NCBI GenBank assembly: GCA_024642065.1
Contig: JAHEBW010000045.1
Coordinates: forward strand, 1 to 64,000
Source of the DNA: Polynucleobacter sp.
GTDB lineage: Bacteria > Pseudomonadota > Gammaproteobacteria > Burkholderiales > Burkholderiaceae
Length of the DNA stretch: 64,000 nucleotides
Direction: 5' to 3'
Shown: positions 1-64,000 of the stretch, piece by piece
Layout: every line of letters begins with the position of its first letter
Numbering within the stretch: the stretch's first letter is position 1
Notes under the pieces: model-generated
Databases searched by the model: none
Told to the model about the DNA's origin: nothing
What the model saw: the letters and a program-made list of their open reading frames with translations, nothing else
Translations under genes and position numbers: made by a program

Positions 1-1245
1 GAAAAGAATAAAGATACTCTGGACGTTTGGTTTGACTCAGGCACCACCCACTGGCACGTTATTCGTGGTTCACATGCGTCAACACTAGCAGATCCATCTA
101 GAAACAATCCTGATGGTCGTTGGGCTGATTTATACCTAGAAGGCTCAGATCAACATCGCGGTTGGTTCCACTCATCACTCCTCACGGGCGCAATGCTTGA
201 TGGCAAACCTCCTTATAAAGCCTTGTTAACCCATGGCTTTACGGTAGACGGCCAAGGTCGCAAGATGAGCAAGTCAGTGGGTAACGTGATTGCTCCACAA
301 GAAGTAGCCGACAAGATGGGCGCAGAAATTATTCGTCTATGGGTCGCATCTACTGACTACTCTGGCGAAATGACTATTTCTGATGAGATTCTCAAGCGCG
401 TCGTTGAAAGCTACCGTCGCATTAGAAATACACTCCGATTTTTATTAGCCAATCTTTCAGACTTTGATATTGAAAAGCATCACATCGATAGCAAGGATTG
501 GTTAGAGATTGATCAATACGCTTTAGCGCTGACTGAATCAGTGCAAAAAGATTTATTAGCGCACTATGATCGTTATGAGTTCCATCCAGCCGTTTCTAGA
601 CTGATGACATTCTGTTCAGAAGATATGGGCGGCTTCTATTTGGATATTCTCAAAGATCGCTTGTATACGCTGTCAGCAGATGCTCCTGCTAGACGTTCAG
701 CGCAAAATGCACTGTTCCACATCACGCAATCTTTCTTGCGCTTGATGGCACCATTCCTATCCTTCACAGCTGAAGAAGCCTGGAAGATTTTTGATCATCA
801 AACAAACAGTAAAGATACGATCTTTACTGAAGAGTTTCACCAACTTCCTAAGATTGATGGCGCTGAGGCTCTTATCAGCAAGTGGGATCGTATCCGCGCG
901 ATGCGCTCTGATATCACTAAAGCGATTGAGTTTGAGCGCGAGGCTGGCAAAGTTGGATCTTCTCTTCAAGCAGAAATCCACATCATTGCCCCAAGCGCAG
1001 ATGCTGCATTACTTGCATCATTGGGCGATGACTTGCGCTTTATCACCATCACATCGAGTGCAACAGTTGAATCCAAAGAAGGCGCTACTGAATTGCAAGT
1101 GAATGTTCGCTCTTCAGAGCACCAAAAATGCGGTCGCTGTTGGCACTATAAAGAAGATGTTGGACACAATGCAGAGCACCCAAGCTTATGCGGTCGTTGC
1201 ACAAGTAATTTGTTTGGTGATGGCGAAAAACGCCATATCGCTTAA
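1..1245 (+). CDS. ileS: Isoleucine--tRNA ligase, C-terminal part (5' end outside window)
   Basis: Charges tRNA-Ile with isoleucine in the cytoplasm. The frame is open from base 1, so the gene starts upstream; 414 C-terminal residues are present, against roughly 940 for the whole family protein. Visible in order are the end of the catalytic domain ([13 protein letters not shown] at the window start), the KMSKS signature at 262-276, the helical anticodon-binding domain, and a C-terminal zinc knuckle with two CGRC pairs at 1129-1140 and 1189-1200. An ATG at 193 is internal, not a start. It is followed after 14 nt by lspA, a neighbour pair common in proteobacteria. Confidence 0.97.
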
Positions 1246-1259
1246 TCCAGGAGAATCAT

Positions 1260-1757
1260 TTGGCACGTTCAAGTAAATCCAGTAGCACTAACCAGTCATT
1301 TTTGATTTGGATGGGTTTGGCTGGCCTTCTTTTGGTGATTGATCAGTTAACAAAGATCATTGCAAAAAATAATTTATTTGAAGGTGTCTCTCAAACAGTC
1401 ACAAGCTTTCTGAACTGGACCTTGGTCTACAACTCTGGAGCGGCCTTTTCTTTCTTGGCTCAAGCCGGTGGATGGCAACGATGGTTTTTCACGGGATTTG
1501 GCATCATTGCAGCTATTGTGATGATTTGGTTAATTCGCAAAAACAGTTACCAAACTATTTTTTCACTAGCGCTGAGTTTGATCTTAAGTGGCGCCATTGG
1601 TAACGTGATTGATCGCATTCTTTATGGCGCAGTTGTTGATTTTATTGATCTTCATTACATGGCTTGGCATTGGCCAGCATTCAATATTGCAGATAGCGCC
1701 ATTACGATTGGTGTGATTCTGTTAATCTTTGATGAAATCAAACGAGTTAACAAATAA
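1260..1757 (+). CDS. lspA: Lipoprotein signal peptidase (signal peptidase II)
   Basis: Inner-membrane aspartyl protease that removes signal peptides from prolipoproteins after lipidation. The 165 residues fit the family and contain four hydrophobic segments. The two catalytic aspartates are D118 in GNVIDR and D145 in FNIADSAI, both in their conserved contexts. The start is a TTG at 1260, chosen because an AGGAG Shine-Dalgarno sequence lies about 8 nt upstream and the next residues match the usual short cytoplasmic N-terminus. It is probably co-transcribed with ileS and coaBC. Confidence 0.96.
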   Translation: MARSSKSSSTNQSFLIWMGLAGLLLVIDQLTKIIAKNNLFEGVSQTVTSFLNWTLVYNSGAAFSFLAQAGGWQRWFFTGFGIIAAIVMIWLIRKNSYQTIFSLALSLILSGAIGNVIDRILYGAVVDFIDLHYMAWHWPAFNIADSAITIGVILLIFDEIKRVNK

Positions 1758-1776
1758 TCAAGGCTGATCACTGATC

Positions 1777-2979
1777 ATGAATTCACTACAAGGTAAAAAA
1801 ATACTCTTAGCCATGTCTGGGGGTATTGCTGCATTTAAAGTAGCTGAATTGGCACGCTCACTCATCCAAGAAGGTGCAGAAGTACAAGTGGCGATGAGTG
1901 ATGCAGCGACTCATTTCATGACGCCAGTGACCATGCAAGCCCTCACAGGTAAGCCTGTATATATAAGCCAATGGGATGCACGCATCCCGAACAACATGGC
2001 TCACATTGAGCTTTCTCGCCAAGCGGATGTCATCCTAATAGCTCCTGCTAGCGCAGATTTAATGGCTAAGATTGCTTTAGGATTAGCTGATGATTTAATC
2101 AGCACGATTTGTTTAGCTAGAGAGTGTCCGCTGATTGTTGTCCCTGCTATGAATAAGCAGATGTGGGACAACTCAGCCACACAAAGAAATGTAGCTCAAT
2201 TACAAAAAGATTCAGTATCTGTTTTAGGTCCTACTAGTGGCTCACAAGCTTGCGGTGAAAACGGTATGGGTCGCATGCTAGAAGCCCATCAAATCCTAGA
2301 AGGCGTCATTGCATTCTTTCAACCTAAAGTACTTCAGGGTAAAAAAGTTTTAATTACGGCTGGACCAACCTACGAAGCTATTGACCCAGTTCGCGGTATT
2401 ACCAATAAGAGCTCCGGCAAGATGGGCTTCGCGATTGCTCAGGCCGCATTAGAAGCAGGTGCCAATGTTGAATTAATTGCAGGCCCCTGTCATCTTGATA
2501 CACCGCTTGAATTTGCAGGCAAGATCACCCGCACCAACATCACCAGCGCAGAAGAAATGCATGCCGCAGTGATGTCCAAACTCGATTGCGATGTTTTCTT
2601 TTCAGTAGCAGCTGTTGCTGATTGGAGAATTAAAAATATCAGCGCAGAAAAAATCAAGAAATCCAGTTCAGGATCTCCCAGCTTAGAGTTTGAAATGAAT
2701 GCGGACATCTTGGCTGAAGTGGCAAAAGTTTCTCAAACGAAGAAAAAGCCCTACTGCGTAGGCTTTGCGGCCGAAACAAATGATCTAGAGCGTCACACTC
2801 AAGAAAAACGCGCCAAGAAAAATGTACCGATGCTAGTAGCTAATATCGGCCCAAGCACCTTTGGCCTTGATGAAAATGAACTGCTCATTATTGAAGATGG
2901 CAAGTCAAGCAAATTGGCAAAATCTGACAAACTCAATTTATCACGTCAATTAATTAGTCTTATTTCTAAAAAAATCTAA
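1777..2979 (+). CDS. coaBC: Bifunctional phosphopantothenoylcysteine decarboxylase / phosphopantothenate--cysteine ligase
   Basis: Performs two successive steps of coenzyme A synthesis: it joins cysteine to 4'-phosphopantothenate, then decarboxylates the product. The N-terminal flavin-dependent CoaC domain (about 1-185) shows SGGIAAFK, the catalytic H76 in [12 protein letters not shown], and C159 in the substrate clamp [10 protein letters not shown]. The CoaB domain begins near residue 188 with [17 protein letters not shown] and carries N210 in [10 protein letters not shown]. Its 400 residues match the E. coli fusion. It lies between lspA and dut in a tight plus-strand run. panB at 21042 serves the same pathway. 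Confidence 0.97.
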
Positions 2980-2980
2980 T

Positions 2981-3430
2981 ATGAAAAAACTACAAGTAAA
3001 AATTCTTGATGAAAGAATGAGAAATAATTTGCCACAGTACGCTACCGCTGGCAGCGCAGGTTTAGATTTGAGAGCCTGTTTAGATGAGACCATTACGATT
3101 GAACCAGGTCAGACAGTTTTGGTTCCAACGGGTCTATCCATTTACTTAGATGACCCAGGATATGCCGCTTTGATTTTGCCAAGATCAGGTTTAGGTCATA
3201 AGCATGGCATCGTTCTTGGTAACTTAGTGGGGTTAATCGACTCCGACTACCAAGGTCAACTGATGGTGAGTACTTGGAATCGCGGTCAAACAGCCTTTAA
3301 ATTAGAGCCTATGGAGCGTTTAGCTCAATTAGTGATCGTGCCAGTTGCTCAAGTTGAATGGGCAGAAGTAGAAGAATTCACCGCCAGCGAAAGAGGTGCT
3401 GGCGGCTTTGGAAGTACTGGTCGCGCTTAA
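2981..3430 (+). CDS. dut: Deoxyuridine 5'-triphosphate nucleotidohydrolase (dUTPase)
   Basis: Hydrolyses dUTP to dUMP and pyrophosphate, keeping uracil out of DNA and supplying dTMP synthesis. The five trimeric-dUTPase motifs appear in order: AGLDLRA (26-32), PRSGLG (67-72), [10 protein letters not shown] (84-93), RLAQLV (113-118) and the C-terminal arm [10 protein letters not shown] (138-147). The length of 149 is typical. It starts one base after the coaBC stop codon, so the two are translationally linked; the coaBC-dut pair is widespread. Its TAA stop overlaps the stop codon of the convergent clpA. Confidence 0.97.
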
Positions 3431-5736
3431 ATTTGTTCTGTTTCAGTATTACCTGTTGATACTTTTTTAACAGCAGGTCTTACTGGAGCATCAAAATCTA
3501 AGAGCACCTTATCATCGGCATCAATATCTACAACCACATGGCCGCCATGGGCCAATTTGCCGAACAATAGTTCATCCGCCAAGGCTTTTCTCACAAGATC
3601 CTGAATCAAGCGCTGCATTGGTCTTGCACCCATCAATGGGTCAAAGCCATGTTTAGCCAAGTAACTTCTGAGAGCTTCAGTAAAGCTGGCATCCACTTTC
3701 TTCTCATGCAACTGCTCTTCAAGTTGCATCAAGAACTTATCAACTACGCGCAAGATGATGCTCTCATCAAGAGACTTAAAGCCAACAATCGCATCTAAGC
3801 GGTTGCGGAACTCTGGTGTGAATGTACGCTTAATGTCACCCATTTCATCACCAGCCTGGCGTGCGTTGGTAAATCCAATTGATGATTTTTGCATCGTCTC
3901 AGCACCGGCATTCGTTGTCATGATGATGATGACATTTCTAAAGTCAGCTTTGCGACCATTGTTATCAGTCAAAGTACCGTGGTCCATCACCTGCAACAAG
4001 ATATTGAAAATATCTGGGTGAGCTTTTTCAATTTCATCTAACAAAAGAACGCAGTGTGGTTTTTTGTTAACTGCTTCTGTTAACAAACCGCCCTGATCAA
4101 AACCCACATATCCCGGAGGCGCACCAATCATGCGGCTCACAGCGTGACGCTCCATATATTCAGACATATCAAAACGAACAAGTTCGATGCCCATAATGAA
4201 AGCTAACTGCTTAGCCACCTCAGTTTTACCAACACCTGTCGGGCCTGAGAATAAGAATGAACCAATTGGCTTGTCATCTTTACCTAAACCAGCTCGTGAC
4301 ATCTTGATAGCAGAAGCAAGAACTTCAATGGCAGGATCCTGACCGAACACCACGCTCTTCAAATCACGATCAAGTGTTTGTAGCTTGCTGCGATCATCAA
4401 CAGAGACTGATTGCGGTGGGATGCGTGCAATCTTTGCCACAATATCTTCAATCTCTTGGCGACCAATTGTTTTCTTTTGCTTGGATTTAGGCAAAATTCT
4501 TTGAGCAGCACCAGCCTCATCAATCACATCAATCGCCTTATCTGGCAAATGACGATCATTGATATAGCGACCTGACAACTCAGCCGCTGCCGTTAATGCA
4601 GCTTGCGCATACTTCACACCGTGATGTTCTTCAAATTTAGACTTAAGACCACGCAAGATTTGTACGGTCTGGTCTACGCTAGGCTCAAGTACATTCACCT
4701 TTTGGAATCTTCTAGAAAGGGCTGCATCCTTTTCAAAAATACCGCGGTATTCATTAAAAGTTGTTGCGCCAATACATTTCATTTGGCCACTTGAAAGCGC
4801 AGGCTTTAACAAATTGCTTGCATCTAAAGTTCCACCCGATGCAGCACCCGCACCAATCAATGTGTGGATCTCATCAATGAACAAGATAGAGTCAGGATTA
4901 TCCTTAAGGCTCTTCAATACGCCTTTCAAACGCTGCTCAAAGTCACCACGATATTTAGTACCAGCTAATAAAGCACCCATATCTAGGGAGTAAACAACTG
5001 CTTTTGCTAAAACCTCAGGCACATCATTTTGTGTAATTCTCCAAGCAAGGCCTTCTGCAATAGCAGTCTTACCAACACCAGCCTCACCAACCAATAGAGG
5101 ATTGTTCTTGCGACGGCGGCAAAGAACCTGAATCACTCGCTCTACTTCACCTTCACGACCAATCAAAGGATCAATACGACCCTGTTTCGCTAGTACATTA
5201 AGATTTTGAGTGTATTGCTCAAGGGGGCTATCTTTACCTCCAGAGCTAGACTCATCTGTTTCAGAGCTAGACTCATTTGGCTTTGGTGCCTCTGCCTGAT
5301 CTTTACGAATACCGTGACTGATGTAATTCACAATATCTAAACGAGTAACGCCTTGCTGCTGAAGGTAGTAAACAGCATGAGAATCTTTTTCACCAAAAAT
5401 GGCAACGAGCACGTTGGCTCCAGTTACCTCTTTCTTACCATTGGAAGTCGACTGAACGTGCATGATGGCACGTTGAATCACGCGCTGAAAACCTAGAGTC
5501 GGTTGTGTATCAACTTCTGCTGATCCAGGAACGATGGGCGTGTTGTCATTAATAAAGTTTTTAAGATTACTCTTTAAATCATCATTATTGACAGCGCATG
5601 CCTTAAGAACATCCGCAGCTGTGGCGTTATCTAATAACGCACACAAAAGATGTTCTACCGTTATGAACTCATGTCTAGATGCTCTTGCATCCACAAATGC
5701 CATATGTAAGGTAACTTCTAATTCTTGAGCAATCAT
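3427..5736 (-). CDS. clpA: ATP-dependent Clp protease ATP-binding subunit ClpA
   Basis: AAA+ unfoldase that feeds substrates to the ClpP peptidase, with N-end-rule and SsrA-tagged proteins delivered or modulated by ClpS. Visible are the N-terminal double Clp repeat, an acidic serine-rich linker, Walker A GEAGVGKT in the first AAA domain, GPTGVGKT in the second, and an IGF loop (SSIGF) of the kind that docks on ClpP. I start at the ATG at 5736 (MIAQELE) because GGAGGAAGC lies just upstream and ATGA overlaps the clpS stop; an in-frame ATG 18 nt upstream lies inside clpS and has no better signal. That gives 769 residues, close to E. coli ClpA. Confidence 0.96.
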
Positions 5737-6080
5737 GCTTCCTCCATAGTGCACTGCAAAGGGTGACCCGCTTCACGGGATCTATCTACAACCTGTTCTA
5801 CTTTTGTTGCTGCAACATCTTTGGTGTAAACACCACAAACACCTTTACCTTCTAAATGAACTTGCAACATGATTCTAGTTGCACTTTCTTGGTCTTTATG
5901 AAAATACTCTTGAAGCACCATCACCACAAATTCCATGGGTGTGTAATCGTCATTTAACAATACAACTCTGAACATTTTTGGAGGCTGAACGCGCTCCGTT
6001 TGACGATCCATTACCGTCGCGTGATCCTCCTGGAATCCAGGCAAATCTGGAGGGCTTGGAAGTTTTGGTTTTTGACTCAT
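5733..6080 (-). CDS. clpS: ATP-dependent Clp protease adaptor ClpS
   Basis: Small cytoplasmic adaptor that binds the N-domain of ClpA and delivers N-end-rule substrates. The core [17 protein letters not shown] and the later [16 protein letters not shown] are diagnostic. I start at the ATG at 6080 (MSQKPKLP), giving 115 residues with an AGGAAT just upstream. An in-frame ATG at 6107 would add nine hydrophobic or basic residues not expected for the family. The N-terminal 30 or so residues are proline-rich and probably flexible. clpS and clpA overlap by ATGA and form a two-gene operon. Confidence 0.95.
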
Positions 6081-6173
6081 GATTCCTATTCTAAACACAA
6101 GTTTCAAATTAAGTGTCAGGACAATTCTATAAGGGTATTAATAGGTAATAGCTTTTCTTAATTTGATGATTTT

Positions 6174-6203
6174 TTGACTTCTCACCCGCTCCAGTCTGAT
6201 AAA
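6174..6203 (+). promoter_or_regulatory. Candidate sigma-70 promoter for the 6242 gene
   Basis: A TTGACT at 6174-6179 matches the -35 consensus well and is followed after 18 nt by GATAAA at 6198-6203, a moderate -10. It sits about 38 nt upstream of the ATG at 6242, in the 161-nt divergent gap between clpS and that gene. This rests on sequence match only. Confidence 0.4.
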
Positions 6204-6241
6204 GTAGTGATTGATTTGAATTCATTTAATTAGAGAAAAAA

Positions 6242-6493
6242 ATGTCAAAACTTATTGCCGCATTAGCCTTAACCTGTTTCACAACTCTTAGCCTAGCTCA
6301 AAGTGCTGCACCAGCAACACCGGTCAACCCTGTTGCACCGGTAGCCAACGAACAAGCTGCTGAAAATACAAAGCCTCAAAAAGCTAAGAAACAAACTAAA
6401 AAGAAACAAAAACAGAAAAAACAAGGCAAAAAAGGCAATAAGACAAAAGCTGGTAAAGCTAAAGCCAATAAACCGGCCTCTGAAGCTATCTAA
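6242..6493 (+). CDS. Small exported lysine-rich protein of unknown function
   Basis: I do not recognise a named family. The 83-residue product starts with a clear signal peptide (MSKLIAALAL, hydrophobic core, likely cut after A19 in SLA-QS). A short Ala/Pro/Val stretch follows (about 21-40), then a tail from about 44 to 78 that is half lysine with Gln, Gly and Ala and no hydrophobic core. Such a tail is likely disordered and could bind nucleic acid, lipopolysaccharide or other anionic polymers in the periplasm; that is inference. A purine-rich AGAGAAAAA lies just before the ATG. A DUF192 gene starts 16 nt downstream, so the two may be co-transcribed. Confidence 0.75.
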   Translation: MSKLIAALALTCFTTLSLAQSAAPATPVNPVAPVANEQAAENTKPQKAKKQTKKKQKQKKQGKKGNKTKAGKAKANKPASEAI

Positions 6494-6508
6494 TCTTTAG
6501 CGCACCCT

Positions 6509-6952
6509 GTGAATAAGCTCTCAAAACAATTTATCTGGGTGACTGCCGCCCTTCTTTTGGGCTTTACAAAGTTCGCTTGGGCACAAAAGCTACCAACAAT
6601 TGAGCTACAAGCTGGCTTGTACAAAATCACAGCGGAAGTGGCAGCCAATCAAGCCAGCAGACAGCTAGGCCTGATGCATAGAAATTTCATGCCTACAGAT
6701 GAGGGGATGTTATTTGTTTTTGAGTATCCAGCCACTCATTGTTTTTGGATGAGAAATACACGAATTCCATTAGCCATTGCATTTATTGCTGATGATGGAA
6801 AGATCGTGAATATCGAAGAAATGAAGGCAATGAATGAAGATAACCATTGCCCTTCTAAACCAGTGCGCTTTGCGCTTGAAATGAATCAAGCCTGGTTTGC
6901 TAAAAGAAATATTTCGGCGGGGCACACCATTTCTGGTCTACCCTCGCGTTAA
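6509..6952 (+). CDS. DUF192 family exported protein
   Basis: Belongs to the DUF192 family, small beta-rich proteins of unknown biochemical role. After a signal peptide (about 1-25, cut near FAWA-Q) come the family landmarks: RQLGLMHRNFMPTDEGMLFVF, the TH-CFWMRNT segment around residue 75, and IPLAIAFIADDGKIVNIEEM. The start is a GTG at 6509, the only one giving a complete signal peptide (MNKLSKQFIWV); its Shine-Dalgarno is poor. It follows the lysine-rich exported gene by 16 nt and converges on ppnP. An enzymatic or metal role is not established from sequence. Confidence 0.88.
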   Translation: MNKLSKQFIWVTAALLLGFTKFAWAQKLPTIELQAGLYKITAEVAANQASRQLGLMHRNFMPTDEGMLFVFEYPATHCFWMRNTRIPLAIAFIADDGKIVNIEEMKAMNEDNHCPSKPVRFALEMNQAWFAKRNISAGHTISGLPSR

Positions 6953-6958
6953 ATATTT

Positions 6959-7264
6959 TTAGCCAAAATGGCAAACGTAGTGAACCGCTTGCTCTGCACG
7001 AATAATGAAATAACCACCCGCTTCAACAGTCCATGATTGGCCAGCTGGATAAGCTACTTCAGCAGCGCCATTGATGCTCACATAAGCTGTGCCATCGACC
7101 ACTTCCATCACTTCTTTAGTACTTAGGTCAAATCGCAATGTGCTTGGCAAAATCACGCCAACAGACTTGCGCTCACCACTTGGCAAAGTCACAGTATGTG
7201 AAACACATTTGCCATCAAAGAAAACATTCGCTTTTTTACCAACAGAAACTTGATTAAATTGCAT
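6959..7264 (-). CDS. ppnP: Pyrimidine/purine nucleoside phosphorylase (DUF1255)
   Basis: Single-domain cupin of the YaiE/PpnP family, which phosphorolyses several nucleosides to a free base and ribose-1-phosphate. The 101 residues show the family start MQFNQVSVGKKANVFFDGKC and the cupin strands through SFEV-like VSINGAAEVAYPAGQSWTVE. It lies 17 nt downstream of argG on the same strand and is probably the last gene of argF-argG-ppnP, although its function has no obvious link to arginine synthesis. Family assignment is firm; substrates are inferred from E. coli PpnP. Confidence 0.9.
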   Translation of the reverse strand: MQFNQVSVGKKANVFFDGKCVSHTVTLPSGERKSVGVILPSTLRFDLSTKEVMEVVDGTAYVSINGAAEVAYPAGQSWTVEAGGYFIIRAEQAVHYVCHFG

Positions 7265-7281
7265 TTTTTATCCTTACTAAA

Positions 7282-8511
7282 TTAAGAGCCACGTTTTCTG
7301 CGTGCATTTGCGGCAATACGCATACGCAACGCATTCAACTTAATAAATCCACCAGCATCAGCTTGGTTATAAGCGCCGCCGTCATCATCAAAAGTCGCGA
7401 TTGTTTGATCAAACAATGTGTTCTTAGAATCACGAGCAACAACAGTAACAGAGCCTTTGTACAACTTCACGCGCACAAAACCACTCACGCTTTGCTGAGT
7501 GTGGTCGATCAATGTTTGGATGGCTACGCGCTCTGGCGCCCACCAATATCCGTTGTAAATCATGCTTGCGTAACGAGGCATCAAATCATCTTTAAGATGC
7601 GCTACTTCGCGATCTAAAGTGATACTTTCAATACCTCTGTGGGCCTTCAATAGAATCGTGCCGCCAGGAGTTTCGTAGCAACCACGGCTCTTCATACCAA
7701 CATAACGATTCTCAACTAAATCTAAACGGCCAACACCATGCTTGCCACCAATTTTATTTAATTCAGCCAACATTTCATGTGGTTTGTAACGTGTGCCATT
7801 GATGGCAACAGCATCACCGCGCTCGAATTCAATATCTAAATACTCTGCTGCATCTGGAGCGGCTTCTGGTGAAACTGTCCAGCGCCACATTGATTCTTCA
7901 GCTTCAGCTTTAGGGTCTTCTAAGTGACGACCTTCATAACTGATATGCAATAAGTTGGCATCCATTGAATAAGGAGCGCCACCTTGCTTGTGCTTCATTT
8001 CAACAGGAATACCGTGTTGCTCTGCATAAGCTAATAGTTTTTCACGAGATAACAAATCCCACTCACGCCATGGAGCGATCACTTTGATAGATGGCTCTAA
8101 TGAGTAGTAACCCAATTCAAATCGAACTTGATCATTACCCTTGCCTGTCGCACCATGCGATACAGAATCAGCACCAGTCTGACGAGCAATTTCAATTTGA
8201 CGTTTAGCGATTAAAGGGCGAGCAATCGATGTACCTAATAAATACTCACCTTCGTAGATGGTATTGGCGCGGAACATTGGAAACACAAAGTCTCTAACAA
8301 ACTCTTCACGCAAGTCATCAATGAAAATATTTTCAGGCTTGATACCAAACTTGAGAGCCTTGGCACGCGCTGGCTCCAACTCTTCACCCTGACCTAAGTC
8401 AGCAGTAAAAGTAACGATTTCGCATTGGTATGTATCTTGAAGCCACTTCAAGATCACGCTTGTATCCAAACCACCTGAATAAGCTAGAACAACCTTCTTA
8501 ATATCTGACAT
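7282..8511 (-). CDS. argG: Argininosuccinate synthase
   Basis: Condenses citrulline and aspartate, using ATP, in the penultimate step of arginine synthesis. The ATP-pyrophosphatase P-loop SGGLDTS is at residues 12-18, followed by TADLGQGEE and, further on, [15 protein letters not shown] and GRHLEDP. The 409 residues fit the shorter bacterial class rather than the approximately 447-residue E. coli form. argF lies immediately upstream on the same strand (33-nt gap), placing two consecutive steps of the pathway in one operon. Confidence 0.97.
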
Positions 8512-8544
8512 ATTTATCTACGTATATTTAAGTTTTATAAAAAA

Positions 8545-9471
8545 TTACAACTTGCCGCACAGCAAGAATTCCATCAACGCTTTCTGAACATGAAGGCGAT
8601 TCTCAGCCTCATCCCAAACAACGCTTTGCGAACCATCAATTACTGATGCAGAAACCTCTTCACCTCTATGAGCTGGCAAGCAATGCATGAATAAGGCATC
8701 TGCATTAGCAACAGCCATCAGCTCATCATTCACCATCCAACTCTTAAATGCTTTTAGACGAGCTTGGTTTTCATCTTCATAACCCATGCTTGTCCATACA
8801 TCAGTTGTTACTAAATCAGCACCACGACATGCATCTTTGGGGTTATCAAAAATGTTGAGATATTTTTTGGCCTGAGGACTCAACATCTTTTCATCCAACT
8901 GGTATCCAGGAGGCGCAGAGAAGTTCACTTTGAATCCTAAAATTTCGGCTGCCTGTACCCAGGTATAAGCCATATTATTGGCATCACCAACCCAAGCCAC
9001 TGTCTTGCCAGCAATAGTGCTGCGATGCTCCACGTAGGTAAAGATATCAGCCAATACTTGGCAAGGATGATATTCATTCGTCAAGCCATTGATGACAGGT
9101 ACTCTTGAGTTAGCTGCAAAACGCTCAATGATGTCCTGACCAAATGTACGAATCATGATGATGTCAGTCATTCTTGAAATAACTTGTGCCGCATCTTCAA
9201 CCGGCTCACCACGACCCAATTGCGTATCTTTTGTATTGAGGAAAACAGCATGACCACCCAATTGATGGATGCCTGCCTCAAAAGATAAACGTGTTCTAGT
9301 AGAGTTTTTCTCAAAAATCATTGCAAGCGTTCTGTCGTGCAATGGATGCCAAGTTTCATATCTCTTGAACTTGGCTTTTAAGAATGCAGACCTTTGAAGT
9401 AAATATGCGTACTCGTCCGCGCTGAAATCAGCAAATTGTAGGTAATGCCTGACAGGAATATTCGACGACAT
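8545..9471 (-). CDS. argF: Ornithine carbamoyltransferase
   Basis: Transfers the carbamoyl group to ornithine, producing citrulline for ArgG. The carbamoyl-phosphate motif STRTR is at 57-61, HPCQ at 135-138 and the ornithine-side SMG loop at 228-230. HCLP is at 263-266 with the reactive cysteine C265. The length of 308 is standard. First gene of the argF-argG-ppnP set. The 107-nt gap to the divergent DUF3579 gene must contain its promoter; I could not pick a convincing ARG box or -35/-10 pair by eye. Confidence 0.97.
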   Translation of the reverse strand: MSSNIPVRHYLQFADFSADEYAYLLQRSAFLKAKFKRYETWHPLHDRTLAMIFEKNSTRTRLSFEAGIHQLGGHAVFLNTKDTQLGRGEPVEDAAQVISRMTDIIMIRTFGQDIIERFAANSRVPVINGLTNEYHPCQVLADIFTYVEHRSTIAGKTVAWVGDANNMAYTWVQAAEILGFKVNFSAPPGYQLDEKMLSPQAKKYLNIFDNPKDACRGADLVTTDVWTSMGYEDENQARLKAFKSWMVNDELMAVANADALFMHCLPAHRGEEVSASVIDGSQSVVWDEAENRLHVQKALMEFLLCGKL

Positions 9472-9578
9472 AGCTTTTTAACGCCTGGTTAATTCAAATA
9501 TCTATTCAATAACAGTTGGGACTGATAAAATCTACGGGTTATCCCGAACTATCAATCTATTTATACAGCAAAGACACC

Positions 9579-9887
9579 GTGACGACCAAACAATTCTTCA
9601 TACAAGGTCTCACTAACGATGGCAAACCATTCAGGCCTAGCGACTGGGCTGAAAGGCTTTGCGGTGTTATGGCTCAATTTCGCCCAGATGGCGATACCAG
9701 CGATCCTCGCTTCACTTATTCACCCTACGTCAAACCCGTCAATATTGCCGGTGTTAAATGCGTTGTTGTGGATGAAAGGCTTCGTGAAATCGAACCTAAA
9801 GCCATGGATTTCGTTAAAAACTTCGCGATAGACAACAATTTACCTATTGTTGAAGCCTGCGAAATCCCAGTAAAACCTTCAAACTAA
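9579..9887 (+). CDS. DUF3579 domain-containing protein
   Basis: Conserved betaproteobacterial protein of unknown function. The signature is KQFFIQGLTNDGKPFRPSDW followed by AERLCGVMAQF and a hydrophobic segment ending in CVVVDERL. I choose the GTG at 9579, giving 102 residues that begin TTKQFF, because the family normally starts just before this motif. A TTG at 9516 would add 21 poorly conserved residues and would lie in the likely promoter region. It is divergent from argF and ends at a bidirectional terminator shared with rpsT. No membrane segment or signal peptide is visible. Confidence 0.85.
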   Translation: MTTKQFFIQGLTNDGKPFRPSDWAERLCGVMAQFRPDGDTSDPRFTYSPYVKPVNIAGVKCVVVDERLREIEPKAMDFVKNFAIDNNLPIVEACEIPVKPSN

Positions 9888-9897
9888 AAATAAAAAA

Positions 9898-9928
9898 CCC
9901 GCTCCGGATAAGGGAACGGGCTCTTTTT
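9898..9928. terminator. Bidirectional intrinsic terminator between DUF3579 gene and rpsT
   Basis: An 8-bp stem with one mismatch pairs 9898-9905 with 9913-9920 around a 7-nt loop. On the plus strand it is followed by CTCTTTTT; on the minus strand, which serves rpsT, by TTTTTTATTTTT. The minus-strand tract is the stronger, as expected for a ribosomal protein gene. Confidence 0.88.
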
Positions 9929-9941
9929 CAACCTAATTGAA

Positions 9942-10208
9942 TTAGGCTGTCATACCCTTGATAGCTGCAGACAAGCGTGATTTTGTACGCGCAGCAGTGT
10001 TTTTATGCACTACTTTTTTGTCAGCAATTTTATCGATGGTAGCCTGAGCAGCTTGGAAAACCTTAGCTGCTGCGTCTTTATCACCAGCGTCAACGGCTTT
10101 ACGTACAGTCTTAATAGCTGTACGAAGACGTGAACGCAAGCTAGAGTTGTGTTCGTTTTGAGAAACTGCCTGGCGGGCACGTTTACGAGCTTGGGCGGTA
10201 TTTGCCAT
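9942..10208 (-). CDS. rpsT: 30S ribosomal protein S20
   Basis: Primary 16S rRNA-binding protein of the small subunit. Starting at the ATG at 10208 ([14 protein letters not shown]) gives 88 residues, one more than in E. coli, with AAAGG upstream as the ribosome-binding site. An in-frame start at 10274 would add 22 non-homologous residues and is rejected. The protein is alanine, lysine and arginine rich throughout. It is divergent from murJ with a 95-nt gap and ends at the strong terminator at 9898-9928. Confidence 0.97.
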
Positions 10209-10303
10209 GTTTGTAACCTTTAGGGGTATTGCCAAAAGAAAAAGATTATAACTTATCCTGGCCAAGGCTACCACCCCCGCCAGAAATCTGTAAAACTACG
10301 TCT

Positions 10304-11860
10304 GTGAATTTATTATCTGCCGCCGCCAAAATTAGCAGCTTTACGATGCTTTCCCGCATCACTGGATTGCTACGAGAAACGCTTATAGCCCGTACCTACG
10401 GGGCTTCAGAGTGGACTGACGCCTTTAATGTGGCCTTTAGGATCCCTAATTTACTAAGAAGATTGTTCGCTGAGGGGGCCTTTTCTCAGGCTTTTGTGCC
10501 TGTTTTAGGGGAAACTTCGACAAAAGAGGGCCAAGAAGGCACTTATTTGATGGTTAGCGCCATTGCCACCCTGCTTTTCTGGGCCTTGATCATCACAGTC
10601 ATGATTGGCCTCATTGGGGCCCCTTGGATCATATTTTTGGTAGCTTCAGGCTTTCAGGATGGCGGAGCTCATGAAGCTAGCCTGGTTTTAACAAGGATCA
10701 TGTTTCCTTATATCGGCCTGATTTCAATGGTTTCTTTATCAGCCGGCATCCTCAATACCTATAAAAAGTTCGCAATTCCAGCATTTACCCCGGTTTTATT
10801 GAACTTATCGATGATTTTTTCATCTTGGCTGCTTTCACCATACTTTGAAACACCGATTTACGCCCTAGGCATCGGCGTGATTTTGGGTGGTATTACGCAA
10901 TTGGCAATTCAAATCCCTGCATTGAAGAAAATTGGCTTATTGCCAAAAATCAGTCTCAGTTGGGTAAACATCAAAAATGCGTGGAATCACCCAGGCGCCA
11001 GAAAAGTTTTGCAACTGATGATTCCGGCCTTGTTTGCGGTATCAGTAGCGCAACTATCACTGATCATCAACACCAATATTGCATCTCACTTGGCCTCAGG
11101 TAGCGTATCTTGGCTTTCTTATGCCGATCGCTTAATGGAGTTCCCAACAGCTCTACTTGGAGTTGCAATTGGCACAGTTCTCTTACCAAGCTTGAGCAGA
11201 GCTAATGCACAAAAAGATAATGAACAAATTGCTCAGCTCATGGACTGGGGCCTCAAACTAACATTCATCCTTTCTGCACCAGCCGCCATTGCTTTATTTT
11301 TATTTGGGCAACCTCTAGCTGCAGTCTTGTATCACTACGGTCAATTTACAGCGATGGATGTGGTCATGACACAACATGCCTTAGCTGCTTACGGCGTTGG
11401 TTTGATTGGTTTGATTTTGGTGAAAATTTTGGCACCCGCCTATTACTCAAGACAAGATATCAAAACCCCTGTGAAGATTGCTATTCGAGTGTTAGTGCTC
11501 ACTCAGATTGCCAACATTATTTTGGTGCCATGGCTTGATCATGCTGGCTTAGCCCTATCGATTGGTTTGGGTGCTTGCCTGAATGCCGCAATGCTTTGGA
11601 GAGGCTTAAGCAAAATTGGTATTTTTCATGAGAATGCGGGTTGGGTTAAATTCTTTATGAAGCTGGCAATTGGCTTAATCGCTATTACTGTTGTTTTCCA
11701 CTTTGGTGCACGCCAGCACGATTGGCTGGAACTAAGAAATACGCCAATGATTAGAATTGGTTTATTGATGCTTTGGTTAAGTCTTGCTGGCTTTGTTTAC
11801 CTTGGCACTTTATGGATCACAGGCTTTAGAACAAAAGATTTTTTATACCGAGCGAAATAA
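10304..11860 (+). CDS. murJ: Lipid II flippase MurJ
   Basis: Inner-membrane flippase of the MOP superfamily that moves lipid-linked peptidoglycan precursor to the periplasmic face. The N-terminal signature SRITGLLRETLIARTYGASE and NVAFRIPNLLRRLFAEGAF-like region are highly characteristic; about 13-14 hydrophobic helices follow. I start at the GTG at 10304 (MNLLSAAAKISSF), giving 518 residues. The longer in-frame option from 10229 would put a proline-rich, non-homologous 25-residue tail in front. It is divergent from rpsT and heads a run with the SirB1-type gene, mutL and miaA. Confidence 0.95.
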   Translation: MNLLSAAAKISSFTMLSRITGLLRETLIARTYGASEWTDAFNVAFRIPNLLRRLFAEGAFSQAFVPVLGETSTKEGQEGTYLMVSAIATLLFWALIITVMIGLIGAPWIIFLVASGFQDGGAHEASLVLTRIMFPYIGLISMVSLSAGILNTYKKFAIPAFTPVLLNLSMIFSSWLLSPYFETPIYALGIGVILGGITQLAIQIPALKKIGLLPKISLSWVNIKNAWNHPGARKVLQLMIPALFAVSVAQLSLIINTNIASHLASGSVSWLSYADRLMEFPTALLGVAIGTVLLPSLSRANAQKDNEQIAQLMDWGLKLTFILSAPAAIALFLFGQPLAAVLYHYGQFTAMDVVMTQHALAAYGVGLIGLILVKILAPAYYSRQDIKTPVKIAIRVLVLTQIANIILVPWLDHAGLALSIGLGACLNAAMLWRGLSKIGIFHENAGWVKFFMKLAIGLIAITVVFHFGARQHDWLELRNTPMIRIGLLMLWLSLAGFVYLGTLWITGFRTKDFLYRAK

Positions 11861-11870
11861 ACTAACGCAT

Positions 11871-12713
11871 ATGCCAACACAACAATTAGATTACTTCGCA
11901 TCACTTGTATCTGAGGACGAACACTTCCCTCTGACAGAAGCTGCAATTGCGGCAGCTCAACACGCTTACCCAGATCTCATTATTCAAAATGTGATGGATG
12001 AGCTCGACCTAATGGGCGACAAAGTCAAACATCGTGTCACTCATGAAATGCAAGATATTCAAAAGTTACAAATCCTTAAAAACTTCTTTTTCAAAGAATT
12101 AGGATTTGGGCCGAATCGAAACGATTACTACGATCCCAATAACTCTTATTTACACAGCGTGATCGAAACCCGCCGCGGAATACCTATTTCCTTGGCGCTG
12201 ATATTCATGGAGTTGGGCCAACAATTAGGTTTGAACATCAAAGGTGTGTCATTCCCAAATCACTTTATGGTGAGAGTGTCATTGCCTCAAGGCGAGGTGA
12301 TCATGGATCCTCTGACAGGCACATCTTTATCAAAGCAAGAACTACAAGAAATGCTCGATCCTTATTTAGATGCTCAAGGTTATCGAGGAGAGTTGCAATT
12401 ACCTTTAAGTGCCTTTTTAAGATCATCTAGTTCAAGAGAAATACTCTCAAGATTCTTAAGAAATCTGAAGGCGATCTATACCCAACAAGAGCGTTGGGAA
12501 AGATTATTAGGCATTCAACAACGCTTAGTTATTTTGTTACCGCAAGCCATCGAAGAAATTAGAGATCGTGGTTTAGCTTTAGCGCAATTGGACTACATCA
12601 GACCTGCTATCGAAGATATGCAGAAGTACATTGATGAATCGCCAGAAGCGACTGACCTTGATGAAATCAGAGAGCAGATCATTGAGCTTGAACAGCAGTA
12701 CCGCCACCACTAG
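11871..12713 (+). CDS. SirB1 family protein (transglutaminase-like with TPR-like C-terminus)
   Basis: Matches the SirB1 N-terminal/transglutaminase-like family: NDYYDPNNSYLHSVIETRRG followed by IPISLALIFMELGQQLGLNI, then FPNHFMVR and the metal- or substrate-site-like VIMDPLTG. The C-terminal 90 residues are helical and resemble a tetratricopeptide tail. The precise biochemical function is not known to me. The start is the ATG at 11871 (MPTQQLDYF), 280 residues; an upstream in-frame start at 11784 lies inside murJ. It sits 10 nt after murJ and 17 nt before mutL. Confidence 0.85.
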   Translation: MPTQQLDYFASLVSEDEHFPLTEAAIAAAQHAYPDLIIQNVMDELDLMGDKVKHRVTHEMQDIQKLQILKNFFFKELGFGPNRNDYYDPNNSYLHSVIETRRGIPISLALIFMELGQQLGLNIKGVSFPNHFMVRVSLPQGEVIMDPLTGTSLSKQELQEMLDPYLDAQGYRGELQLPLSAFLRSSSSREILSRFLRNLKAIYTQQERWERLLGIQQRLVILLPQAIEEIRDRGLALAQLDYIRPAIEDMQKYIDESPEATDLDEIREQIIELEQQYRHH

Positions 12714-12730
12714 AAAGCTTTGCGCATTTA

Positions 12731-14533
12731 ATGAGACAAGCCATTGCCGCATTGCCGGACACCCTGATCAGTCAAATTGCTGCTGGCGAAGTTGTTGAAA
12801 GACCTGCATCGGTTGTTAAAGAAGTTTTAGAAAACGCCATTGATGCCGGATCTAGCGCCATCATCATTCGTCTTGAAGAAGGTGGCTGCCAAAGAATTTC
12901 TATCCAAGACGATGGCCTAGGTATCGCTCACTCAGAACTACATCTTGCAGTACAGCGTCATGCCACAAGCAAAATTAAATCTCTTCACGATCTTGAGTCA
13001 GTAGCCTCTCTTGGCTTTAGAGGAGAAGCGCTCGCATCGATTGCGTCAGTATCAAGATTAAGCATCACCACACGCACCAGCGATGATGATCACGCATGGC
13101 AAATTAACGTCAACGGTGGCGAAACAGTGGGTGATGTTAGTCCTGCATCAGGTCCAACCGGTACCACTATCGATGTTCAAGATTTATATTTCAATACGCC
13201 TGCGAGACGTAAGTTTTTAAAAAGTGCCTCTACAGAACTAGGTCACTGTTTAGATGTGGTTCGTCGGATTGCACTATCCCGCCCAGATATCGCTTTTGCA
13301 ATTTGGCACAACGGCAAAGTGCTTGAAAGGTGGGCGCACGGCAATATCGAACAACGAGTTGACTCTATTCTGGGCAAAGAATTCCATGAATCACGCATCG
13401 CCCTAGAAAGCGCCTCTGGACCATTAACTTTAAGAGGCTTTATTAGCCAACCAACTGCGAGTAGAGCTAGGGCAGATCAACAATTTAGTTATGTGAATGG
13501 TCGATTCGTACGCGACAAAGTTGTTCAACACGCGATTCGAAGTGCCTACCAAGATGTTCTGCATGGCGACAGACAACCGATGGTGGTTCTATCTTTGGAT
13601 ATTGATCCACAGTTGGTGGATGTGAACGTGCACCCGGCCAAAACGGAAGTTCGATTTAGAGAAGGTGGCGCAGTCCATCAATTTATTTATAAAGCGATTC
13701 AGGATGCTTTAAGCACCGCAGCTGGGCAAACGATCAAAACACCTGATGGCTCACAAGATACTTATTCATTTAGAAGTACTGATCAAGCTATGCCTCAAGG
13801 TTCCTCATGGAACCCACAACTTTCACAAGCGGGCAATCAACACTTACCACTGAGTCAAAGTAGCAAAAGTAGTATTGATAGCTTTTTCTCTAATTTAAAT
13901 CACGAAGAAAAACTTCATAATGAGTTAGGGCCTCACTCAAGCTCAAGCACTGAGCAACCATTAGGGCATGCGCTTGCACAAATACACGGCATTTATATTT
14001 TGGCGCAAAACCAACATGGCTTAGTCCTTGTGGATATGCACGCAGCGCATGAACGTGTTTTGTATGAAAAGCTTAAACAAGATTTAGCCACCGGGATCAA
14101 GGTTCAACAGCTACTAGTTCCTATCGTGATGCATGCATCAGAGCTAGAGGTGAGCAAAGCCGAAGATCACCGCGACACACTTACTCAACTTGGTTTTGAT
14201 GTGGCAACCCTATCGCCTACGCAATTGGCGATCAGAACAATTCCTACACTCTTGCAAAGATCAGAACCTATCGGTCTATTAAGAAATCTATTAGGAGAGC
14301 TCGACTTAACTGGCTCTAAAGCCGTTATCGATGCAGCCCAACATGAAAGACTAGCCACACAAGCATGTCATGCTGCTGTGAGAGCGCATCGCACGCTCAC
14401 ATTGACTGAGATGGATGCATTGCTTCGCCAAATGGAACAAACTGAACGAGCTGATCAATGCAATCATGGTCGCCCAACATGGGTTCAGTTAAGCATTCAA
14501 GATTTAGATAAATTATTTTTGCGCGGTCGATAG
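12731..14533 (+). CDS. mutL: DNA mismatch repair protein MutL
   Basis: GHKL ATPase that couples MutS mismatch recognition to strand incision. The N-terminal domain shows IAAGEVVERPASVVKEVLEN, DAGSS, DDGLGI and GFRGEAL. The C-terminal domain carries D435-M-H-A-x2-E441-x4-E446, the endonuclease metal motif with Met in place of the usual Gln, together with ACHAAVRA and CNHGRPT. A nicking MutL is therefore likely, as in other species without MutH. A 70-residue Ser/Gln-rich linker (about 335-405) joins the halves. miaA begins 2 nt after the stop codon. Confidence 0.96.
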   Translation: MRQAIAALPDTLISQIAAGEVVERPASVVKEVLENAIDAGSSAIIIRLEEGGCQRISIQDDGLGIAHSELHLAVQRHATSKIKSLHDLESVASLGFRGEALASIASVSRLSITTRTSDDDHAWQINVNGGETVGDVSPASGPTGTTIDVQDLYFNTPARRKFLKSASTELGHCLDVVRRIALSRPDIAFAIWHNGKVLERWAHGNIEQRVDSILGKEFHESRIALESASGPLTLRGFISQPTASRARADQQFSYVNGRFVRDKVVQHAIRSAYQDVLHGDRQPMVVLSLDIDPQLVDVNVHPAKTEVRFREGGAVHQFIYKAIQDALSTAAGQTIKTPDGSQDTYSFRSTDQAMPQGSSWNPQLSQAGNQHLPLSQSSKSSIDSFFSNLNHEEKLHNELGPHSSSSTEQPLGHALAQIHGIYILAQNQHGLVLVDMHAAHERVLYEKLKQDLATGIKVQQLLVPIVMHASELEVSKAEDHRDTLTQLGFDVATLSPTQLAIRTIPTLLQRSEPIGLLRNLLGELDLTGSKAVIDAAQHERLATQACHAAVRAHRTLTLTEMDALLRQMEQTERADQCNHGRPTWVQLSIQDLDKLFLRGR

Positions 14534-14535
14534 TC

Positions 14536-15513
14536 TTGAATTCAAGCGAAGCCGTTATTTCTCTTGTTGGACCAACTGCCAGCGGCAAAAGCGCCATGAG
14601 CATGCGATTTGCTCGAGCAGCAAAAAAGCATGGGCGCACTGTTGAAATTATCAGCATGGATTCTGCATTGGTGTATCGAGGAATGGATATCGGTACTGCA
14701 AAACCTAGCAAAGAAGAAATGCAAGAAGTTATTCATCATGGCATTGATATTGCTAATCCAGAAGATCCTTATTCAGCTGCTAGATTTGCTAAAGATGCCA
14801 AACAATGGATACAAGAAATTCGAGCACGCGGAAATATTCCGCTGATTGTTGGTGGCACGATGCTCTATTGGCGAGCATTGGCCCATGGTTTATCGAACAT
14901 GCCAACTGCTTCACCAGAAATAAGGGCTGATATTGAAGAACGTGCCAAAGAATTAGGCTGGCATGCTATTTACGATGAATTAGCTCAGGTTGACCCGATC
15001 ACGGCAGCTCGTCTAGAAAAGAATGATGCTCAACGAATCCAACGGGCTTTAGAAATATTTATTCAAAGCGGCAAACCCATGTCAGAGTGGCTCAAAGAAG
15101 AGCCCAAAGATACTGGTCGTGGCGACTCAGACATACCTGTTAACTTGAGATTGATTTCAATAGAGCCATCTGACCGTTCTGTTTTACACAGCCGCATTGC
15201 TCAGCGCTTTGAAATCATGATGGATCAAGGTTTTATAGAAGAGATGCAAGTCTTACGAAGAAATGCTGCATTATTACATCCCGATCTTCCATCGATGCGC
15301 GCTGTGGGTTATCGCCAAGCCTGGCAATACCTTGATGGCAACATCAATTTAGAGGAATTAAAAGAGCAATCAATTGCTGCGACACGTCAACTTGCTAAAC
15401 GACAGTTAACTTGGTTGCGCGGCATTGCTGAGAGAGAAGTGTTTGATCCACTCAGTGAATCTGATATGGATAGGTGTGAGCAAGTTTGCCTTGCTCACCA
15501 CCAAATGATTTAA
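14536..15513 (+). CDS. miaA: tRNA dimethylallyltransferase
   Basis: Transfers a dimethylallyl group to A37 of tRNAs that read codons starting with U, the first step to ms2i6A. P-loop GPTASGKS at 12-19, then SMDSALVYRGMDIGTAKP and PLIVGGTMLYWRAL, and the late segment MRAVGYRQAWQYLDG are all diagnostic. The start is a TTG at 14536, 2 nt after the mutL stop, so translation is probably coupled to mutL. Length 325 is typical. The mutL-miaA order is shared with many proteobacteria. Confidence 0.96.
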   Translation: MNSSEAVISLVGPTASGKSAMSMRFARAAKKHGRTVEIISMDSALVYRGMDIGTAKPSKEEMQEVIHHGIDIANPEDPYSAARFAKDAKQWIQEIRARGNIPLIVGGTMLYWRALAHGLSNMPTASPEIRADIEERAKELGWHAIYDELAQVDPITAARLEKNDAQRIQRALEIFIQSGKPMSEWLKEEPKDTGRGDSDIPVNLRLISIEPSDRSVLHSRIAQRFEIMMDQGFIEEMQVLRRNAALLHPDLPSMRAVGYRQAWQYLDGNINLEELKEQSIAATRQLAKRQLTWLRGIAEREVFDPLSESDMDRCEQVCLAHHQMI

Positions 15514-15533
15514 TCAATAAAATTAATACGTAA

Positions 15534-16586
15534 TCAAACAACAATCGTTTGATGCGCTCCAGCAGGTCTAGCAACAACTTCACCCAACTGATAAACAGTT
15601 TCACCTGTTGACTCTAATTGAGCTTTTGCGGCTGCCGCATCTGCTGGATTGAGGATCACAACCATACCAATGCCGCAGTTAAATACACGGTGCATTTCTG
15701 CATCCTCTACGCCACCTTCTTTTTGTAACCACTGGAATAATTTTGGTAACTGCCAAGCATCACGATGCAACACAGCTTGAGTGTTCTCAGGCAAAACGCG
15801 AGGTACGTTTTCAACCAAACCGCCACCAGTAATATGCGCCATACCTTTAACAGTGATCTTTGACATCAATGCCAACATTGATTTGACATAAATTCTGGTT
15901 GGGGCCATCACAACATCACTGAGTGTTTGACCATGGAAATCATCAGTTGGTTTAGCGCCTGCGCGATCAATGATCTTGCGAACCAAAGAGTAACCGTTGG
16001 AATGAGCACCACTTGATGCCAAACCAAGAATCACATCACCCGGAGCAATAGTGGCGCCCGTAATCATGGCTGACTTTTCTACTGCGCCAACTGCAAATCC
16101 AGCCAAGTCGTATTCACCTTCAGGGTACATGCCTGGCATTTCAGCAGTTTCACCACCGATTAATGCGCAACCAGACAACTCACAACCTAAAGCAATGCCG
16201 CCAACAACCGTGGCAGCCGTATCAACCGATAACTTGCCACAAGCAAAGTAATCCAAGAAAAATAGAGGTTCAGCACCCTGGACCAAAATATCGTTCACGC
16301 TCATGGCAACCAAGTCTTGGCCCACCGTGTCATGACGATTCCAGTCAAAAGCTAACTTAAGCTTTGTACCAACGCCATCCGTGCCAGAAACCAATACTGG
16401 CTCCTTGTAACGCTTAGGCACCTCAAAAAGGGCTCCAAAGCCACCAATACCCGCCAAAACGCCTTCGCGCATGGTTTTCTTGGCCATCGGCTTAATACGC
16501 TCTACTAGAGCGTCACCAGCCTCCATATCAACGCCCGCATCGCGGTATGAAAGTCCTTGAGATTTTGAAGAATTTTGATCAGACAT
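15534..16586 (-). CDS. purM: Phosphoribosylformylglycinamidine cyclo-ligase (AIR synthase)
   Basis: Closes the imidazole ring in the fifth step of purine synthesis using ATP. Visible are [20 protein letters not shown] at the N-terminus, [19 protein letters not shown], the [11 protein letters not shown] phosphate loop and [16 protein letters not shown]. The 350-residue length is normal. It is a single minus-strand gene between miaA (convergent) and the permease gene (divergent). The 58-nt upstream gap contains the 10-bp palindrome TAGAATTCTA at 16618-16627; I find no classic PurR box. Confidence 0.97.
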
Positions 16587-16644
16587 AGCTATAAATGTAT
16601 TTGAATCAGTAGAATCTTAGAATTCTAGTGGATACGCTAAACCT

Positions 16645-17634
16645 ATGGTCTCTTTATTAACAACTTTCTTAGCTGCTTTTATCTTAGCTTATGTCCTAAG
16701 ACCCCTAGCCGTCAGGCTTCAAGGGCTTGGACTGGGTAAGATATTTTCTGCAATTTTGACGGTTTTAATTGGTTTTTTTGCGATTTCAGGGCTAATTCTT
16801 CTATTTTTAAGTGTTTTGCAGAAAGAATTACCTGCCTTAAGAGAGCAATTCCCAGTTTGGCTTTCTCAAACCCAAGCAGCACTCCAACCGACCCTAGACA
16901 ACCTAGCCATCAACTTTGATATTCAAAAAATCCAAGGTTTATTGCAAGAACGTATCAGTGCACAACTATCGAACAATGCTGATGCTTTGATTGGATCAGG
17001 ATTATCGGCATTGCTGAACTCAGGACAAACTTTATTAGCCGGCATCTTTGCCTTAGTGCTAATTATTTTTATTGTTTTTTATCTTCTTACTGAATGGGAT
17101 GAGTTTTTCAAGAAGTTAACTCCTATCATTCCTCTGCGCTGGTTAACCCAAGTCACAACAATCACCCACGAGATTGATGAACTCTTATCTCAATACCTAA
17201 GAGGTCAATTAATTGTTATTGCCCTACTTTCAATCTACTACTGTATTGGCTTGTACTTCTTAGGAATGACTGGGGCTCTAGCACTTGGCTTACTAACAGG
17301 TATTGCTATTTTTATTCCTTACATTGGTTATGGTACTGCATTGGTCTTAGCTCTCTTGTCAGCTGTATTGCAAGCAGAGGTTGGTGTGAGCGTCATCGCT
17401 GTACTAGCTCTTTACATAGCTGGTCAATCTCTTGAAAGCTTAATCCTGACACCTAAATTAGTTGGGGAGCGAATTGGCTTGCATCCTGTATTGGTTGTAT
17501 TTGCTCTTATTTTGTTTGGTGGCTGGTTTGGATTTTTTGGCGTATTACTTGCCTTACCAATGAGTGCTATCGCACTTGTTCTAACAAGACACGCTATGCA
17601 TAGCTATAAAAATAGTGCTTGGTATCAGAAATAA
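16645..17634 (+). CDS. AI-2E family transporter (PerM/UPF0118 type permease)
   Basis: Integral membrane protein of the AI-2E/PerM family, whose members have been linked to autoinducer export or Na+/H+ exchange; the substrate here cannot be read from sequence. An N-terminal pair of helices is followed by a soluble helical insert (about 60-125), then GQTLLAGIFALVLIIFIVFY, and GLLTGIAIFIPYIGYGTALV with the family motif PYIG. The C-terminal segment contains LTPKLVGERIGLHPVLVVFA, the strongest family signature. Its 329 residues are slightly short for the family. hda starts 5 nt after it ends. Confidence 0.88.
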   Translation: MVSLLTTFLAAFILAYVLRPLAVRLQGLGLGKIFSAILTVLIGFFAISGLILLFLSVLQKELPALREQFPVWLSQTQAALQPTLDNLAINFDIQKIQGLLQERISAQLSNNADALIGSGLSALLNSGQTLLAGIFALVLIIFIVFYLLTEWDEFFKKLTPIIPLRWLTQVTTITHEIDELLSQYLRGQLIVIALLSIYYCIGLYFLGMTGALALGLLTGIAIFIPYIGYGTALVLALLSAVLQAEVGVSVIAVLALYIAGQSLESLILTPKLVGERIGLHPVLVVFALILFGGWFGFFGVLLALPMSAIALVLTRHAMHSYKNSAWYQK

Positions 17635-17639
17635 TCAAA

Positions 17640-18395
17640 GTGTCTAAATTGTCTTCTTTACCTCGCCAGATAGCTCTTGATTTAGGGCATACACCACAAG
17701 CAAGCTTGGATAACTTCATTCCAACTGGCAATGAAAATTTATTGGCTCTGCTAACAGATTTACAAAAATTTTGGCAAGTGGCTGAGAAAGAAACTTCATT
17801 GCGCGCCGACTTAAGAATGATGCATCTATGGGGCGAAAGTGGCTCAGGCAGAACGCACATCTTGGAAGCCATGCAATTAAGCGCAAAAAACTTAGGTATC
17901 GATGTTTGTCTGCTAGACCATGACAGCACTCAAGATGAATGGCGTGCAGCGGGTTCATTGATCTCAGAAAATCCTTTATTGCCTGCTCTTTTATGTGTTG
18001 ATGACATTGACTCTTTAGATGAGTTTGCTCAAGGGGCGCTGTTTCGAATCCATAACCTAATTCGCGAATCATCATGCCAAGCTCTTTTGACTTGCGGTCA
18101 ACAGCCTCCAGCCAATCTTCAGTTAAGAGATGATTTAAGAACGCGTTTGGCCTGGGGGCTTGTATTTCAGATGCACGCGCTTTCTGATGCTGAGAAATCT
18201 CAGGCATTAGAGCAAGCAGCTCATGCACGCGGTCTACAGCTATCTAGCGATGTCACACCATGGCTTCTGCGTCACTTCCACAGAGATATGTCGAGCTTGA
18301 TGTCACTGCTTGATGCCTTAGACACATACTCCCTTGAAACGAAGCGAGCCATCACACTTCATTTAGTAAAAGAACTGCTAGCTCAAAAAAATTGA
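17640..18395 (+). CDS. hda: DnaA regulatory inactivator Hda
   Basis: DnaA-like AAA+ protein that, with the DNA-loaded sliding clamp, stimulates ATP hydrolysis by DnaA and prevents re-initiation. It shows the opening QIALDLGHTPQASLDNFIP, Walker A-like WGESGSGRTH, Walker B LLCVDDID and a C-terminal AAA lid, but lacks a DnaA DNA-binding domain. I use the GTG at 17640, directly after the permease stop; a TTG at 17649 is also possible. The N-terminal extension before QIALDL is the place to look for the clamp-binding motif; QIALDL itself fits a QL-x-L-like site. Length 251. Confidence 0.92.
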   Translation: MSKLSSLPRQIALDLGHTPQASLDNFIPTGNENLLALLTDLQKFWQVAEKETSLRADLRMMHLWGESGSGRTHILEAMQLSAKNLGIDVCLLDHDSTQDEWRAAGSLISENPLLPALLCVDDIDSLDEFAQGALFRIHNLIRESSCQALLTCGQQPPANLQLRDDLRTRLAWGLVFQMHALSDAEKSQALEQAAHARGLQLSSDVTPWLLRHFHRDMSSLMSLLDALDTYSLETKRAITLHLVKELLAQKN

Positions 18396-18410
18396 GCATA
18401 ATGACACTTA

Positions 18411-19091
18411 ATGACACAACTAGCCTTATTCGATTTAGATCACACACTCCTACCCATTGATAGCGACCATGAATGGGGACGTTTTTTAGTTAAAACTGGA
18501 GTTGTCGACGCACAATATTACGCCGCTGAAAATGAGCGTTTTTACGCTGACTACAAAGCTGGGCGCTTAGATATTTTTGCATTCTTAGCATTTGCCTTAA
18601 AACCTCTTGCTGAGCACTCTCGTGAACAACTCAATATCTGGCACGAAAGCTTCATGCATGAAGTGATTCGTCCTAACCTTCATCCCAATGCTTTCGATTT
18701 AGTAAAGAAGCATCAGGATCAAGGCGATCTATGTTGCGTTGTAACAGCCACAAACAGTTTTGTAACAAGACCAATCGTTGCGGCATTTGGTATTGAACAT
18801 CTGATTGCTACGGAACCGGAAGTGATTGGCGATCCATTAACTGGTAACTTTTCCGGGAAAGTCGCTGGCATTCCTAACTTTAGAGAAGGCAAGGTGGTTC
18901 GAGTTGATAACTGGCTTGCGGCACAAGACTTGTCATGGGAAAGTTTGAGTGAAAGCTACTTTTACTCAGATTCGATCAATGATCTTCCACTCATGGAAAA
19001 AGTATCTATCGCAAAACCAACCAACCCTGATGATAATTTGCGCAAAAAAGCGCTCGAGAATCATTGGCCTGTTTTGGAACTATTTAAATGA
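18411..19091 (+). CDS. HAD-IB family hydrolase (SerB-like phosphatase)
   Basis: Haloacid-dehalogenase phosphatase of subfamily IB. Motif I is FDLDHTLLPIDSDHEWG with the nucleophile and acid DxD, motif II is in CVVTATNSF, and motif III/IV is YFYSDSINDLPLME. The family (TIGR01490-like) includes phosphoserine phosphatase relatives and histidinol-phosphate phosphatases, so a small phosphoester substrate is likely but unidentified. 226 residues. The stop codon overlaps the start of pcnB by ATGA, and hda lies 15 nt upstream, giving an hda-HAD-pcnB-folK-panB series. Confidence 0.9.
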   Translation: MTQLALFDLDHTLLPIDSDHEWGRFLVKTGVVDAQYYAAENERFYADYKAGRLDIFAFLAFALKPLAEHSREQLNIWHESFMHEVIRPNLHPNAFDLVKKHQDQGDLCCVVTATNSFVTRPIVAAFGIEHLIATEPEVIGDPLTGNFSGKVAGIPNFREGKVVRVDNWLAAQDLSWESLSESYFYSDSINDLPLMEKVSIAKPTNPDDNLRKKALENHWPVLELFK

Positions 19092-20485
19092 TTCGTCGCT
19101 TTATTGACAGAATTCTGAGCAAACCTTCTAAACAGAAAAGTTTGCTGCATGGTCACGGCTTAACGCCCAAGAAAATTCTAAAGCGCTCACACCACATCAA
19201 CCCAGAGCTACTTTCAAAAAATGCTATTAAGGTCACTCACGTCTTACAAGAGGCTGGGTATGATGCTTATATTGTTGGTGGTGCTGTTCGAGATTTACTT
19301 TTAGGCATTGCTCCCAAAGATTTTGATGTGGCAACCAATGCAACTCCTGATCAGGTTCAAAAATTATTTAGACGTTCGCGCTTAATTGGCCGTCGCTTTC
19401 AAATCGTGCACGTCACTTTTTACGGCAAAGACAGACCTGAAATTATTGAGGTGTCGACTTTTAGAGCTCACGTTCAAGCGGATGATGCTCACGTTGCAGC
19501 CAATGGTCGGATCCTAAGAGATAACGTTTGGGGTAGCCAAGGTGAAGATGCCACTCGTAGAGATTTTTCTATTAATGCGATGTACTACGATCCTCAAACT
19601 GAAACCGTGCTTGATTATCACGGTGGCATGCAAGATATTGAAGCTAGAACTATTCGCATGATTGGTGAACCTAGTCAGCGCTATCGAGAAGATCCTGTTC
19701 GAATGCTTCGCGCTATTCGTTTTGCTGCTAAAACCGGATTTGTAATTGAACCGAACACGCTTGCACCCATAGAAACACTGGGTGATTTAATTCAGGATGT
19801 GCCGAGCTCCAGATTATTCGATGAAATTCTTAAGCTTTTAATGTCTGGTCATGCTTGGGCATCTCTTCAAGGACTTAAAGATGTTGGGCTGCATCAAAAA
19901 ATACTTCCTCTGATTGATGCCATTCTTGAAAATGAAGATAGAGCTCTCTTTGTTAAGAAATCTTTAGACAATACCGATCTTCGCGTGCGCGCTGGTAAAC
20001 CAGTTTCACCAGGATTTTTATTTGCCAGCCTCCTTTGGCATGATGTTCAAGATGCTTGGGCTCACTACGAAAATGGTGGCATGCCAAGCGTCCCGGCTTT
20101 ACATGCAGCAATTGATGAGGTTTTTGAATCTCAAAAAGCTTTTTTAGGTATGCAACGCCGCCACGAAGCAGATATGCGTGAGATCTGGACAATGCAGCCA
20201 AGACTTGAAAAAAGAGTTGGTCGCTATCCTTTTAGACTTATTGAGAGCGCTAAATTTAGAGCTGGCTACGATTTCCTTCTTCTACGCTGCGAAACAGATG
20301 AAATGCCTATGGAACTTGGGGAATGGTGGACAAGCTTTTGGCAAGGGGACGACCTTATCAGGCAAGATTTGATGGCATCTGTTAAAAATACAGTTTCTGA
20401 ATCAAATGGGCCATCACCCAAACGAAAAAGAAGAAGAACACGCTCACGAAATGCCAAATCGGTAGCGCCTGAGCAAAATAACTAA
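19088..20485 (+). CDS. pcnB: Polynucleotide adenylyltransferase (poly(A) polymerase I)
   Basis: Adds 3' poly(A) tails to RNA and promotes decay. The nucleotidyltransferase core shows IVGGAVRDLLLGIAPKDFD and the RRDFSINAMYYD segment. The basic C-terminal tail SPKRKRRRTRSRNAKS supports PcnB rather than the closely related CCA-adding enzyme. At 465 residues it equals E. coli PcnB. The start ATG overlaps the stop of the HAD gene. folK follows after 39 nt, the same neighbour as in E. coli. Confidence 0.95.
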   Translation: MIRRFIDRILSKPSKQKSLLHGHGLTPKKILKRSHHINPELLSKNAIKVTHVLQEAGYDAYIVGGAVRDLLLGIAPKDFDVATNATPDQVQKLFRRSRLIGRRFQIVHVTFYGKDRPEIIEVSTFRAHVQADDAHVAANGRILRDNVWGSQGEDATRRDFSINAMYYDPQTETVLDYHGGMQDIEARTIRMIGEPSQRYREDPVRMLRAIRFAAKTGFVIEPNTLAPIETLGDLIQDVPSSRLFDEILKLLMSGHAWASLQGLKDVGLHQKILPLIDAILENEDRALFVKKSLDNTDLRVRAGKPVSPGFLFASLLWHDVQDAWAHYENGGMPSVPALHAAIDEVFESQKAFLGMQRRHEADMREIWTMQPRLEKRVGRYPFRLIESAKFRAGYDFLLLRCETDEMPMELGEWWTSFWQGDDLIRQDLMASVKNTVSESNGPSPKRKRRRTRSRNAKSVAPEQNN

Positions 20486-20524
20486 AAAAAAGATAAAGTA
20501 CGGTTATAAAGAAAAGGGAGTTTC

Positions 20525-21028
20525 ATGGCACTGGCCTTTATTGGTCTCGGCGGCAACATTGGTGATACTAAACAGCTCATCAAAGATGCCATAGTTTGTT
20601 TAGCTCAGAATCCTGAGCTGAAAGTGCTCACCCGTAGCTGCATGTATCAAAGTGCGCCCGTTAATGCCAGCGGCAATGATTTTATAAACGCTGTGATTTC
20701 CATTGAAACTCAATTAACACCCAACGACTTACTTCATATTTGTCAAAAAGTTGAAAACACTTTTGGTCGTGAAAGACCATTCATCAATGCGCCAAGAACA
20801 CTAGATTTGGATGTGCTGGCTTATGACTTTGTTTCTGTTCAAGAAGAAACTTTAACGATTCCACATCCAAGAATGGTTGAACGAGCTTTCGTTTTATTAC
20901 CCCTTCTTGAAATTGCTCCGGACATCGATTTACCAGGATTTGGTAAATTAGCCCAATACGTTGACAATGTGGCACATCAACGCATCGAAAAGGTCAAAGG
21001 GTGTAACTGCCCCAGCCAACATATTTAA
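20525..21028 (+). CDS. folK: 2-amino-4-hydroxy-6-hydroxymethyldihydropteridine pyrophosphokinase
   Basis: Transfers pyrophosphate from ATP to 6-hydroxymethyl-dihydropterin in folate synthesis. Diagnostic segments are FIGLGGNIGD at the N-terminus, the E-T-FGRERPFINAPRTLDLDV region with the Mg-binding DLD, and IPHPRMVERAFVLLPL. 167 residues, with GGGAG before the ATG. It lies between pcnB and panB, as in many proteobacteria, so vitamin pathway genes for folate and pantothenate are adjacent. Confidence 0.96.
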   Translation: MALAFIGLGGNIGDTKQLIKDAIVCLAQNPELKVLTRSCMYQSAPVNASGNDFINAVISIETQLTPNDLLHICQKVENTFGRERPFINAPRTLDLDVLAYDFVSVQEETLTIPHPRMVERAFVLLPLLEIAPDIDLPGFGKLAQYVDNVAHQRIEKVKGCNCPSQHI

Positions 21029-21041
21029 GGCTTAAAAAAAC

Positions 21042-21869
21042 ATGGCTTATTTACAAGAATCATCGGCAGATCGCCCTGCTAAAACTATTACGCAACTCAA
21101 TGCCATGTATCAAGCTGGCGAGAAAATCACTGTATTAACAGCTTACGAATCCAGCTTTGCAGCATTGCTTGACCATGCGGGCATCGATGCTTTGCTCGTT
21201 GGTGATTCTTTAGGTAATGTCATCCAAGGTCATAGCAGTACAACGCCTGTCACCATTGAACAAATGGCGTATCACGTCACTTGTGTTGCTAGAGGCAATC
21301 AATCAGCCTTTTTAATTGCTGATATGCCATTTGGCACTTATGCCACACCTGAACAAGCTATGGAAAATGCAGTGCTCTTAATGAGAGCTGGCGCACAGAT
21401 GGTCAAGCTAGAAGGTGGTGAATGGTTAGCTGAAACAGTTCGCTTTTTAGTTCAACGAAGCATTCCTGTTTGCGGCCATTTAGGTTTACTTCCTCAATCT
21501 GTTCACACACTAGGTGGATTTAGAGTGCAAGGGAAGTCACCTGAAGCTGCCAAGCAATTGATTGCGGATGCACAGGCTCTACAAGCTGCTGGTGCGCAAA
21601 TGATTGTCTTAGAAGCCATCCCTTCAGAGCTTGGCAAACAAGTTACTGAATCTATCAAAATTCCAACTATTGGTATTGGAGCTGGGCCTGATTGCTCAGG
21701 TCAGGTGCTAGTGATGCATGATATGTTGGGAGCATTCCCAGGTCGTTCGCCGAAGTTTGTGAAAAACTTTTTGGAAGGCCAAGCTTCAATCGAAGCAGCT
21801 GTTAAGTCATACATCGCAGAAGTCAAAACCGGGAAATTTCCCGGTCCTGAGCACTGCTTTAAATCTTAA
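21042..21869 (+). CDS. panB: 3-methyl-2-oxobutanoate hydroxymethyltransferase
   Basis: Makes ketopantoate from alpha-ketoisovalerate and methylene-tetrahydrofolate, the first committed step of pantothenate synthesis. The TIM-barrel family features are [58 protein letters not shown] and [20 protein letters not shown]. 275 residues. Its 3' end contains an 18-bp perfect palindrome (21828-21845) that may also act as terminator for the convergent dnaJ. panC is not in the window. Confidence 0.97.
21828..21845 (-). terminator. Candidate dnaJ terminator hairpin embedded in panB
   Basis: ACCGGGAAATTTCCCGGT is a perfect 18-bp palindrome inside the last codons of panB. Read on the minus strand it is the first strong hairpin after the dnaJ stop, about 35 nt downstream, and is followed by TTTTGAC. 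The short T-run makes termination plausible but not certain. Confidence 0.5.
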
Positions 21870-21879
21870 AAAATAGTTA

Positions 21880-23013
21880 TCAATTAAAGAAGTCTTTGAC
21901 TCTATCTAACCAGCCTTTTTGTTGAGGGCTGTGTTTAGCGCCGCCAGACTGAAGACTTTCATCAAATTGCTTCAAGATATCTTTTTGAGCCTGGCTCAAT
22001 TTCACCGGTGTTTCAACTTGTACATGAATGTACAAATCACCTGGCAAAGAAGTTCTTAGGCTCTTGATACCTTTTGAACGCAATCTAAATGTTCGACCAC
22101 TCTGAGTACCTTCAGGCACATCAAAAGTAGCTTTACCCGATAGCGTTGGCACTTGAATTTCCCCGCCCAAAGTAGCATCAACAAATGAAATTGGCATCTT
22201 GCAATGCAAATCATCACCGTCGCGCTCAAATACTGGATGAGGCTTAATATGAACTTCAACGTATAGGTCGCCACTAGGACCACCATTAACACCTGGTTCA
22301 CCATTCCCACTAGAACGGATGCGCATACCGTCATCAATACCAGCCGGGATTTTTACTTCTAGTGTTTTTTGAGATTTGATCTTGCCAGCGCCATGGCACT
22401 TTTTACATGGCTTAGGAATAAAGGAACCTGAACCACTGCAACGTGGACAAGTTTGTTGCATCGAGAAAAATCCTTGAGCAACTCTTACCTGACCCGCACC
22501 ATTACATGTTGTACAAGTTTCAACTTTAGAACCTGGTTCAGCGCCATCACCATGACACGCTTCACAATTAGACCAACTAGGTACTCTAATTTGAGTTTCA
22601 TGGCCATGTGCAGCCTCTTCTAAGCTGATCTCCATGCTGTAACGCAAATCAGCCCCACGATAGACCTGAGGGCCGCCGCGACTTTGTGAGCCGCCGCCAA
22701 ATATATCTCCAAAGATATCGCCAAACGCGTCTGAGAAACCACCGCCACCAAAGCCGCCACCTCCGCCAAAGCCACCCATATTAGGGTCAACGCCTGCATG
22801 ACCATACTGGTCATAGGCAGCGCGCTTTTGAGGATCAGATAGCATCTCATAAGCCTCTTTGGCTTCTTTGAATTTACCTTCAGCCTCTTTGCTATCAGGG
22901 TTACGGTCTGGGTGATATTTCATAGCCATCTTCCGATAAGATTTTTTAATCTCATCGTCAGAGGCATTCCGAGCTACACCCAGAATTTCATAAAAGTCGC
23001 GCTTTTTAGACAA
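21880..23013 (-). CDS. dnaJ: Chaperone protein DnaJ
   Basis: Hsp40 co-chaperone that delivers unfolded proteins to DnaK and stimulates its ATPase. The J domain carries HPD at 34-36. A Gly/Phe-rich region (about 75-115) follows, then four CxxCxGxG-type zinc motifs ([32 protein letters not shown]) and the C-terminal substrate-binding domains. 377 residues. It lies 9 nt downstream of dnaK and is transcribed with it; the same-strand order is grpE-dnaK-dnaJ. Confidence 0.98.
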
Positions 23014-23022
23014 AACTATTCC

Positions 23023-24945
23023 TTACTTCTTATCGTTTACTTCCTTGAAATCGGCATCAACGACATTGTCGTCTTTAGGCTTAGCATTATCGCCGGCTGG
23101 CTGAGCAGCTTGCTCTTTTTCCGCCATAGCAGCATAAACTTTTTCGCCTAATTTCTGACTAGCTTTACCTAATTCTTCAGTTTTAGCAGCAATCGCATCT
23201 TTATCAGTACCTTTGCTAGCTTCTTCTAAATCTTTCAATGCAGCTTCAATCTTTTCTTTTTCATCAGCTTCTAAAGATGCGCCATGCTCTTCCATAGCTT
23301 TCTTAGTTGAGTGAATAAGTGCTTCAGCTGTATTACGAGCATCAACCAATTCACGCAATTTACGATCTTCTTCAGCATTCACTTCGGCATCTTTCACCAT
23401 TGCTGCAATTTCATCTTCAGATAAACCTGAATTGGCCTTAATGGTGATTTTGTTTTCTTTACCAGTTGCTTTGTCTTTGGCGCCCACATGCAAAATACCG
23501 TTGGCATCAATGTCAAATGACACTTCAATTTGTGGTGTACCACGTGAAGCTGGTGCAATACCCTCCAAATTAAATTCGCCAAGCACTTTATTAGCAGATG
23601 CCATTTCGCGCTCACCTTGGAACACTTTAATTGTTACCGCAGGCTGGTTATCTTCTGCAGTTGAGAAAACTTGAGCGTGCTTCGTTGGGATTGTTGTGTT
23701 CTTTTTGATCATCTTAGTCATCACACCACCCAAGGTTTCAATACCTAATGAAAGAGGTGTTACGTCTAACAACAATACGTCTGTGCGATCACCAGATAGA
23801 ACAGCACCTTGAATCGCAGCACCAGCAGCAACTGCTTCATCAGGGTTAACGTCTTTACGTGGCTCTTGACCAAAGAATTCTTTTACTTTCTCTTGCACCT
23901 TTGGCATACGTGTCATACCGCCAACCAAGATAACGTCTTGAATGTCAGTGATTGAAACGCCTGCATCTTTAATAGCAATACGGCAAGGCTCAATTGTTCT
24001 AGCGATCAAGTCTTCAACCAATGACTCTAATTTTGCGCGAGTCATTTTGATATTTAAGTGCTTAGGACCAGATGCATCAGCTGTGATGTACGGCAAGTTG
24101 ATATCTGACTGTTGGCTTGATGACAATTCAATTTTTGCTTTTTCTGCAGCTTCTTTTAGACGCTGCAATGCCAATACGTCTTTAGATAGATCAACGCCTT
24201 GCTCTTTCTTGAACTCAGCGATGATGAAATCAATAATGCGTTGGTCAAAGTCTTCACCACCCAAGAATGTGTCACCGTTAGTTGATAACACTTCAAATTG
24301 TTTTTCACCATCAACATCAGCAATCTCAATGATTGACACGTCAAATGTACCGCCACCCAAGTCATAAACGGCGATCTTACGATCTCCCTTTTCTTGTTTA
24401 TCCAAACCAAAAGCCAAAGCAGCAGCTGTTGGTTCATTGATGATGCGCTTAACATCTAAACCAGCGATGCGACCCGCATCCTTTGTGGCCTGACGCTGGC
24501 TATCGTTAAAGTAAGCTGGAACCGTAATAACAGCCTCAGTCACCTCTTCACCCAAGTAATCTTCTGCAGTTTTCTTCATCTTACGAAGAACTTCTGCTGA
24601 AATTTGTGGAGGCGCCATTTTCTTACCGCGCACTTCAACCCATGCGTCACCATTGTCGGCTTTAGCAATTGTGTAAGGCATCAAGTCGATGTCTTTTTGA
24701 ACTTCTTTTTCATCAAATTTACGACCAATCAAACGCTTCACGGCATACAAAGTGTTGCGTGGATTAGTAACTGATTGACGTTTAGCAGGAGCACCCACCA
24801 AGATCTCGCCATCTTCCATGTAAGCGATGATTGAAGGTGTTGTACGAGCACCTTCTGCGTTTTCAATCACTTTAGGCACATTGCCTTCTAGTACAGATAC
24901 ACATGAATTTGTTGTACCTAAGTCAATACCAATAATCTTAGCCAT
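23023..24945 (-). CDS. dnaK: Chaperone protein DnaK (Hsp70)
   Basis: Central ATP-dependent chaperone for folding, disaggregation and control of sigma-32. The actin-like ATPase domain opens [17 protein letters not shown] and has [12 protein letters not shown] and [12 protein letters not shown]; the substrate-binding domain and helical lid follow. The C-terminus ends in an acidic [16 protein letters not shown] segment typical of proteobacterial DnaK. 640 residues. It has AGGAG upstream of the ATG and its own sigma-32 promoter at 24976-25003 in the gap behind grpE. Confidence 0.98.
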
Positions 24946-24975
24946 GCTTAACTCCTAATAATGTTTATATATTCA

Positions 24976-25003
24976 ATATGGGGATCAATGCTGATTCTTC
25001 AAG
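24976..25003 (-). promoter_or_regulatory. Sigma-32 heat-shock promoter for dnaK-dnaJ
   Basis: On the minus strand CTTGAA (24998-25003) is followed by a 14-nt spacer and CCCCATAT (24976-24983), matching the sigma-32 consensus CTTGAA / CCCCATnT with typical spacing. Predicted transcription starts near 24969, leaving a leader of about 24 nt with AGGAG before the dnaK ATG. Confidence 0.85.
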
Positions 25004-25009
25004 ACCTAA

Positions 25010-25564
25010 TTACTTAGGCTGACTAACTGTCACTAAAGCAGGTCTCAAAATACGATCAGCAATCAAATAACCTTTTTGCAATACGGTTACAACCGTATTA
25101 GCTTCTTGCTCATGAGGGACCATGGCAATTGCTTGATGACGATGTGGGTCAAACTTCTCTCCCACAGGGTTAATTTCAAGGACTCGGCCCTTTTCTAATG
25201 CAGACATCAACTGCTTTAGAGTCAACTCAATACCTTCCTTCATCTTGACAGAGTCAGCACCGGTATCGGCCATAGCAGCAGTCAAACTGTCGATCACAGG
25301 CAATAAATCAACCGCAAAACCTTCGATTGCAAACTTATGGGCCTTAGTTACTTCCTCAACAGACCTTCTTCGAGCATTTTCAACCTCAGCTTTTGCACGC
25401 AAAAACTGATCTTGATGTTCCTGGATTTGAGCCTGCAAAGCAGCAATCATTTCTTCAGGCGTTAATGGGGCAGCTGGAGCAGCTTCTTTTTGCTCTGCTG
25501 ATGCCTGAGAATCACCTAACTCATTGATTTCTTGTTGATTTTCTTGTTTTTTATCGTCGCTCAT
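25010..25564 (-). CDS. grpE: Nucleotide exchange factor GrpE
   Basis: Releases ADP from DnaK and completes the chaperone cycle. The N-terminal 35 residues are acidic and Gln/Ala-rich, followed by a long helix with [14 protein letters not shown], and the C-terminal beta domain with [15 protein letters not shown]. 184 residues. The ribosome-binding site is weak (no clear AGGAG). Upstream is a near-consensus sigma-32 promoter and, beyond it, a 14-bp inverted repeat. dnaK starts 64 nt downstream with a second sigma-32 promoter in between. Confidence 0.97.
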
Positions 25565-25592
25565 ATGTCACTTATCTTTTGAATAGATACGC

Positions 25593-25620
25593 ATATGGGG
25601 TCAAATAAACGAACTTCAAG
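25593..25620 (-). promoter_or_regulatory. Sigma-32 heat-shock promoter for grpE
   Basis: On the minus strand CTTGAA (25615-25620), a 14-nt spacer and CCCCATAT (25593-25600) match the sigma-32 consensus. The spacing is identical to that of the dnaK promoter. Predicted start near 25586, about 22 nt before the grpE ATG. Confidence 0.85.
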
Positions 25621-25622
25621 CC

Positions 25623-25654
25623 CCTCATTAGAAATATTTCTATTTCTAATGAGG
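25623..25654. repeat. 14-bp perfect inverted repeat between hemH and the grpE promoter
   Basis: CCTCATTAGAAATA (25623-25636) and its exact reverse complement (25641-25654) surround a TTTC loop. It lies 8 nt after the hemH stop codon and 2 nt before the grpE -35 box. As RNA it forms a stable hairpin but lacks a following T-run on the minus strand, so it is either an atypical hemH transcript end or a protein-binding operator. Confidence 0.8.
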
Positions 25655-25661
25655 CTGATTT

Positions 25662-26765
25662 TTAAGGGTGTAAAACGGGGCAGGCTGCCAGCTCAGATGC
25701 TCTCTCTTGACTGAGAGCCAAAGCTTCTGGGGATTCAGAATTGAGGGGCCAAGAGGCGGCATGTTCCATGGCAATTCGATGTAAACCATCAATCCAAGCA
25801 GGCGCATCATTCAAACATGCGATGTAGTTGTACTCCCCACCACCAGCATGAATAAAGTCTTCTTGAACTTCCATAGCAATTTCTTCTAAGGTTTCCAAGC
25901 AATCTGCTGGGAATCCTGGGCAAAAAATATCTAAACGCTTGGTTTTTTTCTCACCCAACATTTTTACTGTTGGCGCCGTATAGGGCTTTAACCACTCAGC
26001 TTTTCCAAAGCGTGATTGGAACGTAACCATGGCTTGCTCAGCATTTAAACCTAAAGCCTCTCGCAATAGGCGCCCTGTTTTATGACATTCGCAGTGATAA
26101 GGGTCACCCTTATCTAAAGTTCTCTTTGGTACGCCATGGAATGAAAAAAGTAGCTTATCTCCACCGTCAAAGTTAGGACGACCATGTTGAGCCCAATACG
26201 ATTCAACTTGTTGCTTAAGCGCGCTGATATAAGCTGGATGATCGTGATAGTGCTTAACGATTCTTAACTCTGGCTGATTGCGCCAAGTAGCTAATATTCT
26301 AAAAATCTCATCAAATGTTGATGCTGTCGTGGTTGCTGAATATTGAGGATAAAGCGGCAACACCAATAAGCGCTCCATACCTGCATCTCGCATACGCTCT
26401 AAAGTTGACTCTAAACTTGGATTACCGTAACGCATCGCCATCTCAACCATCACATCATGGCCTTGCGCCTCTAATTTTTTCTTTAAAGCTTGAGCTTGCT
26501 TCTGAGAGTAGATCAATAAAGGTGAGCCAGAGACTTCACCGTGCAACCAAATGCTTGCATATTTTTTAGCAGATGCACCAGAGCGAATAGGCAGAATAAT
26601 TAAATTCAAAATACACCACCAAATCAATTTTGGAATCTCAACTACGCGAGGGTCCGATAAAAATTGTTTGAGGTAGGGCTTCACAGCTTTAGCAGTAGGA
26701 GCATCGGGTGTTCCTAAATTAACTACCAAAATAGCAGTGCGCTGGGCTTGACGTTGAATAGCCAT
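25662..26765 (-). CDS. hemH: Ferrochelatase
   Basis: Inserts Fe2+ into protoporphyrin IX, the last step of heme synthesis, at the inner membrane surface. The opening VNLGTPDAPTAKAVKPYL, the LPLYPQYSATTT segment, the metal-site histidine in LLFSFHGVP, and the CPGFPADCLETLEEI region are all family hallmarks. 367 residues. It lies between hrcA and grpE on the same strand, an arrangement seen in Burkholderiales and not obviously linked to heat shock in function. Confidence 0.97.
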   Translation of the reverse strand: MAIQRQAQRTAILVVNLGTPDAPTAKAVKPYLKQFLSDPRVVEIPKLIWWCILNLIILPIRSGASAKKYASIWLHGEVSGSPLLIYSQKQAQALKKKLEAQGHDVMVEMAMRYGNPSLESTLERMRDAGMERLLVLPLYPQYSATTTASTFDEIFRILATWRNQPELRIVKHYHDHPAYISALKQQVESYWAQHGRPNFDGGDKLLFSFHGVPKRTLDKGDPYHCECHKTGRLLREALGLNAEQAMVTFQSRFGKAEWLKPYTAPTVKMLGEKKTKRLDIFCPGFPADCLETLEEIAMEVQEDFIHAGGGEYNYIACLNDAPAWIDGLHRIAMEHAASWPLNSESPEALALSQERASELAACPVLHP

Positions 26766-26808
26766 AAATTGTCTCTCAGTATTTTTAGTTATTTTTTAAT
26801 CTTAGTCT

Positions 26809-27831
26809 TTATTTTCCGTAGATGCCGCTGCTCAATGCACCAGAAAGTAATTTAGCAGTGACATCAACAATTGGAATCACTCGCTCATAAGCCATGCGAG
26901 TAGGGCCAATCACCCCCAAGGTTCCAACAATTCTTCCATCCACGTTATAAGGGGCTGTAATCACGGCCATATCTTCCATTGGCACCAAAGCACTTTCACC
27001 GCCAATGAAAACCTGAATGCCTTCAGCTCGAGATGAAACATCTAACAATTGCAGCAAGCCTGTTTTTTCTTCAAACATGCCAAACAACTGTTTTAACTTA
27101 TCCATGTCAGAAGATAAATCACCAACGTTTAATAAGCGACGCTCTCCAGAAATCACAACACCCGAGTCAGCATCAGCACCCTCAGCACCTGCTTTTAAAG
27201 CAGCCTCCATCAAGGTGGCAATGCCTGAACGCAAACCTTCTAACTCTTGTCTGAGGCGTTCCTTAACTTCATAGAAGCTCAAGCCAGCAAACTGACTATT
27301 TAAATAATTGGCCGCCTCAACCAACTCCGAAGAACTGTAATCACGCTCGGTCAAAATAATTCGATTTTGGACATCACCATCAGGTGTAACCAAAATCAAG
27401 AGGATGCGCTTTTCTGATAATCGCAAAAATTCGATTTGTTTGAATAGCTCTGATCGTCTAGGCGTTAAAACTACGCCAGCAAAATTCGTTAAATTAGATA
27501 AAACTTGGGCAGCAGCGGCAACAACTCGCTGAGGGGCATCTGCCTGAATAGCATCCTGAGCCTCATGAGCCATGATTTCTTCAATAGGCTTCACTGTCAG
27601 CATGGTGTCGACAAATAAACGGTAACCCTTGGGAGTCGGAATACGTCCGGCCGAAGTGTGCGGACTAGCCACAAAACCCATATCTTCAAGGTCTGCCATC
27701 ACATTACGAATGGTGGCAGCGGATAAATCCAAGCCAGAGAACTTTGACAAAGCACGTGAACCAACGGGCTGGCCATCAGCAATGTAGTGCTCAATGAGAG
27801 TTTTTAAGAGGCTTTTAGAACGATCATCCAT
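26809..27831 (-). CDS. hrcA: Heat-inducible transcription repressor HrcA
   Basis: Repressor that classically binds the CIRCE element in front of groE or dnaK operons and is itself stabilised by GroEL. The N-terminal winged helix shows [34 protein letters not shown] and [20 protein letters not shown]. The C-terminal GAF-like domain contains [19 protein letters not shown] and [18 protein letters not shown]. 340 residues. First gene of the minus-strand cluster and divergent from nadK with a 46-nt gap. I found no CIRCE inverted repeat between hrcA and dnaJ, so its target is probably elsewhere. Confidence 0.96.
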
Positions 27832-27877
27832 GATTTAGTAATTGTAGGGCTATTAGGGCTATGGTTTAATCAACATC

Positions 27878-28783
27878 ATGTCAAATCTTAAGACAAAAAA
27901 CGCAGAACGCCATTTTAAGAAGATCGCCCTGGTAGGCAAATACCAGGCCGATGGCTTCGCCCATATGCTGAGTAAATTGGCTAAAACCCTACAAGCAATG
28001 GGTTGCGAGGTTTTTTTAGAGTCTGAAACTGCGGCAAATACTGCCATTCCTAGTCTTAAGAGCATCAAAACTAGTGAATTTGAGGCCAATATCGATTTGG
28101 TCATTGTTTTAGGTGGTGATGGCACGATGTTAGGCATTGCCCGACAGATTGCTGGTAAGCATGTACCGCTCATCGGTATCAACATGGGTACATTAGGTTA
28201 TATGACCGATATTCCACTGCAAGATGTGGAAGCTGTGCTCACTGAGATGCTCAAAGGTCACTTTAATGAGGATGTTCGCTACTTACTCGAAGCAGAAGTT
28301 ATTAGAGACCATCAAGTTATTGGTACTGGCCTTGCACTGAATGATGTGGTTGTAAATCGTTCAGGTGTTTCTGGCATGTTGGAACTCACCGTTCATGTCA
28401 ATGAACAATTTATGTATAACCAACGATCAGATGGATTGATTGTGGCAACACCGACTGGTTCAACTGCTTATGCCATGGCAGCAGGTGGCCCGATTCTCCA
28501 TCCATCTGTTGCAGGGGTTGTTCTAGCGCCGATTGCTCCACATTCACTATCCAATCGCCCGATTGTTTTATCGAGCGACAGTACGATTTTTATTGAACTC
28601 ATTGGCGGTAAAGATGTGAGCGTCAATTTTGATATGCAATCTTTAACGCATTTACAAATTGGCGATCAAATCAAAATTAATCGCTCACAAAAAACCGTGA
28701 CATTGCTTCATCCAATCGATCATAGTGAATACAAAGCACTAAGACAGAAATTACATTGGAATGAATACCCCTCTTCGTTTTAA
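27878..28783 (+). CDS. nadK: NAD kinase
   Basis: Phosphorylates NAD to NADP. The GGDGT motif is at residues 79-83 (IVLGGDGTMLGIAR), followed by NMGTLGYMTD, the glycine-rich TPTGSTAYAMAAGGPILHP site and APIAPHSLSNRPIVL. 301 residues. recN starts 2 nt after the stop. The divergent arrangement hrcA / nadK-recN is conserved in many proteobacteria. Confidence 0.96.
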   Translation: MSNLKTKNAERHFKKIALVGKYQADGFAHMLSKLAKTLQAMGCEVFLESETAANTAIPSLKSIKTSEFEANIDLVIVLGGDGTMLGIARQIAGKHVPLIGINMGTLGYMTDIPLQDVEAVLTEMLKGHFNEDVRYLLEAEVIRDHQVIGTGLALNDVVVNRSGVSGMLELTVHVNEQFMYNQRSDGLIVATPTGSTAYAMAAGGPILHPSVAGVVLAPIAPHSLSNRPIVLSSDSTIFIELIGGKDVSVNFDMQSLTHLQIGDQIKINRSQKTVTLLHPIDHSEYKALRQKLHWNEYPSSF

Positions 28784-28785
28784 AT

Positions 28786-30453
28786 ATGTTGCGCAGCCTT
28801 AATATCCGTGACTTTGTCATTGTTGACACATTAGATATCGACCTAGAGAGCGGCTTCACAGTTCTCACCGGTGAAACAGGTGCGGGTAAATCCATTCTGC
28901 TCGATGCGCTCGCCTTAGTACTAGGTGAAAGAGCGGATGCCAGTCAAATTAGAGAAGGTAAAAATAAAGCTGAAATTTCAGCTATTTTTGCCCTGCAAGG
29001 ACAACTTCAAACAAATATCAATCAATGGCTTGATGAGCAAGGCTTCTCAAACGAGGATGATGGCGCAACCTTAATTCTCAAGCGAGTGATTGATACATCT
29101 GGAAGAAGTCGTGCGTTTATTAATGGTGGCACAGCCACACTCAACCAGTCCAAAGAACTGGGAAGCTTATTAGTTGATATCCATGGGCAACATGCTCATC
29201 AACTATTACTGAAGTCTGGCGCCCAAAGAGATTTACTAGACAATCAAGCACAACTGCAAGACCAAGTCACTCAAGTCAAACAACTTCATCAACTTTGGCA
29301 GTCAGCCAAGAAGCAACTTGAACTGGCGATGCACGCAGGTGAAAATTTACAGAAAGAACAAGAACGACTTTCGTGGCAACTTGAAGAATTAGATGCTCTT
29401 GCTCCACAAGCTGGAGAATGGGCTGAGGTTGAGATTGAACACTCTCGCCTAGCCAACGCCGCTCGCCTCATTGAAGGCTCCCAAAATGCCATCAATCTTT
29501 TACAAGAGCAAGATGGGCACGCTGAAGAATTGTTATCTAGGGCTTTTAGTGAAATTGAAGATCTTGCGAAATTGGATAGCAATCTCGATGACGCCAAGAT
29601 AGCCATTGAAACTGCCCAAATACAGTTGAGTGAAGCTGCACATAGTCTTAATCGTTATTTGCAAAAAATTGACGTAGATCCTGCTCGACTAAAAGAAGTT
29701 GAAGAGCGCTTAAAAGATTTACATAGCGCGTCTAAAAAATTTAAATGTACGCCAGAAGATCTCCCTCAGGTCTGGGAAGATATCCGCGAAAAAGTAACTG
29801 CGATTAAAGACTCTCAAGATCTTGCCGCTCTTGAAAAAAATCTACAAGTCACTCAAGCTAACTACCTCAAAGAAGCAAAATTGCTCAGTCAAGCACGTAA
29901 AAAGGCAGCAAAGATTCTTGAAAAATCTGTCACCGATGCCATGCAAGATCTTTCTATGGCTGGCGGCTTATTTAGCATTCAATTAGACGAGTTAAGTGAA
30001 GGTGGTCCTCACGGATTAGAACAAGTGGAGTTTCTAGTTGCCGGCCACCCTGGCGTCACACCCAAACCACTTGCAAAAGTCGCTTCAGGCGGTGAATTGG
30101 CACGTATCAGCTTAGCCATCAGCGTCATCACATCAGAAGCCAGCCAAATACCTACTTTAATTTTTGACGAGGTTGATTCAGGTATTGGTGGCGCTGTTGC
30201 AGAAACAGTGGGCAAGCGACTCAAAGAACTTGGTCAAGCACACCAAGTGTTGTGCGTAACTCATCTAGCTCAAGTTGCCGCCCAAGGTCATCAACACTGG
30301 AAAGTTTCAAAGCACAGCGAAGCAAACACAACCATTTCTCAAATCACCAGCTTAAATCGTCAAGAGCGAGTTGAGGAAGTGGCACGCATGCTAGGCGGCA
30401 CAGAAATTACCGAAACGACTCGACGTCACGCCAGAGAGTTATTAGGCGCCTAA
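28786..30453 (+). CDS. recN: DNA repair protein RecN
   Basis: SMC-like ATPase that takes part in recombinational repair of double-strand breaks. Walker A GETGAGKS is at 29-36; a long central coiled coil runs through about 150-370; the ABC signature SGGELARISLA and Walker B TLIFDEVDSGIGG follow, then THLAQVAAQGHQH. 555 residues, close to E. coli (553). It is probably translated with nadK. Its last 12 nt overlap the 3' end of the convergent glnE. I see no LexA box in the short gap, so any SOS control must act upstream of nadK. Confidence 0.96.
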   Translation: MLRSLNIRDFVIVDTLDIDLESGFTVLTGETGAGKSILLDALALVLGERADASQIREGKNKAEISAIFALQGQLQTNINQWLDEQGFSNEDDGATLILKRVIDTSGRSRAFINGGTATLNQSKELGSLLVDIHGQHAHQLLLKSGAQRDLLDNQAQLQDQVTQVKQLHQLWQSAKKQLELAMHAGENLQKEQERLSWQLEELDALAPQAGEWAEVEIEHSRLANAARLIEGSQNAINLLQEQDGHAEELLSRAFSEIEDLAKLDSNLDDAKIAIETAQIQLSEAAHSLNRYLQKIDVDPARLKEVEERLKDLHSASKKFKCTPEDLPQVWEDIREKVTAIKDSQDLAALEKNLQVTQANYLKEAKLLSQARKKAAKILEKSVTDAMQDLSMAGGLFSIQLDELSEGGPHGLEQVEFLVAGHPGVTPKPLAKVASGGELARISLAISVITSEASQIPTLIFDEVDSGIGGAVAETVGKRLKELGQAHQVLCVTHLAQVAAQGHQHWKVSKHSEANTTISQITSLNRQERVEEVARMLGGTEITETTRRHARELLGA

Positions 30454-33246
30454 GACTTGCTGCCATAGAGCTGTTACATCAGTTCTAGCATCTGTTAAGG
30501 CCTGATCCATATCCTCTAAGCTAATACGCGTCTTGTCGGCACCATCCAATCGAATGCGATGCTGATGCTCACGATAGACTCGATAAGCGCTTGCCACCTT
30601 AAGTGACAAATCATCAGGTATTAAACCCTCTTTAGCTGCCATACCTAAAAGTGCGATATTGCCGAGGTTTCCAAGTAAATTTTTATGCTGATGACTAAAT
30701 CGTAAAACGAGATATTGAACAATAAACTCAATATCAACCATACCGCCAGCATCATGCTTAATATCAAATTGGCCAGAATCATTTGGATGACCATCACTGA
30801 CTTTAGCTCGCATAGATAAAATTTCTTGCTTCAATGCACTCTCATCACGCTTCTGCGCAAGAACCTCAGCTCTGATTTCTTCAAACTGCTGTCCAATCTT
30901 ATTGTCACCCGCGCAGAAACGAGCTCGCGTTAATGCTTGATGTTCCCAGAGCCATGCAGCGTTATCACCTTGACGCAACTGATATCGCTTAAATGAATCA
31001 ACACTGGTGACCAAAAGTCCAGCTGCGCCATTAGGCCTCAAGCGAGTATCAATCTCAAACAAAACACCTGCAGATGTTGCTGTTGTTAACCAGGCAATCA
31101 GGCGTCTTGCAAACATGGCATATCGTTCGGTGGCATCTTGATCTGAATCGGGCGCATCATGCAAGAACACAATGTCTAAATCAGATGCATAACCCAATTC
31201 TTTTCCTCCTAATTTGCCATAAGCAATCACAGCAAAGGATGGCGGAACCAAAGCATTGAGTTCATATTTTTTAGCAATGATGGGCCAGACACGCTCCAAT
31301 GTAAGAGCTAGAATCAAATCAGCCAAAGCTGATAATCGATCGCTAACTTTCTCTATTGGTAAAGGGCTTTGCCTACCAATCCCCAACTCCGCCAGTAAAG
31401 TTAAAAAAGTTTCGGTGTGATGCACCTGACGCAAAATATCCATTGACTGCTCAGATGGATCACCTTGTTCTGCTGCGTCATCCAATAGGACATTGACTTC
31501 AGATCTGAGCTTGGTCCAATAGACTGAAGGATGATCCTCTGGAGAATACTGCCCCTGTCCGGTTAATAAATCATCTAAAAGATGAGGATGCTTAATTAGG
31601 TAATCTGATCCCCACTTAGAAGATGAAATCAAAGCAATTAAATGATCCAGAATATGCGGATACTCAGTTAATAAGGCTAAGTAAGATGCTCGTCTAGAAA
31701 TCGAGTCTAGTAGATTCATCATTCGAACCATCACCTCGTCTGATTTCTTAATCTCCCAACCTTGCCTTTGAACATATTCTGATGAGCTAGACATCAATTG
31801 CACAAAACGTCTTCTAGCTGTATCCGTCAGCGAACGTTGACGAGCACTACCGCACCAAGAATTCCACATCTCTAGCAACTGAGGACAATGATTAGGAGGT
31901 GACCAAGCAATACCTGAGTCATCAGCGCTATCTGATTCAGCGCTGTGTTTTTTTAAAACAAAAGCGTTTGCAAATAAAGCTGCCACATTAGTTCGGTGAT
32001 TCGCCAAGGTCGCCCTGAACTCATCGAGATCAGCATGCCCCATTGCCTTAGCAATTCTTGTTTGGGCTTGATCATCAAGTGGTAGATGATGAGTTTGAGC
32101 ATCCTCCCAGTATTGCAGGCGATGCTCTAATTTTCTAAGATACAAATATGCCTGAGTGAGCTTTTCTAAATCATCTAAAGAAATTAACTGTCTCTCATGA
32201 ACAGCCGCCAAGACCTGTAATGTCGGTCTTATGCGAAGGCCAGGATCCTGACCGCCTCGGACCAACTGAAACATCTGAGCCATAAATTCGATTTCCCGAA
32301 TGCCGCCACGACCCAACTTAATGTCGGCAGCACGCTCAGGATGAGACAAGCTTCTTTTTTCAGCCTCTTGCTGAATTTGCGCATGCAATTCACGAATAGC
32401 AGCAATAACACCAAAATCAAGATATCTTCTATATACAAAAGGCCTCACCAAATCCTGTAAACCTTTTTGAGCACGAGCTTGACTGGCATCACCCTCTGAT
32501 GGGTAGATCATTCGTCCTTTGATCCATGCGTAACGTTCCCACTCTCGGCCTTGAACACTAAAGTACTCTTCTAGCATCGCCAAACTACAAACCAATGGCC
32601 CAGAGTCTCCATTCGGCCGCAAACGCATATCAACTCTAAATACAAACCCCTCAGGCTTGACCTCACTTAAGAGTGCAATCAATTTTTTACCCAGACGGGT
32701 GTACCACTCTTGGTGAGAAATACTCTTAACGCCACCCTGTGTCTCGCCATCATCTTCATACAGGAAGATCAAATCAATATCGGATGAAACATTCAACTCT
32801 CGGCCACCCAACTTGCCCATGCCAATCACAATCATTGGTTGATATTGGCCATCTGCATTCAAGGGCTCACCGACCAAATCTCGCATATCTGCTCGCAAAG
32901 CCTCAATGGACATTCCAACAACCTTTTCAGCAAACAAGGTCATTGCTTGGGTTACCTCAACAACATCGGCATCTTCATTAAGGTCACGAAGAGCCAACAA
33001 AAGCATTAACTGCTGTCTAGCTAACCTTAATTGAGCCGCTAAGCCCTCCAAATTAAGCGGTGAAACACTTAAAAGGTCCCAGGCTGGCTTGAGGATGTCA
33101 TTCAGCTCAGCATCCCCTACAGGCCCGGATTGGCGAGATAAAAGACCATCCATCCAATGGGGTTGCGCAGTTAACCAACGGGTTGCATAGGCTGAATGCT
33201 CTAAAAGTACTGAAATTTTCTTGTTATCCAATGTCATAGGTATCAT
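30442..33246 (-). CDS. glnE: Bifunctional glutamine synthetase adenylyltransferase/deadenylylase
   Basis: Adds and removes AMP on glutamine synthetase in answer to PII signals, adjusting nitrogen assimilation. The two nucleotidyltransferase domains are both visible: GKLGGRELNVSSDIDLIF with the metal-binding SDID at 155-158, and GKLGGKELGYASDLDIVF with SDLD near 688-691. 934 residues, similar to E. coli (946). The ATG at 33246 is used; an in-frame ATG at 33237 is equally possible because neither has a good Shine-Dalgarno. A single-gene unit between convergent recN and divergent yhdP. Confidence 0.96.
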   Translation of the reverse strand: MIPMTLDNKKISVLLEHSAYATRWLTAQPHWMDGLLSRQSGPVGDAELNDILKPAWDLLSVSPLNLEGLAAQLRLARQQLMLLLALRDLNEDADVVEVTQAMTLFAEKVVGMSIEALRADMRDLVGEPLNADGQYQPMIVIGMGKLGGRELNVSSDIDLIFLYEDDGETQGGVKSISHQEWYTRLGKKLIALLSEVKPEGFVFRVDMRLRPNGDSGPLVCSLAMLEEYFSVQGREWERYAWIKGRMIYPSEGDASQARAQKGLQDLVRPFVYRRYLDFGVIAAIRELHAQIQQEAEKRSLSHPERAADIKLGRGGIREIEFMAQMFQLVRGGQDPGLRIRPTLQVLAAVHERQLISLDDLEKLTQAYLYLRKLEHRLQYWEDAQTHHLPLDDQAQTRIAKAMGHADLDEFRATLANHRTNVAALFANAFVLKKHSAESDSADDSGIAWSPPNHCPQLLEMWNSWCGSARQRSLTDTARRRFVQLMSSSSEYVQRQGWEIKKSDEVMVRMMNLLDSISRRASYLALLTEYPHILDHLIALISSSKWGSDYLIKHPHLLDDLLTGQGQYSPEDHPSVYWTKLRSEVNVLLDDAAEQGDPSEQSMDILRQVHHTETFLTLLAELGIGRQSPLPIEKVSDRLSALADLILALTLERVWPIIAKKYELNALVPPSFAVIAYGKLGGKELGYASDLDIVFLHDAPDSDQDATERYAMFARRLIAWLTTATSAGVLFEIDTRLRPNGAAGLLVTSVDSFKRYQLRQGDNAAWLWEHQALTRARFCAGDNKIGQQFEEIRAEVLAQKRDESALKQEILSMRAKVSDGHPNDSGQFDIKHDAGGMVDIEFIVQYLVLRFSHQHKNLLGNLGNIALLGMAAKEGLIPDDLSLKVASAYRVYREHQHRIRLDGADKTRISLEDMDQALTDARTDVTALWQQVLGA

Positions 33247-33290
33247 GTTAGCGCTATCAATACCCCTTCGGCTACAGCATAATTATAAAA

Positions 33291-36200
33291 ATGTCATGGT
33301 TATATATTTCCACATCGCTTGATAAGCTGCGTCAATTAAAAATTGACGCGGACAAAGTCGCCGTTTGGAAAAAAAGAGCCAAATGGGTAGGGTTCATAAG
33401 CGCCCTATTATTTATCAGTATTCATTTGCTAGTTCGATTCTATTTTTGGCCAATGGTCGAGAAAAATAAGTCGCAATTTGAAAAATTAATTAGTCATAGC
33501 ATTGGTGCAGATTTAAGAATTGGTGAGATTCAAACTGATTGGCATGTTTTGTGGCCAGCATTCAAAATCAAAAATATCGCCATTTATGACTCAAAAGAAA
33601 AGAATTCGACACCTCTTTTAAGCATTCCAGAAATTACAGGCAATTTGTCTTGGGAAACATTATGGGAATTGCAGCCTCACTTTCATAACCTGAAGTTTGA
33701 AAATGCTCGCATTCATATCAAACGTGACGCTCAGGGTCATTGGGATATAGCGGGTATCAAACTAGACAAGAACTCTGCGGGCTTTACAGCAGGCAATTGG
33801 ATTTTTGATCAAGATAGTATGCAAATTAACCAAGCTGAAGTTGTTTGGTTAGATCAATACAAGCAAACATCAGAACATCACATTCAAATTGAATCACTAC
33901 ATTTAAAAAACAAATGGTTCAAACATAAAATCAATCTGGCTATACGCTCACCATGGAATGAAGGGGTGGCGAAAGTAGATGCGCAATTTAGACACAGCAT
34001 GTTTGGCAATGCAGGCGATTGGCATGACTGGAATGGTCTTACCAATTGGGATATTACGAACATTGACTTAAGAAAAGTTAATCGTCTGATCGAAGGACCT
34101 ATCAATATTGTTGATGGTGCCATGACCACGAAAGGCAACGCTTACTTAAATAGCGGCATGCTTGACGGTGGGCAAACTGACATTCAATTAAGCAATTTGC
34201 ATTTCGAATGGGCTCGTTTTGGTCAACCATTGAAAATCATGAGCCTACAGGCTCAAATCTTGCAAGATACTTATGGCAGTAAAATGACTGTCAGCGCGCC
34301 ACAGTTAAATTGGCAAGTGGATAGTAAATCAGCAAAACAAGAGCTCAATGATTTAAGTTTGTATTGGAAAGCAGCTCCAAGCATCAACTCAGTTGAGTAT
34401 GCTGGCATCAAGGCTGTAAAAATCAATATTGCCCTTGTTGAACAACTGGCAAAGCAATTCCCATTACCTAAAGATATTCAGAGCTTTATTACTAACTACC
34501 AACCATCTGGTGAGTTAGAAGATTTAGATGCCAGCTGGAATGCTCAAGCTAGCAAGCTGCCTTTTAATATTCAGATCCCTGGTTTTCATGAATCGCATTA
34601 CAAAATCTCATTTCAATTTAATGAGCTTTTCTTAAACCCTAAAAAGAATGGTGATCTTTCTATCTCCAACTTCTCAGGAAAATTATTTGCTACCGAGTTA
34701 GGTGGCGAAGTGAACCTCAATAATAAAAATAGTTCGACAGTACTTCCCCGTGTTCTAGAAGATGATCATTTAGATTTAAAACGAGCAAAAGGCCTTGTTA
34801 AATGGGTCAAACATGATGCGAACTGGGATTACGAGTTCAAAAACATGTATCTCGAAAATGATGATGTAGCTCTACAGTTTGACGCACTGTACAAACCTGC
34901 CACAGCCAAAACTGAAGAGCACCTCACCATCAAAGCGGATATTGAGAAAGCCAAGCTTCTCAACCTAACAAGGTATTTTCCACTAGCCATGTCAAAAGAT
35001 GCCCGAGCATACATTAACGGCGCATTGAAGGCAGGACAGGTGAAAAACGGTAGCTTACGCATTAGCGGTTCACCAACACACATTCCATTTAATAGCCGCC
35101 ACCCTGGTGTTTTTGAATTAAATTTGCCTATTGAAAATGTGGAGTATCACCCCGCCGGAAAAAATATATTTGGTGAAGGTAAGTGGTCTGCCTTCTCAAA
35201 AGTAAATGGCCGAGTAGTGATGAAAGGCCCAGAGCTGATTTTAGATTTCAATGATGCCCTTTTTGAAAGCGTTGAGCTCTCTGACATCCATGGCTCCATA
35301 CTAGACGTCACCAACCCCCAATCTCATTTAAAAATTAATGGTCGAGCAGCGGGGCTTAGCCAAGATTTATTGAAATACTATTTGCAAAGCCCATCTGGCC
35401 AGCACCTCAAATATTTATCTGACAAACTAAACATCGCAGGTTCATCTAAATTAAAAATTGATATTGATATGCCTTTAGCTGATGTCAACAAGACGTCGAT
35501 CAAAGGTGAAGTATCACTTTTAAGCAATACAGCAACTTTCAATAAACAAATTGAAGTCAAAGACATTTCCGGTGACATTCTTTTCTCAGAAGAAAGTGTC
35601 AGCGCTAAAAATCTGAAGGCTAAAACCTTGGGCGGTGACATTGCCATCAACAATACAAGCAGCTTGCCTTGGGCTAATCAACCTAGCATGAAGGTACAAG
35701 GCAAACTACAAGTAGACCAACTCATTCAAGTGATTAATCCAGAAGCGCCTGATGAGTTACTCAAGAATATCTACAGCCAAGTCGATGGATCAATTAATTA
35801 CGATGGAAAACTGCTCATCACAGCAAGCGGCTACAAACTACAACTTGGCATTCAACTCAATCAATTCAGCGCTAACTTCCCTGCACCCTTTAACAAAAAA
35901 GCAGGTCAAGCACTGAATGGCGAATTCGAGCTAAGCAATTTAGCTAAGAATGAAAATCAAGCGCACCTAGGGCTTTTAAAAATCGGCAAACTAATTGATG
36001 CTCCATTTGCCATTGATAAGAACAATCAACTGAAAGCTGGCTTAGGCATTAACACTCCGGGAACCATCCCATCTCAAGGCATTTCTTTGAATGCTAATCT
36101 TGCACAACTCAACGTAGATGAATGGGAAAAATGGCTCTCAAAATATGTGCCAGAAAAATCTAGAGCATCAAAAGGCAAAAAAGAATCTCCATTGATCAAT

Positions 36201-37367
36201 AGCTTTACAGCATCAATTGCTCAATTAAAGCTTTCAGATAAAGACTTCAGGGATATCAAGCTATCAGGTGGTTTTCAAGATGATCTCTGGCAAGCCAGCA
36301 TTAACTCAAACATTGCCACAGGTTCGGTGCAATGGCGCCCTGCTCGTGCAGATTTGCCGCAAGGAAAACTAACAGCCAGACTTCAAAAGTTAATCATTGA
36401 AAAAAGTACAACAGGTGAAGCGGTTACCAAAAGTATCAACAACAAGATTCAAAAACTACCTGCTCTAGATATCATCGCTGATCAATTAGTTTTCAATAAC
36501 CATGATTACGGAAAGCTACAACTGATTGGTAGCAACGATAAGAATGATTGGAAAATTGATAAGCTAACCATCAAAACCGCAGATGCACTGCTAGAGGCCA
36601 CAGGCAGATGGGAGCTACCAAAACAAAGTAAATCAGGCAATCAAGGCAGAACTCAACTGAACGTTGATTTAGATATTGATAATGCCGGCAAGCTATTAGA
36701 TAAATTAGGCTTCCCAAAAACAATCGACGGCGGGTCTGGCAAATTAATTGGGCAATTGAACTGGTCTGGCGCACCTTATCAATTTGATATTGCATCACTG
36801 CAATCTGACTTATCGCTAGATTTGGCAAAAGGAACAATTTTGCAAGTCGACCCGGGTGTTGCGCGTTTATTAGGCGTGCTGAGTTATCAGGGCTTAACAC
36901 GCATAGCAACATTAGATATCAGCGGCGTTTTAAAACCAATTGTGACCCAAGGTACACCATTTGACCGAATCACTGCTCAAGGCAGAGTTCAAAGTGGTGT
37001 CGCCAAGATTCAAGATCTAACCATTAAGGGCCCACAAGGTAATGTTCGCCTAACTGGCAGCGCTCATTTAATTGATGAAACTCAGGATATGCGTATTACG
37101 GTCGTACCTAACCTGAACGCAGGCTCGGCATCACTTGCTTATACATTTGTTAACCCTATTATTGGCCTTAGCACCCTAGTTGGCCAATACCTGATTGCTG
37201 ACGAGGTTAGCAAGCTCTTTCAACTGGATTACCTCGTTCAAGGCACTTGGGCGGCCCCTCAAGTTATTGCCCTTGATGCCAAGGGACAGCCTCTCGATGA
37301 GAATAAGCTTAAAGAGATTAGGGATAAGTCCTTACTTCGCCAACAACAAAATCCGAATAAGAAATAG
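33291..37367 (+). CDS. yhdP: YhdP family AsmA-like envelope protein
   Basis: Very large (1358 residues) protein anchored by one N-terminal membrane helix (about 33-53). The remainder is predicted periplasmic and built of repeating beta strands. The DUF3971-type middle and AsmA-2 C-terminal region (ending in GPQGNVRLTGSAHLIDETQD, PNLNAGSASLAYTFVNPIIG) fit YhdP, one of the proteins that bridge the periplasm and help move phospholipids to the outer membrane. The role is inferred from E. coli YhdP, TamB and YdbH. It starts a run yhdP-amidase-tldD, an order also seen in E. coli-type genomes near tldD. Confidence 0.93.
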   Translation: MSWLYISTSLDKLRQLKIDADKVAVWKKRAKWVGFISALLFISIHLLVRFYFWPMVEKNKSQFEKLISHSIGADLRIGEIQTDWHVLWPAFKIKNIAIYDSKEKNSTPLLSIPEITGNLSWETLWELQPHFHNLKFENARIHIKRDAQGHWDIAGIKLDKNSAGFTAGNWIFDQDSMQINQAEVVWLDQYKQTSEHHIQIESLHLKNKWFKHKINLAIRSPWNEGVAKVDAQFRHSMFGNAGDWHDWNGLTNWDITNIDLRKVNRLIEGPINIVDGAMTTKGNAYLNSGMLDGGQTDIQLSNLHFEWARFGQPLKIMSLQAQILQDTYGSKMTVSAPQLNWQVDSKSAKQELNDLSLYWKAAPSINSVEYAGIKAVKINIALVEQLAKQFPLPKDIQSFITNYQPSGELEDLDASWNAQASKLPFNIQIPGFHESHYKISFQFNELFLNPKKNGDLSISNFSGKLFATELGGEVNLNNKNSSTVLPRVLEDDHLDLKRAKGLVKWVKHDANWDYEFKNMYLENDDVALQFDALYKPATAKTEEHLTIKADIEKAKLLNLTRYFPLAMSKDARAYINGALKAGQVKNGSLRISGSPTHIPFNSRHPGVFELNLPIENVEYHPAGKNIFGEGKWSAFSKVNGRVVMKGPELILDFNDALFESVELSDIHGSILDVTNPQSHLKINGRAAGLSQDLLKYYLQSPSGQHLKYLSDKLNIAGSSKLKIDIDMPLADVNKTSIKGEVSLLSNTATFNKQIEVKDISGDILFSEESVSAKNLKAKTLGGDIAINNTSSLPWANQPSMKVQGKLQVDQLIQVINPEAPDELLKNIYSQVDGSINYDGKLLITASGYKLQLGIQLNQFSANFPAPFNKKAGQALNGEFELSNLAKNENQAHLGLLKIGKLIDAPFAIDKNNQLKAGLGINTPGTIPSQGISLNANLAQLNVDEWEKWLSKYVPEKSRASKGKKESPLINSFTASIAQLKLSDKDFRDIKLSGGFQDDLWQASINSNIATGSVQWRPARADLPQGKLTARLQKLIIEKSTTGEAVTKSINNKIQKLPALDIIADQLVFNNHDYGKLQLIGSNDKNDWKIDKLTIKTADALLEATGRWELPKQSKSGNQGRTQLNVDLDIDNAGKLLDKLGFPKTIDGGSGKLIGQLNWSGAPYQFDIASLQSDLSLDLAKGTILQVDPGVARLLGVLSYQGLTRIATLDISGVLKPIVTQGTPFDRITAQGRVQSGVAKIQDLTIKGPQGNVRLTGSAHLIDETQDMRITVVPNLNAGSASLAYTFVNPIIGLSTLVGQYLIADEVSKLFQLDYLVQGTWAAPQVIALDAKGQPLDENKLKEIRDKSLLRQQQNPNKK

Positions 37368-37376
37368 AATTAGGGC

Positions 37377-38201
37377 ATGACGCCTTCCAATCAATTGACT
37401 GTTGCTAGCATTCAGATGGTTTCCTCTCCATCTGTAGAGGGCAATTTAGCTACTGCTGAAAGACTGATTCAAGAAGCAAAAATGGGTGGGGCAAAGCTAG
37501 TGGTTTTGCCAGAGTATTTTTGTTTAATGGGGCATCGCGACACAGATAAAGTGGCCATTAAAGAAGAGTTCAATAATGGCCCAATTCAAAAACGCTTAAG
37601 CGCAATTGCGAAATCTCAAGAAGTTTATTTGGTGGCCGGAACCATTCCCCTGCTCAGCTCAACTGATGACAAGGTGAAAAATACAACACTTGTTTTCTCA
37701 CCCAGCGGTGAAATTATTTGCCGATACAACAAAATTCATTTATTTGGATTTAAACAAGGGCAAGAGGAGTATCAAGAGGCTAATACGATTGAAGCTGGAC
37801 AAACTCCCTCTTCATTTGCAATCACAATAGGTGATACCTCATGGAAATTTGGCTTATCTATTTGCTACGATCTGCGCTTTCCTGAGCTTTATAGATCGAT
37901 GGGGGCTGTTGATTGCCACATCATTCCAGCAGCCTTTACATACACAACAGGTCAAGCTCACTGGGAAATACTTTTAAGAGCTAGAGCGATTGAAAACCAA
38001 TGCTATGTTTTGGCGAGCGCACAGGGCGGCAAACATGAAAATGGGCGATCTACCTGGGGTCAGAGTATGCTGATTGATCCATGGGGCCAAATCAAGTCTC
38101 AAGTTAAAGAAGGTGAAGGGATTTCAATGGGTGTGATTGATAAACATATCGCCCATGAAATACGCACCAAGTTACCAGCACTTCAACACCGCATGCTTTA
38201 A
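37377..38201 (+). CDS. Carbon-nitrogen hydrolase family amidase (Nit1-like)
   Basis: Member of the nitrilase superfamily with the Glu-Lys-Cys triad: E in VVLPEYFCLMG, K in YNKIHLFGFKQ, and C in LSICYDLRFPELYRSMG. The tight match to LPEYF and SICYDLRFPELYR points to the Nit1/Nit2 branch, which removes deaminated glutathione or omega-amides formed by side reactions; that assignment is inferred. 274 residues, starting 9 nt after yhdP and ending 8 nt before tldD. Confidence 0.9.
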   Translation: MTPSNQLTVASIQMVSSPSVEGNLATAERLIQEAKMGGAKLVVLPEYFCLMGHRDTDKVAIKEEFNNGPIQKRLSAIAKSQEVYLVAGTIPLLSSTDDKVKNTTLVFSPSGEIICRYNKIHLFGFKQGQEEYQEANTIEAGQTPSSFAITIGDTSWKFGLSICYDLRFPELYRSMGAVDCHIIPAAFTYTTGQAHWEILLRARAIENQCYVLASAQGGKHENGRSTWGQSMLIDPWGQIKSQVKEGEGISMGVIDKHIAHEIRTKLPALQHRML

Positions 38202-38209
38202 TCAGGTTT

Positions 38210-39691
38210 ATGAATTCACACTTAGCGCTAGAAAACCACATTAATCTCAGTAGAGCAGATGCTCTAAAAATTGCTAAAGAGATATTGTTAGCTCCTGCAG
38301 GCCTTACTGAAGAGGACCTACAAAGAACCTTAGCCCACATGCACTCGCATCATCTTGATGATGCAGACCTTTACTTCCAAAGAACCCACAATGAATCTTG
38401 GAGCTTAGAAGAAGGCATTGTTAAATCTGGAACTTTCAGCATTGACCAAGGCGTTGGCGTGAGAGCTGTGAGTCAAGATAAAACAGCATTTGCCTACTCT
38501 GATGAAATTAGTGTCGCCGCCCTTAAAAAGGCAGCTGAAGCAACTCGAGTGATTGGCGCAAATAACAATAAAACTTATATCAGCCCACAATGGAAAACAC
38601 CGGGCACCCATGCTTTATATCAATCATCTAACCCACTGAATAGTTTGGATGCCAAGGCCAAAATTGCACTCCTTGAAGATATCGAGCGCAAAGCAAAAGC
38701 CAAGGACCCGCGAATTGTTCAGGTAATGGCTGGCTTAGCTGCTGAATATGATGTTGTGATGGTTGCTAGAGCAAATGGCGTCTTGGCTGCAGACATCAGA
38801 CCGCTAGTAAGAGTTTCTATTACTGTGATTGCCGAACAAAATGGTCGTCGTGAAGTTGGTTCATCAAGTGGTGGTGGCAGATTTGATTATCACTTCTTTG
38901 TGCAAGAAAAGATTGATCGATGGATTGATGATGCCGTTCAGTCAGCACTGATCAATCTTGAATCAAGGCCAGCACCAGCTGGGCCTATGACTGTTGTTCT
39001 TGGCCCGGGTTGGCCTGGCGTATTACTGCATGAAGCGATTGGTCATGGTCTTGAGGGAGACTTTAATCGTAAAGGTTCTTCAGCCTTCTCAGGCAAGATT
39101 GGTCAACGCGTTGCGGCCAAGGGAGTGACTGTTGTGGATGACGGCACAATCGCTGGTCGCCGAGGCTCTCTATCGATTGACGACGAAGGCAACCAAACAC
39201 AATGCACCACACTCATTGAAGATGGCATCTTAAAAGGCTATATCCAGGATAGTCTTAATGCACGCCTCATGAATATGCCAGTAACAGGTAACGCCAGAAG
39301 AGAAAGCTACGCTTCACTTCCAATGCCACGCATGACCAATACCTACATGCTTGGCGGCAAAGAAGATCCGCAAGAAATTGTGAGCAGTATCAAAAAAGGA
39401 CTTTATGCCGTGAATTTTGGTGGTGGCCAGGTAGACATTACCAGCGGTAAATTTGTGTTCTCAGCCAGTGAGGCTTATTGGGTTGAGAATGGCAAAATTC
39501 AATACCCAGTGAAAGGCGCGACCATCATTGGCAATGGCCCAGAGTCCTTAAAAGATATCAGCATGATTGGTAATGATATGGCCCTAGACAGCGGTATTGG
39601 GGTTTGTGGCAAGGATGGCCAAAGCGTTCCAGTTGGAGTTGGTCAACCCACCCTTAGAATTAATAATATGACCGTCGGCGGCACAGCTTAA
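38210..39691 (+). CDS. tldD: Metalloprotease TldD
   Basis: With its partner TldE/PmbA forms a heterodimeric zinc protease that cleaves unfolded peptides and matures some ribosomal peptides. The metal-binding HEAIGH is at 274-279 (VLLHEAIGHGLEGDFNRKG), with GTIAGRRGSLSIDDEGN and the late TSGKFVFSASEAYWVENGK. 493 residues. tldE is not in the window. The last codons (around 39670-39681) contain GACCGTCGGCGG, which is partly complementary or identical to arms of the aroG attenuator downstream. Confidence 0.96.
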   Translation: MNSHLALENHINLSRADALKIAKEILLAPAGLTEEDLQRTLAHMHSHHLDDADLYFQRTHNESWSLEEGIVKSGTFSIDQGVGVRAVSQDKTAFAYSDEISVAALKKAAEATRVIGANNNKTYISPQWKTPGTHALYQSSNPLNSLDAKAKIALLEDIERKAKAKDPRIVQVMAGLAAEYDVVMVARANGVLAADIRPLVRVSITVIAEQNGRREVGSSSGGGRFDYHFFVQEKIDRWIDDAVQSALINLESRPAPAGPMTVVLGPGWPGVLLHEAIGHGLEGDFNRKGSSAFSGKIGQRVAAKGVTVVDDGTIAGRRGSLSIDDEGNQTQCTTLIEDGILKGYIQDSLNARLMNMPVTGNARRESYASLPMPRMTNTYMLGGKEDPQEIVSSIKKGLYAVNFGGGQVDITSGKFVFSASEAYWVENGKIQYPVKGATIIGNGPESLKDISMIGNDMALDSGIGVCGKDGQSVPVGVGQPTLRINNMTVGGTA

Positions 39692-39719
39692 TAGACAAGC
39701 AGAAAAACTGTGCTACATT
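39692..39719 (+). promoter_or_regulatory. Candidate promoter for the DAHP synthase leader
   Basis: TAGACA (39692-39697) and an extended -10 TGC-TACATT (39714-39719) are separated by 16 nt, immediately after the tldD stop. The predicted start of transcription is about 39725-39727, on the ATG of the leader peptide. This is a match by eye; transcription from the tldD side is also possible. Confidence 0.45.
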
Positions 39720-39725
39720 AACCAT

Positions 39726-39803
39726 ATGTCTGCAAATAAATTCTATTTCTTTTACTTTTGGTTCTCAGCCCAAGGCGGTCGAGAGGCAGAAATTCAAGCA
39801 TAA
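39726..39803 (+). CDS. Aromatic amino acid-rich leader peptide of the DAHP synthase gene
   Basis: A 25-codon open frame begins ATG TCT GCA AAT AAA and then encodes FYFFYFWF as codons 6-13: five Phe, two Tyr and one Trp in eight codons. It ends with AQGGREAEIQA and TAA, 22 nt before the stem of a strong terminator that precedes aroG. This is the standard form of a ribosome-mediated attenuator: shortage of charged tRNA-Phe, tRNA-Tyr or tRNA-Trp would stall the ribosome on codons 6-13. No Shine-Dalgarno lies upstream of its ATG, and a candidate promoter places the transcript start at the ATG, so initiation may be leaderless. Confidence 0.85.
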   Translation: MSANKFYFFYFWFSAQGGREAEIQA

Positions 39804-39828
39804 GTTTCCTGCACTCAAAATAACCGCC
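39774..39828 (+). promoter_or_regulatory. Antiterminator pairing of the aroG attenuator
   Basis: GGCGGT at 39774-39779 (leader codons 17-18, Gly-Gly) is the exact complement of ACCGCC at 39823-39828, the 5' arm of the terminator. Pairing would block the terminator. The segment lies just beyond the aromatic codons, so a ribosome stalled there leaves it free, while an advancing ribosome covers it. Confidence 0.75.
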
Positions 39829-39851
39829 GACACAAACGGCGGTTTTTTTTT
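39823..39851 (+). terminator. Attenuator (intrinsic terminator) upstream of aroG
   Basis: A perfect 7-bp GC-rich stem pairs ACCGCCG (39823-39829) with CGGCGGT (39837-39843) around ACACAAA, followed by nine T residues. It stands in front of the aroG coding region, 37 nt before its ATG, so it can only act as a premature terminator of the leader transcript. Confidence 0.92.
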
Positions 39852-39887
39852 ACATATTTAAGTATCTAGCAATAAGGAGTTAATGAA

Positions 39888-41012
39888 ATGGTTGATAAAG
39901 CCCTCAGCAACAGAGATAGCTGGTATGCCAGTGTTGATAAAACATCAGAGACGGATGACGCTCGCATTGAGAACATCACTATCCTTCCGCCGCCAGAGCA
40001 CCTTATTCGCTTTTTCCCAATTCAGGGCACCGCTGTTGAAAACCTCATCAGTAAAACTCGTCAAAAGATTCGTGACATCATGCACGGCAAGGATGATCGT
40101 TTATTAGTCATCATCGGCCCTTGCTCTATTCATGATCCAAAAGCAGCACTTGAGTACGCTAACAAATTACTTGAGCAACGCAAAAAATATGCTGGCGAAT
40201 TAGAAATTGTGATGCGCGTTTATTTCGAGAAGCCGCGCACTACAGTTGGTTGGAAAGGCCTAATCAACGATCCGTACTTGGATGAAAGCTACAGAATTGA
40301 TGAAGGCTTGCGCATGGCTCGCCATCTATTAATCGAAATCAATCGCATGGGTATGCCTGCTGGTAGCGAGTTCTTGGACGTTATTTCTCCGCAATATATC
40401 GGCGACTTGATTTCTTGGGGCGCCATTGGCGCAAGAACAACTGAGAGCCAAATTCACCGCGAACTTGCTTCAGGCATTTCAGCTCCAATCGGATTCAAGA
40501 ACGGTACAGATGGCAATATCAAAATTGCAACTGATGCGATTCAATCTGCTAGCAGACCACACCACTTCTTATCTGTTCATAAAAATGGCCAAGTGGCGAT
40601 TGTTGAAACAAAAGGTAATGGTGATTGCCACGTCATTCTTCGTGGCGGCAAGACAACTAACTACGACGCAGAGAGTGTTGCTAAATCATGCGCCGAATTA
40701 GAAGCAGCAAAATTACCAGGCACATTGATGATTGATTGCTCACACGCTAACTCAAGCAAACAACATGAGCGTCAAATTGAAGTAGCCAAGGATATTGCAG
40801 GTCAACTATCTACTGGCTCACAACAAATTTTTGGCGTTATGGTCGAAAGCCACATCAATGCAGGGGCGCAGAAGTTCACGCCAGGCAAAGATAATCCTAA
40901 TGAATTGAAGTACGCGACGAGCATCACGGATGCGTGTATTGGTTGGGATGACTCTATTGACGTTCTAGAAATTTTGGCAAACGGCGTTAAACAGCGTCGC
41001 AACAAAAAATAA
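39888..41012 (+). CDS. aroG: 3-deoxy-7-phosphoheptulonate synthase (DAHP synthase, class I)
   Basis: First enzyme of the shikimate pathway: joins phosphoenolpyruvate and erythrose-4-phosphate. Class I AroF/G/H landmarks are IIGPCSIHDPKAALEYA, RVYFEKPRTTVGWKGLINDP, GARTTESQIHRELASG, GFKNGTDG and MIDCSHANSSKQ. 374 residues (E. coli AroG 350) with a slightly long N-terminus, where feedback sensitivity is set; the inhibiting amino acid cannot be read reliably. AAGGAG at 39874-39879 precedes the ATG by 8 nt. The gene is preceded by the leader peptide and attenuator described here. aroQ, a later pathway enzyme, is at 56443. Confidence 0.96.
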   Translation: MVDKALSNRDSWYASVDKTSETDDARIENITILPPPEHLIRFFPIQGTAVENLISKTRQKIRDIMHGKDDRLLVIIGPCSIHDPKAALEYANKLLEQRKKYAGELEIVMRVYFEKPRTTVGWKGLINDPYLDESYRIDEGLRMARHLLIEINRMGMPAGSEFLDVISPQYIGDLISWGAIGARTTESQIHRELASGISAPIGFKNGTDGNIKIATDAIQSASRPHHFLSVHKNGQVAIVETKGNGDCHVILRGGKTTNYDAESVAKSCAELEAAKLPGTLMIDCSHANSSKQHERQIEVAKDIAGQLSTGSQQIFGVMVESHINAGAQKFTPGKDNPNELKYATSITDACIGWDDSIDVLEILANGVKQRRNKK

Positions 41013-41014
41013 AA

Positions 41015-41070
41015 GACGGGTTAAACCCGTCCTTCTTTACAAAGACCCTAGGTTTACTTAGGGTCTTTTT
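41015..41070. terminator. Tandem hairpin terminator between aroG and the cobalamin adenosyltransferase gene
   Basis: Hairpin 1 pairs GACGGGT (41015-41021) with ACCCGTC (41025-41031) around TAA. Hairpin 2 pairs AAAGACCCTA (41041-41050) with TAGGGTCTTT (41059-41068) and continues into T residues on the plus strand. The second hairpin includes the last codons and stop of the convergent minus-strand gene, so one element is coding on one strand and a terminator on the other. Confidence 0.85.
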
Positions 41071-41620
41071 TATGGTGCCACAGCGTATCTGAGCCACCAG
41101 CTTCTTTATTAAGAACTCTGGCCAACACAAATAGCAAATCTGATAAACGATTAACGTACTGTCTTGGTGTGTCATGGATAGCTTCATGACGGCCCAACTT
41201 CACAATAGATCGTTCAGCACGACGGCACACTGTTCTACAAACATGGGCCTGGGCTGCAGCTCGAGTGCCACCAGGCAAAATAAACTCAGCTAAGCGTGGC
41301 AAGGTGGCATTGTATTTAGCCAACCAAACATCTAATTGGACAACTTGCTCTTCTTTTAGCAAAGTGTAATTAGGAATACAAAGCTCACCGCCAAGATCGA
41401 ACAAATCATGCTGCACTTGCGAAAAAAGCTCTTTAAGCTCTGCTGCAACGCTAGAGGGAAGATCTTCAGTAATTAGAACGCCAATTTCCGAGTTAAGCTC
41501 ATCCACATCGCCCATGGCGCAAATGCGTAAATGGTCTTTATCCACACGCTGGCCATCACCTAAACCAGTTGTTCCAGCATCCCCTGTTCGGGTTGCGATT
41601 TGAGTCAATCTATTAGCCAT
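41054..41620 (-). CDS. Cob(I)yrinic acid a,c-diamide adenosyltransferase, PduO type
   Basis: Transfers the adenosyl group of ATP to cob(I)alamin, producing coenzyme B12. The N-terminal ATP-binding signature TRTGDAGTTGLGDGQRVDKD and the helix motif CRRAERSIVKL are typical of the PduO/ATR family. I start at the ATG at 41620 (MANRLTQIATR), giving 188 residues; an in-frame start at 41677 adds 19 residues with no family match and would overlap the divergent glcD start. Its 3' end forms part of the aroG terminator. No B12 biosynthesis genes are present nearby, so it may act on salvaged corrinoid. Confidence 0.92.
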   Translation of the reverse strand: MANRLTQIATRTGDAGTTGLGDGQRVDKDHLRICAMGDVDELNSEIGVLITEDLPSSVAAELKELFSQVQHDLFDLGGELCIPNYTLLKEEQVVQLDVWLAKYNATLPRLAEFILPGGTRAAAQAHVCRTVCRRAERSIVKLGRHEAIHDTPRQYVNRLSDLLFVLARVLNKEAGGSDTLWHHKKDPK

Positions 41621-41676
41621 AGACCTGATTATAGGGAAATGGCTAGAATAGAGTAAAACCACTACAAATTGAGACA

Positions 41677-43170
41677 ATGAGCACAGCCCTAGACACCTCA
41701 GAAAATGACATCCTCATCAGGCAGCAAGCGCTGGTGAGAGCACTTAAACCGCTTCTACCAGCCCATGCACTGCTATGGGAGCCTGAAGACACTATCCCCT
41801 ACGAATGTGATGGTTTAGCAGCCTATAGGCAAATGCCTCTAGCAGTTGCATTGCCAGAAACAGAAGCGCAGGCTGTAGCGGTTATTAAAGTGTGCCAAGA
41901 GTTAGAAGTCCCCATTGTTCCCCGTGGCTCAGGTACAGGCTTGTCTGGTGGCGCCATGCCGATTGCTCAGGGATTAGTGCTCTCTTTAGCTAAATTCAAG
42001 AAAATCGTCAAAGTTGACCCAATTGCAAGAACTGCAGTTGTTCAACCAGGTGTTCGTAACCTCGCGATCTCAGAAGCAGTGGCTCAGCATGGCCTTTATT
42101 ACGCACCAGACCCTTCATCTCAGATTGCCTGCTCTATTGGCGGCAACGTGAGCGAAAACTCTGGCGGGGTTCATTGCCTCAAATATGGTTTAACGCTTCA
42201 TAATATTCTCAAAGTTCGCGCTATCTTGATGAATGGCGAAGTTGTTGAGTTTGGCAGCTTAGCGCCAGATGCACCAGGCTTAGATCTTTTATCTATTTTG
42301 GTTGGCAGCGAAGGCATGCTGGCGGTTATTACAGAAGTAACAGTGAAGTTAGTTCCTAAACCGCAATTAGCGCAAGTCATTATGGCGAGCTTTGATGATG
42401 TGGGCAAAGGTGGCAATGCCGTTGCGGCCATTATTGCTGCAGGCATTATTCCGGCTGGTTTAGAGATGATGGATAAAGCGGCAACTCGAGCTGTTGAAGA
42501 ATTCGTGCATGCGGGATACGACATCAACGCAGAGGCGATTCTTTTGTGCGAATCTGATGGCACACCGGAAGAAGTTGCTGAAGAAATTGAACGCATGACT
42601 CAAGTTCTCAACCAATGCGGCGCTATCAGAATTCAGGTTTCTCAAAGTGAAGCAGAACGCTTAAAGTTTTGGAGTGGCAGAAAGAATGCTTTCCCAGCTG
42701 CAGGCCGTATCTCTCCAGATTACTATTGCATGGACGGCACGATCCCAAGACAACATATCGCCACTCTCTTACGCCGCATCCAAGAGATGGAGAAAAAATA
42801 CCAATTACGTTGCATGAACGTTTTCCACGCTGGCGATGGCAATATGCACCCTCTGATCCTATTTAACGGCTCAGATGAAGATGAATGGCATCGTGCTGAA
42901 GAGTTTGGTAGTGATATTTTGGAAACTTGCGTTGAGCTTGGAGGCACTATTACTGGCGAGCACGGTGTTGGCATAGAAAAAATCAATTCCATGTGTGTTC
43001 AGTTCGGTGAATCAGAGCGTGAATTATTCTGGGGTGTAAAGGCTGCCTTTGACCCTAAAAAACTTCTCAACCCAGATAAAGCTATTCCAACACTTCATCG
43101 TTGTGCTGAATATGGCCGCATGAGAATTACTGGCGGAGCACTACCTCACCCAGAATTGGAGCGTTTTTAA
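41677..43170 (+). CDS. glcD: Glycolate oxidase subunit GlcD (FAD-linked)
   Basis: Catalytic flavoprotein of the glycolate dehydrogenase complex, oxidising glycolate to glyoxylate. FAD-binding type 4 segments PIVPRGSGTGLSGGAMPIAQ and GGNVSENSGGVHCLKYG, with MNVFHAGDGNMHPLILF and GTITGEHGVGIEK in the cap and C-terminal domain. 497 residues (E. coli GlcD 499). The TAA stop overlaps the glcE ATG. glcD, glcE and glcF follow in order; for a freshwater bacterium this fits growth on algal glycolate, which is inference. No GlcC-type regulator is adjacent. Confidence 0.94.
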   Translation: MSTALDTSENDILIRQQALVRALKPLLPAHALLWEPEDTIPYECDGLAAYRQMPLAVALPETEAQAVAVIKVCQELEVPIVPRGSGTGLSGGAMPIAQGLVLSLAKFKKIVKVDPIARTAVVQPGVRNLAISEAVAQHGLYYAPDPSSQIACSIGGNVSENSGGVHCLKYGLTLHNILKVRAILMNGEVVEFGSLAPDAPGLDLLSILVGSEGMLAVITEVTVKLVPKPQLAQVIMASFDDVGKGGNAVAAIIAAGIIPAGLEMMDKAATRAVEEFVHAGYDINAEAILLCESDGTPEEVAEEIERMTQVLNQCGAIRIQVSQSEAERLKFWSGRKNAFPAAGRISPDYYCMDGTIPRQHIATLLRRIQEMEKKYQLRCMNVFHAGDGNMHPLILFNGSDEDEWHRAEEFGSDILETCVELGGTITGEHGVGIEKINSMCVQFGESERELFWGVKAAFDPKKLLNPDKAIPTLHRCAEYGRMRITGGALPHPELERF

Positions 43171-44270
43171 TGAGCTCACCTATTTTGAAAAAGTTTCAAG
43201 ATCAAATTATTCAAGCAGGCCAGTCTAAAGAGGTACTTCGCATTACAGGCTCTGGCTCGAAAGATTGGTATGGCAATGCTTTAAAAGGCCAAACCTTATC
43301 GACCAAAGAATATGCAGGCATTCTGAATTACCAACCAGATGAACTAGTTATCACGGTCAAGTCAGGCACGCCTTTAAAAGAAGTTGAAGCAGCTCTGGCA
43401 GAAAAAGGTCAGCAGTTTGCTTTTGAACCACCACACTTTGGTCCTAACGCCACCATTGGCGGCATGATTGGAGCTGGATTGGCTGGACCAGGAAGAGTGG
43501 GCGTGGGCGGCTTAAGAGATTTCGTATTGGGCACCAAGATCATGGATGGTCAAGGTCAAATTATGGATTTCGGTGGCACTGTTATGAAGAACGTGGCTGG
43601 TTATGATGTATCACGCTTAATGCCAGGCTCACTAGGAACTTTAGCCTTGCTACTTGATGTATCCATCAAGGTTTTACCAGTAGCAGCAGCAACAGCGACC
43701 GTAAGCGTTCAAATGGAACAATCTAAAGCAATTCATTTAATGAATCTTTTGGCAAGTCAACCTTGGCCATTAAATGCAAGCGCTTGGGCTGGAGAAAACT
43801 TAGGCACGCTTTATCTACGATTAAGCGGAGCAAAAGCTGCTGTTCAATCGGCCATTAGCTCTTTCTCTAAAACCTACGGCATGCAATTGATGGCTGATGA
43901 TGACGCGCGTGCATTTTGGACCAGCTTACGCGAACAAACTCATTCATGGTTTAACAGATCTCAATCAGAGAATCTCTGGCGCATGGCACTTCCATCAACC
44001 ACAGAGACTTTGTCAATCGCTGGTGAGACGCTGATTGAATGGCATGGTGGGCAGCGTTGGTACAAATCCAATCAAGCCGCCAAAGAAATGAAAGCTTTGG
44101 CACAGTCATTAGGTGGTCATGCCAGTGCTTTCAGATCTGCAGATAAAAATGCAGCGCTGTTAAGTTCATTAAAAGACAATCCACTGACAGCTGCTTTAGC
44201 TCCAGTTGAAGATCGCTTAAGAAAAACTTTTGACCCGCAAGGTGTATTTGCAACAGGAAGGTTAATTTAA
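43170..44270 (+). CDS. glcE: Glycolate oxidase subunit GlcE (FAD-binding)
   Basis: Second flavin subunit of glycolate dehydrogenase. It has only the FAD-binding type 4 fold: PNATIGGMIGAGLAGPGRVG-like region, RDFVLGTKIMDGQGQIMDFG and the KNVAGYDVSRLMPGSLGTLA motif, then a shortened C-terminal part ending DPQGVFATGRLI. 366 residues, near E. coli GlcE (350). Its start overlaps the glcD stop (TAATG) and glcF begins 1 nt after its end, so the three subunits are translated together. Confidence 0.93.
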   Translation: MSSPILKKFQDQIIQAGQSKEVLRITGSGSKDWYGNALKGQTLSTKEYAGILNYQPDELVITVKSGTPLKEVEAALAEKGQQFAFEPPHFGPNATIGGMIGAGLAGPGRVGVGGLRDFVLGTKIMDGQGQIMDFGGTVMKNVAGYDVSRLMPGSLGTLALLLDVSIKVLPVAAATATVSVQMEQSKAIHLMNLLASQPWPLNASAWAGENLGTLYLRLSGAKAAVQSAISSFSKTYGMQLMADDDARAFWTSLREQTHSWFNRSQSENLWRMALPSTTETLSIAGETLIEWHGGQRWYKSNQAAKEMKALAQSLGGHASAFRSADKNAALLSSLKDNPLTAALAPVEDRLRKTFDPQGVFATGRLI

Positions 44271-44271
44271 T

Positions 44272-45564
44272 ATGCAGACACAATTAGCCCCCCAGTTTGT
44301 TGGCACGCCTGATGGTGAAATGGCTCAAAGTATTTTGAGTAAATGTGTTCACTGTGGCTTTTGCACTGCTACCTGTCCAACTTATCAATTACTAGGCGAT
44401 GAATTAGATGGTCCTAGAGGTCGCATTTATTTAATTAAACAAATAGCTGAAGGCAAGCAAGCAACAGAAAAAACTAGAGAGCATCTTGATCGATGCTTAA
44501 CTTGTAGAAACTGTGAAAGTACTTGTCCAAGTGGTGTCGACTACGGTCACCTTGTGGATATCGGCAGAAAATGGGTCGAAGAACAAACTCCAAGCCGCCC
44601 TCTATCAGAACGCTTACTACGCTCCGCTTTAGCTAAGGGATTGACGAACAAAACATTGTTTGACGTCGGCATGAAACTAGGTCGCATCTTTAGACCTTTG
44701 ATGCCAAGCATCATTCAGCAAAAGATTCCTCAAGGTAAAGCACCTGGAGTCAGACCGCAGACCGGCCAAAACAGCATCAAAATGCTGATGCTCGAAGGTT
44801 GTGTTCAGCCAGGCATGTTGCCTAATATTAATAACGCCACAGTTAGAGTTCTTCATCGACTAGGTGTGGATGTTTTATCTGCTTCCAAAGCTGGATGCTG
44901 TGGCGCTCTTAAGTACCATTTAAACGAGCAGGAAGCAGGCTTAGATGACATGCGTCGAAATATTGATGCCTGGTGGCCCTACGTCACTGGCGAGGCACCA
45001 GAATGCCAAGGTCAGAAAGTTAGTGCTTTGATCATGAATGCTTCAGGCTGCGGCGTCACAGTGAAAGAATATGGTCACATCTTGCGCGATGATCCTGCTT
45101 ATGCAGAAAAAGCAAAAACTATTTCTAGCATTTGCAAAGACTTAGTAGAAATCATGCCAAGTTTTGTTAATGACCTAAAAAAATCGATGGGCGACTCTAC
45201 TCAAGCAGGCGTTGTTTATCACCCACCTTGCACTCTTCAACATGGTCAAAAAATCAAAGGTCAACTTGAAGGATTTTTAGCTCAATTAGGTATCAAGACC
45301 AATGTGTGCGAAGACAGTCATTTGTGTTGTGGCTCAGCGGGCACTTACTCGATCCTGCAAGCAGATCTATCTAAACAACTTAAAAAACAAAAACTAGAAA
45401 ACCTTCAATCAGCAGTTCAAAAGCATCAAGCTGATCGCATTGTGTCTGCCAATATCGGCTGTATTACGCACTTACAAAATAAAGATACAGCTGTCGAACA
45501 CTGGATTGAGTTGATTGATTCAATAATGGAGCAAAATGGAGGGTATGACCTCCATTCAAGATAA
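44272..45564 (+). CDS. glcF: Glycolate oxidase iron-sulfur subunit GlcF
   Basis: Passes electrons from the flavin subunits towards the quinone pool. Two 4Fe-4S clusters are shown by CVHCGFCTATCP and CLTCRNCESTCP, separated by DELDGPRGRIYLIK. Two CCG domains follow, LEGCVQPG...AGCCGALKYHL and YHPPCTLQHG...CCGSAGTYS, as in heterodisulfide reductase-like proteins. 430 residues. Its last 30 nt contain the start region of the next gene, whose ribosome-binding site is locked in a hairpin opened by translation of glcF. Confidence 0.94.
   Translation: MQTQLAPQFVGTPDGEMAQSILSKCVHCGFCTATCPTYQLLGDELDGPRGRIYLIKQIAEGKQATEKTREHLDRCLTCRNCESTCPSGVDYGHLVDIGRKWVEEQTPSRPLSERLLRSALAKGLTNKTLFDVGMKLGRIFRPLMPSIIQQKIPQGKAPGVRPQTGQNSIKMLMLEGCVQPGMLPNINNATVRVLHRLGVDVLSASKAGCCGALKYHLNEQEAGLDDMRRNIDAWWPYVTGEAPECQGQKVSALIMNASGCGVTVKEYGHILRDDPAYAEKAKTISSICKDLVEIMPSFVNDLKKSMGDSTQAGVVYHPPCTLQHGQKIKGQLEGFLAQLGIKTNVCEDSHLCCGSAGTYSILQADLSKQLKKQKLENLQSAVQKHQADRIVSANIGCITHLQNKDTAVEHWIELIDSIMEQNGGYDLHSR
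45535..45556 (+). promoter_or_regulatory. Start-codon hairpin of the YggS gene inside glcF
   Basis: AATGGAGG (45535-45542) and CCTCCATT (45549-45556) form a perfect 8-bp stem. The Shine-Dalgarno GGAGG is in the stem and the start codon ATG (45545-45547) is in the 6-nt loop. The element lies within the glcF coding region, 8 nt before its stop, so translating ribosomes would melt it. Confidence 0.75.
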
Positions 45565-46258
45565 CTTAGTCCAAGTACAAGAGCGCATCTCAGAAGCCGC
45601 CAAGGCATCTGGGCGCTCTGCGACTGATATCTCCTTATTAGCAGTCTCAAAAACATTTCCAGCATCTGATGTACGCTTAGCTTATGAAGCTGGGCAACGC
45701 TCCTTTGGTGAGAACTATGTACAAGAAGGTGTCTCGAAAATTGCTGAGTTGGGCGATATCAGAGCCGAACTAGAATGGCACTTTATTGGACCGTTACAAA
45801 GTAATAAATCTCGTGATGTAGCAGAGAGTTTTGATTGGGTTCACAGCATCGATCGTTTAAAAATCGCACAGCGATTAAATGATCAGCGCCCTTCTGAATT
45901 ACCCCCTCTCAATGTTTGTGTTCAGGTCAACATCAGCGGAGAGTCGTCTAAAAGTGGCGTCGAACCTGAAGAGGTAGCCGACTTGTGCTTAGCCATCGCT
46001 CAAATGCCCCATCTTCGCTTAAGAGGCTTGATGAGCATCCCAGAACCAACGGATGATGAGACTCAACAAAAAGCCGACCACCATCAGCTTTTTAGTATTT
46101 ACAGCAGACTCAAACAAAATCCATCATTACAAACAGGATCAGTTCAACTCGACACTGTATCTATGGGCATGTCTTCAGATATGTCAGCAGCTATTGCAGA
46201 AGGTAGTACGATGGTGCGTATTGGCACAGCAATTTTTGGCAAAAGAACTTATTTATGA
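45545..46258 (+). CDS. YggS/PLPBP family pyridoxal phosphate-binding protein
   Basis: Pyridoxal phosphate homeostasis protein with an alanine-racemase-like barrel and no known catalytic activity of its own. The PLP lysine is in LLAVSKTFPASDVRLAYEAG, followed by SFGENYVQEGVSKI, WHFIGPLQSNKSRD and MGMSSDMSAAIAEGSTMVRIG. I start at the ATG at 45545 (MTSIQDN) with GGAGG upstream, 237 residues; the ATG at 45536 is in the stem and would lack a binding site. It overlaps proC by ATGA; yggS-proC adjacency is common and fits a link to amino acid and PLP balance. Confidence 0.94.
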   Translation: MTSIQDNLVQVQERISEAAKASGRSATDISLLAVSKTFPASDVRLAYEAGQRSFGENYVQEGVSKIAELGDIRAELEWHFIGPLQSNKSRDVAESFDWVHSIDRLKIAQRLNDQRPSELPPLNVCVQVNISGESSKSGVEPEEVADLCLAIAQMPHLRLRGLMSIPEPTDDETQQKADHHQLFSIYSRLKQNPSLQTGSVQLDTVSMGMSSDMSAAIAEGSTMVRIGTAIFGKRTYL

Positions 46259-47100
46259 CATCTTTATCAAATTTAAAAATTAGCTTTATCGGCGGCGGCA
46301 ATATGGCCAGCGCCCTCATTGGTGGACTTATTCAGCAAGGCGCACAAGCGAGCCATATTTCAGTAGCTGATCCTTTTGAGCCGACCCGTGAAAATCTTGA
46401 AAAGAATTTCAAGATTGCCACAACAGCGAATATCCAAGGTCTTGCTGAAAACATTAAAGATGCTGATGTTTTAGTTTTAGCAGTTAAACCACAGCAATTT
46501 AAAGAGGCTGCTTCTGAGTTATTAGCAGTCTTTAATCAATCTTCCAAAAAACCTTTGTGTTTAAGTGTTGCTGCGGGCATTCGCACTCAAGATATGGCGA
46601 GATGGTTAAACCATACTCGCCTCATTCGCGCTATGCCTAATACGCCAGCTCTCATCGGTCAGGGAATGACTGGTTTATTTGCAAGCGCTGAGGCCACCCA
46701 AGAGGATCGAAATAACGCAGAAAGCATTTGCTCAGCTGTTGGGAAAATCACTTGGGTTAATAACGAAAAACAAATTGATGACATCACGGCTGTATCAGGA
46801 AGTGGTCCAGCTTATGTATTCGCCTTCATTGAAGCTTTAGAAAAGGCTGCTATTGCACAGGGTCTTAGTTCAGATCAAGCTCGTTTATTGGCGACTCAAA
46901 CTGTTTTAGGTGCAGCCACACTTGCCTCACAATCAACAGAATCTCCAGGAACTTTACGTGAACGAGTGACGTCCAAAGGCGGCACTACTTATGCAGCATT
47001 ACAAGTTCTTGAAAAACTAAACTGGTCCGGCATTATTGGGGAAGCGGTAGCAGCTGCTAGTGCACGCGGCGCTGAAATGGGTGAAGAGTTCGGTAAATAA
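46255..47100 (+). CDS. proC: Pyrroline-5-carboxylate reductase
   Basis: Reduces pyrroline-5-carboxylate with NAD(P)H, the last step of proline synthesis. Rossmann motif FIGGGNMASALIGGL near residues 11-25, AVKPQQF, RAMPNTPALIGQGMTGLF and the C-terminal SGSGPAYVFAFIEALEKAA with SPGTLRERVTSKGGTTYAAL. 281 residues. Start overlaps the yggS stop. A 10-bp hairpin directly after the stop is shared with the convergent ubiA. Confidence 0.97.
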   Translation: MTSLSNLKISFIGGGNMASALIGGLIQQGAQASHISVADPFEPTRENLEKNFKIATTANIQGLAENIKDADVLVLAVKPQQFKEAASELLAVFNQSSKKPLCLSVAAGIRTQDMARWLNHTRLIRAMPNTPALIGQGMTGLFASAEATQEDRNNAESICSAVGKITWVNNEKQIDDITAVSGSGPAYVFAFIEALEKAAIAQGLSSDQARLLATQTVLGAATLASQSTESPGTLRERVTSKGGTTYAALQVLEKLNWSGIIGEAVAAASARGAEMGEEFGK

Positions 47101-47102
47101 TA

Positions 47103-47128
47103 ATTGCCTGCTTTTACGAGCAGGCAAT
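47103..47128. terminator. Hairpin between convergent proC and ubiA
   Basis: ATTGCCTGCT (47103-47112) pairs perfectly with AGCAGGCAAT (47119-47128) around TTTACG. It begins 2 nt after the proC stop and contains the ubiA stop codon. Neither side has a proper T-tract (minus strand continues TATTATTTA), so it may stabilise 3' ends or terminate inefficiently. Confidence 0.6.
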
Positions 47129-47962
47129 GGCTATAAAGAACAGGGCTCCTAGCCAATTATTTTGTTTAAACGCTTGAAAACATTTAGCTCTATCTCGAGT
47201 CTTGACCAAACGGTAATAGTGCAGAACTAAAGCAATACCTAAAACCCAAAATAACCAAAATATCGCATTTAATTTTTGGTCTACTGCCACATAAGCAAAG
47301 CCCAAGAAAAATATTCCATAGCAAATCAAGATGGCTAAGACATCATATTTCCCAAATGTGATGGCTGAGGTTTTGATCCCCAACTTAAGATCATCGTTTT
47401 TATCAACCATCGCATAAGCCGTGTCGTATGCAATTGCCCACGCGATATTCGCAAGAACTAGCATCCAAGAATACAAAGGAATTTCATTTTGTACAGCAGC
47501 AAAAGACATCGGAATACCAAATGAAAAAGCGATTCCCAAAACAGCTTGTGGAATAGAAAAAAATCTTTTGGTGAATGGATAAATGATTGCGACGAATAAA
47601 GCAGGTACTGACAATAGCTTGGTGTAGTTATTCAGAGGCCATATCAACAGAAATGCCAAGGCAGCCAGAACGGCTGCCACCATCAAGGCTTCCCAGGGCT
47701 GAATTCTTCCAGAAGTTAAAGGGCGCTCATTTGTTCGTTCCACATGCTTATCAAAATCTCTATCTGCATAATCATTGATAGCGCAACCTGCACTTCGCAT
47801 TAAGAAAGTGCCCGTAACAAAAATTAAAAAATATAGAAAATTAGGTTGCCCATCGCTAGCTAGCCATAAGCCCCAGAGAGTTGGCCATAACACCAGCAGC
47901 GTGCCAATTGGCTTATCAAATCTAATCAATGCCAAATAATCTGAAACCTTTACAGGCATCAT
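47114..47962 (-). CDS. ubiA: 4-hydroxybenzoate octaprenyltransferase
   Basis: Inner-membrane prenyltransferase that attaches the polyprenyl chain to 4-hydroxybenzoate in ubiquinone synthesis. The first Asp motif is [20 protein letters not shown] and the second is [20 protein letters not shown]; about eight or nine membrane helices. 282 residues. Two adjacent ATG codons (47962 and 47959) can serve as start; the first overlaps the oxyR stop as ATGA. ubiA is the last gene of recG-oxyR-ubiA. Confidence 0.96.
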
Positions 47963-48876
47963 AAATATTCAACTCCAGATAGGCCTGCAGATTTAATAGC
48001 TTCAGCTAATGCATGCATCGCTGAAGTTCTGGCGTAACTCTTACGCCAAGCTAGAACCACACGCCTTTTCGGTGTAGGTTTTGCAAAAGGGATATATTTA
48101 ATTAATCCATTAGGATTAGCTTGATCGATGATCGATGTGCTCGGAAAGACACTAATGCCAATTCCGCCAGCCACCATTTGGCGAATAGTCTCTAAGGAAG
48201 ACCCTTCAAAAGCGCTCACACCATCATCACGTTGCGCCCGCTGAACATCAGGACAGATATCCAAAACCTGATCTCTAAAGCAATGACCTTGCCCTAATAA
48301 AAGAGTAGTTTGAGACTGCAGATCAGCGTGCTGAATAGCATCCAGATGTTCCCAAGGATGCCCCACAGGAACTGCAACCATCAGACTTTCATCGTATAAA
48401 GGGATGACATCCAATCCACTTTGTGGGAATGGATCAGCCAAAATGGCAGCCTCAATATCGCCCTGCTTAAGTAACTCCAAAAGACGAACTGTGAAATTCT
48501 CTTGAAGATAAAGCGGCATATTTGGAAGATTTTGACGACTTCTTGCAATCAATTTTGGCAATAAGTACGGCGCAATCGTATAAATAGTTCCCAACCTAAC
48601 TGGACCAGACAATGGGTCTTGGCCATGCTGAGCTAAATGTTTAATGACTTGAGCTTCTTCAAGAACCTTTTGCGCTTGATGAATGATGCCCTGCCCCAGC
48701 GGGGTGATAGTTAACTCAGCACCAGATCTTTCAAAAATCTGCACATTGAGTTCATCCTCAAGCTTTTTAATGGCTACTGATAAAGTGGGCTGAGAAACAA
48801 AACAGGCTTCAGCAGCCCTTCCAAAATGGCGCTCTCTAGCTACAGCAACGATATATCTGAATTCAGTTAATGTCAT
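47959..48876 (-). CDS. oxyR: Hydrogen peroxide-sensing regulator OxyR (LysR family)
   Basis: LysR-type regulator that activates peroxide defence genes after disulfide formation. The N-terminal helix-turn-helix is [20 protein letters not shown]. The redox pair is exactly conserved: C199 in GQGHCFRDQ and C208 in LDICPD, the same numbering as E. coli OxyR, which separates it from ordinary LysR regulators. 305 residues. No catalase or peroxiredoxin gene is adjacent. It lies between recG (12 nt upstream) and ubiA, the common Burkholderiales order as I recall it. Confidence 0.94.
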
Positions 48877-48888
48877 AACGAGAGGATA

Positions 48889-50958
48889 TCAAGCTTTTAA
48901 GAAATCAGCTCGGTGACCCAACCATCTCTCTAGATGTTTTTGAGTAACTTCTGGATAAAAACTTAATAATTGAACTGATAGATCTTTTGTCTTTTCAATT
49001 AAATCATGCTCATTTTGTAAATCGACAAAACGCAACATGGCATCACCCGACTGCTTAGATCCCAATAGCTCACCAGGGCCCCTTAGAGCTAAATCTTTTT
49101 CTGCAATAACAAAACCATCCTGAGTTTCTTTTAAGGTCTGTAATCGCTCTTTAGCCGCTAGAGATAATTGAGGGCTATACAGCAGTATGCAGATGGATTG
49201 CGCCGAACCCCGTCCAACTCGGCCACGCAATTGATGTATTTGCGAATAACCAAAGCGCTCAGCATGTTCAATAACCATTAATGAGGCATTAGGCACATCC
49301 ACGCCAACCTCAATAACAGTAGTAGCAACTAACACCTGAATCTCTCCAGCAACGAAAGCTTGCATCACTGCATTTTTTTCATCAGACTTTAATTTGCCGT
49401 GAACCAAACCCACTCTCACATCAGGCATCGCTGTCTGCAAAGCTTGGTAGGTATCTACAGCGGTTTGCAATTGAAGAACTTCAGACTCTTCAATTAATGG
49501 GCATACCCAATAGACTTGGCGTCCCTTCTTCAACTCCTCCGACAAACCTAGAACAACTTCTTCACGCCTTTCATTTTTGACGAGTTTAGTAATAACTGGA
49601 GTTCGTCCAGGAGGCAACTCATCAATAACGGAAACTTCGAGATCAGCGTAAAAGGTCATTGCCAATGTTCTTGGGATGGGTGTGGCAGACATCATTAATT
49701 GATGGCAATCAATTTCAACATCATCAATTTTTTGTTGCAACTGTAAGCGCTGCTTCACACCAAAGCGATGCTGCTCATCAACAATTGCGAGGCCTAATCT
49801 TGAAAACTGCACGCCCTCCTGAATAAGAGCATGGGTGCCAATCACTAATTGCCCTTGACCGTTGGCAATCAAAGCCTGAGCATCTCTTTTTTCTTTAGCC
49901 TTTAATGAACCTGTTAACCATACCGGTTGGATACCCATAGGCAATAACCAAGCTGCTAGTTTTCTATAGTGCTGCTCAGCCAGAATTTCAGTAGGAGCCA
50001 TGATGGCGGCTTGGTAACCATGATCGATGCAATGCATGGCAGATAAAGCAGCAATAATTGTTTTGCCACTTCCAACATCTCCCTGCAACAAACGATTCAT
50101 AGGATATGCGCGAGCCAAATCTTGTAAAACCTCTTGCCAGACACGCTCTTGAGCACCAGTTAACTGAAAAGGTAGTTGGTCTAAGAATTTTTCTAGGATG
50201 CCATCTTTCTTAGGCTTTAAATTCATTTGAATCGCTTGCCTACTCAATCGTTTTGCTCTGGCTTGTTGTAGCGAAATTTGCTGCGCCAATAATTCTTCAA
50301 TCTGAATACGTCGCCAGGCAGGATGGGTACGATTCTGAATTGACTCCATATCATCTGATTTGCTTGGATGATGAAGGGTGTGAATAGCACTCCACAAACT
50401 TGGCAATGTTAAAGAAGGGAAACATTTCTTCAAAATATCTTGTGGCAAGATCTCTGCGAACAACGCTTCTAGGTTGGCATCTTTAAATGCTTTATCGATT
50501 GCCTTGCGAATACTCAGCTGACTCACGCCCGCCGTTGCTGAATAAACCGGCGTCAAAGTGCTTGGCAATGGCGCATCAGGGGAAACCGCTTTCACCGTTG
50601 GATGAACCATCTCCGGACCATAGTAACCATCTCTCACATCACCTCGCACCCTAAGGTGCTGCCCAACAGCCATTTGCTTTTGCTGGCTTGGATAAAAGTT
50701 CAGCCAGCGAAGAAACAACTCACCCCCATGGTCATCCCGAATAACTACCAAAAGCTGTCTTCTAGGTCGAAACATCACTTTTTGGCGGATGACATACCCC
50801 TGCACTTGGGCCGTGCTAATGCCAAAACTATTAATAACTGAAGCAATCGTTGATAATTTAGTCTCGTCCTCATAGCGAATAGGTAAGTGCAAGGCACAGT
50901 CCAATGAGGAGTGCAGGCCCAACTTTTCGAGAGGATTTGAACTAGATTTACTAACCAT
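48889..50958 (-). CDS. recG: ATP-dependent DNA helicase RecG
   Basis: Branch-migration helicase that remodels stalled forks and Holliday junctions. The wedge domain ([12 protein letters not shown], then [18 protein letters not shown]) precedes Walker [12 protein letters not shown], the DEQH box [24 protein letters not shown], and [13 protein letters not shown]. 689 residues, near E. coli (693), but the segment before the wedge is about 20 residues shorter than in E. coli. It is divergent from queA with only 32 nt between start codons, so the two promoters must overlap or lie inside the genes. Confidence 0.96.
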
Positions 50959-50990
50959 GTTTAGAATCTTACTGTTCCTACGGTATCTCG

Positions 50991-53182
<2,192 letters not shown>

Positions 53183-53184
53183 AA

Positions 53185-53205
53185 TCCTCCTTTCTACTTG
53201 GAGGA
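53185..53205 (+). promoter_or_regulatory. Hairpin sequestering the yajC ribosome-binding site
   Basis: TCCTCC (53185-53190) pairs perfectly with GGAGGA (53200-53205) across a 9-nt loop. GGAGGA is the yajC Shine-Dalgarno, 6 nt before the ATG at 53212. The 5' arm begins 2 nt after the tgt stop codon, within the footprint of a terminating ribosome. Confidence 0.7.
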
Positions 53206-53211
53206 AAAAGA

Positions 53212-53538
53212 ATGTTAATTAGTAACGCTTTTGCACAACCTGCCGGCGCTGCAGCAGAAGGTGGCGGCATTATGGGCTTTTTGCCTTTAATTTTGATGTT
53301 TGTAGTTTTGTACTTTGTGATGATTCGTCCACAAATGAAACGTCAAAAAGAAGTTAAGAACATGCTTGAGACACTTGGTGTTGGCGACGAAGTTGTAACA
53401 GTTGGTGGTTTGATGGGCAAAGTAACTCAGCTCAAAGACCAATACCTTACCGTTGAACTAGTACCTGGCACAGAAGTCAAAATGCAAAAGAGTGCTGTGA
53501 CTGCTGTGTTGCCTAAAGGCACGATCAAAGCTATCTAA
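53212..53538 (+). CDS. yajC: Sec translocon accessory subunit YajC
   Basis: Small inner-membrane protein found with SecDF and YidC at the translocon. One membrane helix (about 18-42, MGFLPLILMFVVLYFVMIRP) is followed by QMKRQKEVKNMLETLGVGDEVVTVGG, which is the family signature. 108 residues. The Shine-Dalgarno GGAGGA is strong but can be hidden in a local hairpin. secD starts 11 nt downstream. Confidence 0.96.
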   Translation: MLISNAFAQPAGAAAEGGGIMGFLPLILMFVVLYFVMIRPQMKRQKEVKNMLETLGVGDEVVTVGGLMGKVTQLKDQYLTVELVPGTEVKMQKSAVTAVLPKGTIKAI

Positions 53539-53549
53539 GAAAGCTAAGC

Positions 53550-55406
53550 ATGAACCGTTACCCGCTGTGGAAATATATCGTTATCGTAGTTGCACTACTT
53601 ATTGGTGGCATCTACACCATCCCAAACTTTTTTGGGGAGGCACCAGCTGTACAGATCTCAGCGGGTAAAGCAACGGTCAAAATTGACTTAACCACTCAAG
53701 AGCGTGTGGCCCAGTTACTCACACAAGCCAATATTGAGAACAAAGGCATTCAATTTGAACGCGCTGGTAATAACGGCACGATCAAAATTAGATTATCTAG
53801 TACAGATAATCAACTTAAGGCTAAAGACGTTTTACAAAAGGCGTTCAACCCTGACAGCAATGACCCAAGTTATGTCGTAGCTCTTAATTTAATTTCAAAT
53901 ACACCAGCATGGTTAAGCTCAATGGGTGCGATGCCTATGTATTTGGGTTTAGATTTACGTGGCGGCGTTCACTTCTTATTACAAGTAGATATGCGCGGAG
54001 CACTACAAAAGAAGCTTGAAAGCTTGGCTACTGACACACGTACACAATTGCGCGAAAAATCTCTTCGCCACAATGGTATCGAACGTCAAAACGATCAAAT
54101 CGCCGTTAGATTCCCTAAACAAGAAGATGCTAGCGCTGCTCGACAATTACTCAATAAGAATCTCCCAGACTTAGATTTCAATGTTGAAAAATCTTCCGAT
54201 GGATTTAAGCTAGTTGGAAAGTTCAAAGAAAGCGCATTGAAAGAAGTTCAGGAAAATGCTGTTAAACAGAACATCACAACGCTTCATAATCGCGTGAATG
54301 AATTAGGCGTTGCAGAACCTGTTATTCAACAGCAAGGCCAGGATCGCATTATTGTTCAGCTACCAGGTGTGCAAGACACAGCGCGTGCCAAGGATATTAT
54401 TGGCCGCACTGCAACCCTAGAGTCACGTTTAGCTGATCCAGTAAAGACATATCTATTGTCAGGTGAAGTAGCTCCTCCAGGTGCCGATGTTTTCAGAACA
54501 GGTGATGGCAGACAAGTAGTCTTTAAGCGTTCAGTTATTTTTAGCGGCGATCGCATTACAAGCGCATCAGCTGGCTTCGATTCAAACCAACGTCCAGCGG
54601 TCAACATTACGCTTGATTCAGCTGGTGGTCGCGTCATGCAAGAAATCACTCGCGAAAACATTGGCAAGCCAATGGGTATGATTTTGTTTGAAAAAGGTCG
54701 CGGCGAAGTTTTAACAGTAGCGACGATTCAAAGTGAATTTGGTGCAAAGTTCCAGATTACAGGCCAATCTAGTACTGAAAGCGCTAACGACTTAGCTCTT
54801 CTACTAAGAGCTGGTTCATTAGCTGCTCCAATGGAAATCATTGAAGAGCGCACCATCGGCCCAAGCCTTGGCGCTGACAATATTGCCAAAGGCTTTAATT
54901 CAGTTATTTACGGCTTTTGCGCTATCGCCATCTTCATGATGGCCTATTACCTTTTATTTGGCTTCTTCTCAGTTATTGCACTTGCTGTGAACTTATTCTT
55001 ATTGGTAGCCATCCTCTCGATGCTACAAGCAACACTGACATTGCCAGGTATTGCTGCGATGGCTTTGGCTTTAGGTATGGCGATTGACTCTAACGTATTG
55101 ATCAACGAACGTATCCGTGAAGAGCTAAGAGCTGGTGCAACGCCTCAAGCAGCGATTGCTACTGGCTTTGAGCGCGCCTGGGGAACCATTTTGGACTCCA
55201 ACATCACCACTCTAATTGCTGGTGTTGCGCTTCTTGCATTTGGATCAGGTCCAGTAAGAGGTTTTGCCGTTGTGCATAGCCTTGGCATTTTGACTTCAAT
55301 GTTCTCTGCTGTGTTCTTCGCCAGAGGTCTTGCTAACCTTTGGTACGGGCGTCAGAAGAAACTTCAAAAAATATCTATTGGCCAAGTTTGGCGCCCAACT
55401 GAATAA
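53550..55406 (+). CDS. secD: Protein translocase subunit SecD
   Basis: Uses the proton gradient, with SecF, to pull proteins out of the Sec channel on the periplasmic side. One N-terminal helix, GLDLRGGVHFLLQVDM, the P1 head, and then five helices with AMALALGMAIDSNVLINERI in the RND-type core. 618 residues, similar to E. coli (615). It lies between yajC and secF in an evident operon. Confidence 0.97.
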   Translation: MNRYPLWKYIVIVVALLIGGIYTIPNFFGEAPAVQISAGKATVKIDLTTQERVAQLLTQANIENKGIQFERAGNNGTIKIRLSSTDNQLKAKDVLQKAFNPDSNDPSYVVALNLISNTPAWLSSMGAMPMYLGLDLRGGVHFLLQVDMRGALQKKLESLATDTRTQLREKSLRHNGIERQNDQIAVRFPKQEDASAARQLLNKNLPDLDFNVEKSSDGFKLVGKFKESALKEVQENAVKQNITTLHNRVNELGVAEPVIQQQGQDRIIVQLPGVQDTARAKDIIGRTATLESRLADPVKTYLLSGEVAPPGADVFRTGDGRQVVFKRSVIFSGDRITSASAGFDSNQRPAVNITLDSAGGRVMQEITRENIGKPMGMILFEKGRGEVLTVATIQSEFGAKFQITGQSSTESANDLALLLRAGSLAAPMEIIEERTIGPSLGADNIAKGFNSVIYGFCAIAIFMMAYYLLFGFFSVIALAVNLFLLVAILSMLQATLTLPGIAAMALALGMAIDSNVLINERIREELRAGATPQAAIATGFERAWGTILDSNITTLIAGVALLAFGSGPVRGFAVVHSLGILTSMFSAVFFARGLANLWYGRQKKLQKISIGQVWRPTE

Positions 55407-55420
55407 GAGGATTCAAGACC

Positions 55421-56398
55421 ATGGAATTTTTCCGCATTCGTCGTGACATTCCCTTTATGCGCCATGCTTTGGTGCTTAACCTGATTTCAGCTTTAACTTT
55501 TGTTGCTGCTGTTTTCTTTTTAGCCTATAAAGGACTGCATCTTTCTGTAGAGTTCACTGGTGGTACTGTGATGGAAACCAGCTATTCACAAGCTGCACCA
55601 CTTGACTCCATCAGATCTGATCTCACACAGTTAGGCTATCAAGATATCCAAGTACAAAACTTTGGCAGTTCTAAGGATGTTTTAATCCGCTTACCTATCC
55701 AAAAAAATGCTGAAGGTAAAGTGCTGTCTTCTGCAGAGCAAAGTGAATTGGTTTTAAAAACACTTAAAGCATCACATGCAGATGTATCACTTAAGCGTGT
55801 TGAATTTATCGGTCCTCAGGTAGGCAAAGAATTAGCTACTGATGGATTGCTAGCCCTGCTATTTGTGGTGCTTGGTATTGTTATTTATCTGTCTGTTCGA
55901 TTTGAATGGAAATTCGCTTTAGCCGGCATCATCGCCAACCTTCATGACGTGGTGATCATTCTTGGTTTCTTTGCGTTCTTCCAGTGGGAATTCTCACTCT
56001 CAGTATTAGCGGCGGTGTTGGCTGTCCTTGGCTACTCCGTGAATGAGTCTGTGGTTATTTTTGACCGTATTCGTGAAAACTTCCGCAAGTACAGAAAAAT
56101 GGACACAGTTGCGGTAATTGATAACGCGATTACCAGCACAACAAGCAGAACGATCATTACTCACGGCAGCACTCAAATGATGGTTTTAGCCATGTTGCTA
56201 TTTGGTGGCCCAACGCTTTATTACTTCTCTTTGGCTCTTACGATTGGTATTTTGTTTGGTATCTACTCTTCAGTTTTCGTAGCTGCAGCATTAGCCATGT
56301 GGTTTGGCGTAAAACGTGAAGATTTAATTAAGGCTGAGAGCAAGCCCGTAAATGAAACTGCTAAATCTGATGATCCTAACTTTGGCGCTCAGGTATAA
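55421..56398 (+). CDS. secF: Protein translocase subunit SecF
   Basis: Partner of SecD in the proton-driven translocation motor. N-terminal helix, LSVEFTGGTVME, then RFEWKFALAGIIANLHDVVI, LAAVLAVLGYSVNESVVIFD and TTSRTIITHGSTQM. 325 residues, six membrane helices. AGAGGATTC lies shortly before the ATG. It is the last gene of queA-tgt-yajC-secD-secF, ended by a 32-bp palindromic terminator shared with aroQ. Confidence 0.97.
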   Translation: MEFFRIRRDIPFMRHALVLNLISALTFVAAVFFLAYKGLHLSVEFTGGTVMETSYSQAAPLDSIRSDLTQLGYQDIQVQNFGSSKDVLIRLPIQKNAEGKVLSSAEQSELVLKTLKASHADVSLKRVEFIGPQVGKELATDGLLALLFVVLGIVIYLSVRFEWKFALAGIIANLHDVVIILGFFAFFQWEFSLSVLAAVLAVLGYSVNESVVIFDRIRENFRKYRKMDTVAVIDNAITSTTSRTIITHGSTQMMVLAMLLFGGPTLYYFSLALTIGILFGIYSSVFVAAALAMWFGVKREDLIKAESKPVNETAKSDDPNFGAQV

Positions 56399-56414
56399 AA
56401 ATTAGTTCTGTATA

Positions 56415-56446
56415 TTAAAAAAGGAGACCTAGGTCTCCTTTTTTAA
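56415..56446. terminator. Bidirectional terminator, 32-bp perfect palindrome, between secF and aroQ
   Basis: Bases 56415-56430 are the exact reverse complement of 56431-56446, centred on CCTAGG, with an A-run before and a T-run after the GGAGACCT core. The same element therefore yields a GC-rich hairpin with a T-tract on both strands. The aroQ stop codon (56443-56445) lies in its right arm. Confidence 0.92.
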
Positions 56447-56895
56447 TTTCTGGCGATTAAAGCATCTATCGCCATGCTATACCCCGATATCCCAAACCCA
56501 GCTAAGACTCCTACTGCCACCGGTGATACATAGGATTGATGACGGAAGGCTTCACGTGCGTAGACATTAGAGATGTGCACCTCAATAACTGGCAAACCTC
56601 CTACACCCGCAATTGCATCATGCAATGCAATCGAAGTGTGGGTATAAGCACCAGGATTGAAAATAACGCCCTTTAACTGGCCTGCTTTGAATAGCTTGCC
56701 AGCCTCATGAATCTTTTCAATTAATTCGCCTTCATGATTACTTTGAAAAAACTCAACCGTGTAATTAGATTTGGCTGCTGCAGCAGTACACAAAGCCTCA
56801 ACATCAGCCAAGGTTTTATCACCGTACTTCTCAGGCTCTCTTGTACCCAGCAAATTAAGGTTAGGGCCATTCATCACAAGGATCTTTTTCATCAT
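56443..56895 (-). CDS. aroQ: 3-dehydroquinate dehydratase, type II
   Basis: Dehydrates 3-dehydroquinate to 3-dehydroshikimate. Type II signature: LVMNGPNLNLLGTREPEKYG with the catalytic tyrosine Y in KYG, FFQSNHEGELIEKIHEA, GVIFNPGAYTHTSIALHDAI and VEVHISN-like PVIEVHISNVYAREAFRHQS. 150 residues. Two consecutive ATG codons (56895, 56892) are possible starts. It belongs to the same pathway as aroG at 39888. Downstream of waaA by 76 nt; that gap may contain its promoter. Confidence 0.96.
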   Translation of the reverse strand: MMKKILVMNGPNLNLLGTREPEKYGDKTLADVEALCTAAAAKSNYTVEFFQSNHEGELIEKIHEAGKLFKAGQLKGVIFNPGAYTHTSIALHDAIAGVGGLPVIEVHISNVYAREAFRHQSYVSPVAVGVLAGFGISGYSMAIDALIARN

Positions 56896-56971
56896 TAATG
56901 CCTAATTTGATTAATTGAATACCATTCTACTTGAGTCTTTCAAGCATTTTGCTTAGCTATTTAATAAGCAA

Positions 56972-59697
<2,726 letters not shown>

Positions 59698-59701
59698 CTA
59701 A

Positions 59702-59724
59702 AAAATCACTTAAAACGTGATTTT
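59702..59724. repeat. Inverted repeat in the purB / GST divergent gap
   Basis: AAAATCAC (59702-59709) and GTGATTTT (59717-59724) are perfect inverted copies around a 7-nt spacer, 14 nt upstream of the purB start. It could be an operator or part of the purB leader; it does not resemble the E. coli PurR box. Confidence 0.55.
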
Positions 59725-59767
59725 AGTCGTTCTGTGAAAAGAAATCGAAATAGCTATACTTATTGCC

Positions 59768-60376
59768 ATGAAACTTATCGGATCCCTCACCAGCCCCTAC
59801 GTTCGCAAGGTACGCATTATCTTTGCTGAAAAGAAAATAGATGTACCCCTTATTCTTGAAAATGTATGGGAAAAAGACAGTCAAATTGCCCAAAGTAACC
59901 CTTTAGGGAAGATTCCATGCCTTGTGATGGACGATGGTGGAGCCATGTTTGATTCGCGCGTTATTGTTGAATACGCAGATACCTTAAGCCCCGTTAATAA
60001 ATTGATTCCACCAACTGGCAAAGAGCGTGCGGCAGTTAAAACATGGGAAGCTTTGGCGGATGGCATTTTGGATGCCTCGATTCTTGCAAGATTAGAAAAA
60101 ACTTGGCGCCCAAGCGAAGAGCAATCTCAAGCCTGGTACGACAGACAAATGGCAAAAGTCGATGCTTCACTCAACGCCATGTCTAAAGGCTTAGGTGAAA
60201 ATGAATGGTGCCATGGCAATAAATTGAGTTTGGCTGATATCGCCGTTGGTTGCGCTTTAGGCTATCTCTTATTTAGGTTCCCAGAACTTAAATGGCAAAA
60301 GAAATTCAGTAATTTAAATAGGCTTTACTTAAAACTGATGAGTCGACCTTCTTTTGCTGAGACTGTCGCGCCTTAA
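59768..60376 (+). CDS. Glutathione S-transferase family protein
   Basis: Two-domain GST fold. The thioredoxin-like N-terminal half has SLTSPYVRKVRIIFAEKKID, with the Ser/Tyr near the glutathione thiol, the cis-proline in NPLGKIPCLVMDDG, and the DSRVIVEYAD glutathione site. The helical half shows GNKLSLADIAVGCALGYLLF. It resembles the YibF/stringent starvation group of short bacterial GSTs. 202 residues. The substrate is unknown. A monocistronic gene between divergent purB and convergent mnmA. Confidence 0.88.
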   Translation: MKLIGSLTSPYVRKVRIIFAEKKIDVPLILENVWEKDSQIAQSNPLGKIPCLVMDDGGAMFDSRVIVEYADTLSPVNKLIPPTGKERAAVKTWEALADGILDASILARLEKTWRPSEEQSQAWYDRQMAKVDASLNAMSKGLGENEWCHGNKLSLADIAVGCALGYLLFRFPELKWQKKFSNLNRLYLKLMSRPSFAETVAP

Positions 60377-60385
60377 TTCAACATT

Positions 60386-60416
60386 AATCATTAACGCAAT
60401 TTATGCGGTAATGATT
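60386..60416. terminator. Hairpin between the GST gene and mnmA
   Basis: A 13-bp stem with one mismatch pairs 60386-60398 with 60404-60416 around a 5-nt loop. It begins 9 nt after the GST stop codon and contains the mnmA stop at 60401. No T-tract follows on either strand, so termination strength is uncertain. Confidence 0.55.
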
Positions 60417-61525
60417 CCGCCGCCCAAGCATCTCTGGCCGTCATATAAAACGGCAGATTGACCTGGCGTCACAGCCCATTGGGCTTCCTTAAATTTCAAA
60501 GCAAACTGCTCTGACTCATTGAGAGTTAGCTCACAAGGCGCATCCACTTGGCGATAACGTGTCTTGGCAGTATAGGAACCCAATATTGGTGGCACATCTG
60601 AAGTCCAACTAATCTGTGAAGCCTCAAGTACTGGCTTTAACAACCAAGGGTGCTCGTGCCCTTGAACAATGTAAAGAGTATTGCTGGCCATATCTTTTTT
60701 TGCAACGAACCATGGATCACCATTACCGTCTTTGCTACCACCCATACCAATACCTTTTCGTTGGCCTAGGGTATAAAAAGCCAAACCAATATGCTCGCCA
60801 ACAACTTGACCGTCTTCAGTTTTAATTGGGCCAGGTTTATTCGGCAAATATCGATTTAAGAAGTCTCTAAAAGGCCTCTCCCCAATAAAACAAATCCCAG
60901 TTGAATCTTTTTTGGCTGCGTTAGGCAAACCAATACTTTGAGCAATCTCTCTCACCAAAGTTTTTCTGATGCCTCCCAAAGGGAAAATGACATGCTTCAA
61001 CTGTTTTTGACTTAATCGATACAAAAAGTAACTTTGGTCTTTGGTCTCGTCGATTGCTTTTAAAAGATGAACCTCATCATTCACTCTTGATGTTTGGGCG
61101 TAGTGCCCAGTAGCAATCGCCTCAGCCCCTAAACTCATCGCATGATCCAAAAATGCCTTGAATTTAATTTCCGCATTGCACAAAACATCGGGATTAGGGG
61201 TTCGGCCTGCTGAGTACTCTCTTAAAAACTCAGCAAACACGCGATCTTTGTATTCGTGGGCAAAGTTAACCGCCTCAACATCAATTCCAATCAAATCTGC
61301 AACCGAAACGACATCTAACCAATCTTGGCGCGATGAACAATACTCACTATTGTCATCGTCTTCCCAGTTCTTCATAAACAAACCAATGACCTTATAGCCT
61401 TGCTGCTTAAGGATCCAAGCGGCCACAGAAGAATCAACACCACCAGACATGCCAATCACCACTGTTGCTGGAGGCAAAACAGGTGCTGATTGCAAAAAGC
61501 TAGTATCAATTAGTGGAATTGCCAT
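60401..61525 (-). CDS. mnmA: tRNA-specific 2-thiouridylase MnmA
   Basis: Adds sulfur to U34 of tRNA-Lys, -Glu and -Gln. The PP-loop SGGVDSS is at 27-33, followed by [10 protein letters not shown], the first catalytic cysteine in [17 protein letters not shown], and the second in [17 protein letters not shown] start at the ATG at 61525 (MAIPLIDTS), giving 374 residues; an in-frame ATG at 61552 is also open, and neither has a strong Shine-Dalgarno. Divergent from pntAA with a 152-nt gap. Confidence 0.95.
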
Positions 61526-61568
61526 AAGTGTATTTTTTATTAAATAACCCATTTAAATCAAGACTGTA

Positions 61569-61607
61569 AATAAGGGGCTATTTAGCTATATTTTTATGAA
61601 TAAGGGG
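61569..61607. repeat. Two 9-bp direct repeats upstream of pntAA
   Basis: AATAAGGGG occurs at 61569-61577 and again at 61599-61607, 30 bp from start to start, about three helical turns. Both copies lie in the mnmA/pntAA gap and the second is close to a possible pntAA -35 region. They may be paired binding sites for a regulator. Confidence 0.5.
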
Positions 61608-61612
61608 TAAAT

Positions 61613-61641
61613 AGGACTTAGAAAAACATCCAAATTATAGT
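61613..61641 (+). promoter_or_regulatory. Weak candidate promoter for pntAA
   Basis: TATAGT at 61636-61641 is a good -10 match, with AGGACT (61613-61618, three of six -35 bases) 17 nt upstream. It would give a leader of about 30 nt. An alternative TATAAA at 61655-61660 lies too near the Shine-Dalgarno. Confidence 0.3.
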
Positions 61642-61677
61642 AATCTTAATCCTTTATAAAATAACAGGGAGAAACCC

Positions 61678-62811
61678 ATGCGCATTGGCGTGCCCTTAGA
61701 GACTCAAGCCAACGAAACGCGCGTTGCTGCAACACCTGAAACAGTGAAGAAATTCATTGGTCAAGGTCACACAGTGATCGTTCAAAGTGGTGCAGGCATC
61801 AATAGCAGTCAGCCTGATTCAGCTTATGAAGCTGTCGGCGCTTCCATTGGATCAGCAAGTGATGCACTTGGTGCAGATTTAGTTCTTAAAGTGAGAGCTC
61901 CTAATCCAACTGAATTAGGACAAATGCAAAGTAATGCCGTTTTATTAGGCATGCTTGATCCATTTGATAATGCCAATAATGCAGCGATGGCAGCAAAAGG
62001 CATCACAGCCTTTGCACTTGAAGCTGCTCCACGCACAACACGTGCGCAAAGTTTAGATGTGTTGTCATCACAAGCCAACATTGCAGGCTACAAAGCTGTG
62101 ATGGTTGCTGCTAACGAATATCAGCGCTTTATGCCGATGTTAATGACAGCAGCGGGCACAGTCAAAGCAGCTCGTGTATTGATTTTGGGTGCTGGTGTTG
62201 CGGGCTTACAAGCGATTGCTACAGCAAAGCGTCTTGGCGCAGTCATTGAAGCATCTGATGTTCGTCCTGCCGCAAAAGAACAAATCGAATCCTTAGGAGC
62301 TAAATTTGTTGATGTTCCTTACGAGACAGATGAAGAGCGTGAAATCGCTCAAGGTGTTGGTGGCTATGCTCGCCCAATGCCTGCATCTTGGATGCAACGC
62401 CAAGCCGCTTTAGTAGCTGAAAGAGCTAAGCAAGCGGATATCGTGATTGCAACAGCTTTGATCCCAGGTCGTAAAGCGCCAACTCTTTTACACACAGAAA
62501 CTGTTCAACAGATGAAGCCAGGTTCTGTAGTGATTGACTTAGCTGCTGGTAAAGGTGAAAACGGTGCTGGTAATTGCCCGCTCACTGAAGCCGATAAAGT
62601 TGTTGTAAAGCACGGTGTGAAATTAATCGGCTACACCAACCTAGCCAGCATGGTTGCAGCAGATGCATCTGCTCTTTATGCTCGAAACCTAATGGACTTC
62701 ATGAAATTAATTATTAATCAAGAAGCTCAATTAGCCATTCCGACTGATGACGATATCGTAACGGCCTGCTTGATGTGTCAAAGCGGCCAAGTTATTCGTC
62801 AGAACGCTTAA
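61678..62811 (+). CDS. pntAA: NAD(P) transhydrogenase subunit alpha part 1
   Basis: NAD(H)-binding domain I of the proton-translocating transhydrogenase, which uses the membrane gradient to make NADPH from NADH. Opens MRIGVPLETQANETRVAATP, with ITAFALEAAPRTTRAQSLDV, the Rossmann segment LILGAGVAGLQAIATAKRLG, and IVIATALIPGRKAP. 377 residues. In E. coli domain I and the first membrane helices are one 510-residue protein; here they are split as in Rhodospirillum rubrum. GGGAG precedes the ATG. First gene of pntAA-pntAB-pntB. Confidence 0.95.
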   Translation: MRIGVPLETQANETRVAATPETVKKFIGQGHTVIVQSGAGINSSQPDSAYEAVGASIGSASDALGADLVLKVRAPNPTELGQMQSNAVLLGMLDPFDNANNAAMAAKGITAFALEAAPRTTRAQSLDVLSSQANIAGYKAVMVAANEYQRFMPMLMTAAGTVKAARVLILGAGVAGLQAIATAKRLGAVIEASDVRPAAKEQIESLGAKFVDVPYETDEEREIAQGVGGYARPMPASWMQRQAALVAERAKQADIVIATALIPGRKAPTLLHTETVQQMKPGSVVIDLAAGKGENGAGNCPLTEADKVVVKHGVKLIGYTNLASMVAADASALYARNLMDFMKLIINQEAQLAIPTDDDIVTACLMCQSGQVIRQNA

Positions 62812-62828
62812 GGTCATAAAGGAAAATC

Positions 62829-63143
62829 ATGGACGCTATTAGCCCAACTATCTATAACCTCATTATTTTCGTTCTAGCTATCTACGTGGGTTACCACGTA
62901 GTTTGGAACGTAACTCCAGCACTTCATACGCCACTCATGGCTGTGACCAATGCCATTTCCGCCATCATCATTGTGGGTGCCATGTTGGCAGCTGCTTTGA
63001 CAGAAGGCACGCTCGGCAAATCTATGGGCACTATTGCTGTAGCTTTGGCTGCTGTGAACGTTTTTGGTGGCTTCTTGGTAACAAGACGCATGCTAGAAAT
63101 GTTTAAGAAGAAAGAGAAAAAATCTAAAGGAGAAACAGCATGA
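62829..63143 (+). CDS. pntAB: NAD(P) transhydrogenase subunit alpha part 2
   Basis: Membrane component corresponding to the C-terminal end of E. coli PntA. Three or four hydrophobic helices in 104 residues, with the family sequence GYHVVWNVTPALHTPLMAVT and NAISAIIIVGAMLAA, and a lysine-rich end FKKKEKKSKGETA. It lies 17 nt after pntAA and overlaps pntB by ATGA. The separation from pntAA has a clean stop, ribosome-binding site (AGGAAA) and ATG, so it is a natural gene split and not a frameshift. Confidence 0.93.
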   Translation: MDAISPTIYNLIIFVLAIYVGYHVVWNVTPALHTPLMAVTNAISAIIIVGAMLAAALTEGTLGKSMGTIAVALAAVNVFGGFLVTRRMLEMFKKKEKKSKGETA

Positions 63144-64000
63144 GCTTAAATCTCGTTACGCTTCTCTATTTAGTAGCCTCAATTTGCTTTATCCAGGCTT
63201 TAAAAGGTTTATCACACCCAACCACCTCTATTAAAGGTAATGCCTTTGGTATGGCGGGCATGGCGATCGCTATCGCTACAACGGTAGGTCTTGTGATGAT
63301 GCTAGCCCAACAATCAGCAATCACTGGCATGACTTATGTCTTAGGTGGTTTAGTGATTGGTGGCGGTGCTGGCGCAATCATGGCTAAACGTGTAGAAATG
63401 ACCAAGATGCCAGAGCTAGTTGCCTTCATGCACAGCATGATTGGTTTAGCAGCTGTGTGTATTGCTGTAGCTGCTGTAGCTGAGCCTCATGCATTCGGTA
63501 TCGCTGCAGTTGGTGAACCGATTCCATTTGGTAACCGCTTAGAGTTATTCATCGGTACTTTTGTTGGCGCGATTACATTCTCTGGATCAGTAATTGCTTT
63601 CGGTAAGTTATCTGGCAAATACAAGTTCCGCTTATTCCAAGGCGCGCCAGTTACCTTCCCTGGACAACACTTGTTAAACCTTGCTTTAGCAATTGTGATG
63701 GTTGGTAGTGGTGTGATGTTTGCAATCGCCCCAGGTGCCGAGCCAGCATGGAACTACTTTGTTGTTATGACAGTAGTGGCATTTATCCTAGGCGTATTGA
63801 TCATCATCCCAATTGGTGGCGCTGATATGCCAGTGGTTGTATCGATGCTGAACTCTTACTCTGGTTGGGCTGCTGCAGGTATTGGTTTCTCACTAAACAA
63901 CTCCATGTTGATTGTGGCAGGTTCATTGGTAGGCTCATCAGGCGCGATCTTGTCCTACATTATGTGTAAAGCGATGAATCGCTCATTCTTCAACGTGATC
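63140..64000 (+). CDS. pntB: NAD(P) transhydrogenase subunit beta, N-terminal part (3' end outside window)
   Basis: Membrane domain II and, beyond the window, the NADP(H)-binding domain III of transhydrogenase. The frame is open from the ATG at 63140 to the window end, 287 codons. It begins MSLNLVTLLYLVASICFIQA with KGLSHPTTSIKGNAFGMAGM, then MAKRVEMTKMPELVAFMHSM and the glycine-rich PVVVSMLNSYSGWAAAGIGF, all highly conserved in PntB. AAAGGAG precedes the start, and the ATG overlaps the pntAB stop. E. coli PntB has 462 residues, so about 60 percent is present. Confidence 0.95.
   Translation, partial: MSLNLVTLLYLVASICFIQALKGLSHPTTSIKGNAFGMAGMAIAIATTVGLVMMLAQQSAITGMTYVLGGLVIGGGAGAIMAKRVEMTKMPELVAFMHSMIGLAAVCIAVAAVAEPHAFGIAAVGEPIPFGNRLELFIGTFVGAITFSGSVIAFGKLSGKYKFRLFQGAPVTFPGQHLLNLALAIVMVGSGVMFAIAPGAEPAWNYFVVMTVVAFILGVLIIIPIGGADMPVVVSMLNSYSGWAAAGIGFSLNNSMLIVAGSLVGSSGAILSYIMCKAMNRSFFNVI

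Follow-up and report, generated by a model that had tools for sequence, protein, structure and literature searches.

Aromatic amino acid synthesis begins with DAHP synthase. According to a passage in PMC5343134, the repressors TyrR and TrpR are conserved in gammaproteobacteria and absent from other classes, and how Burkholderiales tune this step to its three end products is therefore a question. A class I DAHP synthase gene, aroG, was identified in the window, that is, the whole 64,000-nt stretch of Polynucleobacter DNA analysed here, and is the putative regulated gene. The genome carrying the window is 1.67 Mb in size. One further gene in this genome, on contig C9, matches PF00793 and is probably, we assume, a KDO-8-phosphate synthase; no class II DAHP synthase was found in the genome. 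A search of the genome for TrpR, on which TrpR-type repression of DAHP synthase as in E. coli would depend, returned no match, with matches in 2 of 14 control genomes (E. coli included). By eye, trpE follows the preceding gene so closely that no leader fits between them.

A short leader ORF with a run of aromatic codons, followed by alternative RNA arms and an intrinsic terminator, was located upstream of aroG (Table 1). The leader ATG lies 162 nt before the aroG ATG at 39888. The run of eight F/Y/W codons is unique in the six frames of the window, where the next longest run has five; among 200 dinucleotide shuffles of the window, the longest such run was seven codons, reached in three. The positions assigned by the initial annotation to the leader ORF, the codon run, GGCGGT, ACCGCC, the nine T residues, and aroG were all reproduced. 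Its terminator before aroG was also recovered, with a stem of 8 bp (39822-39829 with 39837-39844) and not 7 bp. Directly 3' of aroG (41013-41075), two more inverted repeats were seen by eye, the second followed by a T run, and these are probably the aroG terminator.

Table 1. Features of the aroG leader region, in positions of the window, with the basis of each assignment.
Feature	Position	Strand	Basis
Promoter-like site TAGACA-16-TACATT with extended -10 (TGTGCTACATT)	39692..39719	+	
Predicted transcription start, A of the leader AUG	39726..39726	+	Inferred from the 6-nt gap between -10 and ATG and from SD scarcity among leaders
Leader peptide ORF MSANKFYFFYFWFSAQGGREAEIQA, 25 codons	39726..39803	+	ORF list; leaders of relatives
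Aromatic codon run FYFFYFWF, leader codons 6-13	39741..39764	+	
Leader codons 10-12 (Tyr-Phe-Trp)	39753-39761	+	Inferred to be placed best for control
Arm 1 (TTCTC and GCC)	39762..39770	+	Predicted pairing with arm 2 if ribosome-free; fold -11.7 kcal/mol, z -1.37
Arm 2 (GGCGGT, then GAGAGG and 5' side of inner stem)	39774..39794	+	Alignment pairing; folds
GGCGGT	39774-39779	+	
Stop codon of leader ORF	39801-39803	+	
Arm 3 (3' side of inner stem and ACCGCC), arm 2 partner in the antiterminator	39803..39828	+	Fold; alignment pairing
Intrinsic terminator, 8 bp, 7-nt loop, nine T	39822..39851	+	Stem search; alignment
ACCGCC	39823-39828	+	
Nine T	39843-39851	+	
Shine-Dalgarno GGAG of aroG	39876..39879	+	Sequence
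aroG, class I DAHP synthase, putative regulated gene	39888..41012	+	DAHP_synth_1, Pfam PF00793, E 2.5e-95

Features of a trp-type attenuator were found in this region. A short leader ORF carries a run of codons for products of the pathway, a terminator stands between leader and gene, and, by sequence and prediction, a mutually exclusive antiterminator shares the 5' arm of the terminator. The stretch 39765-39851 has a folding z score of -4.26, and in the antiterminator stretch 39774-39829, arms 2 and 3 fold into a single long hairpin (-20.1 kcal/mol, z -5.40). We consider it very probable, judging from the sequence, that a trp-type ribosome-mediated transcription attenuator controls aroG; a response to starvation would be expected.

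In the proposed mechanism, transcription would start at the A of the leader AUG, and the leaderless mRNA would be loaded with a ribosome at once. With ample charged Phe, Tyr, and Trp tRNAs, the ribosome would run to the leader stop codon and cover arm 2, arm 3 would pair with arm 4, and transcription would end near 39851. If any one of these tRNAs were short, the ribosome would stall within the aromatic run. A ribosome covers about 12 nt past the first base of the A-site codon, and because of this reach, stalls at codons 10, 11, or 12 would place its front edge over arm 1 but short of arm 2. Arm 2, left free, would then pair with arm 3, the terminator would be blocked, and aroG would be transcribed. 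In the absence of translation, arm 1 may instead capture arm 2, allowing terminator formation. The corresponding hairpin is predicted in the window between arm 1 (TTCTC, GCC) and arm 2 (GGT, GAGAG) and also, with other letters, in several further families. Over 103 sequences its mean z score is -1.1, with 60 below -1, which weakly suggests that this possible hairpin forms when the leader is not translated.

AroG is present in 100 of the 101 same-genus genomes and in 233 of the 300 genomes of the order. A rule-based search was applied to 228 upstream regions from part of the same-genus and order genomes, 80 named loci, and a class-level search; these regions are not independent, with some loci included twice and the fetched loci being mostly better AroG matches. 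Leader, terminator, and matching antiterminator arm were found together in 97 regions, leader and terminator only in 17, and the leader ORF only in 16. Five regions have an ORF without a terminator in reach, 92 gave nothing, and one was too short. After removal of duplicates, 110 leaders were retained. Phe occurs in all 110, Tyr in 106, and Trp in 75, leaving 35 leaders without Trp and four without Tyr. The initial annotation held that one run of codons senses Phe, Tyr, and Trp; this fits the run in this genome and does not carry over to the leaders at large, since all three residues are found in just 73 of the 110.

The runs of these leaders contain 489 TTY codons and one TTR codon, a count that favours aromatic codons because the run was defined by aromatic residues; with this caveat, the count argues that aromatic codons are kept and that the run is not mere T-richness. 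Among close relatives, changes within the run are mostly silent third-position T/C changes. Exceptions are codon 6 (Phe/Ser) in the group of the window and codons 11 (Trp/Gly) and 12 (His/Tyr) at the run end in one Burkholderia group. Counting all of the first 14 codons, the two groups show 30 and 57 silent changes versus 62 and 67 amino-acid changes, the latter falling largely outside the run. Leader length ranges from 18 to 30 residues across the 110 leaders. The same RNA arm is read in different frames, as GGREA, LADREG, LAVER, or RPAEER, and therefore the RNA, not the peptide tail, is what is kept.

The alternative stems were analyzed in an alignment of 66 sequences (A2). Terminator pairs form in 97.1% of the cells, and the antiterminator helix NGGCGG/CCGCCN pairs in 96.0%; the A2 sequences were picked by an antiterminator score requiring the 5-bp core and not the outer position, so the core pairing is partly due to selection. 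Terminator and antiterminator alike score above all 500 shuffles in percentage paired, in cells changed on both sides, and in covariation, and slid versions of the helices pair much less. Pairs changed on both sides were as high in 2 of 500 shuffles for the terminator and in 499 of 500 for the antiterminator, and further pair types in 154 and 115 of 500, respectively; these two measures are less telling because the arm cores GGCGG/CCGCC hardly vary. A triple covariation was found at the base before GGCGG, where arms 2, 3, and 4 change together (C-G-C in 34, T-A-T in 16, and A-T-A in 1 of the 66 sequences), while the antiterminator is without pairing at this base in 12 of 66. The apparent covariation of the antiterminator rests on this one position. 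The minimum-energy folds of 102 of 103 sequences contain the antiterminator closing helix (at least four of five pairs), with a mean antiterminator z score of -2.6 and 92 of 103 sequences below -1. The initial annotation had named a comparison with relatives as the check on its proposal of a ribosome-mediated attenuator. That proposal is supported by the comparison: the codon run and both alternative stems are conserved, with covariation on few positions as the cores hardly vary.

A covariance model was built on 66 sequences and searched against genomes at several taxonomic levels; its E-values are rough. The multi-genome searches used strict filters with 10-30 candidates scored per genome (30 in the same-genus search), and absences are therefore soft. 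In the same genus, full-length matches were found in 18 of 101 genomes (E ≤ 6.2e-14; next match 1.5e-4). A total of 77 of 300 genomes of the order matched (E ≤ 4.1e-8), 30 of them in the training set, and all 77 matches lie upstream of aroG (63 by coordinates and 14 by fetched sequence). The class search yielded matches in 4 of 185 genomes, two of these being the genome of the window and one member of its order. The phylum search yielded matches in 20 of 200 genomes (E ≤ 1.6e-6), 15 of them outside the order, with three in one same-class family and the other 12 spread over three families from other classes. These 15 matches are also all upstream of aroG, and 14 are untrained (L212 was trained). 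A full-length match was obtained for 60 of the 80 named loci, of which 31 were trained and 29 untrained, some of the untrained ones being close kin of trained ones. The matching loci include Polaromonas, Variovorax, Hydrogenophaga, Acidovorax, Comamonas, Paraburkholderia, Caballeronia, Massilia, Janthinobacterium, and Rugamonas. The 20 named loci without a model match include three Polynucleobacter, two Cupriavidus, and three Methylotenera loci as well as Thauera, Azoarcus, Rhodocyclus, Chitinimonas, and L145, a contig with almost no upstream DNA. The model counts are preferred because the rule-based search took the wrong stem as terminator in L054, L155, and L164, all matched by the model, and missed leaders that the model finds (e.g., L133, L135, L152, L153, and L154). 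Significance rests on the model E-values.

Weaker model matches (E about 1e-5 to 1e-2) mostly cover the terminator end only and are presumed to be ordinary terminators. Six weak matches from the order were fetched (L246-L251), and none is upstream of aroG. In L246, L247, L248, and L250, all from one family of the order, an ORF of ~200 residues (MNEVSDA...) is preceded by an aromatic leader (e.g., MITFSAVFNAYFYWYRSS...) and a GCCGCC/GGCGGC terminator. The ORF is not aroG and, in L247, has no Pfam match; it may be a second target for an attenuator of this type. Of three weak phylum matches fetched, L267 and L268 look like chance, with no aroG seen. The model also matches an enterobacterial leader before a pheS-like gene in L266 (E 6.2e-5), an unplanned positive control; we take this leader to be pheM and the gene to be pheS. 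The loci from other classes of the phylum (L252-L263) show an aromatic leader (e.g., MIHLTASFWYFSYGSSLAAGG) before aroG, mostly with a GCCGCCAG/CTGGCGGC terminator, and a TA-rich -10-like site near the ATG. Genome G256 has two DAHP synthase genes (L041 and L091); the 64% copy carries the attenuator, and the copy closer to the AroG of the window (75%) is without an aromatic leader.

Among the 110 leaders, 52 have an extended -10 (TGnTAnnnT) that stops 6, 7, or 8 nt short of the leader ATG (mean 0.34 and maximum 3 in shuffles), and elsewhere in reach this motif occurs once each at gaps of 9, 13, 17, and 22; the remaining 58 leaders are without the 6-8 nt spacing. The gap in the window, from TACATT to the leader ATG, is 6 nt. 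An SD-like motif precedes four of the 110 leader starts and, by a lenient test (at least one in-frame ATG or GTG), 87 of 102 aroG genes. Judging from the -10 spacing and the SD scarcity, the leader mRNA in the promoter-spacing group of the window probably begins with AUG and would thus be leaderless. Leaderless mRNAs are reported, in passages of the literature, for Burkholderia cenocepacia and Cupriavidus metallidurans.

The element has apparently been lost in part of the genus. A set of 37 leader-free loci (L014-L034, L065, L067-L075, L078-L080, L122, L123, and L126) was compared, comprising 34 from same-genus genomes and three from named Polynucleobacter, with no two upstream stretches identical. 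In all 37, aroG starts 6 or 7 nt behind a -10 (TAAAAT in 31 and TAGAAT in six), the preceding ORF ends only 18-57 nt before aroG, and no terminator-like stem was found in the 200 nt before aroG; a looser stem search gave one weak stem, in L069. This uniform pattern indicates that loss of leader and terminator went with an apparently leaderless aroG. Same-genus genomes whose AroG is ~79% identical share the aroG start region with Polynucleobacter L122, L123, and L126. Since 83 of 101 same-genus genomes are without a full-length match under the strict filters, the switch appears to be dispensable.

Several known systems resemble the element in part. No family of Rfam 15 reaches its gathering score on it; in the window, Leu_leader (RF00512) scores 22.4 bits against a gathering score of 50, and Phe_leader (RF01859) 17.4 bits against 55. 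No report of the element before aroG in Burkholderiales was recognised in the open-licence literature, and an earlier mention is possible. The enterobacterial pheST (pheM), pheA, and trp leaders also work by ribosome-mediated transcription attenuation, but before other genes and with one amino acid each. The genes called aroA in one published set of attenuator predictions are presumably DAHP synthase genes in its nomenclature. That set (Merino database; PMC1173090, Table 7) places attenuators before aroA-first operons in Vibrio and Thermus; unlike the element here, it covers tyrA operons with no leader peptide described, and the part of the table examined has no Burkholderiales aroG entry. In Acholeplasma, the proposed uORFC-13-1 motif is described in parts of PMC8632094 as a short ORF and terminator before the DAHP synthase gene aroF, but with at least one Phe codon and an RBS, and in Acholeplasma and environmental sequences only. 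Attenuation was once hypothesised for E. coli aroF, as the same text mentions (PMC8632094). The trpL leader and rnTrpL of S. meliloti, in the descriptions excerpted, share a leaderless leader ORF at the transcription start and an alternative terminator and antiterminator, but concern Trp only and precede trpE(G). The initial annotation regarded it as unusual that one codon run senses all three end products at the first step of the common pathway; an attenuator before a DAHP synthase gene is not in itself a first, as the C. glutamicum aroR-aroF attenuator has been published (Neshat et al., 2014; via excerpts of PMC11802643 and PMC4046766). Compared by these descriptions, both systems place an aromatic-codon leader peptide and attenuation before a DAHP synthase gene, but AroR has Phe-Tyr-Phe, a reported response to Phe and not Tyr, and a host in another phylum, whereas the aroG leader has an 8-codon run with Trp. 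The mechanism is thus known, and what sets this variant apart is the three aromatic codons, the probably leaderless start, and the wide distribution before one gene. New with respect to the initial annotation are the possible hairpin of arms 1 and 2, the probable leaderless start, the placement of the Tyr-Phe-Trp codons, and the apparent disappearance of the element from part of the genus.

Other explanations of the locus were considered. The hairpin might merely terminate the upstream gene, an ORF ending at 39691, with the short ORF being incidental. The terminator does stand about 130 nt behind that ORF, and its stem is terminator-like on both strands, but many families keep leader, arm 2, and terminator as a set before aroG, and the leader-free loci of the genus are, in all 37 cases, also free of a terminator-like stem. 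This explanation is scarcely credible, and its strong form, a terminator only, is ruled out by conservation. That an aromatic-rich peptide is kept over many genera would also suit a functional hydrophobic small protein, or a TnaC-like arrest peptide sensing a free amino acid. No fixed arrest residue was seen, however, and we hold such a role to be very improbable; the small-protein reading was rejected on the exchange of F, Y, and W among leaders, the variation in length from 18 to 30 residues, and a tail that changes frame with the RNA arm.

Given a ribosome-mediated attenuator, it might effectively sense Phe, and perhaps Tyr, with the Trp codon adding little. Consistent with this, F is present in 110 of 110 leaders, as against 106 for Y and 75 for W, and is the commonest residue at every run position from 39 to 13 nt before arm 2. 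The C. glutamicum leader, according to passages of a review, responds to limitation of Phe and not of Tyr. The codons best placed for control nevertheless read Y-F-W in the window and in 21 of 103 leaders (FWF in 18), and this stretch holds W in 61 of 103 (F in 99, Y in 50, and all three in 26). All three residues also occur in 45 of the 52 leaders with an extended -10 at 6-8 nt. We therefore regard a mainly Phe-sensing attenuator as possible but rather doubtful, and trivalent sensing as plausible in the group of the window, less so for leaders without Trp. The terminated leader RNA might in addition act in trans as a small RNA, compatibly with attenuation, as rnTrpL does in S. meliloti; like rnTrpL in the descriptions excerpted, the attenuator RNA has a strong terminator at its 3' end and probably an AUG at its 5' end. 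We consider a trans-acting role unlikely.

In its fullest form, our reading is that the Tyr-Phe-Trp codons of a leaderless ORF would act as a trivalent OR gate on a single DAHP synthase gene, replacing the isoenzymes and repressors of E. coli. This gate would have spread through Burkholderiales, would also stand before aroG in other classes, and would have been lost in the genus of the window, with aroG placed straight behind a leaderless promoter. We give this full reading an even chance. The aroG element makes the control of the DAHP step in Burkholderiales directly testable, and it would add an RNA family absent from Rfam 15. It would also be an attenuator in which a leaderless start recurs, and the natural loss series inside one genus asks what such control is worth.
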